A DNA stretch of 40,940 bases from Pseudomonadota bacterium. Lineage in GTDB: Bacteria > Cyanobacteriota > Vampirovibrionia > Obscuribacterales > Obscuribacteraceae. The stretch's first letter is position 1, and each line of letters opens with the position of its first letter. The stretch spans positions 1 to 40,940 of the forward strand of contig JAJPJO010000204.1 of the NCBI GenBank assembly GCA_021324135.1. The letters run 5' to 3'. The translations under genes and the position numbers were made by a program. The notes beneath the pieces were generated by a model that was not told the origin of the DNA, did not search any database, and saw nothing but the letters and a program-made list of their open reading frames with translations. Positions 1-40,940 of this stretch are shown in pieces.

Positions 1-1950
1 CCTTTGCGTTTGCCTGAGTGGCGCACGGAGCAGTCCCGGGAAAAGGCTGAAAACGCCTTCGCCATCGACATCGAATCCAGCGATGACTGCCCATACTTTT
101 CAATCAGAGTGATTGAAAACGTCAGAATCGGTCCCTCGCCGCACTGGTTGAAGCAGCGCCTGCAGGCGCTCGGCATGCGGCCTGTAAACAACGTTGTCGA
201 TATCACTAATTTCGTCATGCTCGAGTTCGGGCAACCTCTGCACGCCTACGACATCAAGAAACTGAGCGGCCGATCATTTGCCGTGCGCCGCGCCAGAGAC
301 GGTGAAAAAATCGTTGCGATCGATGGCAAAGTACGCGAGCTGAGCAATGAAATCCTGGTGATCACCGATGAGAACAACCTGGTCGGCATCGCCGGCATCA
401 TGGGCGGCAAAGACTCGGAAATCAGCGACGACACCAGAGACATTGCTCTTGAGGCTGCTTGTTTCACTCCCAGCCGGGTGCGGCGCGGCAGTCGACTGTT
501 GGGTCTTTCCAGCGACAGCTCCTTGCGCTTCGAGCGCGGCGTCGATTTGCAAGCGGTGAAGAATGCCTCGGACAGGGCGACTTACTTGCTGTGCAAGTAT
601 GCCGGCGCCGCTGTTCGCATTGGTGCGCTGCACGATGCCGGCAGCGCCCAGTTGGCGCCGATGCTCGTCAGCATGCGGCTCAACCAGGTCAGGCGCCTGC
701 TGGATGTTGAGCTGACGAGCGAGCAAGCGGCTCGCTATTTCACCAGTCTTGGCTTTGAAGTGAGCGAGAAAAACAGCTCGGCAGTGACCGTGAGCGTGCC
801 GAGTTTCCGGCGCGGCGACGTGGCAAGAGAGATCGATTTGATCGAAGAAATATGCCGCCTGCACGGCTACGACAATTTGCATGAGAAAATGCCGGATCAA
901 ACGGTCTGTCCAAAGCGACCGGACAGGCTTGCTCTGGAGGTACGGCAAGTGCTTGCCGCGCAGGGATTATGCGAAGCCTGGATCAGCAGTTTGCGCAGTG
1001 CGCAGGAATTTAATCAAAACGAATCGGACTGGCTGGTTCGCGTCCTCAATCCTCTCTCGAGCGACCATCAGGTCTTGCGCCAGAGCCTGATCCCCGGCTT
1101 GATCGCAGCTATCAACTACAACCAGGATCGCGGCAATAAAGACGCCTGGCTCTTTGAAATCGGTCGAGTCTACAGGCTGGCAGGCGCGCCATCGGCATCG
1201 TCCGATAATCACAAGGACGACGTGCACGGCACAGGCGTAGTTGAAAATCTTCATGCCGCCGGCATCATCTCGGGCTCTCACATAAGACAGGTCGTGCAAA
1301 GCCGCAAGGATGACGACGCCGTCACTCAGCAGCCTGGAATGCACGAGTTCGTCGACTTTTATCGCATCAAGGGCATAGTCGAGAATCTGCTTGAGGCACT
1401 GCGCGTGCCGCTCAATCGCATTCGTTTTTTCAAACCCGAGCAGGCCGCCAGTCTTTTTCACCCTTACCGAGTGGCACAAGTCGCCTGCGTGCCCGATGCG
1501 GCTGATAACTCGAAAAACGGCAAGGCCGAGAAGCTAATCAAGCTCGGTATTGTCGGTGAGCTGCACCCATTTCTGCTTCAGGACAAGCAGTTGCGTCAGC
1601 CTGCCTTTGGCTTCGAGCTGGATCTGGAGCTTCTATCAAGGTGCCGAGCCCAACATGCATTTTCAGACATTGCCATCACGCCGGTTTTGGCGCGGGATCT
1701 GACCGTCGATCTGCCGATAAATATTGATCAGGCCGTAGTCAGGTCGCTGATCGAAGCGCAGGCCGGAAAGTTGCTTGTCGAGCTGGAGCTGGTCAGCATC
1801 TACCAGTTGGACGAGCTGAACCGGAGCTTGTCATACCGCTTAACGTTCCAGGACAGGGAAAAGACCCTGACAAATGATGAGGTCGAGGAGCGCCTGGCGA
1901 TCGTAAGAAAGGCTCTGGCAGACAGTCTTGGCGCACAATTTCGCGCCTGA
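1..1950 (+). CDS. pheT: Phenylalanyl-tRNA synthetase beta subunit (3' part, truncated by window edge)
   Basis: The reading frame is open from the first base, so this is a gene cut by the window edge, not one starting at the TTG at position 4. The protein charges tRNA-Phe as part of the cytoplasmic alpha2-beta2 enzyme. Visible domains, counted from position 4, are the B3/B4 editing region at about residues 30-200 (motifs MRPVNNVVDITNFVMLEFGQ and PLHAYD), the B5 domain at about 220-300, the catalytic-like core at about 310-540, and a C-terminal FDX-ACB anticodon-binding domain at about 555-648 (RDLTVDLP, TLTNDEVEERL). The N-terminal EMAP-like tRNA-binding region of about 150 residues must lie upstream. 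pheS is usually just upstream but is outside the window. The stop is TGA at 1948-1950. The identification is very secure. Confidence 0.97.
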   Translation, partial: PLRLPEWRTEQSREKAENAFAIDIESSDDCPYFSIRVIENVRIGPSPHWLKQRLQALGMRPVNNVVDITNFVMLEFGQPLHAYDIKKLSGRSFAVRRARDGEKIVAIDGKVRELSNEILVITDENNLVGIAGIMGGKDSEISDDTRDIALEAACFTPSRVRRGSRLLGLSSDSSLRFERGVDLQAVKNASDRATYLLCKYAGAAVRIGALHDAGSAQLAPMLVSMRLNQVRRLLDVELTSEQAARYFTSLGFEVSEKNSSAVTVSVPSFRRGDVAREIDLIEEICRLHGYDNLHEKMPDQTVCPKRPDRLALEVRQVLAAQGLCEAWISSLRSAQEFNQNESDWLVRVLNPLSSDHQVLRQSLIPGLIAAINYNQDRGNKDAWLFEIGRVYRLAGAPSASSDNHKDDVHGTGVVENLHAAGIISGSHIRQVVQSRKDDDAVTQQPGMHEFVDFYRIKGIVENLLEALRVPLNRIRFFKPEQAASLFHPYRVAQVACVPDAADNSKNGKAEKLIKLGIVGELHPFLLQDKQLRQPAFGFELDLELLSRCRAQHAFSDIAITPVLARDLTVDLPINIDQAVVRSLIEAQAGKLLVELELVSIYQLDELNRSLSYRLTFQDREKTLTNDEVEERLAIVRKALADSLGAQFRA

Positions 1951-2012
1951 GGGCGGCGACTGTGGGCATCAAGAACAGGCTTGAGCGGCGCTCTGCGATC
2001 CAGAGAAAATGA

Positions 2013-2045
2013 CTTGCATTCTGAGCATGCAAGCCGGCGTTTTTT
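2013..2045 (+). terminator. Candidate intrinsic terminator after pheT
   Basis: A perfect 7-bp stem (CTTGCAT at 2013-2019, ATGCAAG at 2027-2033) with a 7-nt loop is followed, after CCGGCG, by six T residues at 2040-2045. The 6-nt gap between stem and T-run is longer than in a textbook terminator. The position, 63 bp after the pheT stop and before the next gene's leader, fits. A similar arrangement (CTTGCA...TGCAAG, 6 nt, T6) recurs at 23386-23435. Confidence 0.45.
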
Positions 2046-2086
2046 CCCCTTGAGGTTGCCAACAAAAACACACTGGTAGGCGTTAT

Positions 2087-2117
2087 TTGACATAATGTGT
2101 GAAATAAAGGCTTAAAT
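2087..2117 (+). promoter_or_regulatory. Possible sigma70-type promoter for the Roadblock protein gene
   Basis: A perfect TTGACA -35 box lies at 2087-2092. The best -10 candidate is TTAAAT at 2112-2117, with a spacer of 19 bp that is longer than ideal. A second AT-rich candidate, TATATA, lies at 2151-2156 without a good -35. The leader to the start at 2225 would be about 100 nt. Confidence 0.3.
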
Positions 2118-2201
2118 GAAGAGGATATGTAGAACGAAATTTATGCCGGGTATATAGCTTGCATGGCTGATGACAGCGGGGCAAAATTTAGGTTTAAGCG
2201 G

Positions 2202-2223
2202 ACGGGACTTTAACGGGACTTTA
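2202..2223 (+). repeat. Perfect 11-bp tandem repeat abutting the start codon
   Basis: ACGGGACTTTA occurs twice back to back (2202-2212 and 2213-2223), one base before the ATG at 2225. The repeat occupies the place where a Shine-Dalgarno sequence should be; GGGA is the only weakly purine-rich core in each copy. Loss or gain of a unit would move the ribosome-binding region. Confidence 0.85.
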
Positions 2224-2224
2224 G

Positions 2225-5200
2225 ATGTACAAACTGGCGGTTAAAATAAAACGATTATTGGTCGCTCTTCTGGTCTGTGTGGCTGCCGTCATAGTTGTGC
2301 CACCGCTGCCATTCGTTGCCGGCGGCAACAGCCTGCATTACTCGGTACATGCTCTAATAATCATCGGCGGCGCGCTTATATTCGCGCTCATGCTCTTCGA
2401 TCGCGGCTCGAAGGTGCAGAAATACCAGGTCTTCATGACGATCGTAGCGGCCACCTGCCTGTACGGCTCGCTGGGCAATATTTTTTACCATTTCTGGAAG
2501 ATAGAGCCAGGAGACATGCTTGATTTCAGTTGGGCGCAAGTGATTCTCATGAATCTCGCCGGTGTGCTGACCACTTTTGCCATGTACAAACTGGAGCCGT
2601 TCGACTCGTTTTCCTCAGGCGGGCTGGAGAGATTGCAAAAATCCAAAGCCCATGATGCCGACGAACACGCTCCGGAAGCCGGCGCCCCTACACTTGAAAC
2701 AGCCGGCTCGGCCGCCGATTTCATGCGGGCGGGCATCGGCAAAATGAAGAGTTCGAAAACCGACATTCAAGCGGCCCAGCCTTCGGCCTTCTCCAAGCCA
2801 ACGCCCAAAGACCTTTCCAGTGTAGAAAGCGCTCAGGCGATCATGACACCATCGGTGGAGATTGATCTGGATGCAGCAGATGAGATGCTCTCGACGCCTC
2901 TCAACCCATCCAGTGCTCCGGCTCGCCCCGGACCGGGCGTGCCGCCCGGAGGCAGCGCTGCTCCAGCCGACAAATCAAAAGGGGCGGCGGCCGCCGGCAG
3001 CGCCACCGGAAATCGCCTGCAAGCTCAGCGGCGCCGAAACACGAGCACATTTACTAAACTGCAAGCTCTTTCGGCAAGCGGCACCGGTTCGGTTGCCAAG
3101 CCTCCCGAGCGAGAAACAGCTGCCTCCGCCGGTGGTGACTTGCGCAGCCTGCTCGACAGATTGGATACCGACGAGTCCGAGCCGCTCACAGAGCCGATGA
3201 TGGATGAGCCGATGCCAGTTCCTGCAGCCGAAGTTCATCCCCTTCAGCCACCAGAAGAAATACGGATCGACATATTATTCACCGACTTCGAGAAAACCAA
3301 GAAAGCACCGCAGGCGGTGCGACCACTGCCGGCAAGCAGCGGTGCTCCGTCAGGTTCGACAGCTTCTGCCCGACCAGCAGGCTCACCGGCCTCGTCATCT
3401 CCTTCTGCTCCAGCCAAACCCTCGCCAGCCGCCCCAACACCGGTGAACCGCCCGGCGCCGGCTAGCACCGCAGGTGGTGCAAATGCAGCGGCGGCCACTG
3501 CCGGTAGAAACAGTGCCGCTCCAGCAGCGCAGTCCACAAGCCCGGCGGTGGGCAGATCGGCTGAGCCGCCGGCCGGCGGCCCCAAACTGGCCAGTCTGCT
3601 TGATCGAGCCGAAGCCCTTGCTGATGAAGACGAGCCGGAGCAGACATCGCCGGCCGAAGCGGAAGCCACAGCCAGCGCCGCTGAGGGTGGTCTTCTTTCA
3701 AGGCGCTTCATGGAATTGTCCGAGGATGAAGAGCAAGCACCGGCAGTTTCTGCGCCTCAGGAAGAGGCGGCGGAGCCAAGCGGAGCAGCGGAGCCTGAGT
3801 CGGAGGAGCGCGATGAGAAGCTCTTCTCGCAGGGTGTAGACTCCGAGATCGACGACATATTCTCCAATCTCGCACCGGCTGAGGCGCAAAGAGAGATCAA
3901 TCGCGAAGGCTCGAAGCCGCTGGAGAGCAACGAATCGCTCTACTCAAGAGAATCGGAAGAAGCCGAGGAAGTGCGGCAATCAGAGCCGGCCGAGGAGGCT
4001 CCCAAGGCGGACAGCAAACCATCGGCCAAGGAAGAACCGGTTGTCGCCGAGGCTGCCGGCGAAGAGGGAGAAGAAGAGCGCGGTTTGTTCAACGAGTCGG
4101 TTGATGAAGATATCGATGATATTTTCAGCTCGCTCGCCCCGGCCGAGGCGCAAAAGACCGTAGATGACGCCTACAAGGCCAAACCCAAGGAAGTCGTTGA
4201 AGAAGAGGAAGATGAGAAGCCGGAGAAATTCTCTCGCGAAGAGACCGGTGAACTGGCTGTTCCAAAAGTGACGATCGAACCGTCGAGCAAGAACCCTGAG
4301 CCTGAAAGGGTCGAGGCGGAAGAATCGGAAGAGCAAGCCGATGAAGAAGCGCCGTTGTTCAAGCTGGGCGACTCCGATGTGGACGATATTTTTGCCGGCA
4401 TCACGCAAGAGGCGCAGATGGACGTCAATGCGGAGACGCTGGCGCGCATCAAGCATGAAACGGCCGAGCCCGAGGAGCCAGAATCGCGCGATGAAACAGG
4501 CGAGCATCCGGCAGTCAAACCTGAGGCGGTATTGCGCAGTGCTACGCAAACAGGAGACATGCCCGCCATCACTCCAGAGCAAGCGGCGAAACTAAAGGCT
4601 CAGGCGGAAAAGTCGACTCAGAGCGCTGATGAGAGCGCCGAAGAGGATGAAGAAGCTGAGGGCGAGAGTGAGCCGGAACCAAAGGCGATACCAGATTCGC
4701 CGGAAGCGGCACGCTTGAAGAAGGAGCTCAAGGAGTTCGGCAAGCTCTCCGTCAAATCCGCGGCAGCGCCCAAACCGAGCGGCGATAACGTCGGGACCAT
4801 GAAGACGATCGGCAAGCTCCTCATCGATACACAAGCAGTCGAGAACATCATCAAGGCGGGAGAACAACGCAAACTCGGCGCCGGACTCTCGACCGCGCGC
4901 ATAATCAGCACAGCACGCGGTCAGGGCATCACCGAGCTGTTGAATAAAATCGATCTGTATGAAGGCGTCACCGGCAGTTTGATTGTCGGTCATGATGGAC
5001 TGGTTATGGCCTCCACGCTCAAGCAGGGCTGGGACAAGGACATGATGGGCGCACTGTCCACGGCGCTTTTGAGCACCAGCAATCTGACCACCAAAAAACT
5101 CGAGATCGGCAAATTGCGTCAGATGGTCATGTTGACCAAGTTGAACGGCACTAATAAGACAACCGTTCTAACCGATGTAGACGTCGGTATCCTGGCGGTT

Positions 5201-5272
5201 TTTGTCGAAGAGACCCAGATCGATAAGATCGACGGTTTGCTCGACATCATTCACAAAACCATCCACGGTTAA
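2225..5272 (+). CDS. Large membrane-anchored protein with triple DDIF repeat and C-terminal Roadblock/LC7 domain
   Basis: This 1015-residue protein has four predicted membrane helices at about residues 8-30, 37-58, 66-90 and 100-122. A Pro/Ala/Ser-rich disordered region follows (about 125-500), then a very acidic region (about 500-860). The C-terminal domain at about 890-1010 looks like Roadblock/LC7 (MglB-like), with GSLIVGHDGLVMAST and a TDVDVGILAVFVE strand. The acidic region carries three copies of a motif of about 25 residues, LFxxxVDxxIDDIFSxLAPAEAQ, starting at residues 533, 621 and 711, so the spacing is almost constant. Roadblock domains dimerise and usually serve Ras-like GTPases of the MglA type; no such GTPase is visible here. 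The start has no strong Shine-Dalgarno sequence. The gene ends 5 bp from dsbD, tail to tail. The Roadblock assignment is fairly confident, but the role in polarity, motility or trafficking is only inference. Confidence 0.88.
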   Translation: MYKLAVKIKRLLVALLVCVAAVIVVPPLPFVAGGNSLHYSVHALIIIGGALIFALMLFDRGSKVQKYQVFMTIVAATCLYGSLGNIFYHFWKIEPGDMLDFSWAQVILMNLAGVLTTFAMYKLEPFDSFSSGGLERLQKSKAHDADEHAPEAGAPTLETAGSAADFMRAGIGKMKSSKTDIQAAQPSAFSKPTPKDLSSVESAQAIMTPSVEIDLDAADEMLSTPLNPSSAPARPGPGVPPGGSAAPADKSKGAAAAGSATGNRLQAQRRRNTSTFTKLQALSASGTGSVAKPPERETAASAGGDLRSLLDRLDTDESEPLTEPMMDEPMPVPAAEVHPLQPPEEIRIDILFTDFEKTKKAPQAVRPLPASSGAPSGSTASARPAGSPASSSPSAPAKPSPAAPTPVNRPAPASTAGGANAAAATAGRNSAAPAAQSTSPAVGRSAEPPAGGPKLASLLDRAEALADEDEPEQTSPAEAEATASAAEGGLLSRRFMELSEDEEQAPAVSAPQEEAAEPSGAAEPESEERDEKLFSQGVDSEIDDIFSNLAPAEAQREINREGSKPLESNESLYSRESEEAEEVRQSEPAEEAPKADSKPSAKEEPVVAEAAGEEGEEERGLFNESVDEDIDDIFSSLAPAEAQKTVDDAYKAKPKEVVEEEEDEKPEKFSREETGELAVPKVTIEPSSKNPEPERVEAEESEEQADEEAPLFKLGDSDVDDIFAGITQEAQMDVNAETLARIKHETAEPEEPESRDETGEHPAVKPEAVLRSATQTGDMPAITPEQAAKLKAQAEKSTQSADESAEEDEEAEGESEPEPKAIPDSPEAARLKKELKEFGKLSVKSAAAPKPSGDNVGTMKTIGKLLIDTQAVENIIKAGEQRKLGAGLSTARIISTARGQGITELLNKIDLYEGVTGSLIVGHDGLVMASTLKQGWDKDMMGALSTALLSTSNLTTKKLEIGKLRQMVMLTKLNGTNKTTVLTDVDVGILAVFVEETQIDKIDGLLDIIHKTIHG
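3821..4429 (+). repeat. Three regularly spaced protein repeats (LF...DDIF...EAQ) inside the Roadblock protein gene
   Basis: The units start at 3821, 4085 and 4355, each about 75-81 bp. Copies 1 and 2 share DDIF, then S-x-LAPAEAQ. Copy 3 is diverged (DDIFAGITQEAQ). Start-to-start spacing is 88 and 90 codons. The linkers between are acidic and not repeated, which suggests conserved short binding motifs on a flexible chain, not recent DNA duplication. Confidence 0.85.
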
Positions 5273-5277
5273 TCTGT

Positions 5278-7299
5278 TTATTTGCTCGGTCCGGCACTTT
5301 CAAGCGCGTCGACGACGGAATTCGGGCTGAGGAATTCAGGCAAGACGATGGCATCATTTGGGCGCCCGGCTGGAATCACCACATATAGTGGCACACCGGA
5401 ACGATTGTATTTCCTCATTTCCGCCGTTATTTCCTGGTCCTGATTGGTCCAGTCGGCCTTCATCGGCAGCACTTTCAGCTGCTCGAATTTCTGCTTGACG
5501 GCGGCCGTGTTTATGAATAGCTTCTCGTTCGTTTTGCAGGTCAAGCACCAGCTTGCCGTAAAATCGATGAATATCGTTTTCTTCTCCGCGATAGCCTTAT
5601 CCAGTGCAGAGCGGCTGAAAGGCGTCCAGAACGTATCGTCAGTGGCGCTCAGCTGCCTGGCTCTGAGGAGGTAGGGTCCGACCGAGGGCTGTGCCAGAAT
5701 GAACGCCCAGAAGCCTGCAGCAGAAAGGACCGCGGCCACGCTCCAGACTTTGATCTTCTTTGCAGTCGTACTGGTCAAATCGGTGAATCTTCCAATAATC
5801 CAGCACGACAGGGCTACGGTGAGCAGGAAATAGCCCGTCCACATCACCCCTTCTGAATCGATCTGCGTGCCGAGCACCCCCAGCAGCCAGACGACCGTAG
5901 CCATGAGAATGAAACCCATCGATTCCTTGAATTTTTCCATCCACACTCCTGGTTTTGGAAAAAACTTCATGAGATTCGGAAAGGCGGTGAAAAGCAGATA
6001 CGGCAGAGACATTCCCAGCCCTGATGTGAAGAATATTCCAGCCACCACCCAATCGGGCTGGGCAAAGGCGAAACCAAGGGCGGTGCCCAGAAGCGGTGCC
6101 GTACAGGGGGTGGAAAGCGTGGTGGCTAGTACGCCTTTGAAGAATGTGCCGACGAATCCTTCCTTTTGAGCCAGCTTATCCAGCTCACCCTGGCCCACAG
6201 TCACCGATATGTAGTACAAGCCGAACAAACTCAAGGCCAGGAGGAGAACGACCACGGACATGGCGATTGTGAAACCCGGGACGGTGAACTGGAAGCCCCA
6301 ACCAACCGTTCGTCCGGCGGCGCGCACGGCAATGACGATCAAAGCAAGCGTCAGGAATGAGAGAATGATGCCGGCGGAGAATGTCAATCCAAGCAATCTG
6401 ACACGGGCCGGCTCCTCGTCGGCTTGCTCGATGAAGCTCATGATCTTGATGGCAATTACCGGCAAAACGCAGGGCATGAAGTTCAGGACGAAACCACCGG
6501 CGAGAGCGCAGAACAACAGATAAAGCATGTTCGGCTCTCCGCTCGAGGAGGGAGAACCGGCGGTGCCGGCAGAGGTCGACGAACCACCGGTGGTGGCGGC
6601 CGAGGCAGTGCCTGTCGTCGTGCCGGATGGGCCGGTAGCACCGCCTGTGGTACCATGCGGTTCGTCCGGCAGGGATTTGACGTCCCCTGCAAAACCGACA
6701 TTGGCGAAAAGTGCTTTATTGGCCTGGTCAGGCTCGCTGTCGGATACCGGAATCTCCAGAGAAACGGAATCCTGCCCCGGCAAACAAATTTCTTTGCAGG
6801 TGAGCCATTTCAGATCGGCTTCAATTTTGATCGGTTTACCGGTGGCCAGATTGGCCGGCGGTTTAATTTTCGCGGCGATTATGGTTTTATCAGCGTAACC
6901 ATATGTGGTGATTTCGCTGTCGATGAATTTATGAGGTTTCTCCCAGAGCAAAGGTCCGGCAGTGAAACCGCTGGGCAACTTCCATTCGACCCTGGTGGGC
7001 ATGCCCGCCTCGCCCGCGTCTTTGTAGTAAATGTGCCAACCCGGATCAACTTGAAATAAGACTCCGAGAACGAATTCCTTGCCGGGCTTGATTGAGCTGC
7101 TCTCGGCTACGATTTTTGCATGTGCGTGAACTTCGCCCAATGCCAGCGCCGCATTGCCGCTGCTCTGGCACAATTCGAGCGCGCCCAGAGCAAGGTTCAG
7201 GCCGAGCGTGCAAACCAGCACCGCCAGCCATCTCGAGCGCTTCGATGAGGGGTAAACGGTCGCTTGAAATTGCCTCTTTAGTTGCTCGAAATAATTCAT
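5278..7299 (-). CDS. dsbD: Protein-disulfide reductase, DsbD family (cytochrome c biogenesis/thiol transfer)
   Basis: This 673-residue inner-membrane protein would pass electrons from cytoplasmic thioredoxin to periplasmic partners. The start is ATG at 7299, preceded by GAGGTG at 5-nt spacing; an in-frame extension to 7398 lacks a comparable site. Domains in order are an N-terminal signal or anchor segment (about residues 28-45), an immunoglobulin-like alpha domain with the redox pair C168-KEI-C172, a Gly/Thr/Ser-rich linker (about 214-256), a polytopic beta domain with the conserved cysteines in NFMPCVLP (C277) and STPCTAP (C399), and a C-terminal thioredoxin-like gamma domain with C585-LT-C588. 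All six redox cysteines expected of a full DsbD are present. The GH1 gene lies upstream on the same strand and overlaps only the unused N-terminal extension. The family call is secure; the actual client (DsbC, CcmG-like or a scs-type partner) cannot be told. Confidence 0.94.
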   Translation of the reverse strand: MNYFEQLKRQFQATVYPSSKRSRWLAVLVCTLGLNLALGALELCQSSGNAALALGEVHAHAKIVAESSSIKPGKEFVLGVLFQVDPGWHIYYKDAGEAGMPTRVEWKLPSGFTAGPLLWEKPHKFIDSEITTYGYADKTIIAAKIKPPANLATGKPIKIEADLKWLTCKEICLPGQDSVSLEIPVSDSEPDQANKALFANVGFAGDVKSLPDEPHGTTGGATGPSGTTTGTASAATTGGSSTSAGTAGSPSSSGEPNMLYLLFCALAGGFVLNFMPCVLPVIAIKIMSFIEQADEEPARVRLLGLTFSAGIILSFLTLALIVIAVRAAGRTVGWGFQFTVPGFTIAMSVVVLLLALSLFGLYYISVTVGQGELDKLAQKEGFVGTFFKGVLATTLSTPCTAPLLGTALGFAFAQPDWVVAGIFFTSGLGMSLPYLLFTAFPNLMKFFPKPGVWMEKFKESMGFILMATVVWLLGVLGTQIDSEGVMWTGYFLLTVALSCWIIGRFTDLTSTTAKKIKVWSVAAVLSAAGFWAFILAQPSVGPYLLRARQLSATDDTFWTPFSRSALDKAIAEKKTIFIDFTASWCLTCKTNEKLFINTAAVKQKFEQLKVLPMKADWTNQDQEITAEMRKYNRSGVPLYVVIPAGRPNDAIVLPEFLSPNSVVDALESAGPSK

Positions 7300-7302
7300 A
7301 CA

Positions 7303-7308
7303 CACCTC
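7303..7308 (-). promoter_or_regulatory. Shine-Dalgarno site that fixes the dsbD start
   Basis: On the minus strand GAGGTG lies 3-5 nt before ATG 7299. It favours the start MNYFEQLKRQ over the longer frame beginning at 7398, whose first 33 codons encode Arg-rich sequence unlike a signal-peptide n-region. Confidence 0.7.
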
Positions 7309-7366
7309 GTCGACGCATATATTTTCATCGCCACTGCCTATAGTGTCAGACTGACAATATCTTAAT

Positions 7367-8809
7367 CTAGCCCTGCTCGTCGATCGTCTGCGCGGCATTG
7401 ATCAGATCCGGAAAGATCGAGTTTTTCGCGGCAATCTGGGCATAGATCGAAGCGCTCTTTCTCAGCATGCGGCTTTGATTGGGATAGCTTACTCTAATAA
7501 GTCCAAACCGGGGCGATAAGCCCTCGGCCCATTCGAAGTTATCAATCAACGACCAGTGCAGGTAGCCGCGCACATTGACACCTGCCTTGATGGCGTCGTG
7601 TAAGGCTTCAAGATGGGAGATGAGGAAATTGACGCGCTTGTGATCGTCCAGCGACCAGTCTCCCTCGGAGAGCTTGCTGTCAAAGACATCGGCGTAGCCA
7701 TTTTCGGTCACGAACACCTCACGGGGTTTGCCGTCCGGTCCGTTTAAATAAGGACGAATGGCATCGGTAAGTACATGATATAAACCTTGCGGATAAATTT
7801 CCCAACCGAGCGCATTTGTGGGAAAGTGAATGGTCGGGGAGGTTTCCCCGAAGATATCAAGCGGCAATGCCATCTTAAATCTCGATAATTCGCGGGTGTA
7901 GTAGTTCACGCCGAGATAATCCATCGAGTCTTTGAGATTCTCGATCTCACCTTCCAGTTCGTTTATTCTCCTGTAGAATCCCAGCGGGGCGGGGAACTCA
8001 AGGCGCCCGGTCTTGATGCTCTTCGGAAATATCTGGTTAAAAACCTGGTCGCGCAGATAAGCCACCCAATGATCGAGCGGGTTGATCGGGTTCTCTGGAA
8101 AAAACGGCCGCCAGTGGTTGGTGAAACTGACCGGCGCATTTGGCAGCCGCGATTTTATGGCGGTGTAGGCTCTGGCATGTCCGTCGAGAATGTGGCGCAG
8201 AGCGGTAAAGGCAGCTATGTAATCGTTTTTCAAACCCGGCGTCCATTGCCCGGAAACATAGCTCTGGTAAACGTACGCCATCGGCTCATTAATGGTCAGC
8301 CAGTAGTCGATCAAATCACCCAGAGAATCGGCGATTTCAGCGGTAAACCGGCTGAATTCATGAGCGGTGTCCCGACTGAGCCAACCACCGCGATCGGCCA
8401 GCCATGACGGCAGGCAGAAATGAAATAAGGTTACGAATGTGGTGATCCCCTTGTCCTTAAGAGTCTGCAACACGCGGCGGTAGTATTCCATCGCCTCCTT
8501 ATCAAGTTGAATGGACGAGCCGGGCGCTTCTTGCATGAGCGCAGGCCAGTTCAAACTGATCCGAAATGCATTGAGCTTGAGCGAATCGAGCAGCTCGATA
8601 TCGTCGACATATCGATTGACGAAATCGCAAGCCTGCTCCGCCGTCGTGCCATCCAAAATTCGCGTCGGCTCGAAGATCCAGCGCGACCAATCCGAGAGAC
8701 GCGCTTGCATTTCGCGAGAATATCCCTCTATTTGAAAATGAGATGTGGCTGCTCCCCACAAGAATCCATTTGGGAATTCACGCACTTGGGGTTCCTTCTG
8801 TCTAGCCAT
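7367..8809 (-). CDS. Glycoside hydrolase family 1 (beta-glucosidase-like)
   Basis: This 480-residue TIM-barrel enzyme would hydrolyse beta-glucosides or related disaccharides and probably acts in the cytoplasm, since no signal peptide is visible. The family signatures are an N-terminal FPNGFLWGAATSHFQIEG, the acid/base TINEP (E175), the nucleophile VTENG (E369), and a C-terminal YLHWSLIDNFEWAEG with the aglycone/glycone Trp residues. Length matches the family (about 450-480). ATG 8809 is preferred; an upstream in-frame TTG at 8842 would add 11 residues without a good ribosome site. The gene is divergent from the membrane GT-C gene. dsbD follows after 67 bp but is functionally unrelated, so shared transcription is possible but not telling. 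Substrate specificity cannot be read from sequence. Confidence 0.93.
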   Translation of the reverse strand: MARQKEPQVREFPNGFLWGAATSHFQIEGYSREMQARLSDWSRWIFEPTRILDGTTAEQACDFVNRYVDDIELLDSLKLNAFRISLNWPALMQEAPGSSIQLDKEAMEYYRRVLQTLKDKGITTFVTLFHFCLPSWLADRGGWLSRDTAHEFSRFTAEIADSLGDLIDYWLTINEPMAYVYQSYVSGQWTPGLKNDYIAAFTALRHILDGHARAYTAIKSRLPNAPVSFTNHWRPFFPENPINPLDHWVAYLRDQVFNQIFPKSIKTGRLEFPAPLGFYRRINELEGEIENLKDSMDYLGVNYYTRELSRFKMALPLDIFGETSPTIHFPTNALGWEIYPQGLYHVLTDAIRPYLNGPDGKPREVFVTENGYADVFDSKLSEGDWSLDDHKRVNFLISHLEALHDAIKAGVNVRGYLHWSLIDNFEWAEGLSPRFGLIRVSYPNQSRMLRKSASIYAQIAAKNSIFPDLINAAQTIDEQG

Positions 8810-8861
8810 GTTCAGTTGAGATGTTATATGAGATCGAGGCAAAGTCAGGCTTATATGAGTG

Positions 8862-8892
8862 TTTATAACCTAAAACGCAAGAAAGTTTTCAA
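8862..8892 (-). promoter_or_regulatory. Possible promoter of the GH1 gene
   Basis: On the minus strand TTGAAA (8892-8887) and TATAAA (8867-8862) are separated by 19 bp. The boxes are good but the spacing is long. The site lies in the AT-rich divergent gap upstream of the GH1 gene, giving a leader of about 45 nt. Confidence 0.3.
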
Positions 8893-9027
8893 ATCTCAGG
8901 AGCATATATGATGTCTCAGACTATCAAAGGAAGCTCTGCCTGACATGTTCGAGGGCTTATCCGCCAATACGAGCCGATGCGATTGCCAGGCAGTTACTGC
9001 GGCTTGAGAGCGACAGGACGCCTGATT

Positions 9028-11532
9028 ATGTCCAAACCTCTGACACTGCAAGAATGGCTCGAGAGGCTCAATAAAAGCCTTCCGGGCAGTCTGATTGTCC
9101 TCTTGCTGGTCAATTTTTTTATCTACAGGGAAACCGTGGACGGCTATTTCCTGGCTGACGACTTTGTCCACGTCGCATTCTTGCAACAGGTTTTTCACGG
9201 GCATCCGGAGTTGCTCGCTAAAAATTTTTACAGCACCTGGATGCAAACCGAAGGAACGCAATTTTATCGGCCCTTCATTTCCCTGACGCTGGCTCTTGAC
9301 TATATCCTGGGCGGCGGCTTGCAACCGCTCGCCTTTCACATTACAAACCTGCTCTATCAGGTGCTCTCATCCCTTGGCATGTATCTTCTGACCGCTCAGA
9401 TCCTGCGCCGGGCGCATCAGCCGGCCTCATTTGCGCCGCTGCTCGCCGGGTTGCTTTTCGCCGCTCATCCGCTCCATGTCGAAGTGGTCAGCTGGATAAT
9501 CGCCCGCGTCGACAGCGTATGCTGCGCCTTCTATCTGCTGGCCTTCTTTTTCTTCCTGCGGGCAAACGATCGCTCTTTGGCAAAAGAAAGCGAGCGGCGC
9601 CCCAATCTCAATGCCTGGCTGGGCGGAGTTTGCTTCACAACCAGCTTGCTCTCAAAAGAAATGGCCGTTACTCTGCCGCTGTCCCTGAGCTTGTGCCTGC
9701 TGCTTTTTCCCGATCAGGCTGATACTGCTTGTAGTGGCATGTTCAAACGTCTTGCCGGAGCACTCAAAGCCACCTGGCCGGCCTGGCTGATCTTGATTTT
9801 ATACCTGGTCTTCCGGGCACTCGCCCTGGGTTCCGCCGGCGGCTATCAGGGATCGATAGGGGAGGGTTTGTCATCCTCCACCTGGGCGCGCATCTTTTCT
9901 CTCTCGTCGTGCCAGAAGGTTATCTTCCCGCTCAATGCGGAGATTTTCGTGCCGCTCAAACGGCAGATCATGCCGCTGCTTACCACATATGTCCTGATTC
10001 TCACCCTCTGCCTGAGCCGTTTCGTCCTCTATAAATCCCGCGCCGTACCCCTGAGGTTGCTGGGCTTTTCAATCTTGTGGTTTTTGATAGTGATGGCGCC
10101 GACGATACCAGTGTGGAATTTAACCGATTCATTGCAGGGAGCCCGATTCATCTATCTGGGAACGGCTCCGATATGCTTGTTCCTTGCCGCTCTTGTCACA
10201 CCGCGGCCCGCCCATCCGGATCAGGTCCAGGCAATGAATAAAATCGGCGCTGTATTGAACGGTGCGGCTGTAACGATCAGCCTGGCGCTGGTCGTTATTT
10301 TCTCCGACATCGCCATGAAGAATAACTCTGCCTGGGCGCGCGCCGGTAATGAGCTCAAGAGCATGCGCCAGGCAATCGAGTCTCAGATCGATCGCCTGCC
10401 GCAGCCCGAGCGAATGGCCCTTCTGAACATTCCGCACACCTATAAGGGAGCGCACATGCTCTATAATGCCGCCACCCTTTCAGTCTTACTGGAGCCGCCC
10501 CTGAGCAAGAAAGGCATCTACGAGCGTCTCGACACTTTCGAGCCGCCGCTCTTTGGAGACGATGATTTGATCCGGGCATCGAGGGTAAGACGCCTGCTGA
10601 GCGCAGAGACGCCTTATCATTTTTTTTATTGGGACCGAAACGAATGGAAATTATTGCCACTGTCCCCGGTGCTGATGGAGAAGCACGTCGCCATTGGTCA
10701 GACCGGCTTGATGCTCGAGACGGTAGATATCGATTCACGAGGCAATCCGGCCGGCTCGGCGCGCCTGCTCGGCACCGCAGGCAGTGGCACGTCTCCTGTT
10801 TGCGAGCGACTTGCCAGAGACAGCGTACTCCTCTCTCCTGTGCTGGATGTCTCTGCATGCAGCGCCGACTTTCTTGATATATGCCTGAGCGCCAGACGGG
10901 CGCGCGGCTCATCAACAAACGAAAGAGTGCCGGTTGTCGTCGAATGGAATTCCGAGCCGCAGCTGTCTTTTAGAGAACCGGAAAGCTTCTTGTTCAGCCT
11001 TCCGGGCGATGGCATCGAGCGTCGTATACGATTGCATGTCTCAGAGCACAAGAAGTGGCTCAAAAGCTCCACGATTCATCGTCTGGGCTTGTGGTCCCCC
11101 CTGGCGCCCGGCGATGTGGAAGTTGCAGTAACGGCAGTGGAGTTGAGCTCGGGCGATCGATCGATTCCTGTTCTTCTGCCCGACCCAATCAGCTTTCCTG
11201 AGGATCAAAGTGGTGTGGCTCGAACCTCGGCCTCTGAAGGAACATTCTCCTACGACGCCTCGAAAGTTGACAATGCCCATTCAATTCTATTTGAAATCTC
11301 CCAGAGGGACGCCTGGTTTGAACATTACTCCAACACTTTCAAAGACAAGGAGCCCAGCAGCAAAGCCATGCAGTCATGGCGATCGAATGAGCTCAAGAAT
11401 CTCAAAGCCACGTTTAAATTGAACAAGCCGGAGAGCTCGGGGTTCTTCGAACTTCGCTTAGCGGCTCTGGATAAAACAGGCAGGGTGGCAGGATATTTTT
11501 CTGAGCCGATCATGTTCCAGATCGGCAGGTGA
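9028..11532 (+). CDS. Polytopic GT-C-like membrane glycosyltransferase with soluble C-terminal domain
   Basis: This protein has about 834 residues. The N-terminal half (to about residue 420) is rich in membrane helices. It has two features seen in GT-C enzymes of the DUF1736/TMTC and ArnT type: an early extracytoplasmic acidic pair in YFLADDFVHV, where an Asp is catalytic in such families, and the motif FAAHPLHVEVVSWIIARVD, which resembles the HPxHxE...GRAD segment of TMTC-like proteins. These enzymes move a sugar from a polyprenyl-phosphate carrier to an acceptor outside the membrane. The C-terminal half is soluble and contains an LGLWSPLAPGDVEV-type strand pattern suggesting a beta-sandwich. 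ATG 9028 follows AGGAC; an upstream ATG at 8977 would add 17 residues. The gene overlaps or closely abuts the next one, so the two are probably co-translated. Substrate is unknown. Confidence 0.72.
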   Translation: MSKPLTLQEWLERLNKSLPGSLIVLLLVNFFIYRETVDGYFLADDFVHVAFLQQVFHGHPELLAKNFYSTWMQTEGTQFYRPFISLTLALDYILGGGLQPLAFHITNLLYQVLSSLGMYLLTAQILRRAHQPASFAPLLAGLLFAAHPLHVEVVSWIIARVDSVCCAFYLLAFFFFLRANDRSLAKESERRPNLNAWLGGVCFTTSLLSKEMAVTLPLSLSLCLLLFPDQADTACSGMFKRLAGALKATWPAWLILILYLVFRALALGSAGGYQGSIGEGLSSSTWARIFSLSSCQKVIFPLNAEIFVPLKRQIMPLLTTYVLILTLCLSRFVLYKSRAVPLRLLGFSILWFLIVMAPTIPVWNLTDSLQGARFIYLGTAPICLFLAALVTPRPAHPDQVQAMNKIGAVLNGAAVTISLALVVIFSDIAMKNNSAWARAGNELKSMRQAIESQIDRLPQPERMALLNIPHTYKGAHMLYNAATLSVLLEPPLSKKGIYERLDTFEPPLFGDDDLIRASRVRRLLSAETPYHFFYWDRNEWKLLPLSPVLMEKHVAIGQTGLMLETVDIDSRGNPAGSARLLGTAGSGTSPVCERLARDSVLLSPVLDVSACSADFLDICLSARRARGSSTNERVPVVVEWNSEPQLSFREPESFLFSLPGDGIERRIRLHVSEHKKWLKSSTIHRLGLWSPLAPGDVEVAVTAVELSSGDRSIPVLLPDPISFPEDQSGVARTSASEGTFSYDASKVDNAHSILFEISQRDAWFEHYSNTFKDKEPSSKAMQSWRSNELKNLKATFKLNKPESSGFFELRLAALDKTGRVAGYFSEPIMFQIGR

Positions 11533-11549
11533 GGAAGGCAGTCCGCAAG

Positions 11550-13601
11550 ATGGAGGTATTGCAAAAGTTGGGAGATTCAATCGACACTGACAGTGAAGTC
11601 AAAATCTCGCTTCAGCCAGCGGTGCTTGATTGGCGTTCCCCCAGAGTGCAACTGCTGGTGGGAATGGCTTGTATAGCCATTCCTCTTGCCATAGCACTGC
11701 AAGAGTTCTTTGCCTGCAGATTCTTTCTACAGGAATACAGCCTCTTGAATGCGCCACCACATCTGGTGAGCGCCTGGAGCCATATCATTCCCGGCATCGA
11801 TCGGCTGGCAAGCCTTTGCACATCCGTTCCCATTCATCTGTTTGCTCATCACGCCTGGATGTATCGCACTTTAGCTTTTGTCGTGGCAATGTTGTCGGCG
11901 GCGATGACCGGCATTCTTGCCTTTGAAATTTGCGGTCTCTACGGGCGGCGCATCGGCTCCGCTCAGTCTCTCTTTGTCGGGTTGCTGATTTTGTTGGTGC
12001 CGGTCGCCAGTCCCTTCGCGCTTCCCTTCAACTACCTGCCTCAGCTGCTCAGCGCTTGTCTGGCACTAACCGCCTGCCTTGCCGATTTTCGCTATCGCCG
12101 TCTGCATGTGCAGGGCTATTTTATTGCGGCAATCATTTTGTTGCTTGTCTCGGGTGCTCTTGATGCGCGAGGATTGATGCTTGGCTCATCAGGCATTCTC
12201 CTCTCCAGATTCTGTTTGCTTCAAGAAAATCGTCAGTCGAGGCGCTTTGCGCGTGCCGAGGCGGTTTATCTCCTCATATTGTCCACCTGCTTAGCAGTAT
12301 CACTGGCCCTGGCACCATCCTCGGGCGTTCACTTCCATGTTGTCTCTCCTCTCAATGCCCTTCTGCAGCCATTCCAGTATGCCCTGGATGCAATACCAGT
12401 GTCGGGATTCATAAAGCTGTCGGGCAAGTTATTGCCGCCGCTGCTCGGGATCTCTTTTGTGATTTTGCTTTTGCGCGCTCTGATCGGAAGCGTCTGGCTG
12501 CGGCCTTTCATCTATTCAATCCTCTGGCTTGTGCTCACCGACGTGCTCGCCGGGATGAGCACCTGGTCGAACGATCAGATTGAAGCTCTGTTCATGGCCG
12601 GTCCCTTTTGTCTGGTATTGTCTCTGGCTGCGCTCCCGTGCGCCGACGCGCTCGACAAGAGGTGGCGTATCTCATTTACCGCGGCAGGTTCAATCGTCCT
12701 TTCATGCATCGCCGTTCTCTGGGGATCACTCTTGTGCCTGAAGGTTCACAGCCACTACAGCCAGGGCAAGGAGTTGAGCTACTTCAAGATTGAGCTGGCA
12801 AGACGGCTCGATGACCCGAATGCCGCCGCAGTGGTCGTGGTAAACCCGCCTTTCTTTGATGCCGTTGCTGCATCAGAGAATGACTTGAGTGCATTGATGG
12901 AAAAGCAATGTGCCTTCCTGAGCGGGCTTCTAGACTCGCCTTTGACCAAAGAAAAAACAGTGATCAGATTCGAGCCTGCAATATCAACCGGAACGGTTCG
13001 CCTGAGGAAGCTGAGAGCTGATGCGCACCTTGGCTCGGCGGCAGTCGAGAACCTGGTTTGGTCCAGCCAGGGACGGCAACTATTGCCCATTTACTATAGC
13101 GGTGAGAAACAATTGACATGGGATTTTGCTATGCAGAGCTTCGATCCTAAACAATTGATCGTGCCGGCAGGCACTCTTCAATTAGAGCGCGATAAATGGG
13201 GAACACTCAGCAACGGATGCCCGTATGTCGAAGCCACCAGAGACGGTATCGGCCTCGTGCCCGGGTCCAAGGAAGATCTCATCGTCTGGCTCAGGCACTC
13301 GCATCTCGATCCAAGCAAAATCAATGCCATAAAGCTGATTTGTCAGTCGCCGGAACAGTCCGCCCCTGATGCAGTCTTACTCTTGAGGGGAATCGACACC
13401 GCCTCAGTCAAGGAAATTCCATTTCATCGCGATCGCTCCGAGCTGGTTGCCATTACGGCCGGCTCGGCAAGTTGGCTTGAGAACCGGAGCATCGCCGCCA
13501 TCGGATTGCGTATTCCTTCCGGCTCGAGCGCATTGGTATTAAAAGCGGTGCAATGCCTGCCGGCATCAGATCCTATAAAGACGTCAATGCCTCGGAAGTG
13601 A
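11550..13601 (+). CDS. Polytopic membrane protein, partner of the preceding GT-C-like gene
   Basis: This protein has about 683 residues. The N-terminal 400 residues contain about ten hydrophobic helices, and the remainder is soluble and probably beta-rich. No catalytic motif could be recognised, so it may be a diverged GT-C protein or a non-enzymatic partner. Two starts are possible. GTG 11529 overlaps the previous stop (GTGA). ATG 11550 has GAGGAAGG about 11 nt upstream and is preferred here. The order (TM domain followed by a C-terminal soluble domain) mirrors the preceding gene, which suggests an old duplication, but sequence similarity between the two is not obvious by eye. The 3' end overlaps the convergent oxidoreductase gene by 29 bp. 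Confidence 0.7.
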   Translation: MEVLQKLGDSIDTDSEVKISLQPAVLDWRSPRVQLLVGMACIAIPLAIALQEFFACRFFLQEYSLLNAPPHLVSAWSHIIPGIDRLASLCTSVPIHLFAHHAWMYRTLAFVVAMLSAAMTGILAFEICGLYGRRIGSAQSLFVGLLILLVPVASPFALPFNYLPQLLSACLALTACLADFRYRRLHVQGYFIAAIILLLVSGALDARGLMLGSSGILLSRFCLLQENRQSRRFARAEAVYLLILSTCLAVSLALAPSSGVHFHVVSPLNALLQPFQYALDAIPVSGFIKLSGKLLPPLLGISFVILLLRALIGSVWLRPFIYSILWLVLTDVLAGMSTWSNDQIEALFMAGPFCLVLSLAALPCADALDKRWRISFTAAGSIVLSCIAVLWGSLLCLKVHSHYSQGKELSYFKIELARRLDDPNAAAVVVVNPPFFDAVAASENDLSALMEKQCAFLSGLLDSPLTKEKTVIRFEPAISTGTVRLRKLRADAHLGSAAVENLVWSSQGRQLLPIYYSGEKQLTWDFAMQSFDPKQLIVPAGTLQLERDKWGTLSNGCPYVEATRDGIGLVPGSKEDLIVWLRHSHLDPSKINAIKLICQSPEQSAPDAVLLLRGIDTASVKEIPFHRDRSELVAITAGSASWLENRSIAAIGLRIPSGSSALVLKAVQCLPASDPIKTSMPRK

Positions 13602-14661
13602 ATTCAAGGGCAGTGCCCTTGCCGGCACTGGCAAGCGCCATCTCGATAATTCTCGTGGTCAATAGAGCCTCCTGGGCAGCGACAGGAACGGTCCCTTCCC
13701 CCAAAACGGCATCTCTCATTTGAGCGTAGAACTGCTCGTAACTGCCCTTCTCACTTTTAATCGTAATATCCGACAAGACTCCTTCTCTCTCGATTGTCAG
13801 CTTACCGGAACGTTCCTCCGGCTCAATCCCCCATTGTGCAGATGAAGGATTGTCGCCGGCACGCAAGGCATCTTCTTGCGGATCGAGATGATGCTTCTGG
13901 TAAGTGCCGTTCAAAGCCAGGAGCCTGAAGCGATGCCCCCTGGCGGCCGAAATCACGTTGGTCCACAGATGCGCTCGTACGCCGCCCTCGAATTGCAAAG
14001 CCACGAATGTATCATCATCAGCGGTGGCACCGGAGCGCCTGCGATCAATTTCAGCATACACCTGCCTGGGTGCCCCGAATAAATGACAGGCTTGATCGAT
14101 GAGATGGCTCTGCAAATCGAAAAGCAGTCCGCCACCATCCTCGATACCGCTCGATTCCCGCCATTTTTTCGCATCCACTGCCGGTCTGTAGCGCTCGAAG
14201 CGCGACTCGAGCCGATAGACATTTTTCAAAGTGCCGTCATTGATGAGCTTCTTGAGCGTGAGGAAATCATTGTCCCAGCGGCGATTCTGGAAAACGCTCA
14301 GCGGTCTCATGGTCGACCGGCTCAAGGCGATCAGGTCCTGGCAATCCTTGCTGCTTGTGGCGAACGGTTTATCCACAACCACGGCCAACCCAGCCTTAAG
14401 GGCGGCTGCGGCTTGAGAGGCGTGAAACCTAGTCGGCGAAGCGATGATCGCCAGATCGAACCGATCGGCACAGCCGAACAACTGCTCTGGTGAGGCAAAT
14501 ATTTCAGCATCCGGGAAATCGCGGGCCGCCAGCGCGGCCCGTTCGTCATTTCCAGTGACAATGGCGGCAACCTGCATGCCTCGGGTATGCGCGATCAGGG
14601 GCGCGTGAAAAACCCGACCGGCCAAACCATAACCGACTAGAGCTGTACGTACTGGCTTCAT
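13573..14661 (-). CDS. Gfo/Idh/MocA family NAD(P)-dependent oxidoreductase
   Basis: This protein has about 362 residues. The N-terminal Rossmann fold is plain: RTALVGYGLAGRVFHAPLI gives the GxGxxG nucleotide site, and IIASPTRFH followed by VVVDKPFA corresponds to the family's EKP-type motif (here DKP). The C-terminal half (VYRLESRFERYRP onward) is the usual alpha/beta substrate domain, with a DLQSHLIDQA segment in the H-x-x-D-like catalytic region. Members oxidise or reduce sugars, inositols or biliverdin-like substrates; the exact substrate is unknown. ATG 14661 has GGAA 8 nt upstream; ATG 14673 would add MEIR. It lies 54 bp downstream of pheA on the same strand, so it may be the last gene of the aroC-aroB-pheA unit without a known link to aromatic synthesis. 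Confidence 0.9.
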   Translation of the reverse strand: MKPVRTALVGYGLAGRVFHAPLIAHTRGMQVAAIVTGNDERAALAARDFPDAEIFASPEQLFGCADRFDLAIIASPTRFHASQAAAALKAGLAVVVDKPFATSSKDCQDLIALSRSTMRPLSVFQNRRWDNDFLTLKKLINDGTLKNVYRLESRFERYRPAVDAKKWRESSGIEDGGGLLFDLQSHLIDQACHLFGAPRQVYAEIDRRRSGATADDDTFVALQFEGGVRAHLWTNVISAARGHRFRLLALNGTYQKHHLDPQEDALRAGDNPSSAQWGIEPEERSGKLTIEREGVLSDITIKSEKGSYEQFYAQMRDAVLGEGTVPVAAQEALLTTRIIEMALASAGKGTALEFTSEALTSL

Positions 14662-14715
14662 TCTTATTTCCATATCGCTGGCAAACGGCCCGACTAGAAT
14701 ACACGAATCGAGCGC

Positions 14716-15660
14716 TCAATTGCCTGATGCATGAATGGATGTGTATATGCCCAGAATTCTGGCCTTGCTGGCCGTCTCGCGAATCGCCGTCCAGACGCTC
14801 TGAGTCTGTTGATTCGAATTGAGGATCAGATCGAAGATAAAGAGATACTGCCAGGTGCGCTCGGGGATCGGCATAGTGATTATATTCGTCACTTTGGCTC
14901 CGTATTTGCCGATGGTGGCGGCGATAAAAGCGCTGAAATCCATGCTCTCCGGATCAAGCTCGACGCAGCAAGTCAGCTTGGGCTCGCTCGGAAAGTTATT
15001 GTTGACTCCTTGCATCGCCACCGCCACTGGTGCAACGACGGCAAAACGCGTTTCATTCGGGGAAAAATCTTCGATGTTGGGAACCAGGATGGAAAGACCG
15101 GTAACTTTCGCGGCCGCCTCACCGGCGATGGCGACCAGACTTGGGTCGTTCATCTCCTTGACGTGAAAAGCCGCTCCGCTCGTGTCCCAGAAACCCCGTG
15201 GCTGAGCCCAGCTCAATTGAGCGAGAAATTTGCTGCACTGTTTGAGTGCCACCGGATGTGATATTATCGCCGCGACGTCCCTGGCATGAGTCTGCGGAAA
15301 ACCGATCAACTGGTGATGAATCGGCAAATAAACATCAGCCACGATTGATACTTGATACTGCAGGAGAAGCTCATAGGTCGTTTGAATAATGCCCACCGAA
15401 GAATTAGCCAGGGGCAAAATTCCGAACTGCGATGCATTAGCGGCCACTTTATCGAATACATCCTGGAATGTGCGGCAGGGCGTGAAGCTTATCTCGGTAT
15501 CTTTAGCCAGCTCCGGTTGCATCGGCAAGCCGAAGTCCTTCGCTTTGCTGAGAAGGAAATTGCGCGCCGCTACATGCGAATAAGCTCCAGGAGCACCCTG
15601 ATAGGCAATTGTGTAACCTGAGCCTGTCATCGTTTTTGTGATTGCATCGGGCGCGTTCAT
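14716..15660 (-). CDS. pheA: Prephenate dehydratase with atypical active-site and ACT motifs
   Basis: This 314-residue cytoplasmic enzyme would convert prephenate to phenylpyruvate for phenylalanine. Family motifs are YQGAPGAYSHVAA at the N-terminus, ISHPVALKQC, DTSGAA and PNETRF (catalytic-type Thr at about residue 204). A C-terminal ACT-like domain spans about residues 228-305. Two departures are visible. The usual PIENS motif reads LPLANSSVG, with Ala85 in place of the conserved Glu. In the ACT domain the ESRP motif that binds feedback phenylalanine is replaced by ITMP. There is no chorismate mutase domain. Catalysis could therefore be altered and feedback inhibition lost. The start is ATG 15660; GTG 15669 is an alternative and neither has a strong ribosome site. 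The gene follows aroB by 90 bp, consistent with a shared pathway. Confidence 0.9.
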   Translation of the reverse strand: MNAPDAITKTMTGSGYTIAYQGAPGAYSHVAARNFLLSKAKDFGLPMQPELAKDTEISFTPCRTFQDVFDKVAANASQFGILPLANSSVGIIQTTYELLLQYQVSIVADVYLPIHHQLIGFPQTHARDVAAIISHPVALKQCSKFLAQLSWAQPRGFWDTSGAAFHVKEMNDPSLVAIAGEAAAKVTGLSILVPNIEDFSPNETRFAVVAPVAVAMQGVNNNFPSEPKLTCCVELDPESMDFSAFIAATIGKYGAKVTNIITMPIPERTWQYLFIFDLILNSNQQTQSVWTAIRETASKARILGIYTSIHASGN

Positions 15661-15750
15661 GGTATGCACTTTTGTGCCGAAGATGGACGAAATTATTTCA
15701 CCGCTCGATTGCCGTTCGTCGCCTGGGGTTTTCTAAGGGCAACCTGCGGT

Positions 15751-16893
15751 TCAGACGAGCTTGTTGAGATCCGCAAGCGGAAACAGAACCTCGTAATCGA
15801 CCACACCCAAGCGAGTTTGAGGGAGTACAAGCTTGATGTTATCGCCATGACGCTTTTTATCGTGAGCCATGGTGGCGACGATCTCGTCCTTGTTCAACCC
15901 TTTGGGCAACTCGTGAGGCAGTCCCGCCCGGAAGAGCAAATCTTTGATGCGCTCGCTGGCGGCCTTATCGATCCGTTTTTGCTGTACGCTCAGCTTGGTT
16001 GTCTGAGCGATTCCGATACCTACAGCCTCTCCATGGCTGAGTTTGAAATCACCGACCTTCTCCAGGGCATGACCGAGGGTGTGCCCGAGATTCAATATCC
16101 TTCGTAAACCGGATTCCATCGGATCTCGCGCCACTATATACAGTTTCATTTTTATGCAGCTTGTAATCAATCCGGAAAGCCCGGGATCGTCGACGTCGAA
16201 GCCGTCTTGAATAATTTTCTCGAGCAAATCGATGAGCGGCGTCGGGCCCATCTCGTAGTCGGTCGTTTTAGCGACGGTCTCTTCGATAAGCGCATATTTC
16301 AAAATCTCGCCGATGGCGCCGATCAGTTGTTTGCGCGGCACGGTACTGAGCATGTCTTGATCGGCAAGCACGGCTCGCGGGAAGAAGAATGTTCCGGCCA
16401 GGTTCTTTCCGGCCGACAAATTGATTCCGGTTTTGCCGCCGATGGCGGCATCGACTTGAGCGAGCAGCGAGGTGGGGACGATAATCAAATTCAAGCCGCG
16501 CAGGTAAGTGGAGGCGGCAAATCCGGCCAGGTCGGAGACCGATCCGCCACCAAGGGCGATGACTGTATCGCGCCGGTCGAAACCGCGCTCTTGCAGGTGT
16601 TCCCAGATGCGGAAAAGCCAGTCCGTCGTTTTGCAGGCCTCGCCGTCGGGAACTTCAAGCGTCGTCACTTTGAAGTCCTCACCCGGCAAATTCTCCAGAA
16701 CATCCCTCAACCAGTGGACGGCTGTGCTCGGCTGGCAGAGGACGAGAACGCGTTTACCGGCGTTGATCTGCGCCAGAGTGCCGGCTAATTTCGTCCGAGC
16801 GCCGGCGCCCACGGCAACACGGGTCCGCACCTCCAGTGCGGTATTCCACATCATGGTGATAACTGGACCCCGGTGTCTCGTCTTGTGACGCAT
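15751..16893 (-). CDS. aroB: 3-dehydroquinate synthase
   Basis: This 380-residue cytoplasmic NAD- and metal-dependent enzyme catalyses the second shikimate step, DAHP to 3-dehydroquinate. Diagnostic motifs are ALGGGSVSDLAGFAASTYLR (NAD and substrate binding), PTSLLAQVDAAIGGKTGIN, GEILKYALI, and the metal-ligand motifs LGHTLGHALE and LSHGEAVGIG. ATG 16893 is chosen because AAGGAG lies 11 nt upstream; a GTG at 16923 would add ten residues. The gene stands between aroC (119 bp upstream) and pheA (90 bp downstream), all on the minus strand, so a common transcript is likely. The N-terminus (MRHKTRHRGPVITMM) is a short basic extension before the usual start of the fold, and the true start could be M14 or M15. 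Confidence 0.96.
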   Translation of the reverse strand: MRHKTRHRGPVITMMWNTALEVRTRVAVGAGARTKLAGTLAQINAGKRVLVLCQPSTAVHWLRDVLENLPGEDFKVTTLEVPDGEACKTTDWLFRIWEHLQERGFDRRDTVIALGGGSVSDLAGFAASTYLRGLNLIIVPTSLLAQVDAAIGGKTGINLSAGKNLAGTFFFPRAVLADQDMLSTVPRKQLIGAIGEILKYALIEETVAKTTDYEMGPTPLIDLLEKIIQDGFDVDDPGLSGLITSCIKMKLYIVARDPMESGLRRILNLGHTLGHALEKVGDFKLSHGEAVGIGIAQTTKLSVQQKRIDKAASERIKDLLFRAGLPHELPKGLNKDEIVATMAHDKKRHGDNIKLVLPQTRLGVVDYEVLFPLADLNKLV

Positions 16894-16904
16894 GGTATTT
16901 TCGT

Positions 16905-16910
16905 CTCCTT
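16905..16910 (-). promoter_or_regulatory. Shine-Dalgarno site supporting the aroB start
   Basis: AAGGAG on the minus strand is the best ribosome-binding match near the aroB 5' end and points to ATG 16893, not GTG 16923. The 11-nt spacing is on the long side. Confidence 0.6.
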
Positions 16911-17012
16911 GGTGTGGTCTCACGAGATCATTCGCTCAGAGATTATTCCCGTCAATGATCTTTCTTCATACTTGTGTCTTAAAAAGAAACTTGTCTGAAA
17001 AGCTGGAGGCTT

Positions 17013-18221
17013 TTAACTTTGCCTCTGCCTGTTACCGTTTGAAAGGTATGTCCGATAATTCTCGAAAGCGGCTTCAATATCGGCTATCGAGTCACCAGCG
17101 AACTTCTCCAGGAAGGCATCGGCAAGAATGATTGCCACCATCGCTTTTGCCACCACTGATGCCGCGGCGATGGCGCAAACGTCGGAGCGCTCGTAATCAG
17201 CCTTGTGAGCCTTAAAATCAGGGAAGGAAACCGAATCCAATCCACGCAGAAGCGTCGGGATCGGTTTCATAAAGACTCTGACCACCAGCCGCTCGCCATT
17301 GGTCATTCCACCCTCCAATCCACCAGCCCGATTGCTTTTGCGTTGGAAGGGAAGCTGTCCGGCAGCCGGGTAGAGCGCGTCGTGAACCAGCGAGCCCTTG
17401 TTCGCGGATGCAAAAATGCCCTCGCCGAATTCAACCGCCTTCATGGCTTGAATGCTGATCAAAGCCTGGGCGAGGCGACCGTCCAGTTTCCGATCCCACT
17501 GGGTGTAGCTGCCCATGCCGACCGGCAGGCCATCGGCAAGTACTTCGATGACGCCGCCGAGACTGTCGCCCTCAGACCAGGTCGACTTGATCAAGTCTTT
17601 CATCGCCTCGCTCGCTTCAGGGCAGGCGCAAAAGAGCTCCGAATCGTGAATCTTCTCCTCCAGCTCAGCCAGCGTTTCGAACTGAACCGACCCGGCCCGA
17701 ACCGAGCCGACTTGAATGACGTGCGCGGCAATTTTCATGCCGAAGCGCTCGAGTAGCTGTTGGCAAAGGGCGCCGGCCGCTACTCTAGCCGCTGTCTCGC
17801 GGGCACTGGCGCGCTCCAGAACATCCCTTATATCCCTCTGCCTGAATTTTATCGTGCCGGCGAGATCGGCATGGCCAGGACGGAAATGCTTAATCTGTTT
17901 TTTCAGCAACTTCTCATTAACGGCCGCGTCCTTGACGTTCACTTTCGTGACCGACATTACCTCTTGCCAGTTGTCCCAGTCTTTGTTCTCAATCATCAGA
18001 GAAATAGGCGCACCGGTGGTGGTACCATGCCTGACGCCGCTCAATATGACGGCCTGATCGCTCTCAATCTTCTGCCGGGCACCGCGCCCGTAACCTTGCT
18101 GGCGTCTGCCCAGCTCGTCGTCGATCTTGGACTTGTCGATATCAAGCCCGGAGGGAAATCCTTCGACAAGAGCAATCAAACCCCTGCCATGCGACTCGCC
18201 GCTCGTTAAAAAGCGCAACAT
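17013..18221 (-). CDS. aroC: Chorismate synthase
   Basis: This 402-residue cytoplasmic enzyme uses reduced FMN to turn EPSP into chorismate, the last common step of aromatic synthesis. It begins with the classic LRFLTSGESHGRGL and contains QKIESDQAVILSGVRHGTTT, GHADLAGTIKF, RASARETAARVAAGA, GGLEGGMTNGE and RSDVCAIAAA, all family signatures in the right order. ATG 18221 is chosen because the fold starts there; the frame stays open upstream to 18302 but encodes Cys/Asn-rich sequence through the promoter region. No strong Shine-Dalgarno is visible. It is first in the aroC-aroB-pheA series and divergent from aroA. Confidence 0.97.
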   Translation of the reverse strand: MLRFLTSGESHGRGLIALVEGFPSGLDIDKSKIDDELGRRQQGYGRGARQKIESDQAVILSGVRHGTTTGAPISLMIENKDWDNWQEVMSVTKVNVKDAAVNEKLLKKQIKHFRPGHADLAGTIKFRQRDIRDVLERASARETAARVAAGALCQQLLERFGMKIAAHVIQVGSVRAGSVQFETLAELEEKIHDSELFCACPEASEAMKDLIKSTWSEGDSLGGVIEVLADGLPVGMGSYTQWDRKLDGRLAQALISIQAMKAVEFGEGIFASANKGSLVHDALYPAAGQLPFQRKSNRAGGLEGGMTNGERLVVRVFMKPIPTLLRGLDSVSFPDFKAHKADYERSDVCAIAAASVVAKAMVAIILADAFLEKFAGDSIADIEAAFENYRTYLSNGNRQRQS

Positions 18222-18273
18222 GCAGAAACACTGACCTCGAACAAAACGGAATGATCTTACAATAGACGGACTG

Positions 18274-18302
18274 TTTATACACTCATTGATGCAGTTATGC
18301 AA
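18274..18302 (-). promoter_or_regulatory. Candidate sigma70-type promoter for aroC
   Basis: On the minus strand TTGCAT (18302-18297) and TATAAA (18279-18274) are separated by exactly 17 bp. This gives a start of transcription near 18267 and a leader of about 45 nt before aroC. It is the best-looking promoter in the window. Confidence 0.55.
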
Positions 18303-18309
18303 AGCTGCA
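18290..18309. promoter_or_regulatory. Spaced inverted repeat overlapping the aroC -35 box (possible operator)
   Basis: TGCAG at 18290-18294 and CTGCA at 18305-18309 form a 5-N10-5 perfect inverted repeat. It covers the candidate aroC -35 element and lies 24 bp before the aroA start, so a bound repressor could affect both divergent genes. The regulator is not in view and the match is short. Confidence 0.35.
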
Positions 18310-18332
18310 CAAACGCATGAGCGGATCTCATC

Positions 18333-19622
18333 ATGTCGCCATTACTCGGCACCCTGCAAGTTCCCGGTGATAAGTCAATTTCGCACCGCGCCTTGATTTT
18401 CTCGGCATTCAGCCGCGGGCGAAGCCGAATTTACAATTGCTCGCCGGCCGCGGACGTGAGAAGCACTGGAGAATGCCTGAGCAAGCTCGGTCTCGAGATC
18501 GAGGCTGATCGCGATGCACACGGCTCGGCGCCTGTGATTGTCATAGAGAGCCGGGGGATTGATGAGCTGAGGGCTCCCTCAGGCGAGCTTTTCGCAGGCA
18601 ACAGCGGCACAACCATGAGATTGCTTTCCGGACTGGTTGCCGGCCGCTCATTTTCAACCCGCTTCGACGGCGACGATTCCCTGAGGCGGCGCACGATGAA
18701 GCGCATCTTCGATCCGCTCGTTGAAATGGGCGCTTCTGTGCGGGCACGAGACTCCGCCTACGCGCCCTTTGAGATCAACGGCTCGGCATTGCGCGGCCGG
18801 TCCTTCCAGCTCCAGGTGGCATCCGCCCAGGTCGAGGCTTGTCTTCTTCTGGCCGGCTTGCAGGCCGAGGGTGAAACGAGCGTCACCGCACCATATACAG
18901 TGCGAGATCACACAAGCAGAATGTTTTCTCACATCGGCATTCCCTTCTCGGCGGACAACGGCACTCTAGCCGTCCGGCGGCTGCAAGAGCCGGTGCCTCC
19001 ATTTGAGTTAGTCGTCCCGGGCGACATATCATCAGCGGCATTTTTCATGGTGGCGGCGGCCTGCCGCCCCGGTTCGAACTTGCTTTTGCAGAATGTCGGC
19101 ATGAATCCGGGCCGCACCCTGATTGTAGATGTTCTCAAGGAAATGGGCGCCGACCTGGAGATTGTCGAGCCCAGGGAGCAATGCTGCGAACCGATAGCCG
19201 ATATCAGAGTGAAATATTCCGGGCCGTTGCATGGTATCACTCTGGGTAAAGAGCGAGTCGCCTCGGGCATTGATGAGCTGCCCGTTTTAGCTCTTGCCGG
19301 CGCGCTCGGCAAAGGTGAGCTGCGCGTCTCGGGAGCCGAAGAGCTCCGCCATAAAGAAAGCGATCGCATCAAAGCTCTGTGCGACAACCTCAAGTTAGCC
19401 GGCGTTGCGGTCGATGAGCTGCCCGATGGTTTCATTATCAGAGGCGGCAGCGCCGTTGAGGGTGGATCGCCCTGGCAGAGCCACGGCGATCATCGATTGG
19501 CCATGACCGGCGCCATAGCATCAGCGCTTTTTGAAAAGCCAGTTGCCATCGACGATCTCGATTGCGCCGCCGTTTCATACCCTGGTTTTTATGATGATCT
19601 GGCCCGACTGCTCAGAAGCTGA
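18333..19622 (+). CDS. aroA: 3-phosphoshikimate 1-carboxyvinyltransferase (EPSP synthase)
   Basis: This 429-residue cytoplasmic enzyme joins PEP to shikimate-3-phosphate. The N-terminal VPGDKSISHRALIFSAFSRG holds the substrate-binding Lys, Ser and Arg. The PEP/glyphosate loop reads LFAGNSGTTMRLLSG, the next block is FDGDDSLRRRTMKRIFDPL, and the C-terminal half has VRDHTSRMF, ELRHKESDRIKAL and HGDHRLAMTGAIA. By memory the loop resembles the Bacillus-type enzymes (GNSGTT) more than the E. coli type (GNAGTAMRPL), and the usual GTAMRP proline is absent. Those non-enteric forms are often less glyphosate-sensitive, but that is inference. ATG 18333 is the first good start. The gene is divergent from aroC and faces the Ntn hydrolase gene with a gap of 36 bp. 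Confidence 0.97.
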   Translation: MSPLLGTLQVPGDKSISHRALIFSAFSRGRSRIYNCSPAADVRSTGECLSKLGLEIEADRDAHGSAPVIVIESRGIDELRAPSGELFAGNSGTTMRLLSGLVAGRSFSTRFDGDDSLRRRTMKRIFDPLVEMGASVRARDSAYAPFEINGSALRGRSFQLQVASAQVEACLLLAGLQAEGETSVTAPYTVRDHTSRMFSHIGIPFSADNGTLAVRRLQEPVPPFELVVPGDISSAAFFMVAAACRPGSNLLLQNVGMNPGRTLIVDVLKEMGADLEIVEPREQCCEPIADIRVKYSGPLHGITLGKERVASGIDELPVLALAGALGKGELRVSGAEELRHKESDRIKALCDNLKLAGVAVDELPDGFIIRGGSAVEGGSPWQSHGDHRLAMTGAIASALFEKPVAIDDLDCAAVSYPGFYDDLARLLRS

Positions 19623-19658
19623 GCGGCAGCGGCATGGTATCGAATTTAGTACCAAAGC

Positions 19659-20492
19659 CTATTTGGCACGCGAGCGAGCTTTCTTTTTGGCACCAGATTT
19701 AGTATCAACACGCTTCTTGAGCTGCGCGCCGTTGGACCTGGATGTCTCTTTGATTTTTTTAGCACGCTCGTTCTTGGAGCGCGCCTTTTCCGAATCGGCT
19801 TTGGCTTGCAGTTTCGATATCAATCCCTTCTTCTGGATCAATGAGAAATTGGCCATGCCGGATCGGTTCGGAATAGTTTGCAAGCCGTTGCCAGTCGATT
19901 TGTATCCGCCCGGCTCCAGTTGTCCGAAATCGGAAGCGCGCACCTCAATGATATCGATCGGTTCCTTGCAGTAGATCGAGAAGTGGCAAGCAGCCTCCAG
20001 AGCCACTCTGCACAATTCATAGCCATCATCAATCAGCTCGTAAAGCGCATACAGCGTTCCTTGTGAATAATCAGAACCCGCTCCTTTAGCGGCGTATCTG
20101 TCATACTCGTGAACGCTGAGATTATTCGATATGCCGTAAATGCTCTTGGGAGTGACCAGGAGAAAAACGTTGTAAATCCCTGCGTAAGTCTCTTTGCCGG
20201 TATCAACGAGGGTATAGGTCTTTTTCATCTCGTTGTACATGTCGAGAAAAAATTGGAACACTTGCGCTCTGTTTTTGAACTCGGACTCCATCATCTTATG
20301 GTTGTGCTCGTAGAGATGCTCAATGATATTGTCGAGAAGTGTATAGCCGCTGGTAGCCAGGTAGGCGTGCTTGAGCTTGATGATCTTGGATGCATTGACG
20401 AGATCGGTCGAATATTCACTGCCGAAGGTTGTGATCCGATCCGCCCCCATCCAGATGCGTCCATTTTTCTTCACAGCAACAAGAATTGTCAT
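19659..20492 (-). CDS. Solitary proteasome/HslV-like Ntn hydrolase with basic C-terminal tail
   Basis: This 277-residue protein shows the proteasome beta-type pattern. After Met removal it begins with Thr1 (TILVAVKKNGRIWMGADR), giving the expected Thr nucleophile and Asp17. SKIIKL supplies a lysine at position 35, close to the catalytic Lys33 of HslV and the 20S beta subunit. Further on, KGAGSDYSQGTLYALYE and CRVALEAACHFSIYCKEPIDIIEV match the GxGS and following helix-strand of that fold. The core ends near residue 220. The last 55 residues are highly basic (runs of Lys and Arg) and probably disordered, which HslV and 20S subunits lack. No HslU or other AAA+ unfoldase gene is adjacent. AGAGGG lies 7 nt before ATG 20492. 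No signal peptide. Fold confident; peptidase activity and partners unknown. Confidence 0.82.
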   Translation of the reverse strand: MTILVAVKKNGRIWMGADRITTFGSEYSTDLVNASKIIKLKHAYLATSGYTLLDNIIEHLYEHNHKMMESEFKNRAQVFQFFLDMYNEMKKTYTLVDTGKETYAGIYNVFLLVTPKSIYGISNNLSVHEYDRYAAKGAGSDYSQGTLYALYELIDDGYELCRVALEAACHFSIYCKEPIDIIEVRASDFGQLEPGGYKSTGNGLQTIPNRSGMANFSLIQKKGLISKLQAKADSEKARSKNERAKKIKETSRSNGAQLKKRVDTKSGAKKKARSRAK

Positions 20493-20593
20493 CTAATAGC
20501 CCTCTGTGTCCCCGTTTTATCGTGTCTAAATTGATGCTTGCCCGTTTGATGAGTATTTAAATCTCTCAGGTGGAACAAGATGATCAGCCGATC

Positions 20594-20618
20594 GTCGGCC
20601 CGAAAGGGGACGGCCGAC
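20594..20618. repeat. GC-rich inverted repeat in the divergent gap
   Basis: GTCGGCC (20594-20600) and GGCCGAC (20612-20618) form a perfect 7-bp stem with an 11-nt loop. It lies between the Ntn hydrolase and the exported-protein genes, and no T-run follows on either strand, so it is not a simple terminator. It could be a leader RNA hairpin for the rightward gene or a protein-binding site. Confidence 0.6.
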
Positions 20619-20754
20619 AAATTTGAGGACGTTTACTCGAAATCCCTCAGCCGCCACGTTACCTGAGCATCATAGCCGATTGATGGCTGAATCTAGTATC
20701 TTAAACCTTCCTTCTTGGGTTATAGTGGAACGTGATGAGAGAGTTGATGAAAAA

Positions 20755-21585
20755 ATGAACAGGCTGGGAGGCAATCGCATCGGCATGAACAAGGCAGAGG
20801 CGCAAGAGTCGCCTAAGGAAAAATCATCGTCGCCGCTTACTACTTTTCCCGAGCATCTACTCTTGTCGGCGCTGGCTCTGGTGGTGGCACTCGATCTTAG
20901 CAGCGCCTTCTTGAGCCTGCCATCAAATATGGCTCTGGCGCAAGGTCCTTATCAACCTTATTATCCAAATCAAGCTCGCCCCGCTCCAGGCGACGTCAAT
21001 GCCCGAAGCTACATCGAACCGGTGCGGACGGTCGGTCCAGGACAACCAGGTTTTGCTTTCCCTCAAGGCATGCCGCCGGGAGGTCAGCAAACGCCCGGGC
21101 TCATGGCGCTGGATGCTAACCATCCGCAAACCAGCCCTCAAGCCATTCAGGAGTGGTTTCAACGCTACGATCAGGTGAGACGTCAGGCGCAAATGACGCC
21201 TCAGGAGAGACAAAAGGCCGATACCCACCTGTCGAAGGGCCTGTCGATTTTCATTCCCGGCGATGAGAAAGTGGCGGTGCAAAAACTGCTCAACTCACTG
21301 GTGTCGCGCTACAACATCGCCTCGGAAGCCATGAAGCAGTTGCCTCTCTATCCGGAAACCAAGCGCCTCCACCTAGGATATTATCAGTACTTCACCAGCG
21401 CTCGTCTGTTGTTCGGTGATTACCTGCGGGTGCAGCAAAATCCGCTCGTTCAGGATACGGCAGGCAATGCCGTTGCCCCAACCCTCTTGCCACGCAAGCA
21501 GGAGCTCGAGATGCTCGATCAGGCCAATAAGGCACTTGACGCCCAGCTGCGCAATCAGTTCGGCATCGCGCCCTACAAGTATTGA
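20755..21585 (+). CDS. Exported protein of unknown function
   Basis: This protein has about 276 residues. A hydrophobic stretch (LLLSALALVVALDLSSAFL) followed by SNMALA-QG looks like a Sec signal peptide with an AxA cleavage site, so the mature protein would be periplasmic or surface-exposed. The mature N-terminus is rich in Pro, Tyr, Gln and Gly (PYQPYYPNQARPAPG), and the remainder is mostly helical and charged (MTPQERQKADTHLSKGL, RKQELEMLDQANKALDAQL). I do not recognise a family. The start is uncertain: ATG 20755 is preferred, ATG 20785 is also plausible, and frames back to 20623 begin with TTG or lack ribosome sites. It ends 4 bp from the convergent metalloprotease gene. Confidence 0.72.
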   Translation: MNRLGGNRIGMNKAEAQESPKEKSSSPLTTFPEHLLLSALALVVALDLSSAFLSLPSNMALAQGPYQPYYPNQARPAPGDVNARSYIEPVRTVGPGQPGFAFPQGMPPGGQQTPGLMALDANHPQTSPQAIQEWFQRYDQVRRQAQMTPQERQKADTHLSKGLSIFIPGDEKVAVQKLLNSLVSRYNIASEAMKQLPLYPETKRLHLGYYQYFTSARLLFGDYLRVQQNPLVQDTAGNAVAPTLLPRKQELEMLDQANKALDAQLRNQFGIAPYKY

Positions 21586-21589
21586 CCGC

Positions 21590-22657
21590 TCAAAGCGGTA
21601 TGTCGATCTTCATATCGTACAGGCGCACGAGCGTGTTGACGTCGCGCTGCGAGATGCGCGAGTTCTCATCGGTAATGGCATACATCATGTCGTTTTTGTC
21701 TTCGCTGTGTCCAAGCAAACCAAGCGCATGCCCGAGCTCATGCGTAACGATGTTCTTCAGGAGGATAAAGCGGAACTCCGGCGTCTTCGATTCGATCAAA
21801 TCGAGGTTCACTTCGATCACTTGCGGCGGCACCTGGTATTTCGGTCCCAGCTTCGGAATATAGATGGGTACAGGGATGTAGCCCATGGATAACATCGTTA
21901 CTCGCCCCGGCTCTTTCTTTTGCCACTTGGTCACCGTGTGCGCACCCAGGGCGCAATTGTTTTGATCGGTCGACATGCCAAGCCGATTCCATACCACTCT
22001 AATTCTCGCTTCTTTGGGATCGGCGACCTGGACAAAACGCACCAGCCCATCGGTCCTTTGCTCCCAGCTCTCGAAGCCTTCGATGCAAGCCTGCGTGTAG
22101 GATGCGTTTTGAAATGGAGTGACATAGACGGGAATCGGCATGGATTTAAAGCGCATCACTCTCTGCTTGGTGGCATCCAAAATGTCCTTGATGTAATCAC
22201 CTTTCTCCTCAGTTCCAGCCGGCTCGATGCGAAAGTACATCGGCAGTTGCGTATTCTCCATAGGCAAAGCGGCAAGCACCGACTTGATCGGGTCTTTCGA
22301 TCGGGCATTGGGCTCGGCTGAGTCTGCCGTTTTCGCTGAGGATGATTCTTGCAACTTCGCCAGGCGCTCGAGCAACGATCCCGACTTGACGGCCCCGAAC
22401 GCTTTCAGCTCTAAATTGGCCAGGCGCTTGCTGTAAGGATCGCCCGGCTTGCCATGCAGACGATAAACCGATTCGAGACGATCGAGCACACTGCCCATAT
22501 CGGCGGCACTGATCGAGGCGGCATCGTTTGCACCGTCTCGATACGAGCTCTGGCCTGAAACAGGGCAGATCATGGTGGCAATCAGAATCAGGCACAACCC
22601 TGAGTGCCGCAAAAATGAGATCGTGCGAATTAGCCTTGTTATAGGTGGCCTGGACAT
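21590..22657 (-). CDS. Exported matrixin-like zinc metalloprotease
   Basis: This 355-residue protein has an N-terminal signal sequence (LRHSGLCLILIATMICPVSG). Its C-terminal catalytic domain has the metzincin zinc site THELGHALGLLGHS (His306, Glu307, His310, His317), followed by NDMMY, which supplies the Met-turn. The spacing is HExxHxxGxxxH, one residue longer than the animal matrixin consensus but common, as I recall, in bacterial homologues. Residues about 40-130 form a charged helical propeptide-like region with repeated Leu (LLERLAKLQ), without an obvious cysteine switch. The function is probably secreted or periplasmic proteolysis; the substrate is unknown. AGAGG precedes ATG 22657 very closely. 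It faces the unknown exported-protein gene tail to tail, and the AbiTii-like gene lies 34 bp upstream on the same strand. Confidence 0.87.
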   Translation of the reverse strand: MSRPPITRLIRTISFLRHSGLCLILIATMICPVSGQSSYRDGANDAASISAADMGSVLDRLESVYRLHGKPGDPYSKRLANLELKAFGAVKSGSLLERLAKLQESSSAKTADSAEPNARSKDPIKSVLAALPMENTQLPMYFRIEPAGTEEKGDYIKDILDATKQRVMRFKSMPIPVYVTPFQNASYTQACIEGFESWEQRTDGLVRFVQVADPKEARIRVVWNRLGMSTDQNNCALGAHTVTKWQKKEPGRVTMLSMGYIPVPIYIPKLGPKYQVPPQVIEVNLDLIESKTPEFRFILLKNIVTHELGHALGLLGHSEDKNDMMYAITDENSRISQRDVNTLVRLYDMKIDIPL

Positions 22658-22691
22658 AGCCTCTGCAATGCAAAATCGGTCTATTCACACT

Positions 22692-23249
22692 TTAGTAATT
22701 TAATTGCAGTTCTTCAATACTCCGATCGATGAATTCGATCAATTTGAACCTGACATGGTCGTATACACGGAAGAGCTCGCTTGACTCGCAGAAAAACTCG
22801 GCTCCCGTGTGCTCATCGAAGCTGAGACTAAAGAGAGCATTGTTGGCATTTTCAGTTTCTTCCAGCTGGATTTCGATTTGCTGAATGCCGATGTTGCAAA
22901 AGATCTGGCGCTGCGCCAGCTCGGGCGCCATGACCGCAACCAGCTTGCCCATGCGATCGATGTGTCCCCAGACGCCGGACATGAAACGATAGCGAGGAAT
23001 CTCGAGCGTTTGCCGGAAGGGCTCGAAGTGTCTTGGACGGAAGAAGTTGAGTATATTTGAGTACGACTCCGCCCCGGCCGACTCCAGGTCGTCGGGTCTG
23101 TAGCCGAGCAGCTCCCGGTTGAGCCAGACGAGCTTCTCCTCGGCAACGTTTCCGCGGAGAAAACGGAGAATCAGCAGTAAAGCATCAGAGAGCTTCATCT
23201 CTCTGCGGCTCAATTGATCGCGAATCGTTTCAAGCTTGCTCAGCAGCAT
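22692..23249 (-). CDS. Probable AbiTii-domain protein
   Basis: This is a 185-residue cytoplasmic protein. The first 55 residues (LSKLETIRDQLS, then KLSDALLLILRFLRG and LVWLNRELLGYRPDDL) fit the pattern I remember for the AbiTii domain: a short Leu-rich helix, a SDAL helix and a W-L-x-x-E-L-x-GY box. That domain is found with abortive-infection-type and other conflict proteins and its biochemistry is unclear. The C-terminal part is predicted mixed helix/strand and has no catalytic motif I know. AGGTGA lies 7 nt before ATG 23249. It could be a defence component or simply a conserved hypothetical; no toxin-antitoxin partner is obvious, unless the 103-residue gene on the other side of the gap is involved. 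Confidence 0.6.
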   Translation of the reverse strand: MLLSKLETIRDQLSRREMKLSDALLLILRFLRGNVAEEKLVWLNRELLGYRPDDLESAGAESYSNILNFFRPRHFEPFRQTLEIPRYRFMSGVWGHIDRMGKLVAVMAPELAQRQIFCNIGIQQIEIQLEETENANNALFSLSFDEHTGAEFFCESSELFRVYDHVRFKLIEFIDRSIEELQLNY

Positions 23250-23589
23250 GGCCTATTTCACCTACCAGTACATTCTTCCTTCTCTTGCAATATAGCCAAC
23301 CGCGTCAAATCTATGCTGAGCGGCGGCAAAATTGCCAGTTAAGCGCCAGTCCTGGAGCGGCTTTGCGCTCAATTTCGCCGGCAAACTTGCAGGAAAACGT
23401 AAGCCGTTTTCGCCCTGTGCAAGGAGCTGTTTTTTACGCCGAACGTCTATAGCTTAAGAACCGCTTCTATAGACATGCTATATGCAAATAAAGGTTTTTC
23501 ATTTTACAAATCTTATGATAGGGTAATGATAGGTGAAAGCCAGTGCTGGTGAGTAACATCAACGATCCGAAATATGCGAAGCAAGCCCA
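23250..23589. other. 340-bp non-coding gap with strong RNA-like structure
   Basis: No credible ORF is seen in this divergent gap. It contains GGCAA-AA-TTGCC, CCAG-TC-CTGG nested in AGCGC...GCGCT, and a long hairpin with a T-run (23386-23435). A stretch with two CTATAG-containing segments (CGTCTATAGC and TTCTATAGAC, about 23444-23474) and AT-rich sequence before the 23590 start may hold a promoter. The T-run terminates rightward transcription, although the nearest rightward gene upstream ends 1.8 kb away. Confidence 0.6.
23386..23435 (+). terminator. Hairpin with T-run, possible small-RNA terminator or attenuator
   Basis: The outer stem CTTGCA (23386-23391)/TGCAAG (23418-23423) encloses a perfect inner stem GAAAACG (23393-23399)/CGTTTTC (23405-23411) with the loop TAAGC. 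Six T residues follow at 23430-23435. The element works only on the plus strand, where no protein gene ends. It could end an unannotated RNA or attenuate the 23590 gene. Confidence 0.5.
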
Positions 23590-23901
23590 ATGACACTGCC
23601 AGTGCGACTAAAAGAATTAGCTGAAAATCGATATCAGCAGCCCGAGTTTCTCAAGACTTTATTCGAGCTGGCGGTCGAGGAGCAATGGTTCGATCTCCAG
23701 CACATGATTCAACATGACATGGCCAAAGCGATTATCGCGGACTATTCATACGAGCTCGGCAAAGATTACTTGAATCAAGAAATTTATTTCAATTGCTGGG
23801 AAGAAGTCATCGAAATCGGCTGGGATAAATTTTGTCGCCACACCGGGCTGTCGCGCGATCGAGTCAACAACCAGCTCCGCCAGCTCCGCGAAGCAATCTA
23901 G
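23590..23901 (+). CDS. Small protein of unknown function (103 aa)
   Basis: This is a 103-residue, mostly helical, slightly acidic cytoplasmic protein. There is no signal peptide or known motif. The C-terminal WDKFCRHTGLSRDRVNNQLRQLREAI could be a helix-turn-helix, which would make it a small DNA-binding regulator, but this is weak. The ATG at 23590 has no clear Shine-Dalgarno. It follows a structured non-coding gap with a hairpin and T-run and ends 15 bp from the convergent multicopper-oxidase-like gene. Ordinary codon use suggests it is a real gene. Confidence 0.65.
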   Translation: MTLPVRLKELAENRYQQPEFLKTLFELAVEEQWFDLQHMIQHDMAKAIIADYSYELGKDYLNQEIYFNCWEEVIEIGWDKFCRHTGLSRDRVNNQLRQLREAI

Positions 23902-23916
23902 GCGGAGCCGGGCAAC

Positions 23917-25029
23917 TTACGGCAAGACGGTATCGAGCGGGCGAGTCTTGGCCTCGGAATAGCGCACGACGCAGGCAATGCCTCCGGGAAATTTGCCCTT
24001 GTATGTGCACTGGTGAGCCAGATCTGAAGCCAGCGACCAGACGCCCGGGTTGTCGGCCAAAAATTCGACATCCAACCGATCGGCTGGCGCCAGGGTGATT
24101 GTGTCGCGGAAGACGTGCGGCTCGAGCCGATCTCCTCCATTGATGCCGACCACCTCCAGCTTATGACCGCTCAAATAAATCGGAATGCTCTCCTCGGAGG
24201 CATTGATCAGGCGCAGCCTGACTCGCTCGCCTTTGCGGAGTTCGATTGGCGCCGCCAGCGGTGCCGGCTTGCCGTTAATCAAAAAATCGGCCTCGGCCTG
24301 CTGCGAGCCCGGCAGATCGGTCCACGCCACAGCCGAGCTGGACTGAACGCCGGTCTTGCTGCTGGCGGGCGCATGACGCAGCTGTGAGAACATAAGCGTG
24401 TAATCCTTATCGAGCGGCCTGGACTGCAGCTTCGGCTCGACAATGATTGGACCATACAAGCCCAGCTGTTTTTGAGCCAGATGAATCACCTGAGGATGAT
24501 ACCAAAAGGTTCCCGGTTGAGCGGCTTGAAAGACGAATGCGTAAGTCTCACCAGGACCGATCAGTCCAGCGCCGGAGCGCGGCACCCCGCCTACGCTATG
24601 AGGGGCGGCCATGCCGTGCAGAGTCAAGCTGGTCGCTACCTTCATCTGGTTGTGGAGAACGATCTTGACCAGATCGCCCTCCACGACATGGATCATCGGG
24701 CCGGGCAGTTTGCCGTTGTAAGACAGGCAGTTAACTTTCACGCCGCTGTATGTTTCCCAGACGGATTCTCTGGCAAACAAGTGGAACTCTCTGGCTTCCT
24801 GTTGCTGAGCGCCTTCCCTCATGCGCTTCTCGAGCTGCTGCATGTCCTTCATTGATTGATCGATGGTCGATTTTACATCGCCCATTTCCTGCTTCATCTC
24901 ATGCAGCTCTTGTTTTTCTTTCATCTGCTCTTCGCCCAGATCGCCGGCCTCGTTAAGGTCGACGGCCAGAGCCGGGCCGGCAAGCAGCAGGGCAATCAAG
25001 CAAAGAAAAACCGCCAGTTTTTTCATCAT
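23917..25029 (-). CDS. Exported multicopper-oxidase-like protein with degenerate copper sites
   Basis: This 370-residue protein has a signal peptide (KKLAVFLCLIALLLAGPALA), a predicted coiled coil (about residues 30-80), then two cupredoxin-like domains. The family outline is clear: SYNGKLPGPMIHVVEGD, LTLHGM, TFWYHPQVIHLAQKQLGLYG and a C-terminal GKFPGGIACVVRY. Most copper ligands are changed, however. HWHG reads LTLHG, WYHSH reads WYHPQ, the HPxHLHGH segment reads IPIYLSGH, and the HCH of the type 1/type 3 site reads LASDLAH. It may therefore be a non-oxidase such as the copper-free SufI/FtsP type, or bind a different metal. Its ATG overlaps the stop of the upstream UspA gene (ATGA), so the two are translationally coupled. 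Confidence 0.82.
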   Translation of the reverse strand: MMKKLAVFLCLIALLLAGPALAVDLNEAGDLGEEQMKEKQELHEMKQEMGDVKSTIDQSMKDMQQLEKRMREGAQQQEAREFHLFARESVWETYSGVKVNCLSYNGKLPGPMIHVVEGDLVKIVLHNQMKVATSLTLHGMAAPHSVGGVPRSGAGLIGPGETYAFVFQAAQPGTFWYHPQVIHLAQKQLGLYGPIIVEPKLQSRPLDKDYTLMFSQLRHAPASSKTGVQSSSAVAWTDLPGSQQAEADFLINGKPAPLAAPIELRKGERVRLRLINASEESIPIYLSGHKLEVVGINGGDRLEPHVFRDTITLAPADRLDVEFLADNPGVWSLASDLAHQCTYKGKFPGGIACVVRYSEAKTRPLDTVLP

Positions 25030-25922
25030 TTCTTGCGCGGCGGTTTGACGATCGCCGTGGAGCAGCCGGCATGGGTGATGATCCGCTGAGCGACGCTGCC
25101 CATCAAAAGGTGCTCGACCAGGGAATGACCTTGCGCGCCGATGACAATGAGCTGGACATCGGATTGCTGGCTGAATCTAATGATCTCGGCGGCAGGCTCA
25201 CCGACGACCAGTCTTGGTTGGGCATCGCTTATGCCGAGGTCTTTCAGGACCTTGAGCGCCTCGGCGATGATCGTCTCCCCTTCCATTTCCATATTTTTCT
25301 CGACGGCAACCACGATCTCGGCGGGCGAGAGCATTTGCACCATAGCCGGTATTGATACCGCATATAGTACTGTCGCCTTGATCTTTCTCTCAGCCAGGCG
25401 AAACTGCTCGACTGCGGTTTTCATTGCGTGCAATGCCGTCTCGGTGCCATCCACGCCGAAGACCACGTGCCTTAATTGATTATGGGCAGGCGTGTCGCGC
25501 AAGAGTAGTACCGTCCCTGGTGCGAGCTTGAATACGCCGGCCGATGTTGATCCAAGAAAGAATTTTTCGACCACCGAGCGCTGCCCGGGCGAGACCACGG
25601 TCAAATCGGCGTGCTCGTCCCTGGCAATCGTGGCAATCATATGCTCGGGAGGGCCGGAGACGATCTCGCACGAAACACTGGCACCGTTTTTCTCGAGACT
25701 TGCCTTCATAGGAGCAAACATTTCATTGACTTTCTTGTCAATCTGATGGGTCCAGTCCTCGGGAAAGTCGGCCGTCGTCTCAATCAAGCGCTCATAGGAA
25801 GGCAATATCTCTTTCACGTATAGCAATGTAATGTTGTCGCCATTGATGGGAAGAAGCCACTGCAAATGGTCGATCAGATCCGGGTGGGGATGGGCAATGT
25901 CAACAGGTATCAAAACTTTCAT
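25026..25922 (-). CDS. Tandem universal stress protein (UspA family)
   Basis: This 298-residue cytoplasmic protein is made of two Usp domains (about residues 1-145 and 150-295). The second carries the complete nucleotide motif G-2x-G-9x-G-S (GAQGHSLVEHLLMGSVAQRI) and a VLYAV strand. The first has a degenerate version (SPGQRSVVEKFFLGSTSAG), so probably only the C-terminal domain binds ATP. Such tandem Usps respond to stress or starvation. The stop codon overlaps the start of the multicopper-oxidase-like gene, implying joint expression and perhaps a shared stress or redox role. No strong Shine-Dalgarno stands before ATG 25922. Confidence 0.92.
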   Translation of the reverse strand: MKVLIPVDIAHPHPDLIDHLQWLLPINGDNITLLYVKEILPSYERLIETTADFPEDWTHQIDKKVNEMFAPMKASLEKNGASVSCEIVSGPPEHMIATIARDEHADLTVVSPGQRSVVEKFFLGSTSAGVFKLAPGTVLLLRDTPAHNQLRHVVFGVDGTETALHAMKTAVEQFRLAERKIKATVLYAVSIPAMVQMLSPAEIVVAVEKNMEMEGETIIAEALKVLKDLGISDAQPRLVVGEPAAEIIRFSQQSDVQLIVIGAQGHSLVEHLLMGSVAQRIITHAGCSTAIVKPPRKK

Positions 25923-26072
25923 CTTTATTTTTCGCTTCTGCTCGGGTGCGCCTGCTTATTTTAGCGTGTGTGTTCTTAACGATTTTGCAAACAAGATTAA
26001 GGTTGATGCTGGCGCGTGTGAGAGACTTAGCGTAGATTTTCAAAGTGATCTGGAGAAACGGCAACAGAAGCC

Positions 26073-26564
26073 ATGCAAGGCAGGACCAATTTGAGCTCAA
26101 CCATTACTCAGTTCGAGACGTTTATAAATGAGTGGCGCTTCACACGCGGGCTCAGCCTCGATCTGCTCGGCGCCCTCAGCGAGACTGATTTGTCCTACTC
26201 TCCGGGATTCGGCATGGGACCGCTCTGGAAGCAGTTCCGTCATATAGGGCGCGTGCAGGAAGATTACGTTCTGGCTCTGACAACCGGAAAGGTGAGCTTC
26301 TCGACTACGGGCAAGAAGCGTTTCAAACAAGAAGGAGCCGATGGACTGAGGACTTATCTCAGCGTTTGCGACGAGGAGATGTTAAGGACCCTGAGTGAAA
26401 CGCCAGGGAGCTTCGAAATCGATTGGTTCGGTGAAAAGGTAAAGGTAAGCGAGCACATGTGGAGACTGGCTGCTCATGAAACGTTTCATCACGGTCAGTG
26501 GGTCATATACATGCATGGACTGGGCAAACCGTTTCCACCCAGTTGGTCGGCGTGGGGGTTTTAG
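26073..26564 (+). CDS. DinB-like metal-binding protein
   Basis: This 163-residue four-helix-bundle protein is of the DinB/YfiT type. The signs are FRHIGRVQEDYV in the second helix and HETFHHGQWVIYMHGL near the C-terminus, which together supply the usual His triad for a divalent metal. Members are often thiol-dependent S-transferases or of unknown function; none is specified here. ATG 26073 has only a weak purine stretch upstream. The gene is 26 bp before the likely purB start and reads in the same direction, so the two may be co-transcribed. Confidence 0.8.
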   Translation: MQGRTNLSSTITQFETFINEWRFTRGLSLDLLGALSETDLSYSPGFGMGPLWKQFRHIGRVQEDYVLALTTGKVSFSTTGKKRFKQEGADGLRTYLSVCDEEMLRTLSETPGSFEIDWFGEKVKVSEHMWRLAAHETFHHGQWVIYMHGLGKPFPPSWSAWGF

Positions 26565-26578
26565 AAAGAGCCGCAAGC

Positions 26579-26583
26579 GAGGT
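26579..26583 (+). promoter_or_regulatory. Shine-Dalgarno site that fixes the purB start
   Basis: GAGGT with a 7-nt spacer lies before GTG 26591. It supports a GTG start and rejects the longer frame beginning at 26498, which would overlap the DinB-like gene and add 31 residues unlike any PurB N-terminus. Confidence 0.7.
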
Positions 26584-26590
26584 CAAAAAG

Positions 26591-27886
26591 GTGATCGGAC
26601 GTTACACACGAGAAGAAATGGGCGCTATCTGGTCTGATGAAGCGCGCTTTAAGACATGGTTGATGGTCGAAATCGCCGTCGTGGAAGCGCAAGTGCAGAT
26701 GGGCTTGATTCCGCAAAACGCGCTCGACGAGATCAAGGCGAAGGCCAAGTTCGATGTCGAGCGCATCAAAGAGATTGAACTGGAAGTCAAACACGACGTC
26801 ATCGCATTTCTAACCAGCGTCAATGAAAACGTCGGCGATGCCGGGCGTTATATTCACAAGGGTATGACCAGCTCCGACGTGATCGACACGGCCCTGGCAT
26901 TGACCTTGATCAAGGCAGGGAAATTGATCGAGAAGGGCTTGCAACGCCTTCACGACGCTGTTTTGCTCCAGGCGCGCAAACACAAGCACACGATCACGGT
27001 AGGGCGCTCGCACGGCATTCATGCAGAGCCGACGACTTTCGGATTCAAGATGGCCGTCTGGCTCGAGGAAGTAAGGCGCCACCAGATACGGTTAGGCCAG
27101 GCGATCGAGATGATTTCGGTCGGCAAGTTCAGCGGCGCCGTCGGCACATTCTCAAACATCACTCCGGAGATTGAAGAAAGAGCTTGCCGCATTCTGGCCC
27201 TGCAACCGGCCAACATCTCCACTCAAATTATTCAAAGAGATCGGCATGCCCAGTTTGTTTTCACGCTGGCTCTGATCGGCTCGAGCCTGGACAAATTTGC
27301 CACAGAAATCAGACACTTGCAGCGCACTGACGTTCTGGAAGCGGAAGAACCGTTCACCATCGGGCAGAAGGGCAGCTCGGCGATGCCGCACAAGCGCAAC
27401 CCGGTCGGCTCGGAAAATATCTCGGGACTGGCCAGGATATTGCGCGGCAATTGCCTGGCGGCCATGGAAAATATTCCGCTCTGGCACGAGCGAGACATAA
27501 GCCACAGTTCGGTCGAGCGCGTCATTCTGCCGGACTCGTGCATTCTGATCGACTATATGCTCAATCGCTTCGCCGGTATCATCGAGGATCTGGTCGTTTA
27601 TCCCGAAAATATGAAACGCAACATGAATATCTTCGGCGGTGTAATCTATTCGCAAGCCGTTCTACTGAAGTTGGTGGAGAAAGGCTTGAGCCGAGAAGAT
27701 GCATATGCCGTCGTGCAATCAAACGCCATGCAGGCATGGAACAACAACGGCTCCAACTTCATGGACAATCTTCTCAAGGACGAACGGGTGCTTGGTAAAT
27801 TGAGCAAAGAGGAAGTGCGAGCTTGCTTCAATCCCGAAACCTATTTGAGCAATCTCGATGCTGTCTTTCAGAGGGTCGGCATTTAG
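26591..27886 (+). CDS. purB: Adenylosuccinate lyase
   Basis: This 431-residue cytoplasmic homotetramer catalyses two fumarate-releasing steps of purine synthesis (SAICAR to AICAR, adenylosuccinate to AMP). With a GTG start at 26591 the N-terminus reads (M)IGRYTREEMGAIWSDEARF, the classic PurB beginning, and the length equals that of Bacillus-type enzymes. Signature motifs are TSSDVIDTALAL, GRSHGIHAEPTTFG and the fumarase-superfamily loop GSSAMPHKRNPVGSE, whose Ser is catalytic, and KRNMNIFGGVI. The gene sits between the DinB-like gene (26 bp) and malQ (53 bp), all rightward. Confidence 0.97.
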   Translation: MIGRYTREEMGAIWSDEARFKTWLMVEIAVVEAQVQMGLIPQNALDEIKAKAKFDVERIKEIELEVKHDVIAFLTSVNENVGDAGRYIHKGMTSSDVIDTALALTLIKAGKLIEKGLQRLHDAVLLQARKHKHTITVGRSHGIHAEPTTFGFKMAVWLEEVRRHQIRLGQAIEMISVGKFSGAVGTFSNITPEIEERACRILALQPANISTQIIQRDRHAQFVFTLALIGSSLDKFATEIRHLQRTDVLEAEEPFTIGQKGSSAMPHKRNPVGSENISGLARILRGNCLAAMENIPLWHERDISHSSVERVILPDSCILIDYMLNRFAGIIEDLVVYPENMKRNMNIFGGVIYSQAVLLKLVEKGLSREDAYAVVQSNAMQAWNNNGSNFMDNLLKDERVLGKLSKEEVRACFNPETYLSNLDAVFQRVGI

Positions 27887-27928
27887 CATTTCGACGGCCG
27901 AGGAGACCTTGACGGCGCGCAGAATTTC

Positions 27929-27934
27929 AGGTGA
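27929..27934 (+). promoter_or_regulatory. Shine-Dalgarno site that fixes the malQ start
   Basis: AGGTGA with a 5-nt spacer precedes ATG 27940. This favours it over the in-frame GTG at 27931, which lies inside the ribosome site. Confidence 0.65.
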
Positions 27935-27939
27935 AGGCG

Positions 27940-29673
27940 ATGACGATCGATATCGACAAAAAATTAGCGGGTGTCTTGATTCCGGTTTTCGCGCTCAGGC
28001 GCGAGGGGGATCTGGGCATCGGCGACGTGCTCTGCATGAAGGAGGCGATCGATTTTTGCGCCCGAAACGGCATTGCCGTCCTGCAGACACTGCCGATTAA
28101 CGAGACCTCCGGAGACAACAGCCCTTACAATGCAATCAGCTCGGTCTCACTCGAGCCGAGCCTGCTGGCTATGACACCAAATATGGTGCCGGGGCTGGAG
28201 CCGGCTCATCTGGAAGAGGAAAGAAAAAGCAGGGCATCGGCATCGGATCGCTCCGCTCTCATCGATTATCCGACGGTAAAGAGCCTGAAATGGCGCCTGT
28301 TGAGGAAGGCGTTCGACTGCTTTCTGGCTCAAACGCCAGGGGAGCTGCACGCTGATTTTACTCGCTTCAAACAGCACCACAGCCGGTGGCTGGATACTTA
28401 TTCGCTCTTCCGGACGATCGTGGACAGGCATAACGGCAATTCTCGCTGGACCGACTGGCAGAGCGAGCTCCGCACCGTAGATGGTGCAAAATCCTGGCTG
28501 GCTCAACAGAGCGACCGCGCCGATCTCGAGAAGACTCGGGATTTCTGGTCTTACGTGCAATGGGTGGCCTACCGGCAATGGGCTGATGTGAAGAATCATG
28601 CCGATCGCAGCAACGTTCGTCTCATGGGTGATATCCCATTTGGTGTCAGCCGCTACAGCGCCGATGTCTGGGCCGATCAGGAGCTCTTCGATTTGAGCTG
28701 GTCTGGAGGAGCTCCACCCGAGCCGGTTTTCGCCTCCGATCTTTTTACGAAGAAATGGGGACAAAACTGGGGCATCCCGTTATACGACTGGAAGGTGCAC
28801 AGCCGGTTGAACTATCAATGGTGGAAACAGCGGGTCCTGGCAATGCTCGATCATTTCCACGATTATCGCATCGATCACGTTTTGGGCTTCTTTCGGGTTT
28901 ACTCATTCCCCTGGATACCGGAGCGAAACCAGGAGTTTCTGCCACTCAGTGAAGATCAAGCCGAGGAGCTTTGCGGCGGGCGCCTGCCGCAGTTTCTCCC
29001 CAGACCGGATGAGCCTGAGAAGAACGCCCAGAAAAACTGCCGGGAAGGCGCTGCCATTCTCAAGGTTTTGCGTGATACCGCCCCTGATTGCAACATCGTT
29101 GCCGAGGATCTCGGCCTGGTGGTTCCTGAATACCTCAGGCCGGCAATTCACGATCTCGGCATAGCCGGATTTGCCATCCCGATTTTCGAGCGCGTTGAGG
29201 AAACGCGAGAATTCAAGGCCATGAAAGACCTGCATCCCCTCTCGCTTGCCACTTATGCCACGCACGATCATCAGCCGATCCGGGCATACTACACGGGGCT
29301 GGTCGAGTGGTGGCACGGCGAGGATGGATCGAACGGCTGGCAGGAAGTGCAGCGCCTTATGCGGCTGCTCGGGCTGGACGACCAGAACCCGCCCCTTGAG
29401 TTCAGCGAAGATCTGCACGAGGCATTTATCAAGGCCTTGATGGAATCGCCGTGCTGGCTGGCGGTTTTCATGATTACCGATCTGCTCGCCACCACGCAAC
29501 GCTTCAACGAGCCGGGTTTGTCGGGCGGAGCCTGCTGGGCTGAGCGGCTGCAAATGGACTTAAGTCAATACGAGGCAGATTCGCAATTCGGACCGCGCAT
29601 CAGGCGCTTTAAGAAAGCGCTTCAAAACAGCAACCGCTCACCGGAGGGCAGCGCCGTATTATCAGGCGGTTGA
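27940..29673 (+). CDS. malQ: 4-alpha-glucanotransferase (amylomaltase, GH77)
   Basis: This 577-residue cytoplasmic enzyme would transfer alpha-1,4-glucan segments in maltodextrin or glycogen metabolism. GH77 marks are GVLIPVFALRREGDLGIGD at the N-terminus, QTLPINETSGDNSPYNAISS, VRLMGDIPFGVSRYSADVW with the nucleophile-loop region, DYRIDHVLGFFRVY (the Asp of RIDH is the usual nucleophile), NIVAEDLGLV (acid/base Glu) and TYATHDHQPIRAYY. Length is in the bacterial range (500-700). It follows purB by 53 bp and precedes an unknown gene by 97 bp. No other glycogen gene is in the window apart from the GH1 enzyme far upstream. Confidence 0.96.
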   Translation: MTIDIDKKLAGVLIPVFALRREGDLGIGDVLCMKEAIDFCARNGIAVLQTLPINETSGDNSPYNAISSVSLEPSLLAMTPNMVPGLEPAHLEEERKSRASASDRSALIDYPTVKSLKWRLLRKAFDCFLAQTPGELHADFTRFKQHHSRWLDTYSLFRTIVDRHNGNSRWTDWQSELRTVDGAKSWLAQQSDRADLEKTRDFWSYVQWVAYRQWADVKNHADRSNVRLMGDIPFGVSRYSADVWADQELFDLSWSGGAPPEPVFASDLFTKKWGQNWGIPLYDWKVHSRLNYQWWKQRVLAMLDHFHDYRIDHVLGFFRVYSFPWIPERNQEFLPLSEDQAEELCGGRLPQFLPRPDEPEKNAQKNCREGAAILKVLRDTAPDCNIVAEDLGLVVPEYLRPAIHDLGIAGFAIPIFERVEETREFKAMKDLHPLSLATYATHDHQPIRAYYTGLVEWWHGEDGSNGWQEVQRLMRLLGLDDQNPPLEFSEDLHEAFIKALMESPCWLAVFMITDLLATTQRFNEPGLSGGACWAERLQMDLSQYEADSQFGPRIRRFKKALQNSNRSPEGSAVLSGG

Positions 29674-29735
29674 GGTTTAAAAACTGCGCACCTTGTCATG
29701 ATAAACAAGTACATACACACCAGCCGAGAAAGTTT

Positions 29736-29744
29736 TGTTATAGT
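29736..29744 (+). promoter_or_regulatory. Possible extended -10 promoter before the 29771 gene
   Basis: TGTTATAGT at 29736-29744 fits an extended -10 (TGn plus TATAGT). No -35 box is evident. The site lies about 27 bp before ATG 29771, giving a short leader that includes AAGGTGG. Confidence 0.3.
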
Positions 29745-29770
29745 GCTGGTTAAATTTCATAAGGTGGCGC

Positions 29771-30727
29771 ATGCTTCCGGCATTTCTAATCAGGGCGGCA
29801 GTCGATTATTGCAGGCACAACGAGTCTTTGAAGGACTCGAATCCTTACTCACGTTGTGAAGAGTCTCTGGTGACCTGCCGGCGCCTTTTTCAGGAGAATA
29901 TCGGCAGAGTCGAGACATCGGTGCTGGAAGTGGCCCTGGTGACCGCTTACTGGGAGGAATTCTTCCACGCCGAAGATCCGCTTGCCGACGAGCGTGAGTG
30001 GCGAGAAGGGCTGGCCAAGCGCTCCTCCAATTATGATTCTTTCGAGCAATGGCAGGATTGGTTTAAAAAAAGCTACGCCCAGGTTTATCAGGACAACAAC
30101 ATCTGGACCAGTGTTTTGATGACGGCCTGGGCGCACACGCATCAGTACCAGCTCATGTACAACGATCGCGAATGGGATTTCAGACCATCGACATCGTATC
30201 TGCCGACATCGCAAATGTGGCGGCTGGAGCCGCATATCGGCACAGTCTCGCAAGTGCTTGCCGATTGTTGGCGCGATGAATTGCGCAATTATTCCGACAG
30301 CGGCTTCAAGGTGGAAGCGGAGTCACTGCATTATCTGGGGCGGATCGAGTGCCTCGGCTTCGACACTCACAAGCACGTGCTCTACTGGCCGGTGCGCGCC
30401 AACCGACCGGCCGAGGCTATCGATCTCGGTGAGATGGTCGCCGATGTAGTCGTGCCTGTCGGCGACAGCTGGTTCAGGCATCCGGACAATATCATTTTTG
30501 CGCACGAACATGTCGATGTCACAGCCCTGATCAATCGCGCCAAGTACGTGTTCGGCAGCAAGCGCCGCCTGATCGAACTGATCGTCGACAATGGTCCTAA
30601 AAAGGCGCGCCTGCAAGCTCAGGCGGAAGGCTGGCTGGTCGAGGAAGAGGAGGAGGGAGATGATGAGTCGGAAGTAGGCTCGAACCCCTCTCAGCCGTCG
30701 CCCACTTCACCGGCGCTTTCATCTTAG
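29771..30727 (+). CDS. Protein of unknown function (318 aa)
   Basis: This is a 318-residue, probably cytoplasmic protein without a signal peptide. It is rich in Trp and Tyr (ALVTAYWEEFFHAEDPL, EQWQDWFKKSYAQVYQDNN, NDREWDFRPSTSYLP). Helical in the first half, it appears more beta-like from about residue 180 (IECLGFDTHKHVLYWPVRAN, VVVPVGDSWFRHPDN) and ends in an acidic, Ser/Pro-rich tail. The repeated His residues (AHTHQYQ, IIFAHEHVDV) could bind metal but no known motif is complete. I do not recognise the family. AAGGTGG stands 3 nt before ATG 29771. Its TAG stop overlaps the convergent rsmG stop. Confidence 0.75.
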   Translation: MLPAFLIRAAVDYCRHNESLKDSNPYSRCEESLVTCRRLFQENIGRVETSVLEVALVTAYWEEFFHAEDPLADEREWREGLAKRSSNYDSFEQWQDWFKKSYAQVYQDNNIWTSVLMTAWAHTHQYQLMYNDREWDFRPSTSYLPTSQMWRLEPHIGTVSQVLADCWRDELRNYSDSGFKVEAESLHYLGRIECLGFDTHKHVLYWPVRANRPAEAIDLGEMVADVVVPVGDSWFRHPDNIIFAHEHVDVTALINRAKYVFGSKRRLIELIVDNGPKKARLQAQAEGWLVEEEEEGDDESEVGSNPSQPSPTSPALSS

Positions 30728-31479
30728 GCTCGACTTTTTTTCCAGTTTTTGACAATCGCCGACCAGGCGCGGGGATAGCGCTCGTCGCTGATGCCCACCT
30801 TCAAAATCGAAACGATGACATGCTGGCCGGATCCAGCCTGATAAGCCGGTTTGATAATTGTCGGCGCCGCGCCGCCCAGAGGCGCCAGGATGCTTTGCGT
30901 TTCTGAAAGCTCAGTATCTATCTGGGTCTTTGACTTCTGCCCCAGCAATAATCCGTTTTTCCTCAATAAAGGCAAGCCCAGCTCGACGACCATCCCGAGA
31001 TGCCCGAGCGCTCGCGCCGTCACGAAATCGAATTGAGCGCGCTTGCTCGTGTGCGCGATCACCTCAGCGCGCTCGCTGCTCACCTCGACGCGGTCATCCA
31101 GCCCGAGAGCCGAGATACACTCACTCAAGAAGCGCGCTTTTTTGCCGATCGACTCGACCAGAAGCACCCTGATATCAGGCAGGGCAACGGCCACAATCAA
31201 ACCGGGAAAGCCGGCACCGCTCCCCAGGTCTATGGCATGAGCAGTCTCGTATCCCGCCTGCGCTGCCATGACTTCGGCAACGGTCAAGCAATCGAGGACA
31301 TGGTGCTTGAGAACATAGCTGAAATCTGCGTTGGCCACCAGGTTTACATTCTGGTTGCGGGCGGCGAGCAGGTTCAGATAAGTTACGATCAGCTTGCGTT
31401 GCTCTCTTGACAATACGAGTGTCAGTGAACTGGAAGCCTCCTCCAGGGTTTTTTCTATCTCAACTTCGGGCGTGGGCAT
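30724..31479 (-). CDS. rsmG: 16S rRNA (guanine-527-N7)-methyltransferase
   Basis: This 251-residue SAM-dependent enzyme methylates G527 of 16S rRNA. Core motifs are LNLLAARNQNVNLVA near the N-terminus, HHVLDCLTVAEV, the SAM-binding AIDLGSGAGFPGLIVAVALP, VLLVESIGKKARFL and FVTARALG. The length is slightly above the usual 205-240 residues because of an N-terminal extension of about 20 residues. It is divergent from the large acidic-protein gene and its stop codon overlaps that of the unknown gene at 29771-30727 (TTAG, read on both strands). Neighbours such as the mnmG/parAB genes often found beside rsmG are not seen here. Confidence 0.95.
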   Translation of the reverse strand: MPTPEVEIEKTLEEASSSLTLVLSREQRKLIVTYLNLLAARNQNVNLVANADFSYVLKHHVLDCLTVAEVMAAQAGYETAHAIDLGSGAGFPGLIVAVALPDIRVLLVESIGKKARFLSECISALGLDDRVEVSSERAEVIAHTSKRAQFDFVTARALGHLGMVVELGLPLLRKNGLLLGQKSKTQIDTELSETQSILAPLGGAAPTIIKPAYQAGSGQHVIVSILKVGISDERYPRAWSAIVKNWKKSRA

Positions 31480-31572
31480 GGTTATTTCTCATTTTCCTCA
31501 GGTCATATCTTGCTCAAATCTATGTCTATTTACATTTGCTTTTAAAAAAAGGTGTTAATGTCGTCGAAATTA

Positions 31573-31592
31573 TGTCAATAAAATTGATGACA
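31573..31592. promoter_or_regulatory. Spaced inverted repeat TGTCA-N10-TGACA in the rsmG/acidic-protein gap
   Basis: TGTCA (31573-31577) and TGACA (31588-31592) are perfect arms, and TCAAT/ATTGA inside the same element form a second, nested pair. The site is 46 bp before ATG 31639 and could bind a dimeric regulator. A minus-strand TTGACA is part of the same sequence. No direct proof of function. Confidence 0.35.
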
Positions 31593-31638
31593 CGAGCGGT
31601 GTAGCGAATCAAGTTTCCAGCAGGACAGCGCAAAATCC

Positions 31639-34600
31639 ATGAGTCCACGTGCCTTTCAAACGATCCTTGTTGCCGCAATGGGCAACAAAGATCGCCTTGA
31701 GCTTGAAAGCCGGGTCCTGGCTGCTGCTCTGAAGCAGAGTTTCGAGCGCGGCGACACCTACGGGGTCAGTCTGGCGCACAGGCAGATTTTTCTCCTCCTG
31801 AAGGCGCAGCAGACGGCCTCCTCGGATGCAAATAAGGTGGAGCAGAGCAAGAGCCCCGCGGCTCAAGCCGATGATGGTCATGCAGAGGCTCAGGCGCCCC
31901 TCTCTGAGTCGAGCAGTCCCTCACAGGCGTCCGCGGTTTCAGCGGCGCCGGTTGAAACGACCAGCCGAAAGAAAAAGCGCAGCTTGCCCGACATTGTCTG
32001 GGAGACCGATCAGGAGCAACCCGGTCAGGCTGAAGCACAAGCCTCAGAGAGCGTCTCTTTCGCGCCTGGATCACCCGAGCAGGAAGCGGCTCCCTCAGCC
32101 TCGATCAGCGAGAATCAGAAACCGGGTCTGGATGCATATGGGCTCTTGCAGGTTGAGCAAAGTGCCACTTTCGATGAAATTCACATCGCCTTTTTCCGTC
32201 TCGCTCGCCGCATTCTCTTTGCCCTCAAGAAGGTGAAACGCAAGCAGCGCAAGCCACTGCTGGATGAGCTCAGGGACCTCTGGATCGCGCACGACATCCT
32301 CACTGATCCGGTGACGCGCACCGACTTCGACTTTCGTATGCTCGGCTTGCGGGGGGCGCCCAATGCTCTGGTTTCGCTCAGCGAAGCTCCTGATGAGGCG
32401 ACGGCTTTCAGTACGCGCACGCCGCTGCGCGTCGGCGAGCTCATGCAGTGCGCCGGTTTGCTCGAAGCGACCGAGCTCGATATCGCTGCCGACATGCACA
32501 AAGCCATGCCGGAGATGTTGTTCGGCGCATTTCTTGTCAAACAAGGATTTATCACCGATGAAGATTTAGGGCAGGTTCTGATCGGGCAGTGGTTGTTGAA
32601 AAACGGCAACATGACCGTGAGCAATTTTCAGGCATTAATGAAAATTTGGCGCGAAGAGCGCGTGCCAATCGAGCAAACGGCCGTCGACCAGGGCTATGTT
32701 TCTGAAACCGAGATGGAGCGCCTGGTTATAGCATTTATCCAGGACACGAATACATCCGCTCCTACCCTTGGTTTGAACGCCAACTCAGTCTTGCCGCCCA
32801 GCGCCCCGCGCATTAATGCCGAGGAAGCGGCGAAACGCACTTTCCGCGCCGATCATGCCGTACCAAGCTGGAAAGATCAACTCGATTGGTCGCCGCCTCC
32901 CGAGCCCGTGCAGCGCATTGAAGAAAACATCGACAACGAGCGCCGCCCGATGGACAGCTCGCTTGAGATTGAAGGGATTACCGACGGGATTCCGAAGGAC
33001 GCGACGAAGAAATCGCTGCGGCGGCTGATGGAGGGAATTCAATCACCTGACACCACAGGTGGTGAAGAACCCGGCTCACGCTCGGCGTCACTGAAGGGCA
33101 TCTTGACTGGAGCACAGCCGATTCTCGAATTGCCGGAGGAGCCTCAAGCCGCCCCTGAGCCCGCCGCGCTCAGTGAGGCAACAGTTGAGCCGACTAAAGC
33201 CGAGGCACAAGCCCGATCGCCCGAGCAGGTGCCATCACATATGGTGCAGCCGGCGCTGCCGGTGGCAAAAATTTCACTGGATGAGCCTTTTTCGCTGGCC
33301 AGAAGGCGAGCCCGAGCTCAGCAGACGGTGGCCTACGAGCAGGGTCAGGAGTTCGGAGATGTGGATTTCGACGATGATGATGAAATCCAGTCGGAAGCCG
33401 AACTCTGGTTCGAATTCGACCGGTCGCCCAAACGCGGCAAAGCCACGATTGATATCGCCAAAGTGGGCGCCTATCTTAGGCCGGGTGCCTCAGCCCCAGA
33501 GGCGGACTCAGGCGCGAAATCGGAAGTCGCCGGTCAAAAAACGGATTCAGCGCCTGCGCCCGGCGAGGCAAACGGCGAGGATGAGAAAGCGCCGCCTGGT
33601 AATACCGCCATCCTCGAGAAAACACTCATGGCCGACCAGATGCAGGCTGAGTATGACGAACGAGCCCAAGAGCGTCAAGCGCCCGGGCAAACCAGCGACA
33701 ATGAAAGCCGGGAGGCGGAGCCGGAAACACCGCTCGCCATAGAATCGGCTGAAACAGGTGCCGAGCAGGCGGCCGCCGCACCGGATGCGGTGGCACCGGA
33801 CGCGCCCGCACCGGATACGGTGGCTTCAGATTGGGCTAAGGGAGAACAACAGCAACCAGACCATGAAACTGCCGGGCAGGATGATGCCGCCGTACCGTTC
33901 GCCATGGAGAGAAAGGACGATCTCACCAAGAGCGGCACCTGGGGGAAAATAGTTGCCGGGCTGGAAGAAGTGGCTCGCACCGTCAGACCGAGTCAGGAAG
34001 ATCTGTCCTGGTCTGCTCCGGAGAGAGAACAACTTCAAAATGAGACGCCGGCAGAGCCGGAGATTGATACCACAGATGATGCCGACAACATCCAGTTCAA
34101 ACCAAAAATAAAACCGGTGCCGCCTGCCATTCGCTCAGAAGAGGCCAGCCCCAGACAAGCAGTGAAGAAGACCAGCGAGCTGGATAGCTTGCGAATCGTG
34201 CCGGTTAAGACCGAGATGAGGCAGTCCCAACAACAAAGAGCCGCAGCCGATGATCAATCCGCGCAAAATGCCGATGCGACCGCGGCATCGCCTGAAAGCG
34301 ATACTGTCGCCTCACCGGATTTGCAGCCAAAAGGACCCGCTGAAGAGTCGAGCAGCCAGAGCTCATCGGCTGGCACGGATCAATTCGGGCCGTCTCAACG
34401 CATCACTGATGAGGTCGCCTTTGACGCCGAAAAACTAGAAGAGGACATCGGCAGCTTCGAGGAAGAGATAAAGAGTCTCGATCGAGCCATCGACGATGTC
34501 GAGGCCGAGATCAGCAGCCTCGATTCATCAGGGCAGATGAGAAGCGCCCAGTTTGATGATGATGAGGATGTTGTCGTTGATGATGAAGCCACGGAAGAGA

Positions 34601-34848
34601 TTAAGGCAGGTGAGGCTCAGACCCGGATGAAGTCGGGCGAATGGCAGCTGGTCTATAAACTGGAAGGATCAATTGCTGACATGTTCTTGTCCGACACTCC
34701 CGAGGAAGATCTGAGCAAGATGAGACCACGTCTGACTCAGATTGACTCCGTCATTCCCGGCTCGGTGGTGAGGGCTGTTGAAAGTGATACCGCATCCGGT
34801 GAGCAAGAAAATGATCCGAGCAAGCCTGATGATGAGGAAGAAGACTGA
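31639..34848 (+). CDS. Large acidic protein with J-like segment, MshEN-like helical segment and C-terminal coiled coil
   Basis: This 1069-residue cytoplasmic protein has a helical N-terminus (residues 1-55) and a disordered stretch. A J-domain-like segment (about 165-235) begins LDAYGLLQVEQSATFDEIH and has a second helix like J proteins but lacks the HPD tripeptide, so it probably cannot stimulate DnaK. A helical segment (about 262-370; LRVGELMQCAGLLEATEL, LFGAFLVKQGFITDEDLGQV) resembles the N-terminal helical repeat of GspE/MshE-type ATPases. About 550 residues of Glu/Asp/Pro-rich low-complexity sequence follow, then a coiled coil (about 928-960) and a C-terminal MKSGEWQLVYKLEGSIADMF block. 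I know no family with this layout; it looks like a scaffold. It is divergent from rsmG and ends 7 bp from the response regulator, facing it. Confidence 0.85.
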   Translation: MSPRAFQTILVAAMGNKDRLELESRVLAAALKQSFERGDTYGVSLAHRQIFLLLKAQQTASSDANKVEQSKSPAAQADDGHAEAQAPLSESSSPSQASAVSAAPVETTSRKKKRSLPDIVWETDQEQPGQAEAQASESVSFAPGSPEQEAAPSASISENQKPGLDAYGLLQVEQSATFDEIHIAFFRLARRILFALKKVKRKQRKPLLDELRDLWIAHDILTDPVTRTDFDFRMLGLRGAPNALVSLSEAPDEATAFSTRTPLRVGELMQCAGLLEATELDIAADMHKAMPEMLFGAFLVKQGFITDEDLGQVLIGQWLLKNGNMTVSNFQALMKIWREERVPIEQTAVDQGYVSETEMERLVIAFIQDTNTSAPTLGLNANSVLPPSAPRINAEEAAKRTFRADHAVPSWKDQLDWSPPPEPVQRIEENIDNERRPMDSSLEIEGITDGIPKDATKKSLRRLMEGIQSPDTTGGEEPGSRSASLKGILTGAQPILELPEEPQAAPEPAALSEATVEPTKAEAQARSPEQVPSHMVQPALPVAKISLDEPFSLARRRARAQQTVAYEQGQEFGDVDFDDDDEIQSEAELWFEFDRSPKRGKATIDIAKVGAYLRPGASAPEADSGAKSEVAGQKTDSAPAPGEANGEDEKAPPGNTAILEKTLMADQMQAEYDERAQERQAPGQTSDNESREAEPETPLAIESAETGAEQAAAAPDAVAPDAPAPDTVASDWAKGEQQQPDHETAGQDDAAVPFAMERKDDLTKSGTWGKIVAGLEEVARTVRPSQEDLSWSAPEREQLQNETPAEPEIDTTDDADNIQFKPKIKPVPPAIRSEEASPRQAVKKTSELDSLRIVPVKTEMRQSQQQRAAADDQSAQNADATAASPESDTVASPDLQPKGPAEESSSQSSSAGTDQFGPSQRITDEVAFDAEKLEEDIGSFEEEIKSLDRAIDDVEAEISSLDSSGQMRSAQFDDDEDVVVDDEATEEIKAGEAQTRMKSGEWQLVYKLEGSIADMFLSDTPEEDLSKMRPRLTQIDSVIPGSVVRAVESDTASGEQENDPSKPDDEEED

Positions 34849-34855
34849 GCCGGCT

Positions 34856-35782
34856 CTACGGCGAAGCCACGGCACGCTTGTCGTGCAATCTGAAGATTCT
34901 GAGCAGAACGGAGAGCTGGTCGCAGATAATGCGCACCACCTTCTGGTCTCCGGGCTGGTAGGCCATGTTGGCCGGCGGCACCACCACGAGCAATCCCAGG
35001 CGCCCGCCTTGAACATCAATTGGCTGGGTTACGGAATTCTCCGGGTAATAAAGTTGCTTGTTGATTTTAGCCTTGAACGGCGGCAACCCCAGTTGCAGGC
35101 TGACCTTGCTTACATAAGAGGTAAGCGCCGCCTCAGAGACATGCTTGGCACAATCCAGATAGACGGACGAGATCGATCCCTCATTCACAACCAGAGCGGC
35201 TGCTTCATAATCCAGAATCGAGGAGAGCAATTGAAAAAGCTTGTCTGCTATCAAGGCCAGGTCGAGCGTCTCTTCACTCAACTTCCTGACCTCGTCGACA
35301 ATGGTCGCTTCAAATAACAGGCGCTCCAGCAACTGATTGAGACGGGCATTGATCTCATGCGCCGTCGGTGCCTGAGAGGGCTCGCCTACCAGCCTCAGCC
35401 TGGGCTCGGCTTTGCTGTTCTCGAGCAGTTCTCGCACCGCCTTGAGCAGGCTGGGATAGCCGGGCTCCTTGGGTATGAACCGGTCGGCACCCGACTTCAT
35501 GCCCCAGAAGCGATCGAGTGATCCGTCCAGCTTGGTCAGCAAGATTACCGGAATTGAAGCCAGCTCCGGATCGTTCTTCACCAAACGGCAAAGCTGATAG
35601 CCATTGATTCCGGACATGACGACATCGGATATGATCAGGTCCGGCAGCTCGTTATAGGCGCGCACAAGCCCCTCTGCGGCGCTCTTTGATGAAAGGATGG
35701 TATACCCTGAAGCCTCGAGCATGCTTCTAAGGGTGATCAATTGCGTCGGGCTATCCTCGACAAGAAGCAGGCGCTGTGACAT
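34856..35782 (-). CDS. Response regulator with receiver and GAF-like C-terminal domain
   Basis: This 308-residue cytoplasmic protein has a complete receiver domain (residues about 1-125): RLLLVEDSPTQ (acidic pair), LIISDVVMSGINGYQLC (phospho-acceptor Asp), VILLTKLD (Thr) and FIPKEPG (Lys). A linker helix (about 140-190) leads to a C-terminal GAF-like domain (about 195-300: LFQLLSSILDYEAAALVVNEG, LGLLVVVPPANM). No DNA-binding or enzymatic output domain is seen, so it may act through protein contacts. The start is ATG 35782 (MSQRLLLVEDSP); the open frame to 35899 has no ribosome site. No sensor kinase is adjacent. It faces the J-like acidic protein tail to tail, gap 7 bp. Confidence 0.9.
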   Translation of the reverse strand: MSQRLLLVEDSPTQLITLRSMLEASGYTILSSKSAAEGLVRAYNELPDLIISDVVMSGINGYQLCRLVKNDPELASIPVILLTKLDGSLDRFWGMKSGADRFIPKEPGYPSLLKAVRELLENSKAEPRLRLVGEPSQAPTAHEINARLNQLLERLLFEATIVDEVRKLSEETLDLALIADKLFQLLSSILDYEAAALVVNEGSISSVYLDCAKHVSEAALTSYVSKVSLQLGLPPFKAKINKQLYYPENSVTQPIDVQGGRLGLLVVVPPANMAYQPGDQKVVRIICDQLSVLLRIFRLHDKRAVASP

Positions 35783-35955
35783 CACTCTTACCGGACTGAA
35801 TTGTGAGGCTCCATTCTGGATTCTTACACAAGATTTGGTCAATAACCCTTCGATTCTTAAAAGAGATCGGGGGCTATTTCCATATTTGAGATAGCACAAG
35901 GGTTGACGGTCGCCGATTTCATTAAAGAAATTGTAAAAAGGGAACGGGTGACCGT

Positions 35956-38900
35956 TTATCGGGCCGGGTCAGCGAAGGACCGGAGGCCAAATGGCTCCCT
36001 CAAAATGGCAAGGGCGATCTGTTTGCTTGACTCGACCGTTATATCTTTGCCCGCCAGCTTTCTGTAGCGTTGAGCGAAGCTGTTGAGCAGATCAGGCGAG
36101 CGCTTCGTTTTCTCGGCGATCAGATATCCCAGGGCCACGGCCTCCGGCAAAAGTGCGTTTTGCCGGCGCATGACCAGATGAAGATTGTCGGCAGCCGCGG
36201 CATAATTTTCCTGCTCGATGTAGAAGGCGGTAACAAATATTCCGGGCAACGGCGAGCCTGGATTGATGCGGCTGGCCATGCGCATGTTCCTCAGCCCTTC
36301 CTCCTGCTTGCCGGACTTGCAAAGCAATTGAGCCAGGGCGTAACGAGCCAGAAACTGGTTCGGATCCTGGCTCAGGGCGGAGCGAAGCAGAGGTTCCGAC
36401 TGCTTGTCTTTTTTCAAGAGCCAATATGACAGGCCGACACCGGCCTGTGCTCTGGCTCCCTTTCGCAGCGCTTGTGCCCTGGCGAAGAGCGAGGCGGATT
36501 GATCGAACTCAGACTTCATCAGGTAGCCGGTAGCGACATCGCACAAGCCATCATAGGTGGTGGCTTTTTCAGCAGATACGTCTTTGAAGCTCCGCATCGC
36601 CTTTTCGGCATCACCCATATAGAGCCAATAGCGGAAGTCGAGCAGAGCTTTGTCCTCCTCATCGGTTTTGGACTGAGTCGAAGAGCCGGAATCGTTCTTG
36701 AAAATATTTCGCGCCGGGCTCAAAAACGACGGTGCCGCCAGAGGCGGTGGCGGCCGGCGATCGAGGGGCGAGCCGTCAAGAATTCCGTAGTAATAGATAT
36801 CGCTGAAGGGCGCCGATTCAAATCGCTTCCTCTTGGCATAAGCCAGCGCTAATGCTCTGTCCAAACCATTTTGCGGCTGCCCGACCTGATCGGCGGAGCG
36901 CTTGCTCCAGAGATTGGACAAACGCAGGTCGATGTTGAATTCATCTGGAGGAAGCTCGCGCTCGGGCTCAAGCTCGACAATCAAATTGTCGTCCGTGTTT
37001 ACCAGAGTCGAGTCCGTGACATCGGCTTGCAGAGTGTCGGGCGAGCCGAACATACAACTGATCAAATCATACTGGTTATCGATACCGATGCGCTCCAGAG
37101 CTGCTATAACCTCACTTTTATTCAGGGAGTTGCTCAGACTCTGAAAATCAATCACCCGTCGCTCTGCTGATGAAGAGCCGGTCAGAATCAGTTCGCCGGA
37201 GCGCCTGGGGTGCCAGACGAAAACATTTGGATAAACGGAATGGAAGGTACGCAAGAGGATCTTAAGCTTGGCATTATTCAGACTATACAGGGGCAACCAT
37301 TGGCAGAATATACCTTGCTTTTTCAAACGCCGACTGGAGAGCTCGAAAAACTCTCTGGTATACAGATCCGCCGAACCGCTCAACCATGGCTCGGCGGCTT
37401 GCGAAACGATGAAGTCGAACTGCTCGGGATGAGTAGACAAAAAGTTGCGCGCATCGACAGTCACCTGATTCATCCGGCGAGCATCGACCCATTCTCTCCT
37501 CAATGGATTGCCGTTAGTCGGCTGAAAGAAACGGTCCGACGCCCAAACAGCATCCTCCAGCTCAACGGCCGTCACCCGCCTCACCCAGGGGAAATTGAGC
37601 AGCGCACCGCAGGTGGTGCCACTGCCGTAACCGATCACCAGTCCCTCAAGGGTATTAGCTCCTGGTGTTCCGGTCGCTTCTGCACCGGATGTCTCCGGAA
37701 GCGACAAGACAGCCGGCAATAAGCCTAAGAGTGTTTGAGTAGGCATGTCGCTCTGCGGTGCGGGCAAAAATGGATCGATTGGCAACGATGCTTCCGTCTT
37801 ACCGTTGTTCTTGAGATAGTTGAGATTGGCATCAGGTCGGCTGCCGACCGCCACGGTGCTGTTGATTCCCTCGCGATAAAAAAGCACTTTAGCCAGACCG
37901 TCATTAGAGCTTCCGGTCTTCTGAGACATGACGTCGATAATGTTTGCCACTTCGTAGCGCCGCAGCTCATCACTGGATACAAAGGCAATTCCTGAGGACA
38001 TGAGAGCGGGGTTCCAGGCGGGGCGCAAAATCACCAGAGCGAAGGCGAAGGCGGTGAGGAAAATTACATCGCGCAATGATTTCAACGCCACCTTGCTGTC
38101 AGGCTGCATGCTGAATGCCACTATGAAAGCGAGCAGTATATAAAAGCAGGCAACCAGAATTGTGGTTACCTCAATGCCGCTCAAAAAATACTGAGCCATG
38201 GCCGGCAAAGTAAACAGACCGGTGCCAAGCGAGCCGAAGAGGCAGCCGACCAGATTCAAAGCATAAAGGCGGGCGGCTTGCCTGGATAAAATTCCCTGCT
38301 CCCTTTGATCGCCGTCGCTTGCAACTCGCCCTCTGCCGGCTATGTCCGCGGCGCATTCGAGCGCCAGCGGAAAGATGGTGCCCATGAGGGTGGCGGCCGG
38401 CAGAATGAGCCAGGAGGCGCAGACGATCATGGAGATGGAATCGTGAACCAGACCGGGCGCAAAAAAATCAAGCAGCCACTTCTTGCTGGTCAGGTATAAG
38501 GCGGGCAATTGTTGGTACTGGAATTGAACGGCACCGAGCAAGACGGCAGTAACGGCAATCAGGAAGGAGAATAGCGGCCCCTTGTCCCGCACACGCCTGA
38601 CCATCAATGCAATAAGCCAGGCTCCCAGAGCCAGCCCGGCGATAAATATGGCCAGCACCACCGATAATGCAAAAGTGGAGCTGCCAAATATCAGAACCAG
38701 GAATCTGGTCCAAACAATCTGCATGGACATCGAGAGAGAGCCGCAGATCAGCACCACCCCTGATACCACCATCAAATGCGGCGCCGAGTCCTTCGCATCA
38801 TCGGGGCTGTCGGCTCGCCTTTGCGTGTTTCGCTCACCGGGCTTAATGTTTACCTCACTGGTGGCCGAGAAGAGAAAGGCAGCCAGGGCAGAGAGCACGC

Positions 38901-39768
38901 TCGCCAGGACGTTGATCGCCGAGGCGCAATAGATTGATTGCGATACGCCCAGGCTCGGCAAGAACTGCAGCCCGGCGAAGAGCGCACCAAATACAGCACC
39001 AGTAGTGTTGAAGGCGTAGAAATAGGCCAGTTCGTGCGTCGAGCTTCCTCTTAAAAGCTGCGAGAGCTTCAGGCTGCCATCGGAGGTTTTAAGGCTCTCT
39101 GCATCTGAACTGCTCCTCGGGCGCGGATACTCAAGCGATCCTGAAAGAGCGGCCATGATCGGCACAGTGGCGCCCATCAGGGAAGTGGGCACGAGCATGA
39201 GCAAAAATGCTACGAGCGTGCTCAGCACAGCAAGCAGCGATCCGTTGGACTGGCAGAAAGCGAGGAACAAATCGTTGCTCGATTGAATAAAACTTGTCTT
39301 ACATAAATTGACTGATATGACCCCGGCAATCGCAATCAGAAATTCGACAATCGCCATCAGCCGAACGAGAGCACTGATTGATGTGGTTCTTCGAATCAAG
39401 CGCGGTGCGAAGAGAGATCCGATCAAAAGTCCGGCCATGAACGAGCAGACGATTGCCGACACGGCCGGTGTGCTTTCGCCAACCAGGCGCACCAGGACAC
39501 GCTGCCAGACCACTTCGTAGACTAAGGCAGCGAAGCCCGAGAGAAAAAAGGCGATGCGCAGGAATAAGAGGAAGGCTGGTTGAGGACGTGCATGGGAATC
39601 GCTCTGGGACGGTTCTCGCTCGCTTGAAAGAGAGTTGAACCCGCTCGATGATTCATCGGTCCGGTCGCCGTTTTTCTCGCCCTTTTGCTCGGCTTGCTCA
39701 GCCTCCGCTCGAGTCTTGCCAGAACCATCCGGATTTTCACTATTGCTAAATTCTTTCGATTCCGACAT
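35956..39768 (-). CDS. Giant fusion: polytopic transporter-like membrane region + spermidine-synthase-like domain + TPR
   Basis: This 1270-residue inner-membrane protein has four regions. There is a charged, disordered N-terminus (1-60), then about 12 membrane helices (60-590; FFLSGFAALVYEVVWQRVLV is typical of the spermidine-synthase-like membrane proteins). A SAM-methyltransferase-like spermidine synthase domain spans about 690-880 (LVIGYGSGTTCGAL, RVTAVELEDAV, VTVDARNFL, FDFIVSQAAEPWLSG, REFFELSSRRLKKQG). TPR-like helices form the C-terminal 250 residues (TGYLMKSEFDQSASLFARAQ, LAQLLCKSGKQEEGLRNM). Such fused membrane synthases are known in bacteria, but substrates are unproved; polyamine aminopropyl transfer is uncertain since the catalytic Asp pattern is modified. 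The gene is divergent from sbcC. Confidence 0.87.
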   Translation of the reverse strand: MSESKEFSNSENPDGSGKTRAEAEQAEQKGEKNGDRTDESSSGFNSLSSEREPSQSDSHARPQPAFLLFLRIAFFLSGFAALVYEVVWQRVLVRLVGESTPAVSAIVCSFMAGLLIGSLFAPRLIRRTTSISALVRLMAIVEFLIAIAGVISVNLCKTSFIQSSNDLFLAFCQSNGSLLAVLSTLVAFLLMLVPTSLMGATVPIMAALSGSLEYPRPRSSSDAESLKTSDGSLKLSQLLRGSSTHELAYFYAFNTTGAVFGALFAGLQFLPSLGVSQSIYCASAINVLASVLSALAAFLFSATSEVNIKPGERNTQRRADSPDDAKDSAPHLMVVSGVVLICGSLSMSMQIVWTRFLVLIFGSSTFALSVVLAIFIAGLALGAWLIALMVRRVRDKGPLFSFLIAVTAVLLGAVQFQYQQLPALYLTSKKWLLDFFAPGLVHDSISMIVCASWLILPAATLMGTIFPLALECAADIAGRGRVASDGDQREQGILSRQAARLYALNLVGCLFGSLGTGLFTLPAMAQYFLSGIEVTTILVACFYILLAFIVAFSMQPDSKVALKSLRDVIFLTAFAFALVILRPAWNPALMSSGIAFVSSDELRRYEVANIIDVMSQKTGSSNDGLAKVLFYREGINSTVAVGSRPDANLNYLKNNGKTEASLPIDPFLPAPQSDMPTQTLLGLLPAVLSLPETSGAEATGTPGANTLEGLVIGYGSGTTCGALLNFPWVRRVTAVELEDAVWASDRFFQPTNGNPLRREWVDARRMNQVTVDARNFLSTHPEQFDFIVSQAAEPWLSGSADLYTREFFELSSRRLKKQGIFCQWLPLYSLNNAKLKILLRTFHSVYPNVFVWHPRRSGELILTGSSSAERRVIDFQSLSNSLNKSEVIAALERIGIDNQYDLISCMFGSPDTLQADVTDSTLVNTDDNLIVELEPERELPPDEFNIDLRLSNLWSKRSADQVGQPQNGLDRALALAYAKRKRFESAPFSDIYYYGILDGSPLDRRPPPPLAAPSFLSPARNIFKNDSGSSTQSKTDEEDKALLDFRYWLYMGDAEKAMRSFKDVSAEKATTYDGLCDVATGYLMKSEFDQSASLFARAQALRKGARAQAGVGLSYWLLKKDKQSEPLLRSALSQDPNQFLARYALAQLLCKSGKQEEGLRNMRMASRINPGSPLPGIFVTAFYIEQENYAAAADNLHLVMRRQNALLPEAVALGYLIAEKTKRSPDLLNSFAQRYRKLAGKDITVESSKQIALAILREPFGLRSFADPAR

Positions 39769-39879
39769 TGGTTTTACACCATGTTTGTGCCAGCAAAAGT
39801 AGATTATGATACCTTCGAGGCAGAAACCTCATTATGGCATGCAAGACGGGATCGATACGTTTTCCGGACTAAGTTCGTT

Positions 39880-40940
39880 GTGATTCTAAAGTCTCTTACC
39901 CTCCATAATTTCATGAGCTACGCCGAGGCCAGCCTCGATTTGAGCTTGATAAACGTGGCTTGTTTATCCGGACACAACGGCTCGGGGAAATCGGCCCTGC
40001 TCGATGCCGTCACCTGGGCACTATGGGAGCAAGCCCGATCCTCCTCCGATGAGCTGGTTCGCCTGGGCGAAAAGGAGATGTGGGTCTCGCTGGTATTCGA
40101 GTATGAGAATCGCATATATCGAGTGCGACGCTCGCGGCAGACCCGTGCTTCAAAGTCGCAAAAATCGATATCAAAGGGCTCTCTCGAGTTGCAAGTTCTG
40201 GTCAACGCCCTTGATCGCTCAAGCGGGAGTGAAACCAGGGGCGGTGCCGATCCGGATACACAATTCATATCCAATGCATATCCGGAGATTCCCGATATAG
40301 AAGAAATATCCGACTACACTGCCAGTGGAGGCGCCTTTTCATCTCCGCTGGCGAGGGTGGCGGCGGCAGCTTTCACGGCCGGGGCAGCCTCGGCACCACC
40401 CTCCGGAGCGCCGGTGGCGCTGGCGCCTGCCTATGCCGGTCAGGCAGTTCATTATCAAAGCGAGATGCAGCCCGGCCAGAGCGAGCCGCTGAACCACTGG
40501 CGCAGCTTGACAGGCCCGAGCATGCGCGCCACTCAGCAAACGATTTGCAATCTGCTCAGGATGGATTACGACACATTTATCAACAGTGCTTATCTGCGAC
40601 AGGGGCGCGCCGATGAATTCACCACCCGTGCACCCTCGGAGCGCAAGCAGGTCCTCAGTGAAATACTCGGTCTCTCTTACTTCGATCGACTTCAGGAAGC
40701 CTGCAAAATTCAGGCCCGAAACACGAAATTAAGAATCGACGTAATCGAAAGCCATCTCATTTCGCTGCCCGAGATCAAGGAGCGCCATGCCGAGATCTCA
40801 AAACAACTGCTCTTTGAAGATGAGGAGTTGTCCAGGCAGAAAGCCGGTCTTCAACAAGACGAAAAGCAGGTCGAAGCCCTGAACGCTCAGGTGCAATCAT
40901 TGAAATTGATGGCCCAAAAACACGAGCAGACCTCGCGGCA
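39880..40940 (+). CDS. sbcC: SbcC/Rad50-type DNA repair ATPase (5' part, cut by window edge) with head insertion
   Basis: 353 residues are visible and the gene runs off the right edge. The N-terminus ILKSLTLHNFMSYAEASLDL and Walker A GHNGSGKS (39970-39993, residues 31-38) are typical of Rad50/SbcC, the ATPase partner of the SbcD/Mre11 nuclease in double-strand-break processing. The Q-loop FINSAYLRQGRADEF has its Gln at residue 241, followed by KQVLSEILGL and the start of the coiled coil. In archaeal Rad50 the Q-loop Gln is near residue 140, so about 100 extra residues are inserted between them (about residues 105-220), rich in Ala, Pro, Ser and Gly. GTG 39880 gives the family-like start; the frame is open back to ATG 39781, which would add 33 residues. 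Neither start has a clear Shine-Dalgarno. sbcD is not in the window. Confidence 0.9.
   Translation, partial: MILKSLTLHNFMSYAEASLDLSLINVACLSGHNGSGKSALLDAVTWALWEQARSSSDELVRLGEKEMWVSLVFEYENRIYRVRRSRQTRASKSQKSISKGSLELQVLVNALDRSSGSETRGGADPDTQFISNAYPEIPDIEEISDYTASGGAFSSPLARVAAAAFTAGAASAPPSGAPVALAPAYAGQAVHYQSEMQPGQSEPLNHWRSLTGPSMRATQQTICNLLRMDYDTFINSAYLRQGRADEFTTRAPSERKQVLSEILGLSYFDRLQEACKIQARNTKLRIDVIESHLISLPEIKERHAEISKQLLFEDEELSRQKAGLQQDEKQVEALNAQVQSLKLMAQKHEQTSR

Follow-up and report, generated by a model that had tools for sequence, protein, structure and literature searches.

What does a proteasome-type peptidase with a long basic C-terminal tail do in a bacterium that seems to have no HslU? 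This question is raised by one ORF in a 40,940-nucleotide stretch of DNA (the window; the whole stretch that was analysed) from a member of the Obscuribacterales (Melainabacteria). Melainabacteria are the non-photosynthetic sister lineage of Cyanobacteria. The host genome is 7.96 Mb in size and 92% complete, and its close relatives are MAGs of Candidatus Obscuribacterales or Melainabacteria. An initial annotation of the window had proposed a stand-alone Thr peptidase gene at 19659-20492 and named no strand. It was found that the ORF exists and lies on the minus strand (20492 to 19659), where it comprises 277 codons and a stop codon and encodes a 277-residue protein, here called P0001. The same coordinates read on the plus strand are interrupted by stop codons and contain no intact frame. 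The translation begins with Met-Thr, and an in-frame TAG stop codon (20493-20495, minus strand) lies immediately 5′ of the ATG, with zero codons in between. Thus, a propeptide is impossible for P0001. Several orthologues also have an in-frame stop codon right before the ATG. A chance origin of the ORF is excluded by the existence of 23 other distinct orthologues together with a core dN/dS of 0.02-0.04. The core values, computable for three orthologue pairs (0.019-0.041), indicate strong purifying selection, which argues for a working protein.

The product can be divided into three parts, all encoded on the minus strand. According to AlphaFold2 and Foldseek, codons 1-190 (19923-20492) encode a peptidase core predicted to form an Ntn sandwich with both helix pairs. 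Codons 191-215 (19848-19922) encode a semi-conserved linker, in which K198, T206, and G212 are invariant in alignment A1. Codons 216-277 (19662-19847) encode a basic low-complexity tail.

To which proteasome-like family does the core belong? P0001 is the sole match of the Pfam Proteasome model (PF00227) in the host genome, and it scores 22.5 bits, barely above the cut-off of 22.4. Many orthologues fall under this cut-off and are therefore easily missed. The best sequence matches in the PDB were the BPH proteins of C. metallidurans (5ovu, E 4.7e-14) and T. denitrificans (5ovs, E 9.9e-14), while HslV followed both BPHs in the same search with E 0.015 only. A 10-sequence profile matched the BPHs in the PDB with E 5e-18 and 7e-18. 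In HHalign comparisons of the 24-member clade, BPH gave E 6e-22, the Ser1 cyanobacterial protein L042 E 3e-13, the Geobacillus virus E3 type E 4e-10, and HslV E 6e-6; no similarity to Anbu was seen (E 0.17). The NCBIfam HslV equivalog models gave P0001 16.9 bits against a cut-off of 137 and 15.2 bits against 157.75, which is far under the cut-offs. In a maximum-likelihood tree, the clade groups with BPH and the phage and L042 proteins and is separated from HslV (95/86) and from Anbu; some branches are long, and the internal order of the group is not firm.

The predicted structure points in the same direction. The AlphaFold2 model of the core (residues 1-196, from a 36-row alignment of diverse sequences) has a pLDDT of 84.7 and a pTM of 0.83, and its six best PDB matches in Foldseek are all BPH chains (5ovs/5ovt/5ovu; E 2.6e-13 to 7e-12, TM 0.77/0.81), followed by HslV and then 20S beta subunits. 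Both helix pairs, which are the ring-contact helices in this family, are present in this monomer model. Judged by sequence, profile, and modelled fold, P0001 is an N-terminal-nucleophile peptidase that is closer to BPH than to HslV or any other described protein. Within the classification of Fuchs et al. 2021 (PMC8665760), it is a group I protein nearest BPH. The proteasome-type Ntn fold expected in the initial annotation is thus borne out by the core model and Foldseek, which gave no refuting fold. Its term "HslV-like" was right as to a proteasome-type Thr peptidase but not as to the closest relative.

P0001 resembles other superfamily members to different degrees. HslV (ClpQ) shares the Ntn Thr peptidase fold and the catalytic residues; P0001 differs in occurring in genomes without HslU, in scoring under the HslV model cut-offs, and in having a longer pore loop and a C-terminal tail. 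The phage and cyanobacterial group I homologues (the Geobacillus virus E3 gp65 type and the Ser1 protein L042, which is CPH/AAH-like) give near full-length profile matches, but these are weaker than those of BPH; the homologues form their own clades, and the two examples read, E3 gp65 and L042, lack the basic tail. Anbu, common in photosynthetic Cyanobacteria, also belongs to the proteasome superfamily; however, its C-terminal helix H5 forms a coiled coil. The basic, low-complexity composition of the P0001 C-terminus argues against such a helix, while the full-length AlphaFold2 model that includes it (10 close orthologues) has a pLDDT of 36, too poor to judge the tail by. Two further proteins were noticed among the sequences searched. 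One is another proteasome-like protein (MTVIVGVLCTDGAVLVAD...; L123:1813-2637, genome G006), matched by PF00227 with 41 bits in two stretches. The other is a 388-residue protein of Pseudoalteromonas phage J2-1 (L044:3001-4167), in which a group I proteasome-like N-terminal domain is followed by an acidic C-terminal region.

Does P0001 rely on an unfoldase, as HslV does? In the host genome, no hslU was found over the cut-off (best 95 versus 362 bits). A genome that is 92% complete is not proof by itself, but the 20 gene-carrying relatives also have no hslU over the cut-off, so the absence of HslU is firm. Nor does any of the adjacent genes examined encode an AAA+ protein. The initial annotation had seen no HslU or other unfoldase gene nearby, and the genome-wide profile search now extends this observation, for HslU, to the host and its relatives. 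It is highly improbable that P0001 is an HslV-like peptidase served by another unfoldase encoded elsewhere in the genome, such as ClpX: the host genome contains a 461-aa AAA+ frame resembling HslU/ClpX (C201), which may be ClpX, but profile and fold both place P0001 with BPH, and the low HslV model scores (16.9 versus 137 bits) and the lack of HslU speak against this explanation.

BPH itself is described as a double ring of 14 subunits enclosing an acidic chamber, and no unfoldase or partner was found for it (PMC5777263). P0001 shares with BPH (5OVS/5OVT/5OVU) the fold, the Thr1/Asp17/Lys/Gly set, the propeptide-free start, the lack of a dedicated unfoldase, and a pore loop longer than that of HslV. 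Catalytic residues were numbered by reference to T. denitrificans BPH (Thr1, Asp17, Lys37, Gly50, and Ser139, as in PMC5777263); the published numbers land on the expected letters, which confirms the alignment register. On the minus strand, Thr1 (codon 2; 20487-20489) is the predicted nucleophile after Met removal, and Asp17 (20439-20441), Lys35 (20385-20387; Lys37 of Td-BPH and Lys33 of HslV), and the oxyanion-hole Gly48 (20346-20348; Gly50 of Td-BPH) complete the set. All four residues are invariant in 24/24 sequences. The Thr1, Asp17, and Lys35 listed in the initial annotation are therefore present with matching numbering, and none has been lost in the homologues.

On the other hand, identity between P0001 and BPH is about 27% only, and several positions depart from BPH. 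At the position of Ser139, which is reported to be hydrogen-bonded to Thr1 in Td-BPH (PMC5777263), P0001 has Ala137 (20079-20081, minus strand); the clade has Ala in 21/24 sequences, Ser in 2, and Cys in 1. The "GxGS segment" of the initial annotation is present as GAGS, but its second letter, Ala, occupies the Td Ser139 position, and the final Ser lies two residues later. The pore-loop region YTLVDTGKETYAGIYN (20169-20216, minus strand) has 16 residues, of which 2 are acidic, and a net charge of -1, while that of BPH has 18 residues, 6 of them acidic, and a net charge of -4/-5. Two cysteines, Cys168 (19986-19988) and Cys174 (19968-19970; both minus strand), are invariant in the clade and have no Cys counterpart in the compared sequences of BPH and HslV. 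The clade also differs from BPH in its semi-conserved linker and polybasic tail, and in its gene neighbourhood (aro genes here). Finally, Thr1 is found in 24/24 members of the clade, whereas all BPHs outside Betaproteobacteria are reported to have Ser1 (PMC5777263). Because three reported features of BPH are thus departed from (the acidic pore loop, the Thr1-contacting Ser, and Ser1 outside Betaproteobacteria), I call the Obscuribacteraceae proteins, which are like BPH in their core and probably in their mechanism, a BPH-like sister subfamily, not BPH in the strict sense. BPH in Cyanobacteria is already marked in Table 1 of PMC8665760, and sequences of the P0001 clade may therefore be in that set. 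Neither Melainabacteria nor a basic tail comes up in the main text of that paper, and no earlier description of a basic-tailed BPH-like variant was found in a literature search of main texts.

The replacement of the Thr1-contacting Ser by Ala could lower or change the activity. The core may then be a weak or specialised enzyme, either a single-substrate peptidase or a transpeptidase/ligase like connectase, and not a general protease, as reflected in Ala137 and the changed pore loop. In keeping with this idea, Ser139 has become Ala in 21/24 sequences beside a neutral pore loop, and the two characterised BPHs were reported to be inert on all tested substrates, although epoxomicin and MG132 modified Thr1 (PMC5777263); connectase of the same superfamily is a ligase (PMC8665760). 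Nevertheless, T1/D17/K35/G48 are invariant, and the P0001 model keeps both helices and has no insertion between S3 and S4, unlike connectase, in which H1-H2 are missing and such an insertion is present. I regard the specialised-enzyme explanation as doubtful, if worth keeping in mind.

Is the basic tail a real feature of the protein? The last 87 residues of P0001 carry a net charge of +18, and the last 50 one of +14. A 292-kb sample of the host genome contains 195 ORFs of 150 aa or more, and among these P0001 has the highest net charge in the last 50 residues (mean 0.2, sd 4.4), so that the strongly basic tail of the initial annotation is well founded. In a sample of 379 ORFs from relatives, the ten most basic C-termini (+13 to +18) all belong to orthologues of P0001. 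Conservation of the tail in homologues had been suggested as a check: all orthologues have a C-terminal stretch rich in K/R/A/S, extending 31-134 residues past the core with a net charge of +5 to +34, while the sequence is hardly conserved. Between P0001 and its relatives, identity is 71-96% in the core and 11-32% in the tail, and no motif conserved across orthologues was seen within the tail. Thus, it is the charge of the tail that is kept, not its sequence; the basic tail is genuine and is conserved as a property.

It is very unlikely that the tail lacks a function and arose as a by-product of composition, for instance through drift at the 3′ end. The tail sequence does diverge fast, and its dN/dS (0.16-0.47 where computable) exceeds that of the core. 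However, this value is still below 1, the tail stands out from the sampled proteome, and a positive charge is kept in all orthologues while identity drops to 11-32%. DNA repeat slippage was rejected as the source of the tail, since no DNA tandem repeat was found in it. The weakest tail (net +5) belongs to a second, more divergent gene copy (L010/L032; G028:C219:84-797) near a contig end in a genome that is 66% complete. A different proteasome-like protein (MTLVIAIPT...) of the phylum, found in L079:1222-2049 (G025; PF00227 48 bits) and L051 (G073), also ends with a K/R-rich stretch. Tails of this kind may thus have evolved repeatedly on the proteasome-like fold within the phylum.

How is the gene distributed, and do its neighbours suggest a partner? 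It is carried by 20/35 other genomes of the host's family and by 0/24 sampled genomes outside the family. Across 386 genomes of the phylum, the sole other profile match is one distant Ser1 protein. In most orthologous loci, the gene sits between c2 and aroA-aroC-aroB-pheA. The divergent neighbour c2 (20698-21585, plus strand) encodes a family-specific protein and adjoins the gene in most of these loci, and the convergent neighbour aroA (18333-19622, plus strand) is a conserved flank. In most gene-lacking relatives, c2 and aroA are adjacent without the gene. As c2 stays in relatives lacking the gene, it was rejected as a partner of the peptidase. When mapped onto a tree of the aro proteins, the occurrence of the gene requires 7 changes; given the one shared site, repeated loss is the simplest reading. 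The gene is old and vertically inherited in the family, and apparently it was lost repeatedly. Its function is therefore dispensable. Horizontal mobility in the family is disfavoured, because gene order at the locus is conserved and, elsewhere, the same site cleanly lacks the gene. Plasmid searches with P0001 and with Cm-BPH gave no matches, a scan of viral contigs with the family profile found no relative, and phages have only distant group I homologues. The conserved block adjoining the gene also contains a 355-aa protein with a C-terminal matrixin-type (M10) metalloprotease domain (21590-22657, minus strand) and a 185-aa protein with a sub-threshold AbiTii match (22692-23249, minus strand; E 0.004), whose homologues are again part of this block in 10 of the compared loci.

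What, then, may the tail bind? I consider it probable, though far from certain, that P0001 is a stand-alone, self-compartmentalising BPH-like Thr protease whose tails hold it on a polyanion. I infer that P0001 assembles into rings, is proteolytic, exposes its tails, and binds a polyanion. Removal of Met would expose Thr1 directly, with no propeptide, and the subunits would most likely form a closed BPH-like double ring with the active sites inside. Since no dedicated AAA+ unfoldase is present, it is proposed that peptides or unfolded proteins would be taken up without ATP. Each subunit would carry a disordered Lys/Arg-rich tail of about 30-130 residues, which in a 14-mer would make a halo of roughly 250 positive charges. 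The halo would be external because the C-termini of the family face away from the ring, where they are possible interaction sites (PMC8665760). It would tether the chamber to nucleoid DNA, RNA/ribosomes, or polyphosphate, and the tethering would set where, and perhaps when, the chamber cuts. There are precedents for such an arrangement. In actinobacterial TopA, Ku, and HupB, lysine-rich C-terminal domains take part in binding DNA (PMC7398561), Lon is a protease steered by binding both DNA and polyP (PMC7566177), and Ca. Obscuribacter has polyP metabolism (PMC4040986). A link to polyphosphate kinase by co-occurrence was examined and rejected: ppk1 is present in 16/16 gene-carrying and also in 7/9 gene-lacking genomes, and the difference is not significant. 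Points against the tethered-protease explanation are the inertness of the two characterised BPHs, the replacement of the Thr1-contacting Ser, the repeated loss of the gene, and a gene neighbourhood that suggests no partner of P0001.

The tail of the same protease may instead be a docking or solubility element for an acidic protein partner, or it may bind anionic membrane lipids. The tail is polycationic and of low complexity and has no motif conserved across orthologues, as either role would allow, and the window encodes two large acidic proteins, to which the initial annotation had tentatively linked the tail. One (2225-5272, plus strand) has 1015 residues, a pI of 4.6, and a Roadblock/LC7 match over the cut-off near its C-terminus. 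The other (31639-34848, plus strand) has 1069 residues, a pI of 4.4, and a weak DnaJ-domain match (E 0.002) under the Pfam cut-off. However, homologues of both were found in 25/25 family genomes tested, including 9 without the peptidase gene, and binding to one specific protein would normally be reflected in a conserved motif. A role in docking or lipid binding is thus unlikely, and the link to the two acidic proteins gains no support. In sum, the fold, the catalytic residues, the lack of HslU, and the tail of the initial annotation stand; the annotation was incomplete in that BPH is the closest relative, Ala replaces the Thr1-contacting Ser, and the gene belongs to a whole clade.

The tethered BPH-like protease can be extended one step further, though only tentatively: the tails might make P0001 an ATP-independent barrel with built-in targeting, in which polyanion binding localises or switches on the chamber and so replaces the unfoldase of HslV and the proteasome.

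No substrate, partner, or function of BPH is known, although its structure is solved and its Thr1 is reactive. The branch in Obscuribacteraceae has not kept the acidic pore loop or the Ser in contact with Thr1, and its Thr1 stands against the published rule of Ser1 in BPH outside Betaproteobacteria. A sister clade with the catalytic set and a charge-conserved tail gives a handle that BPH lacks, namely a testable polyanion ligand for a chamber that would work without a motor.
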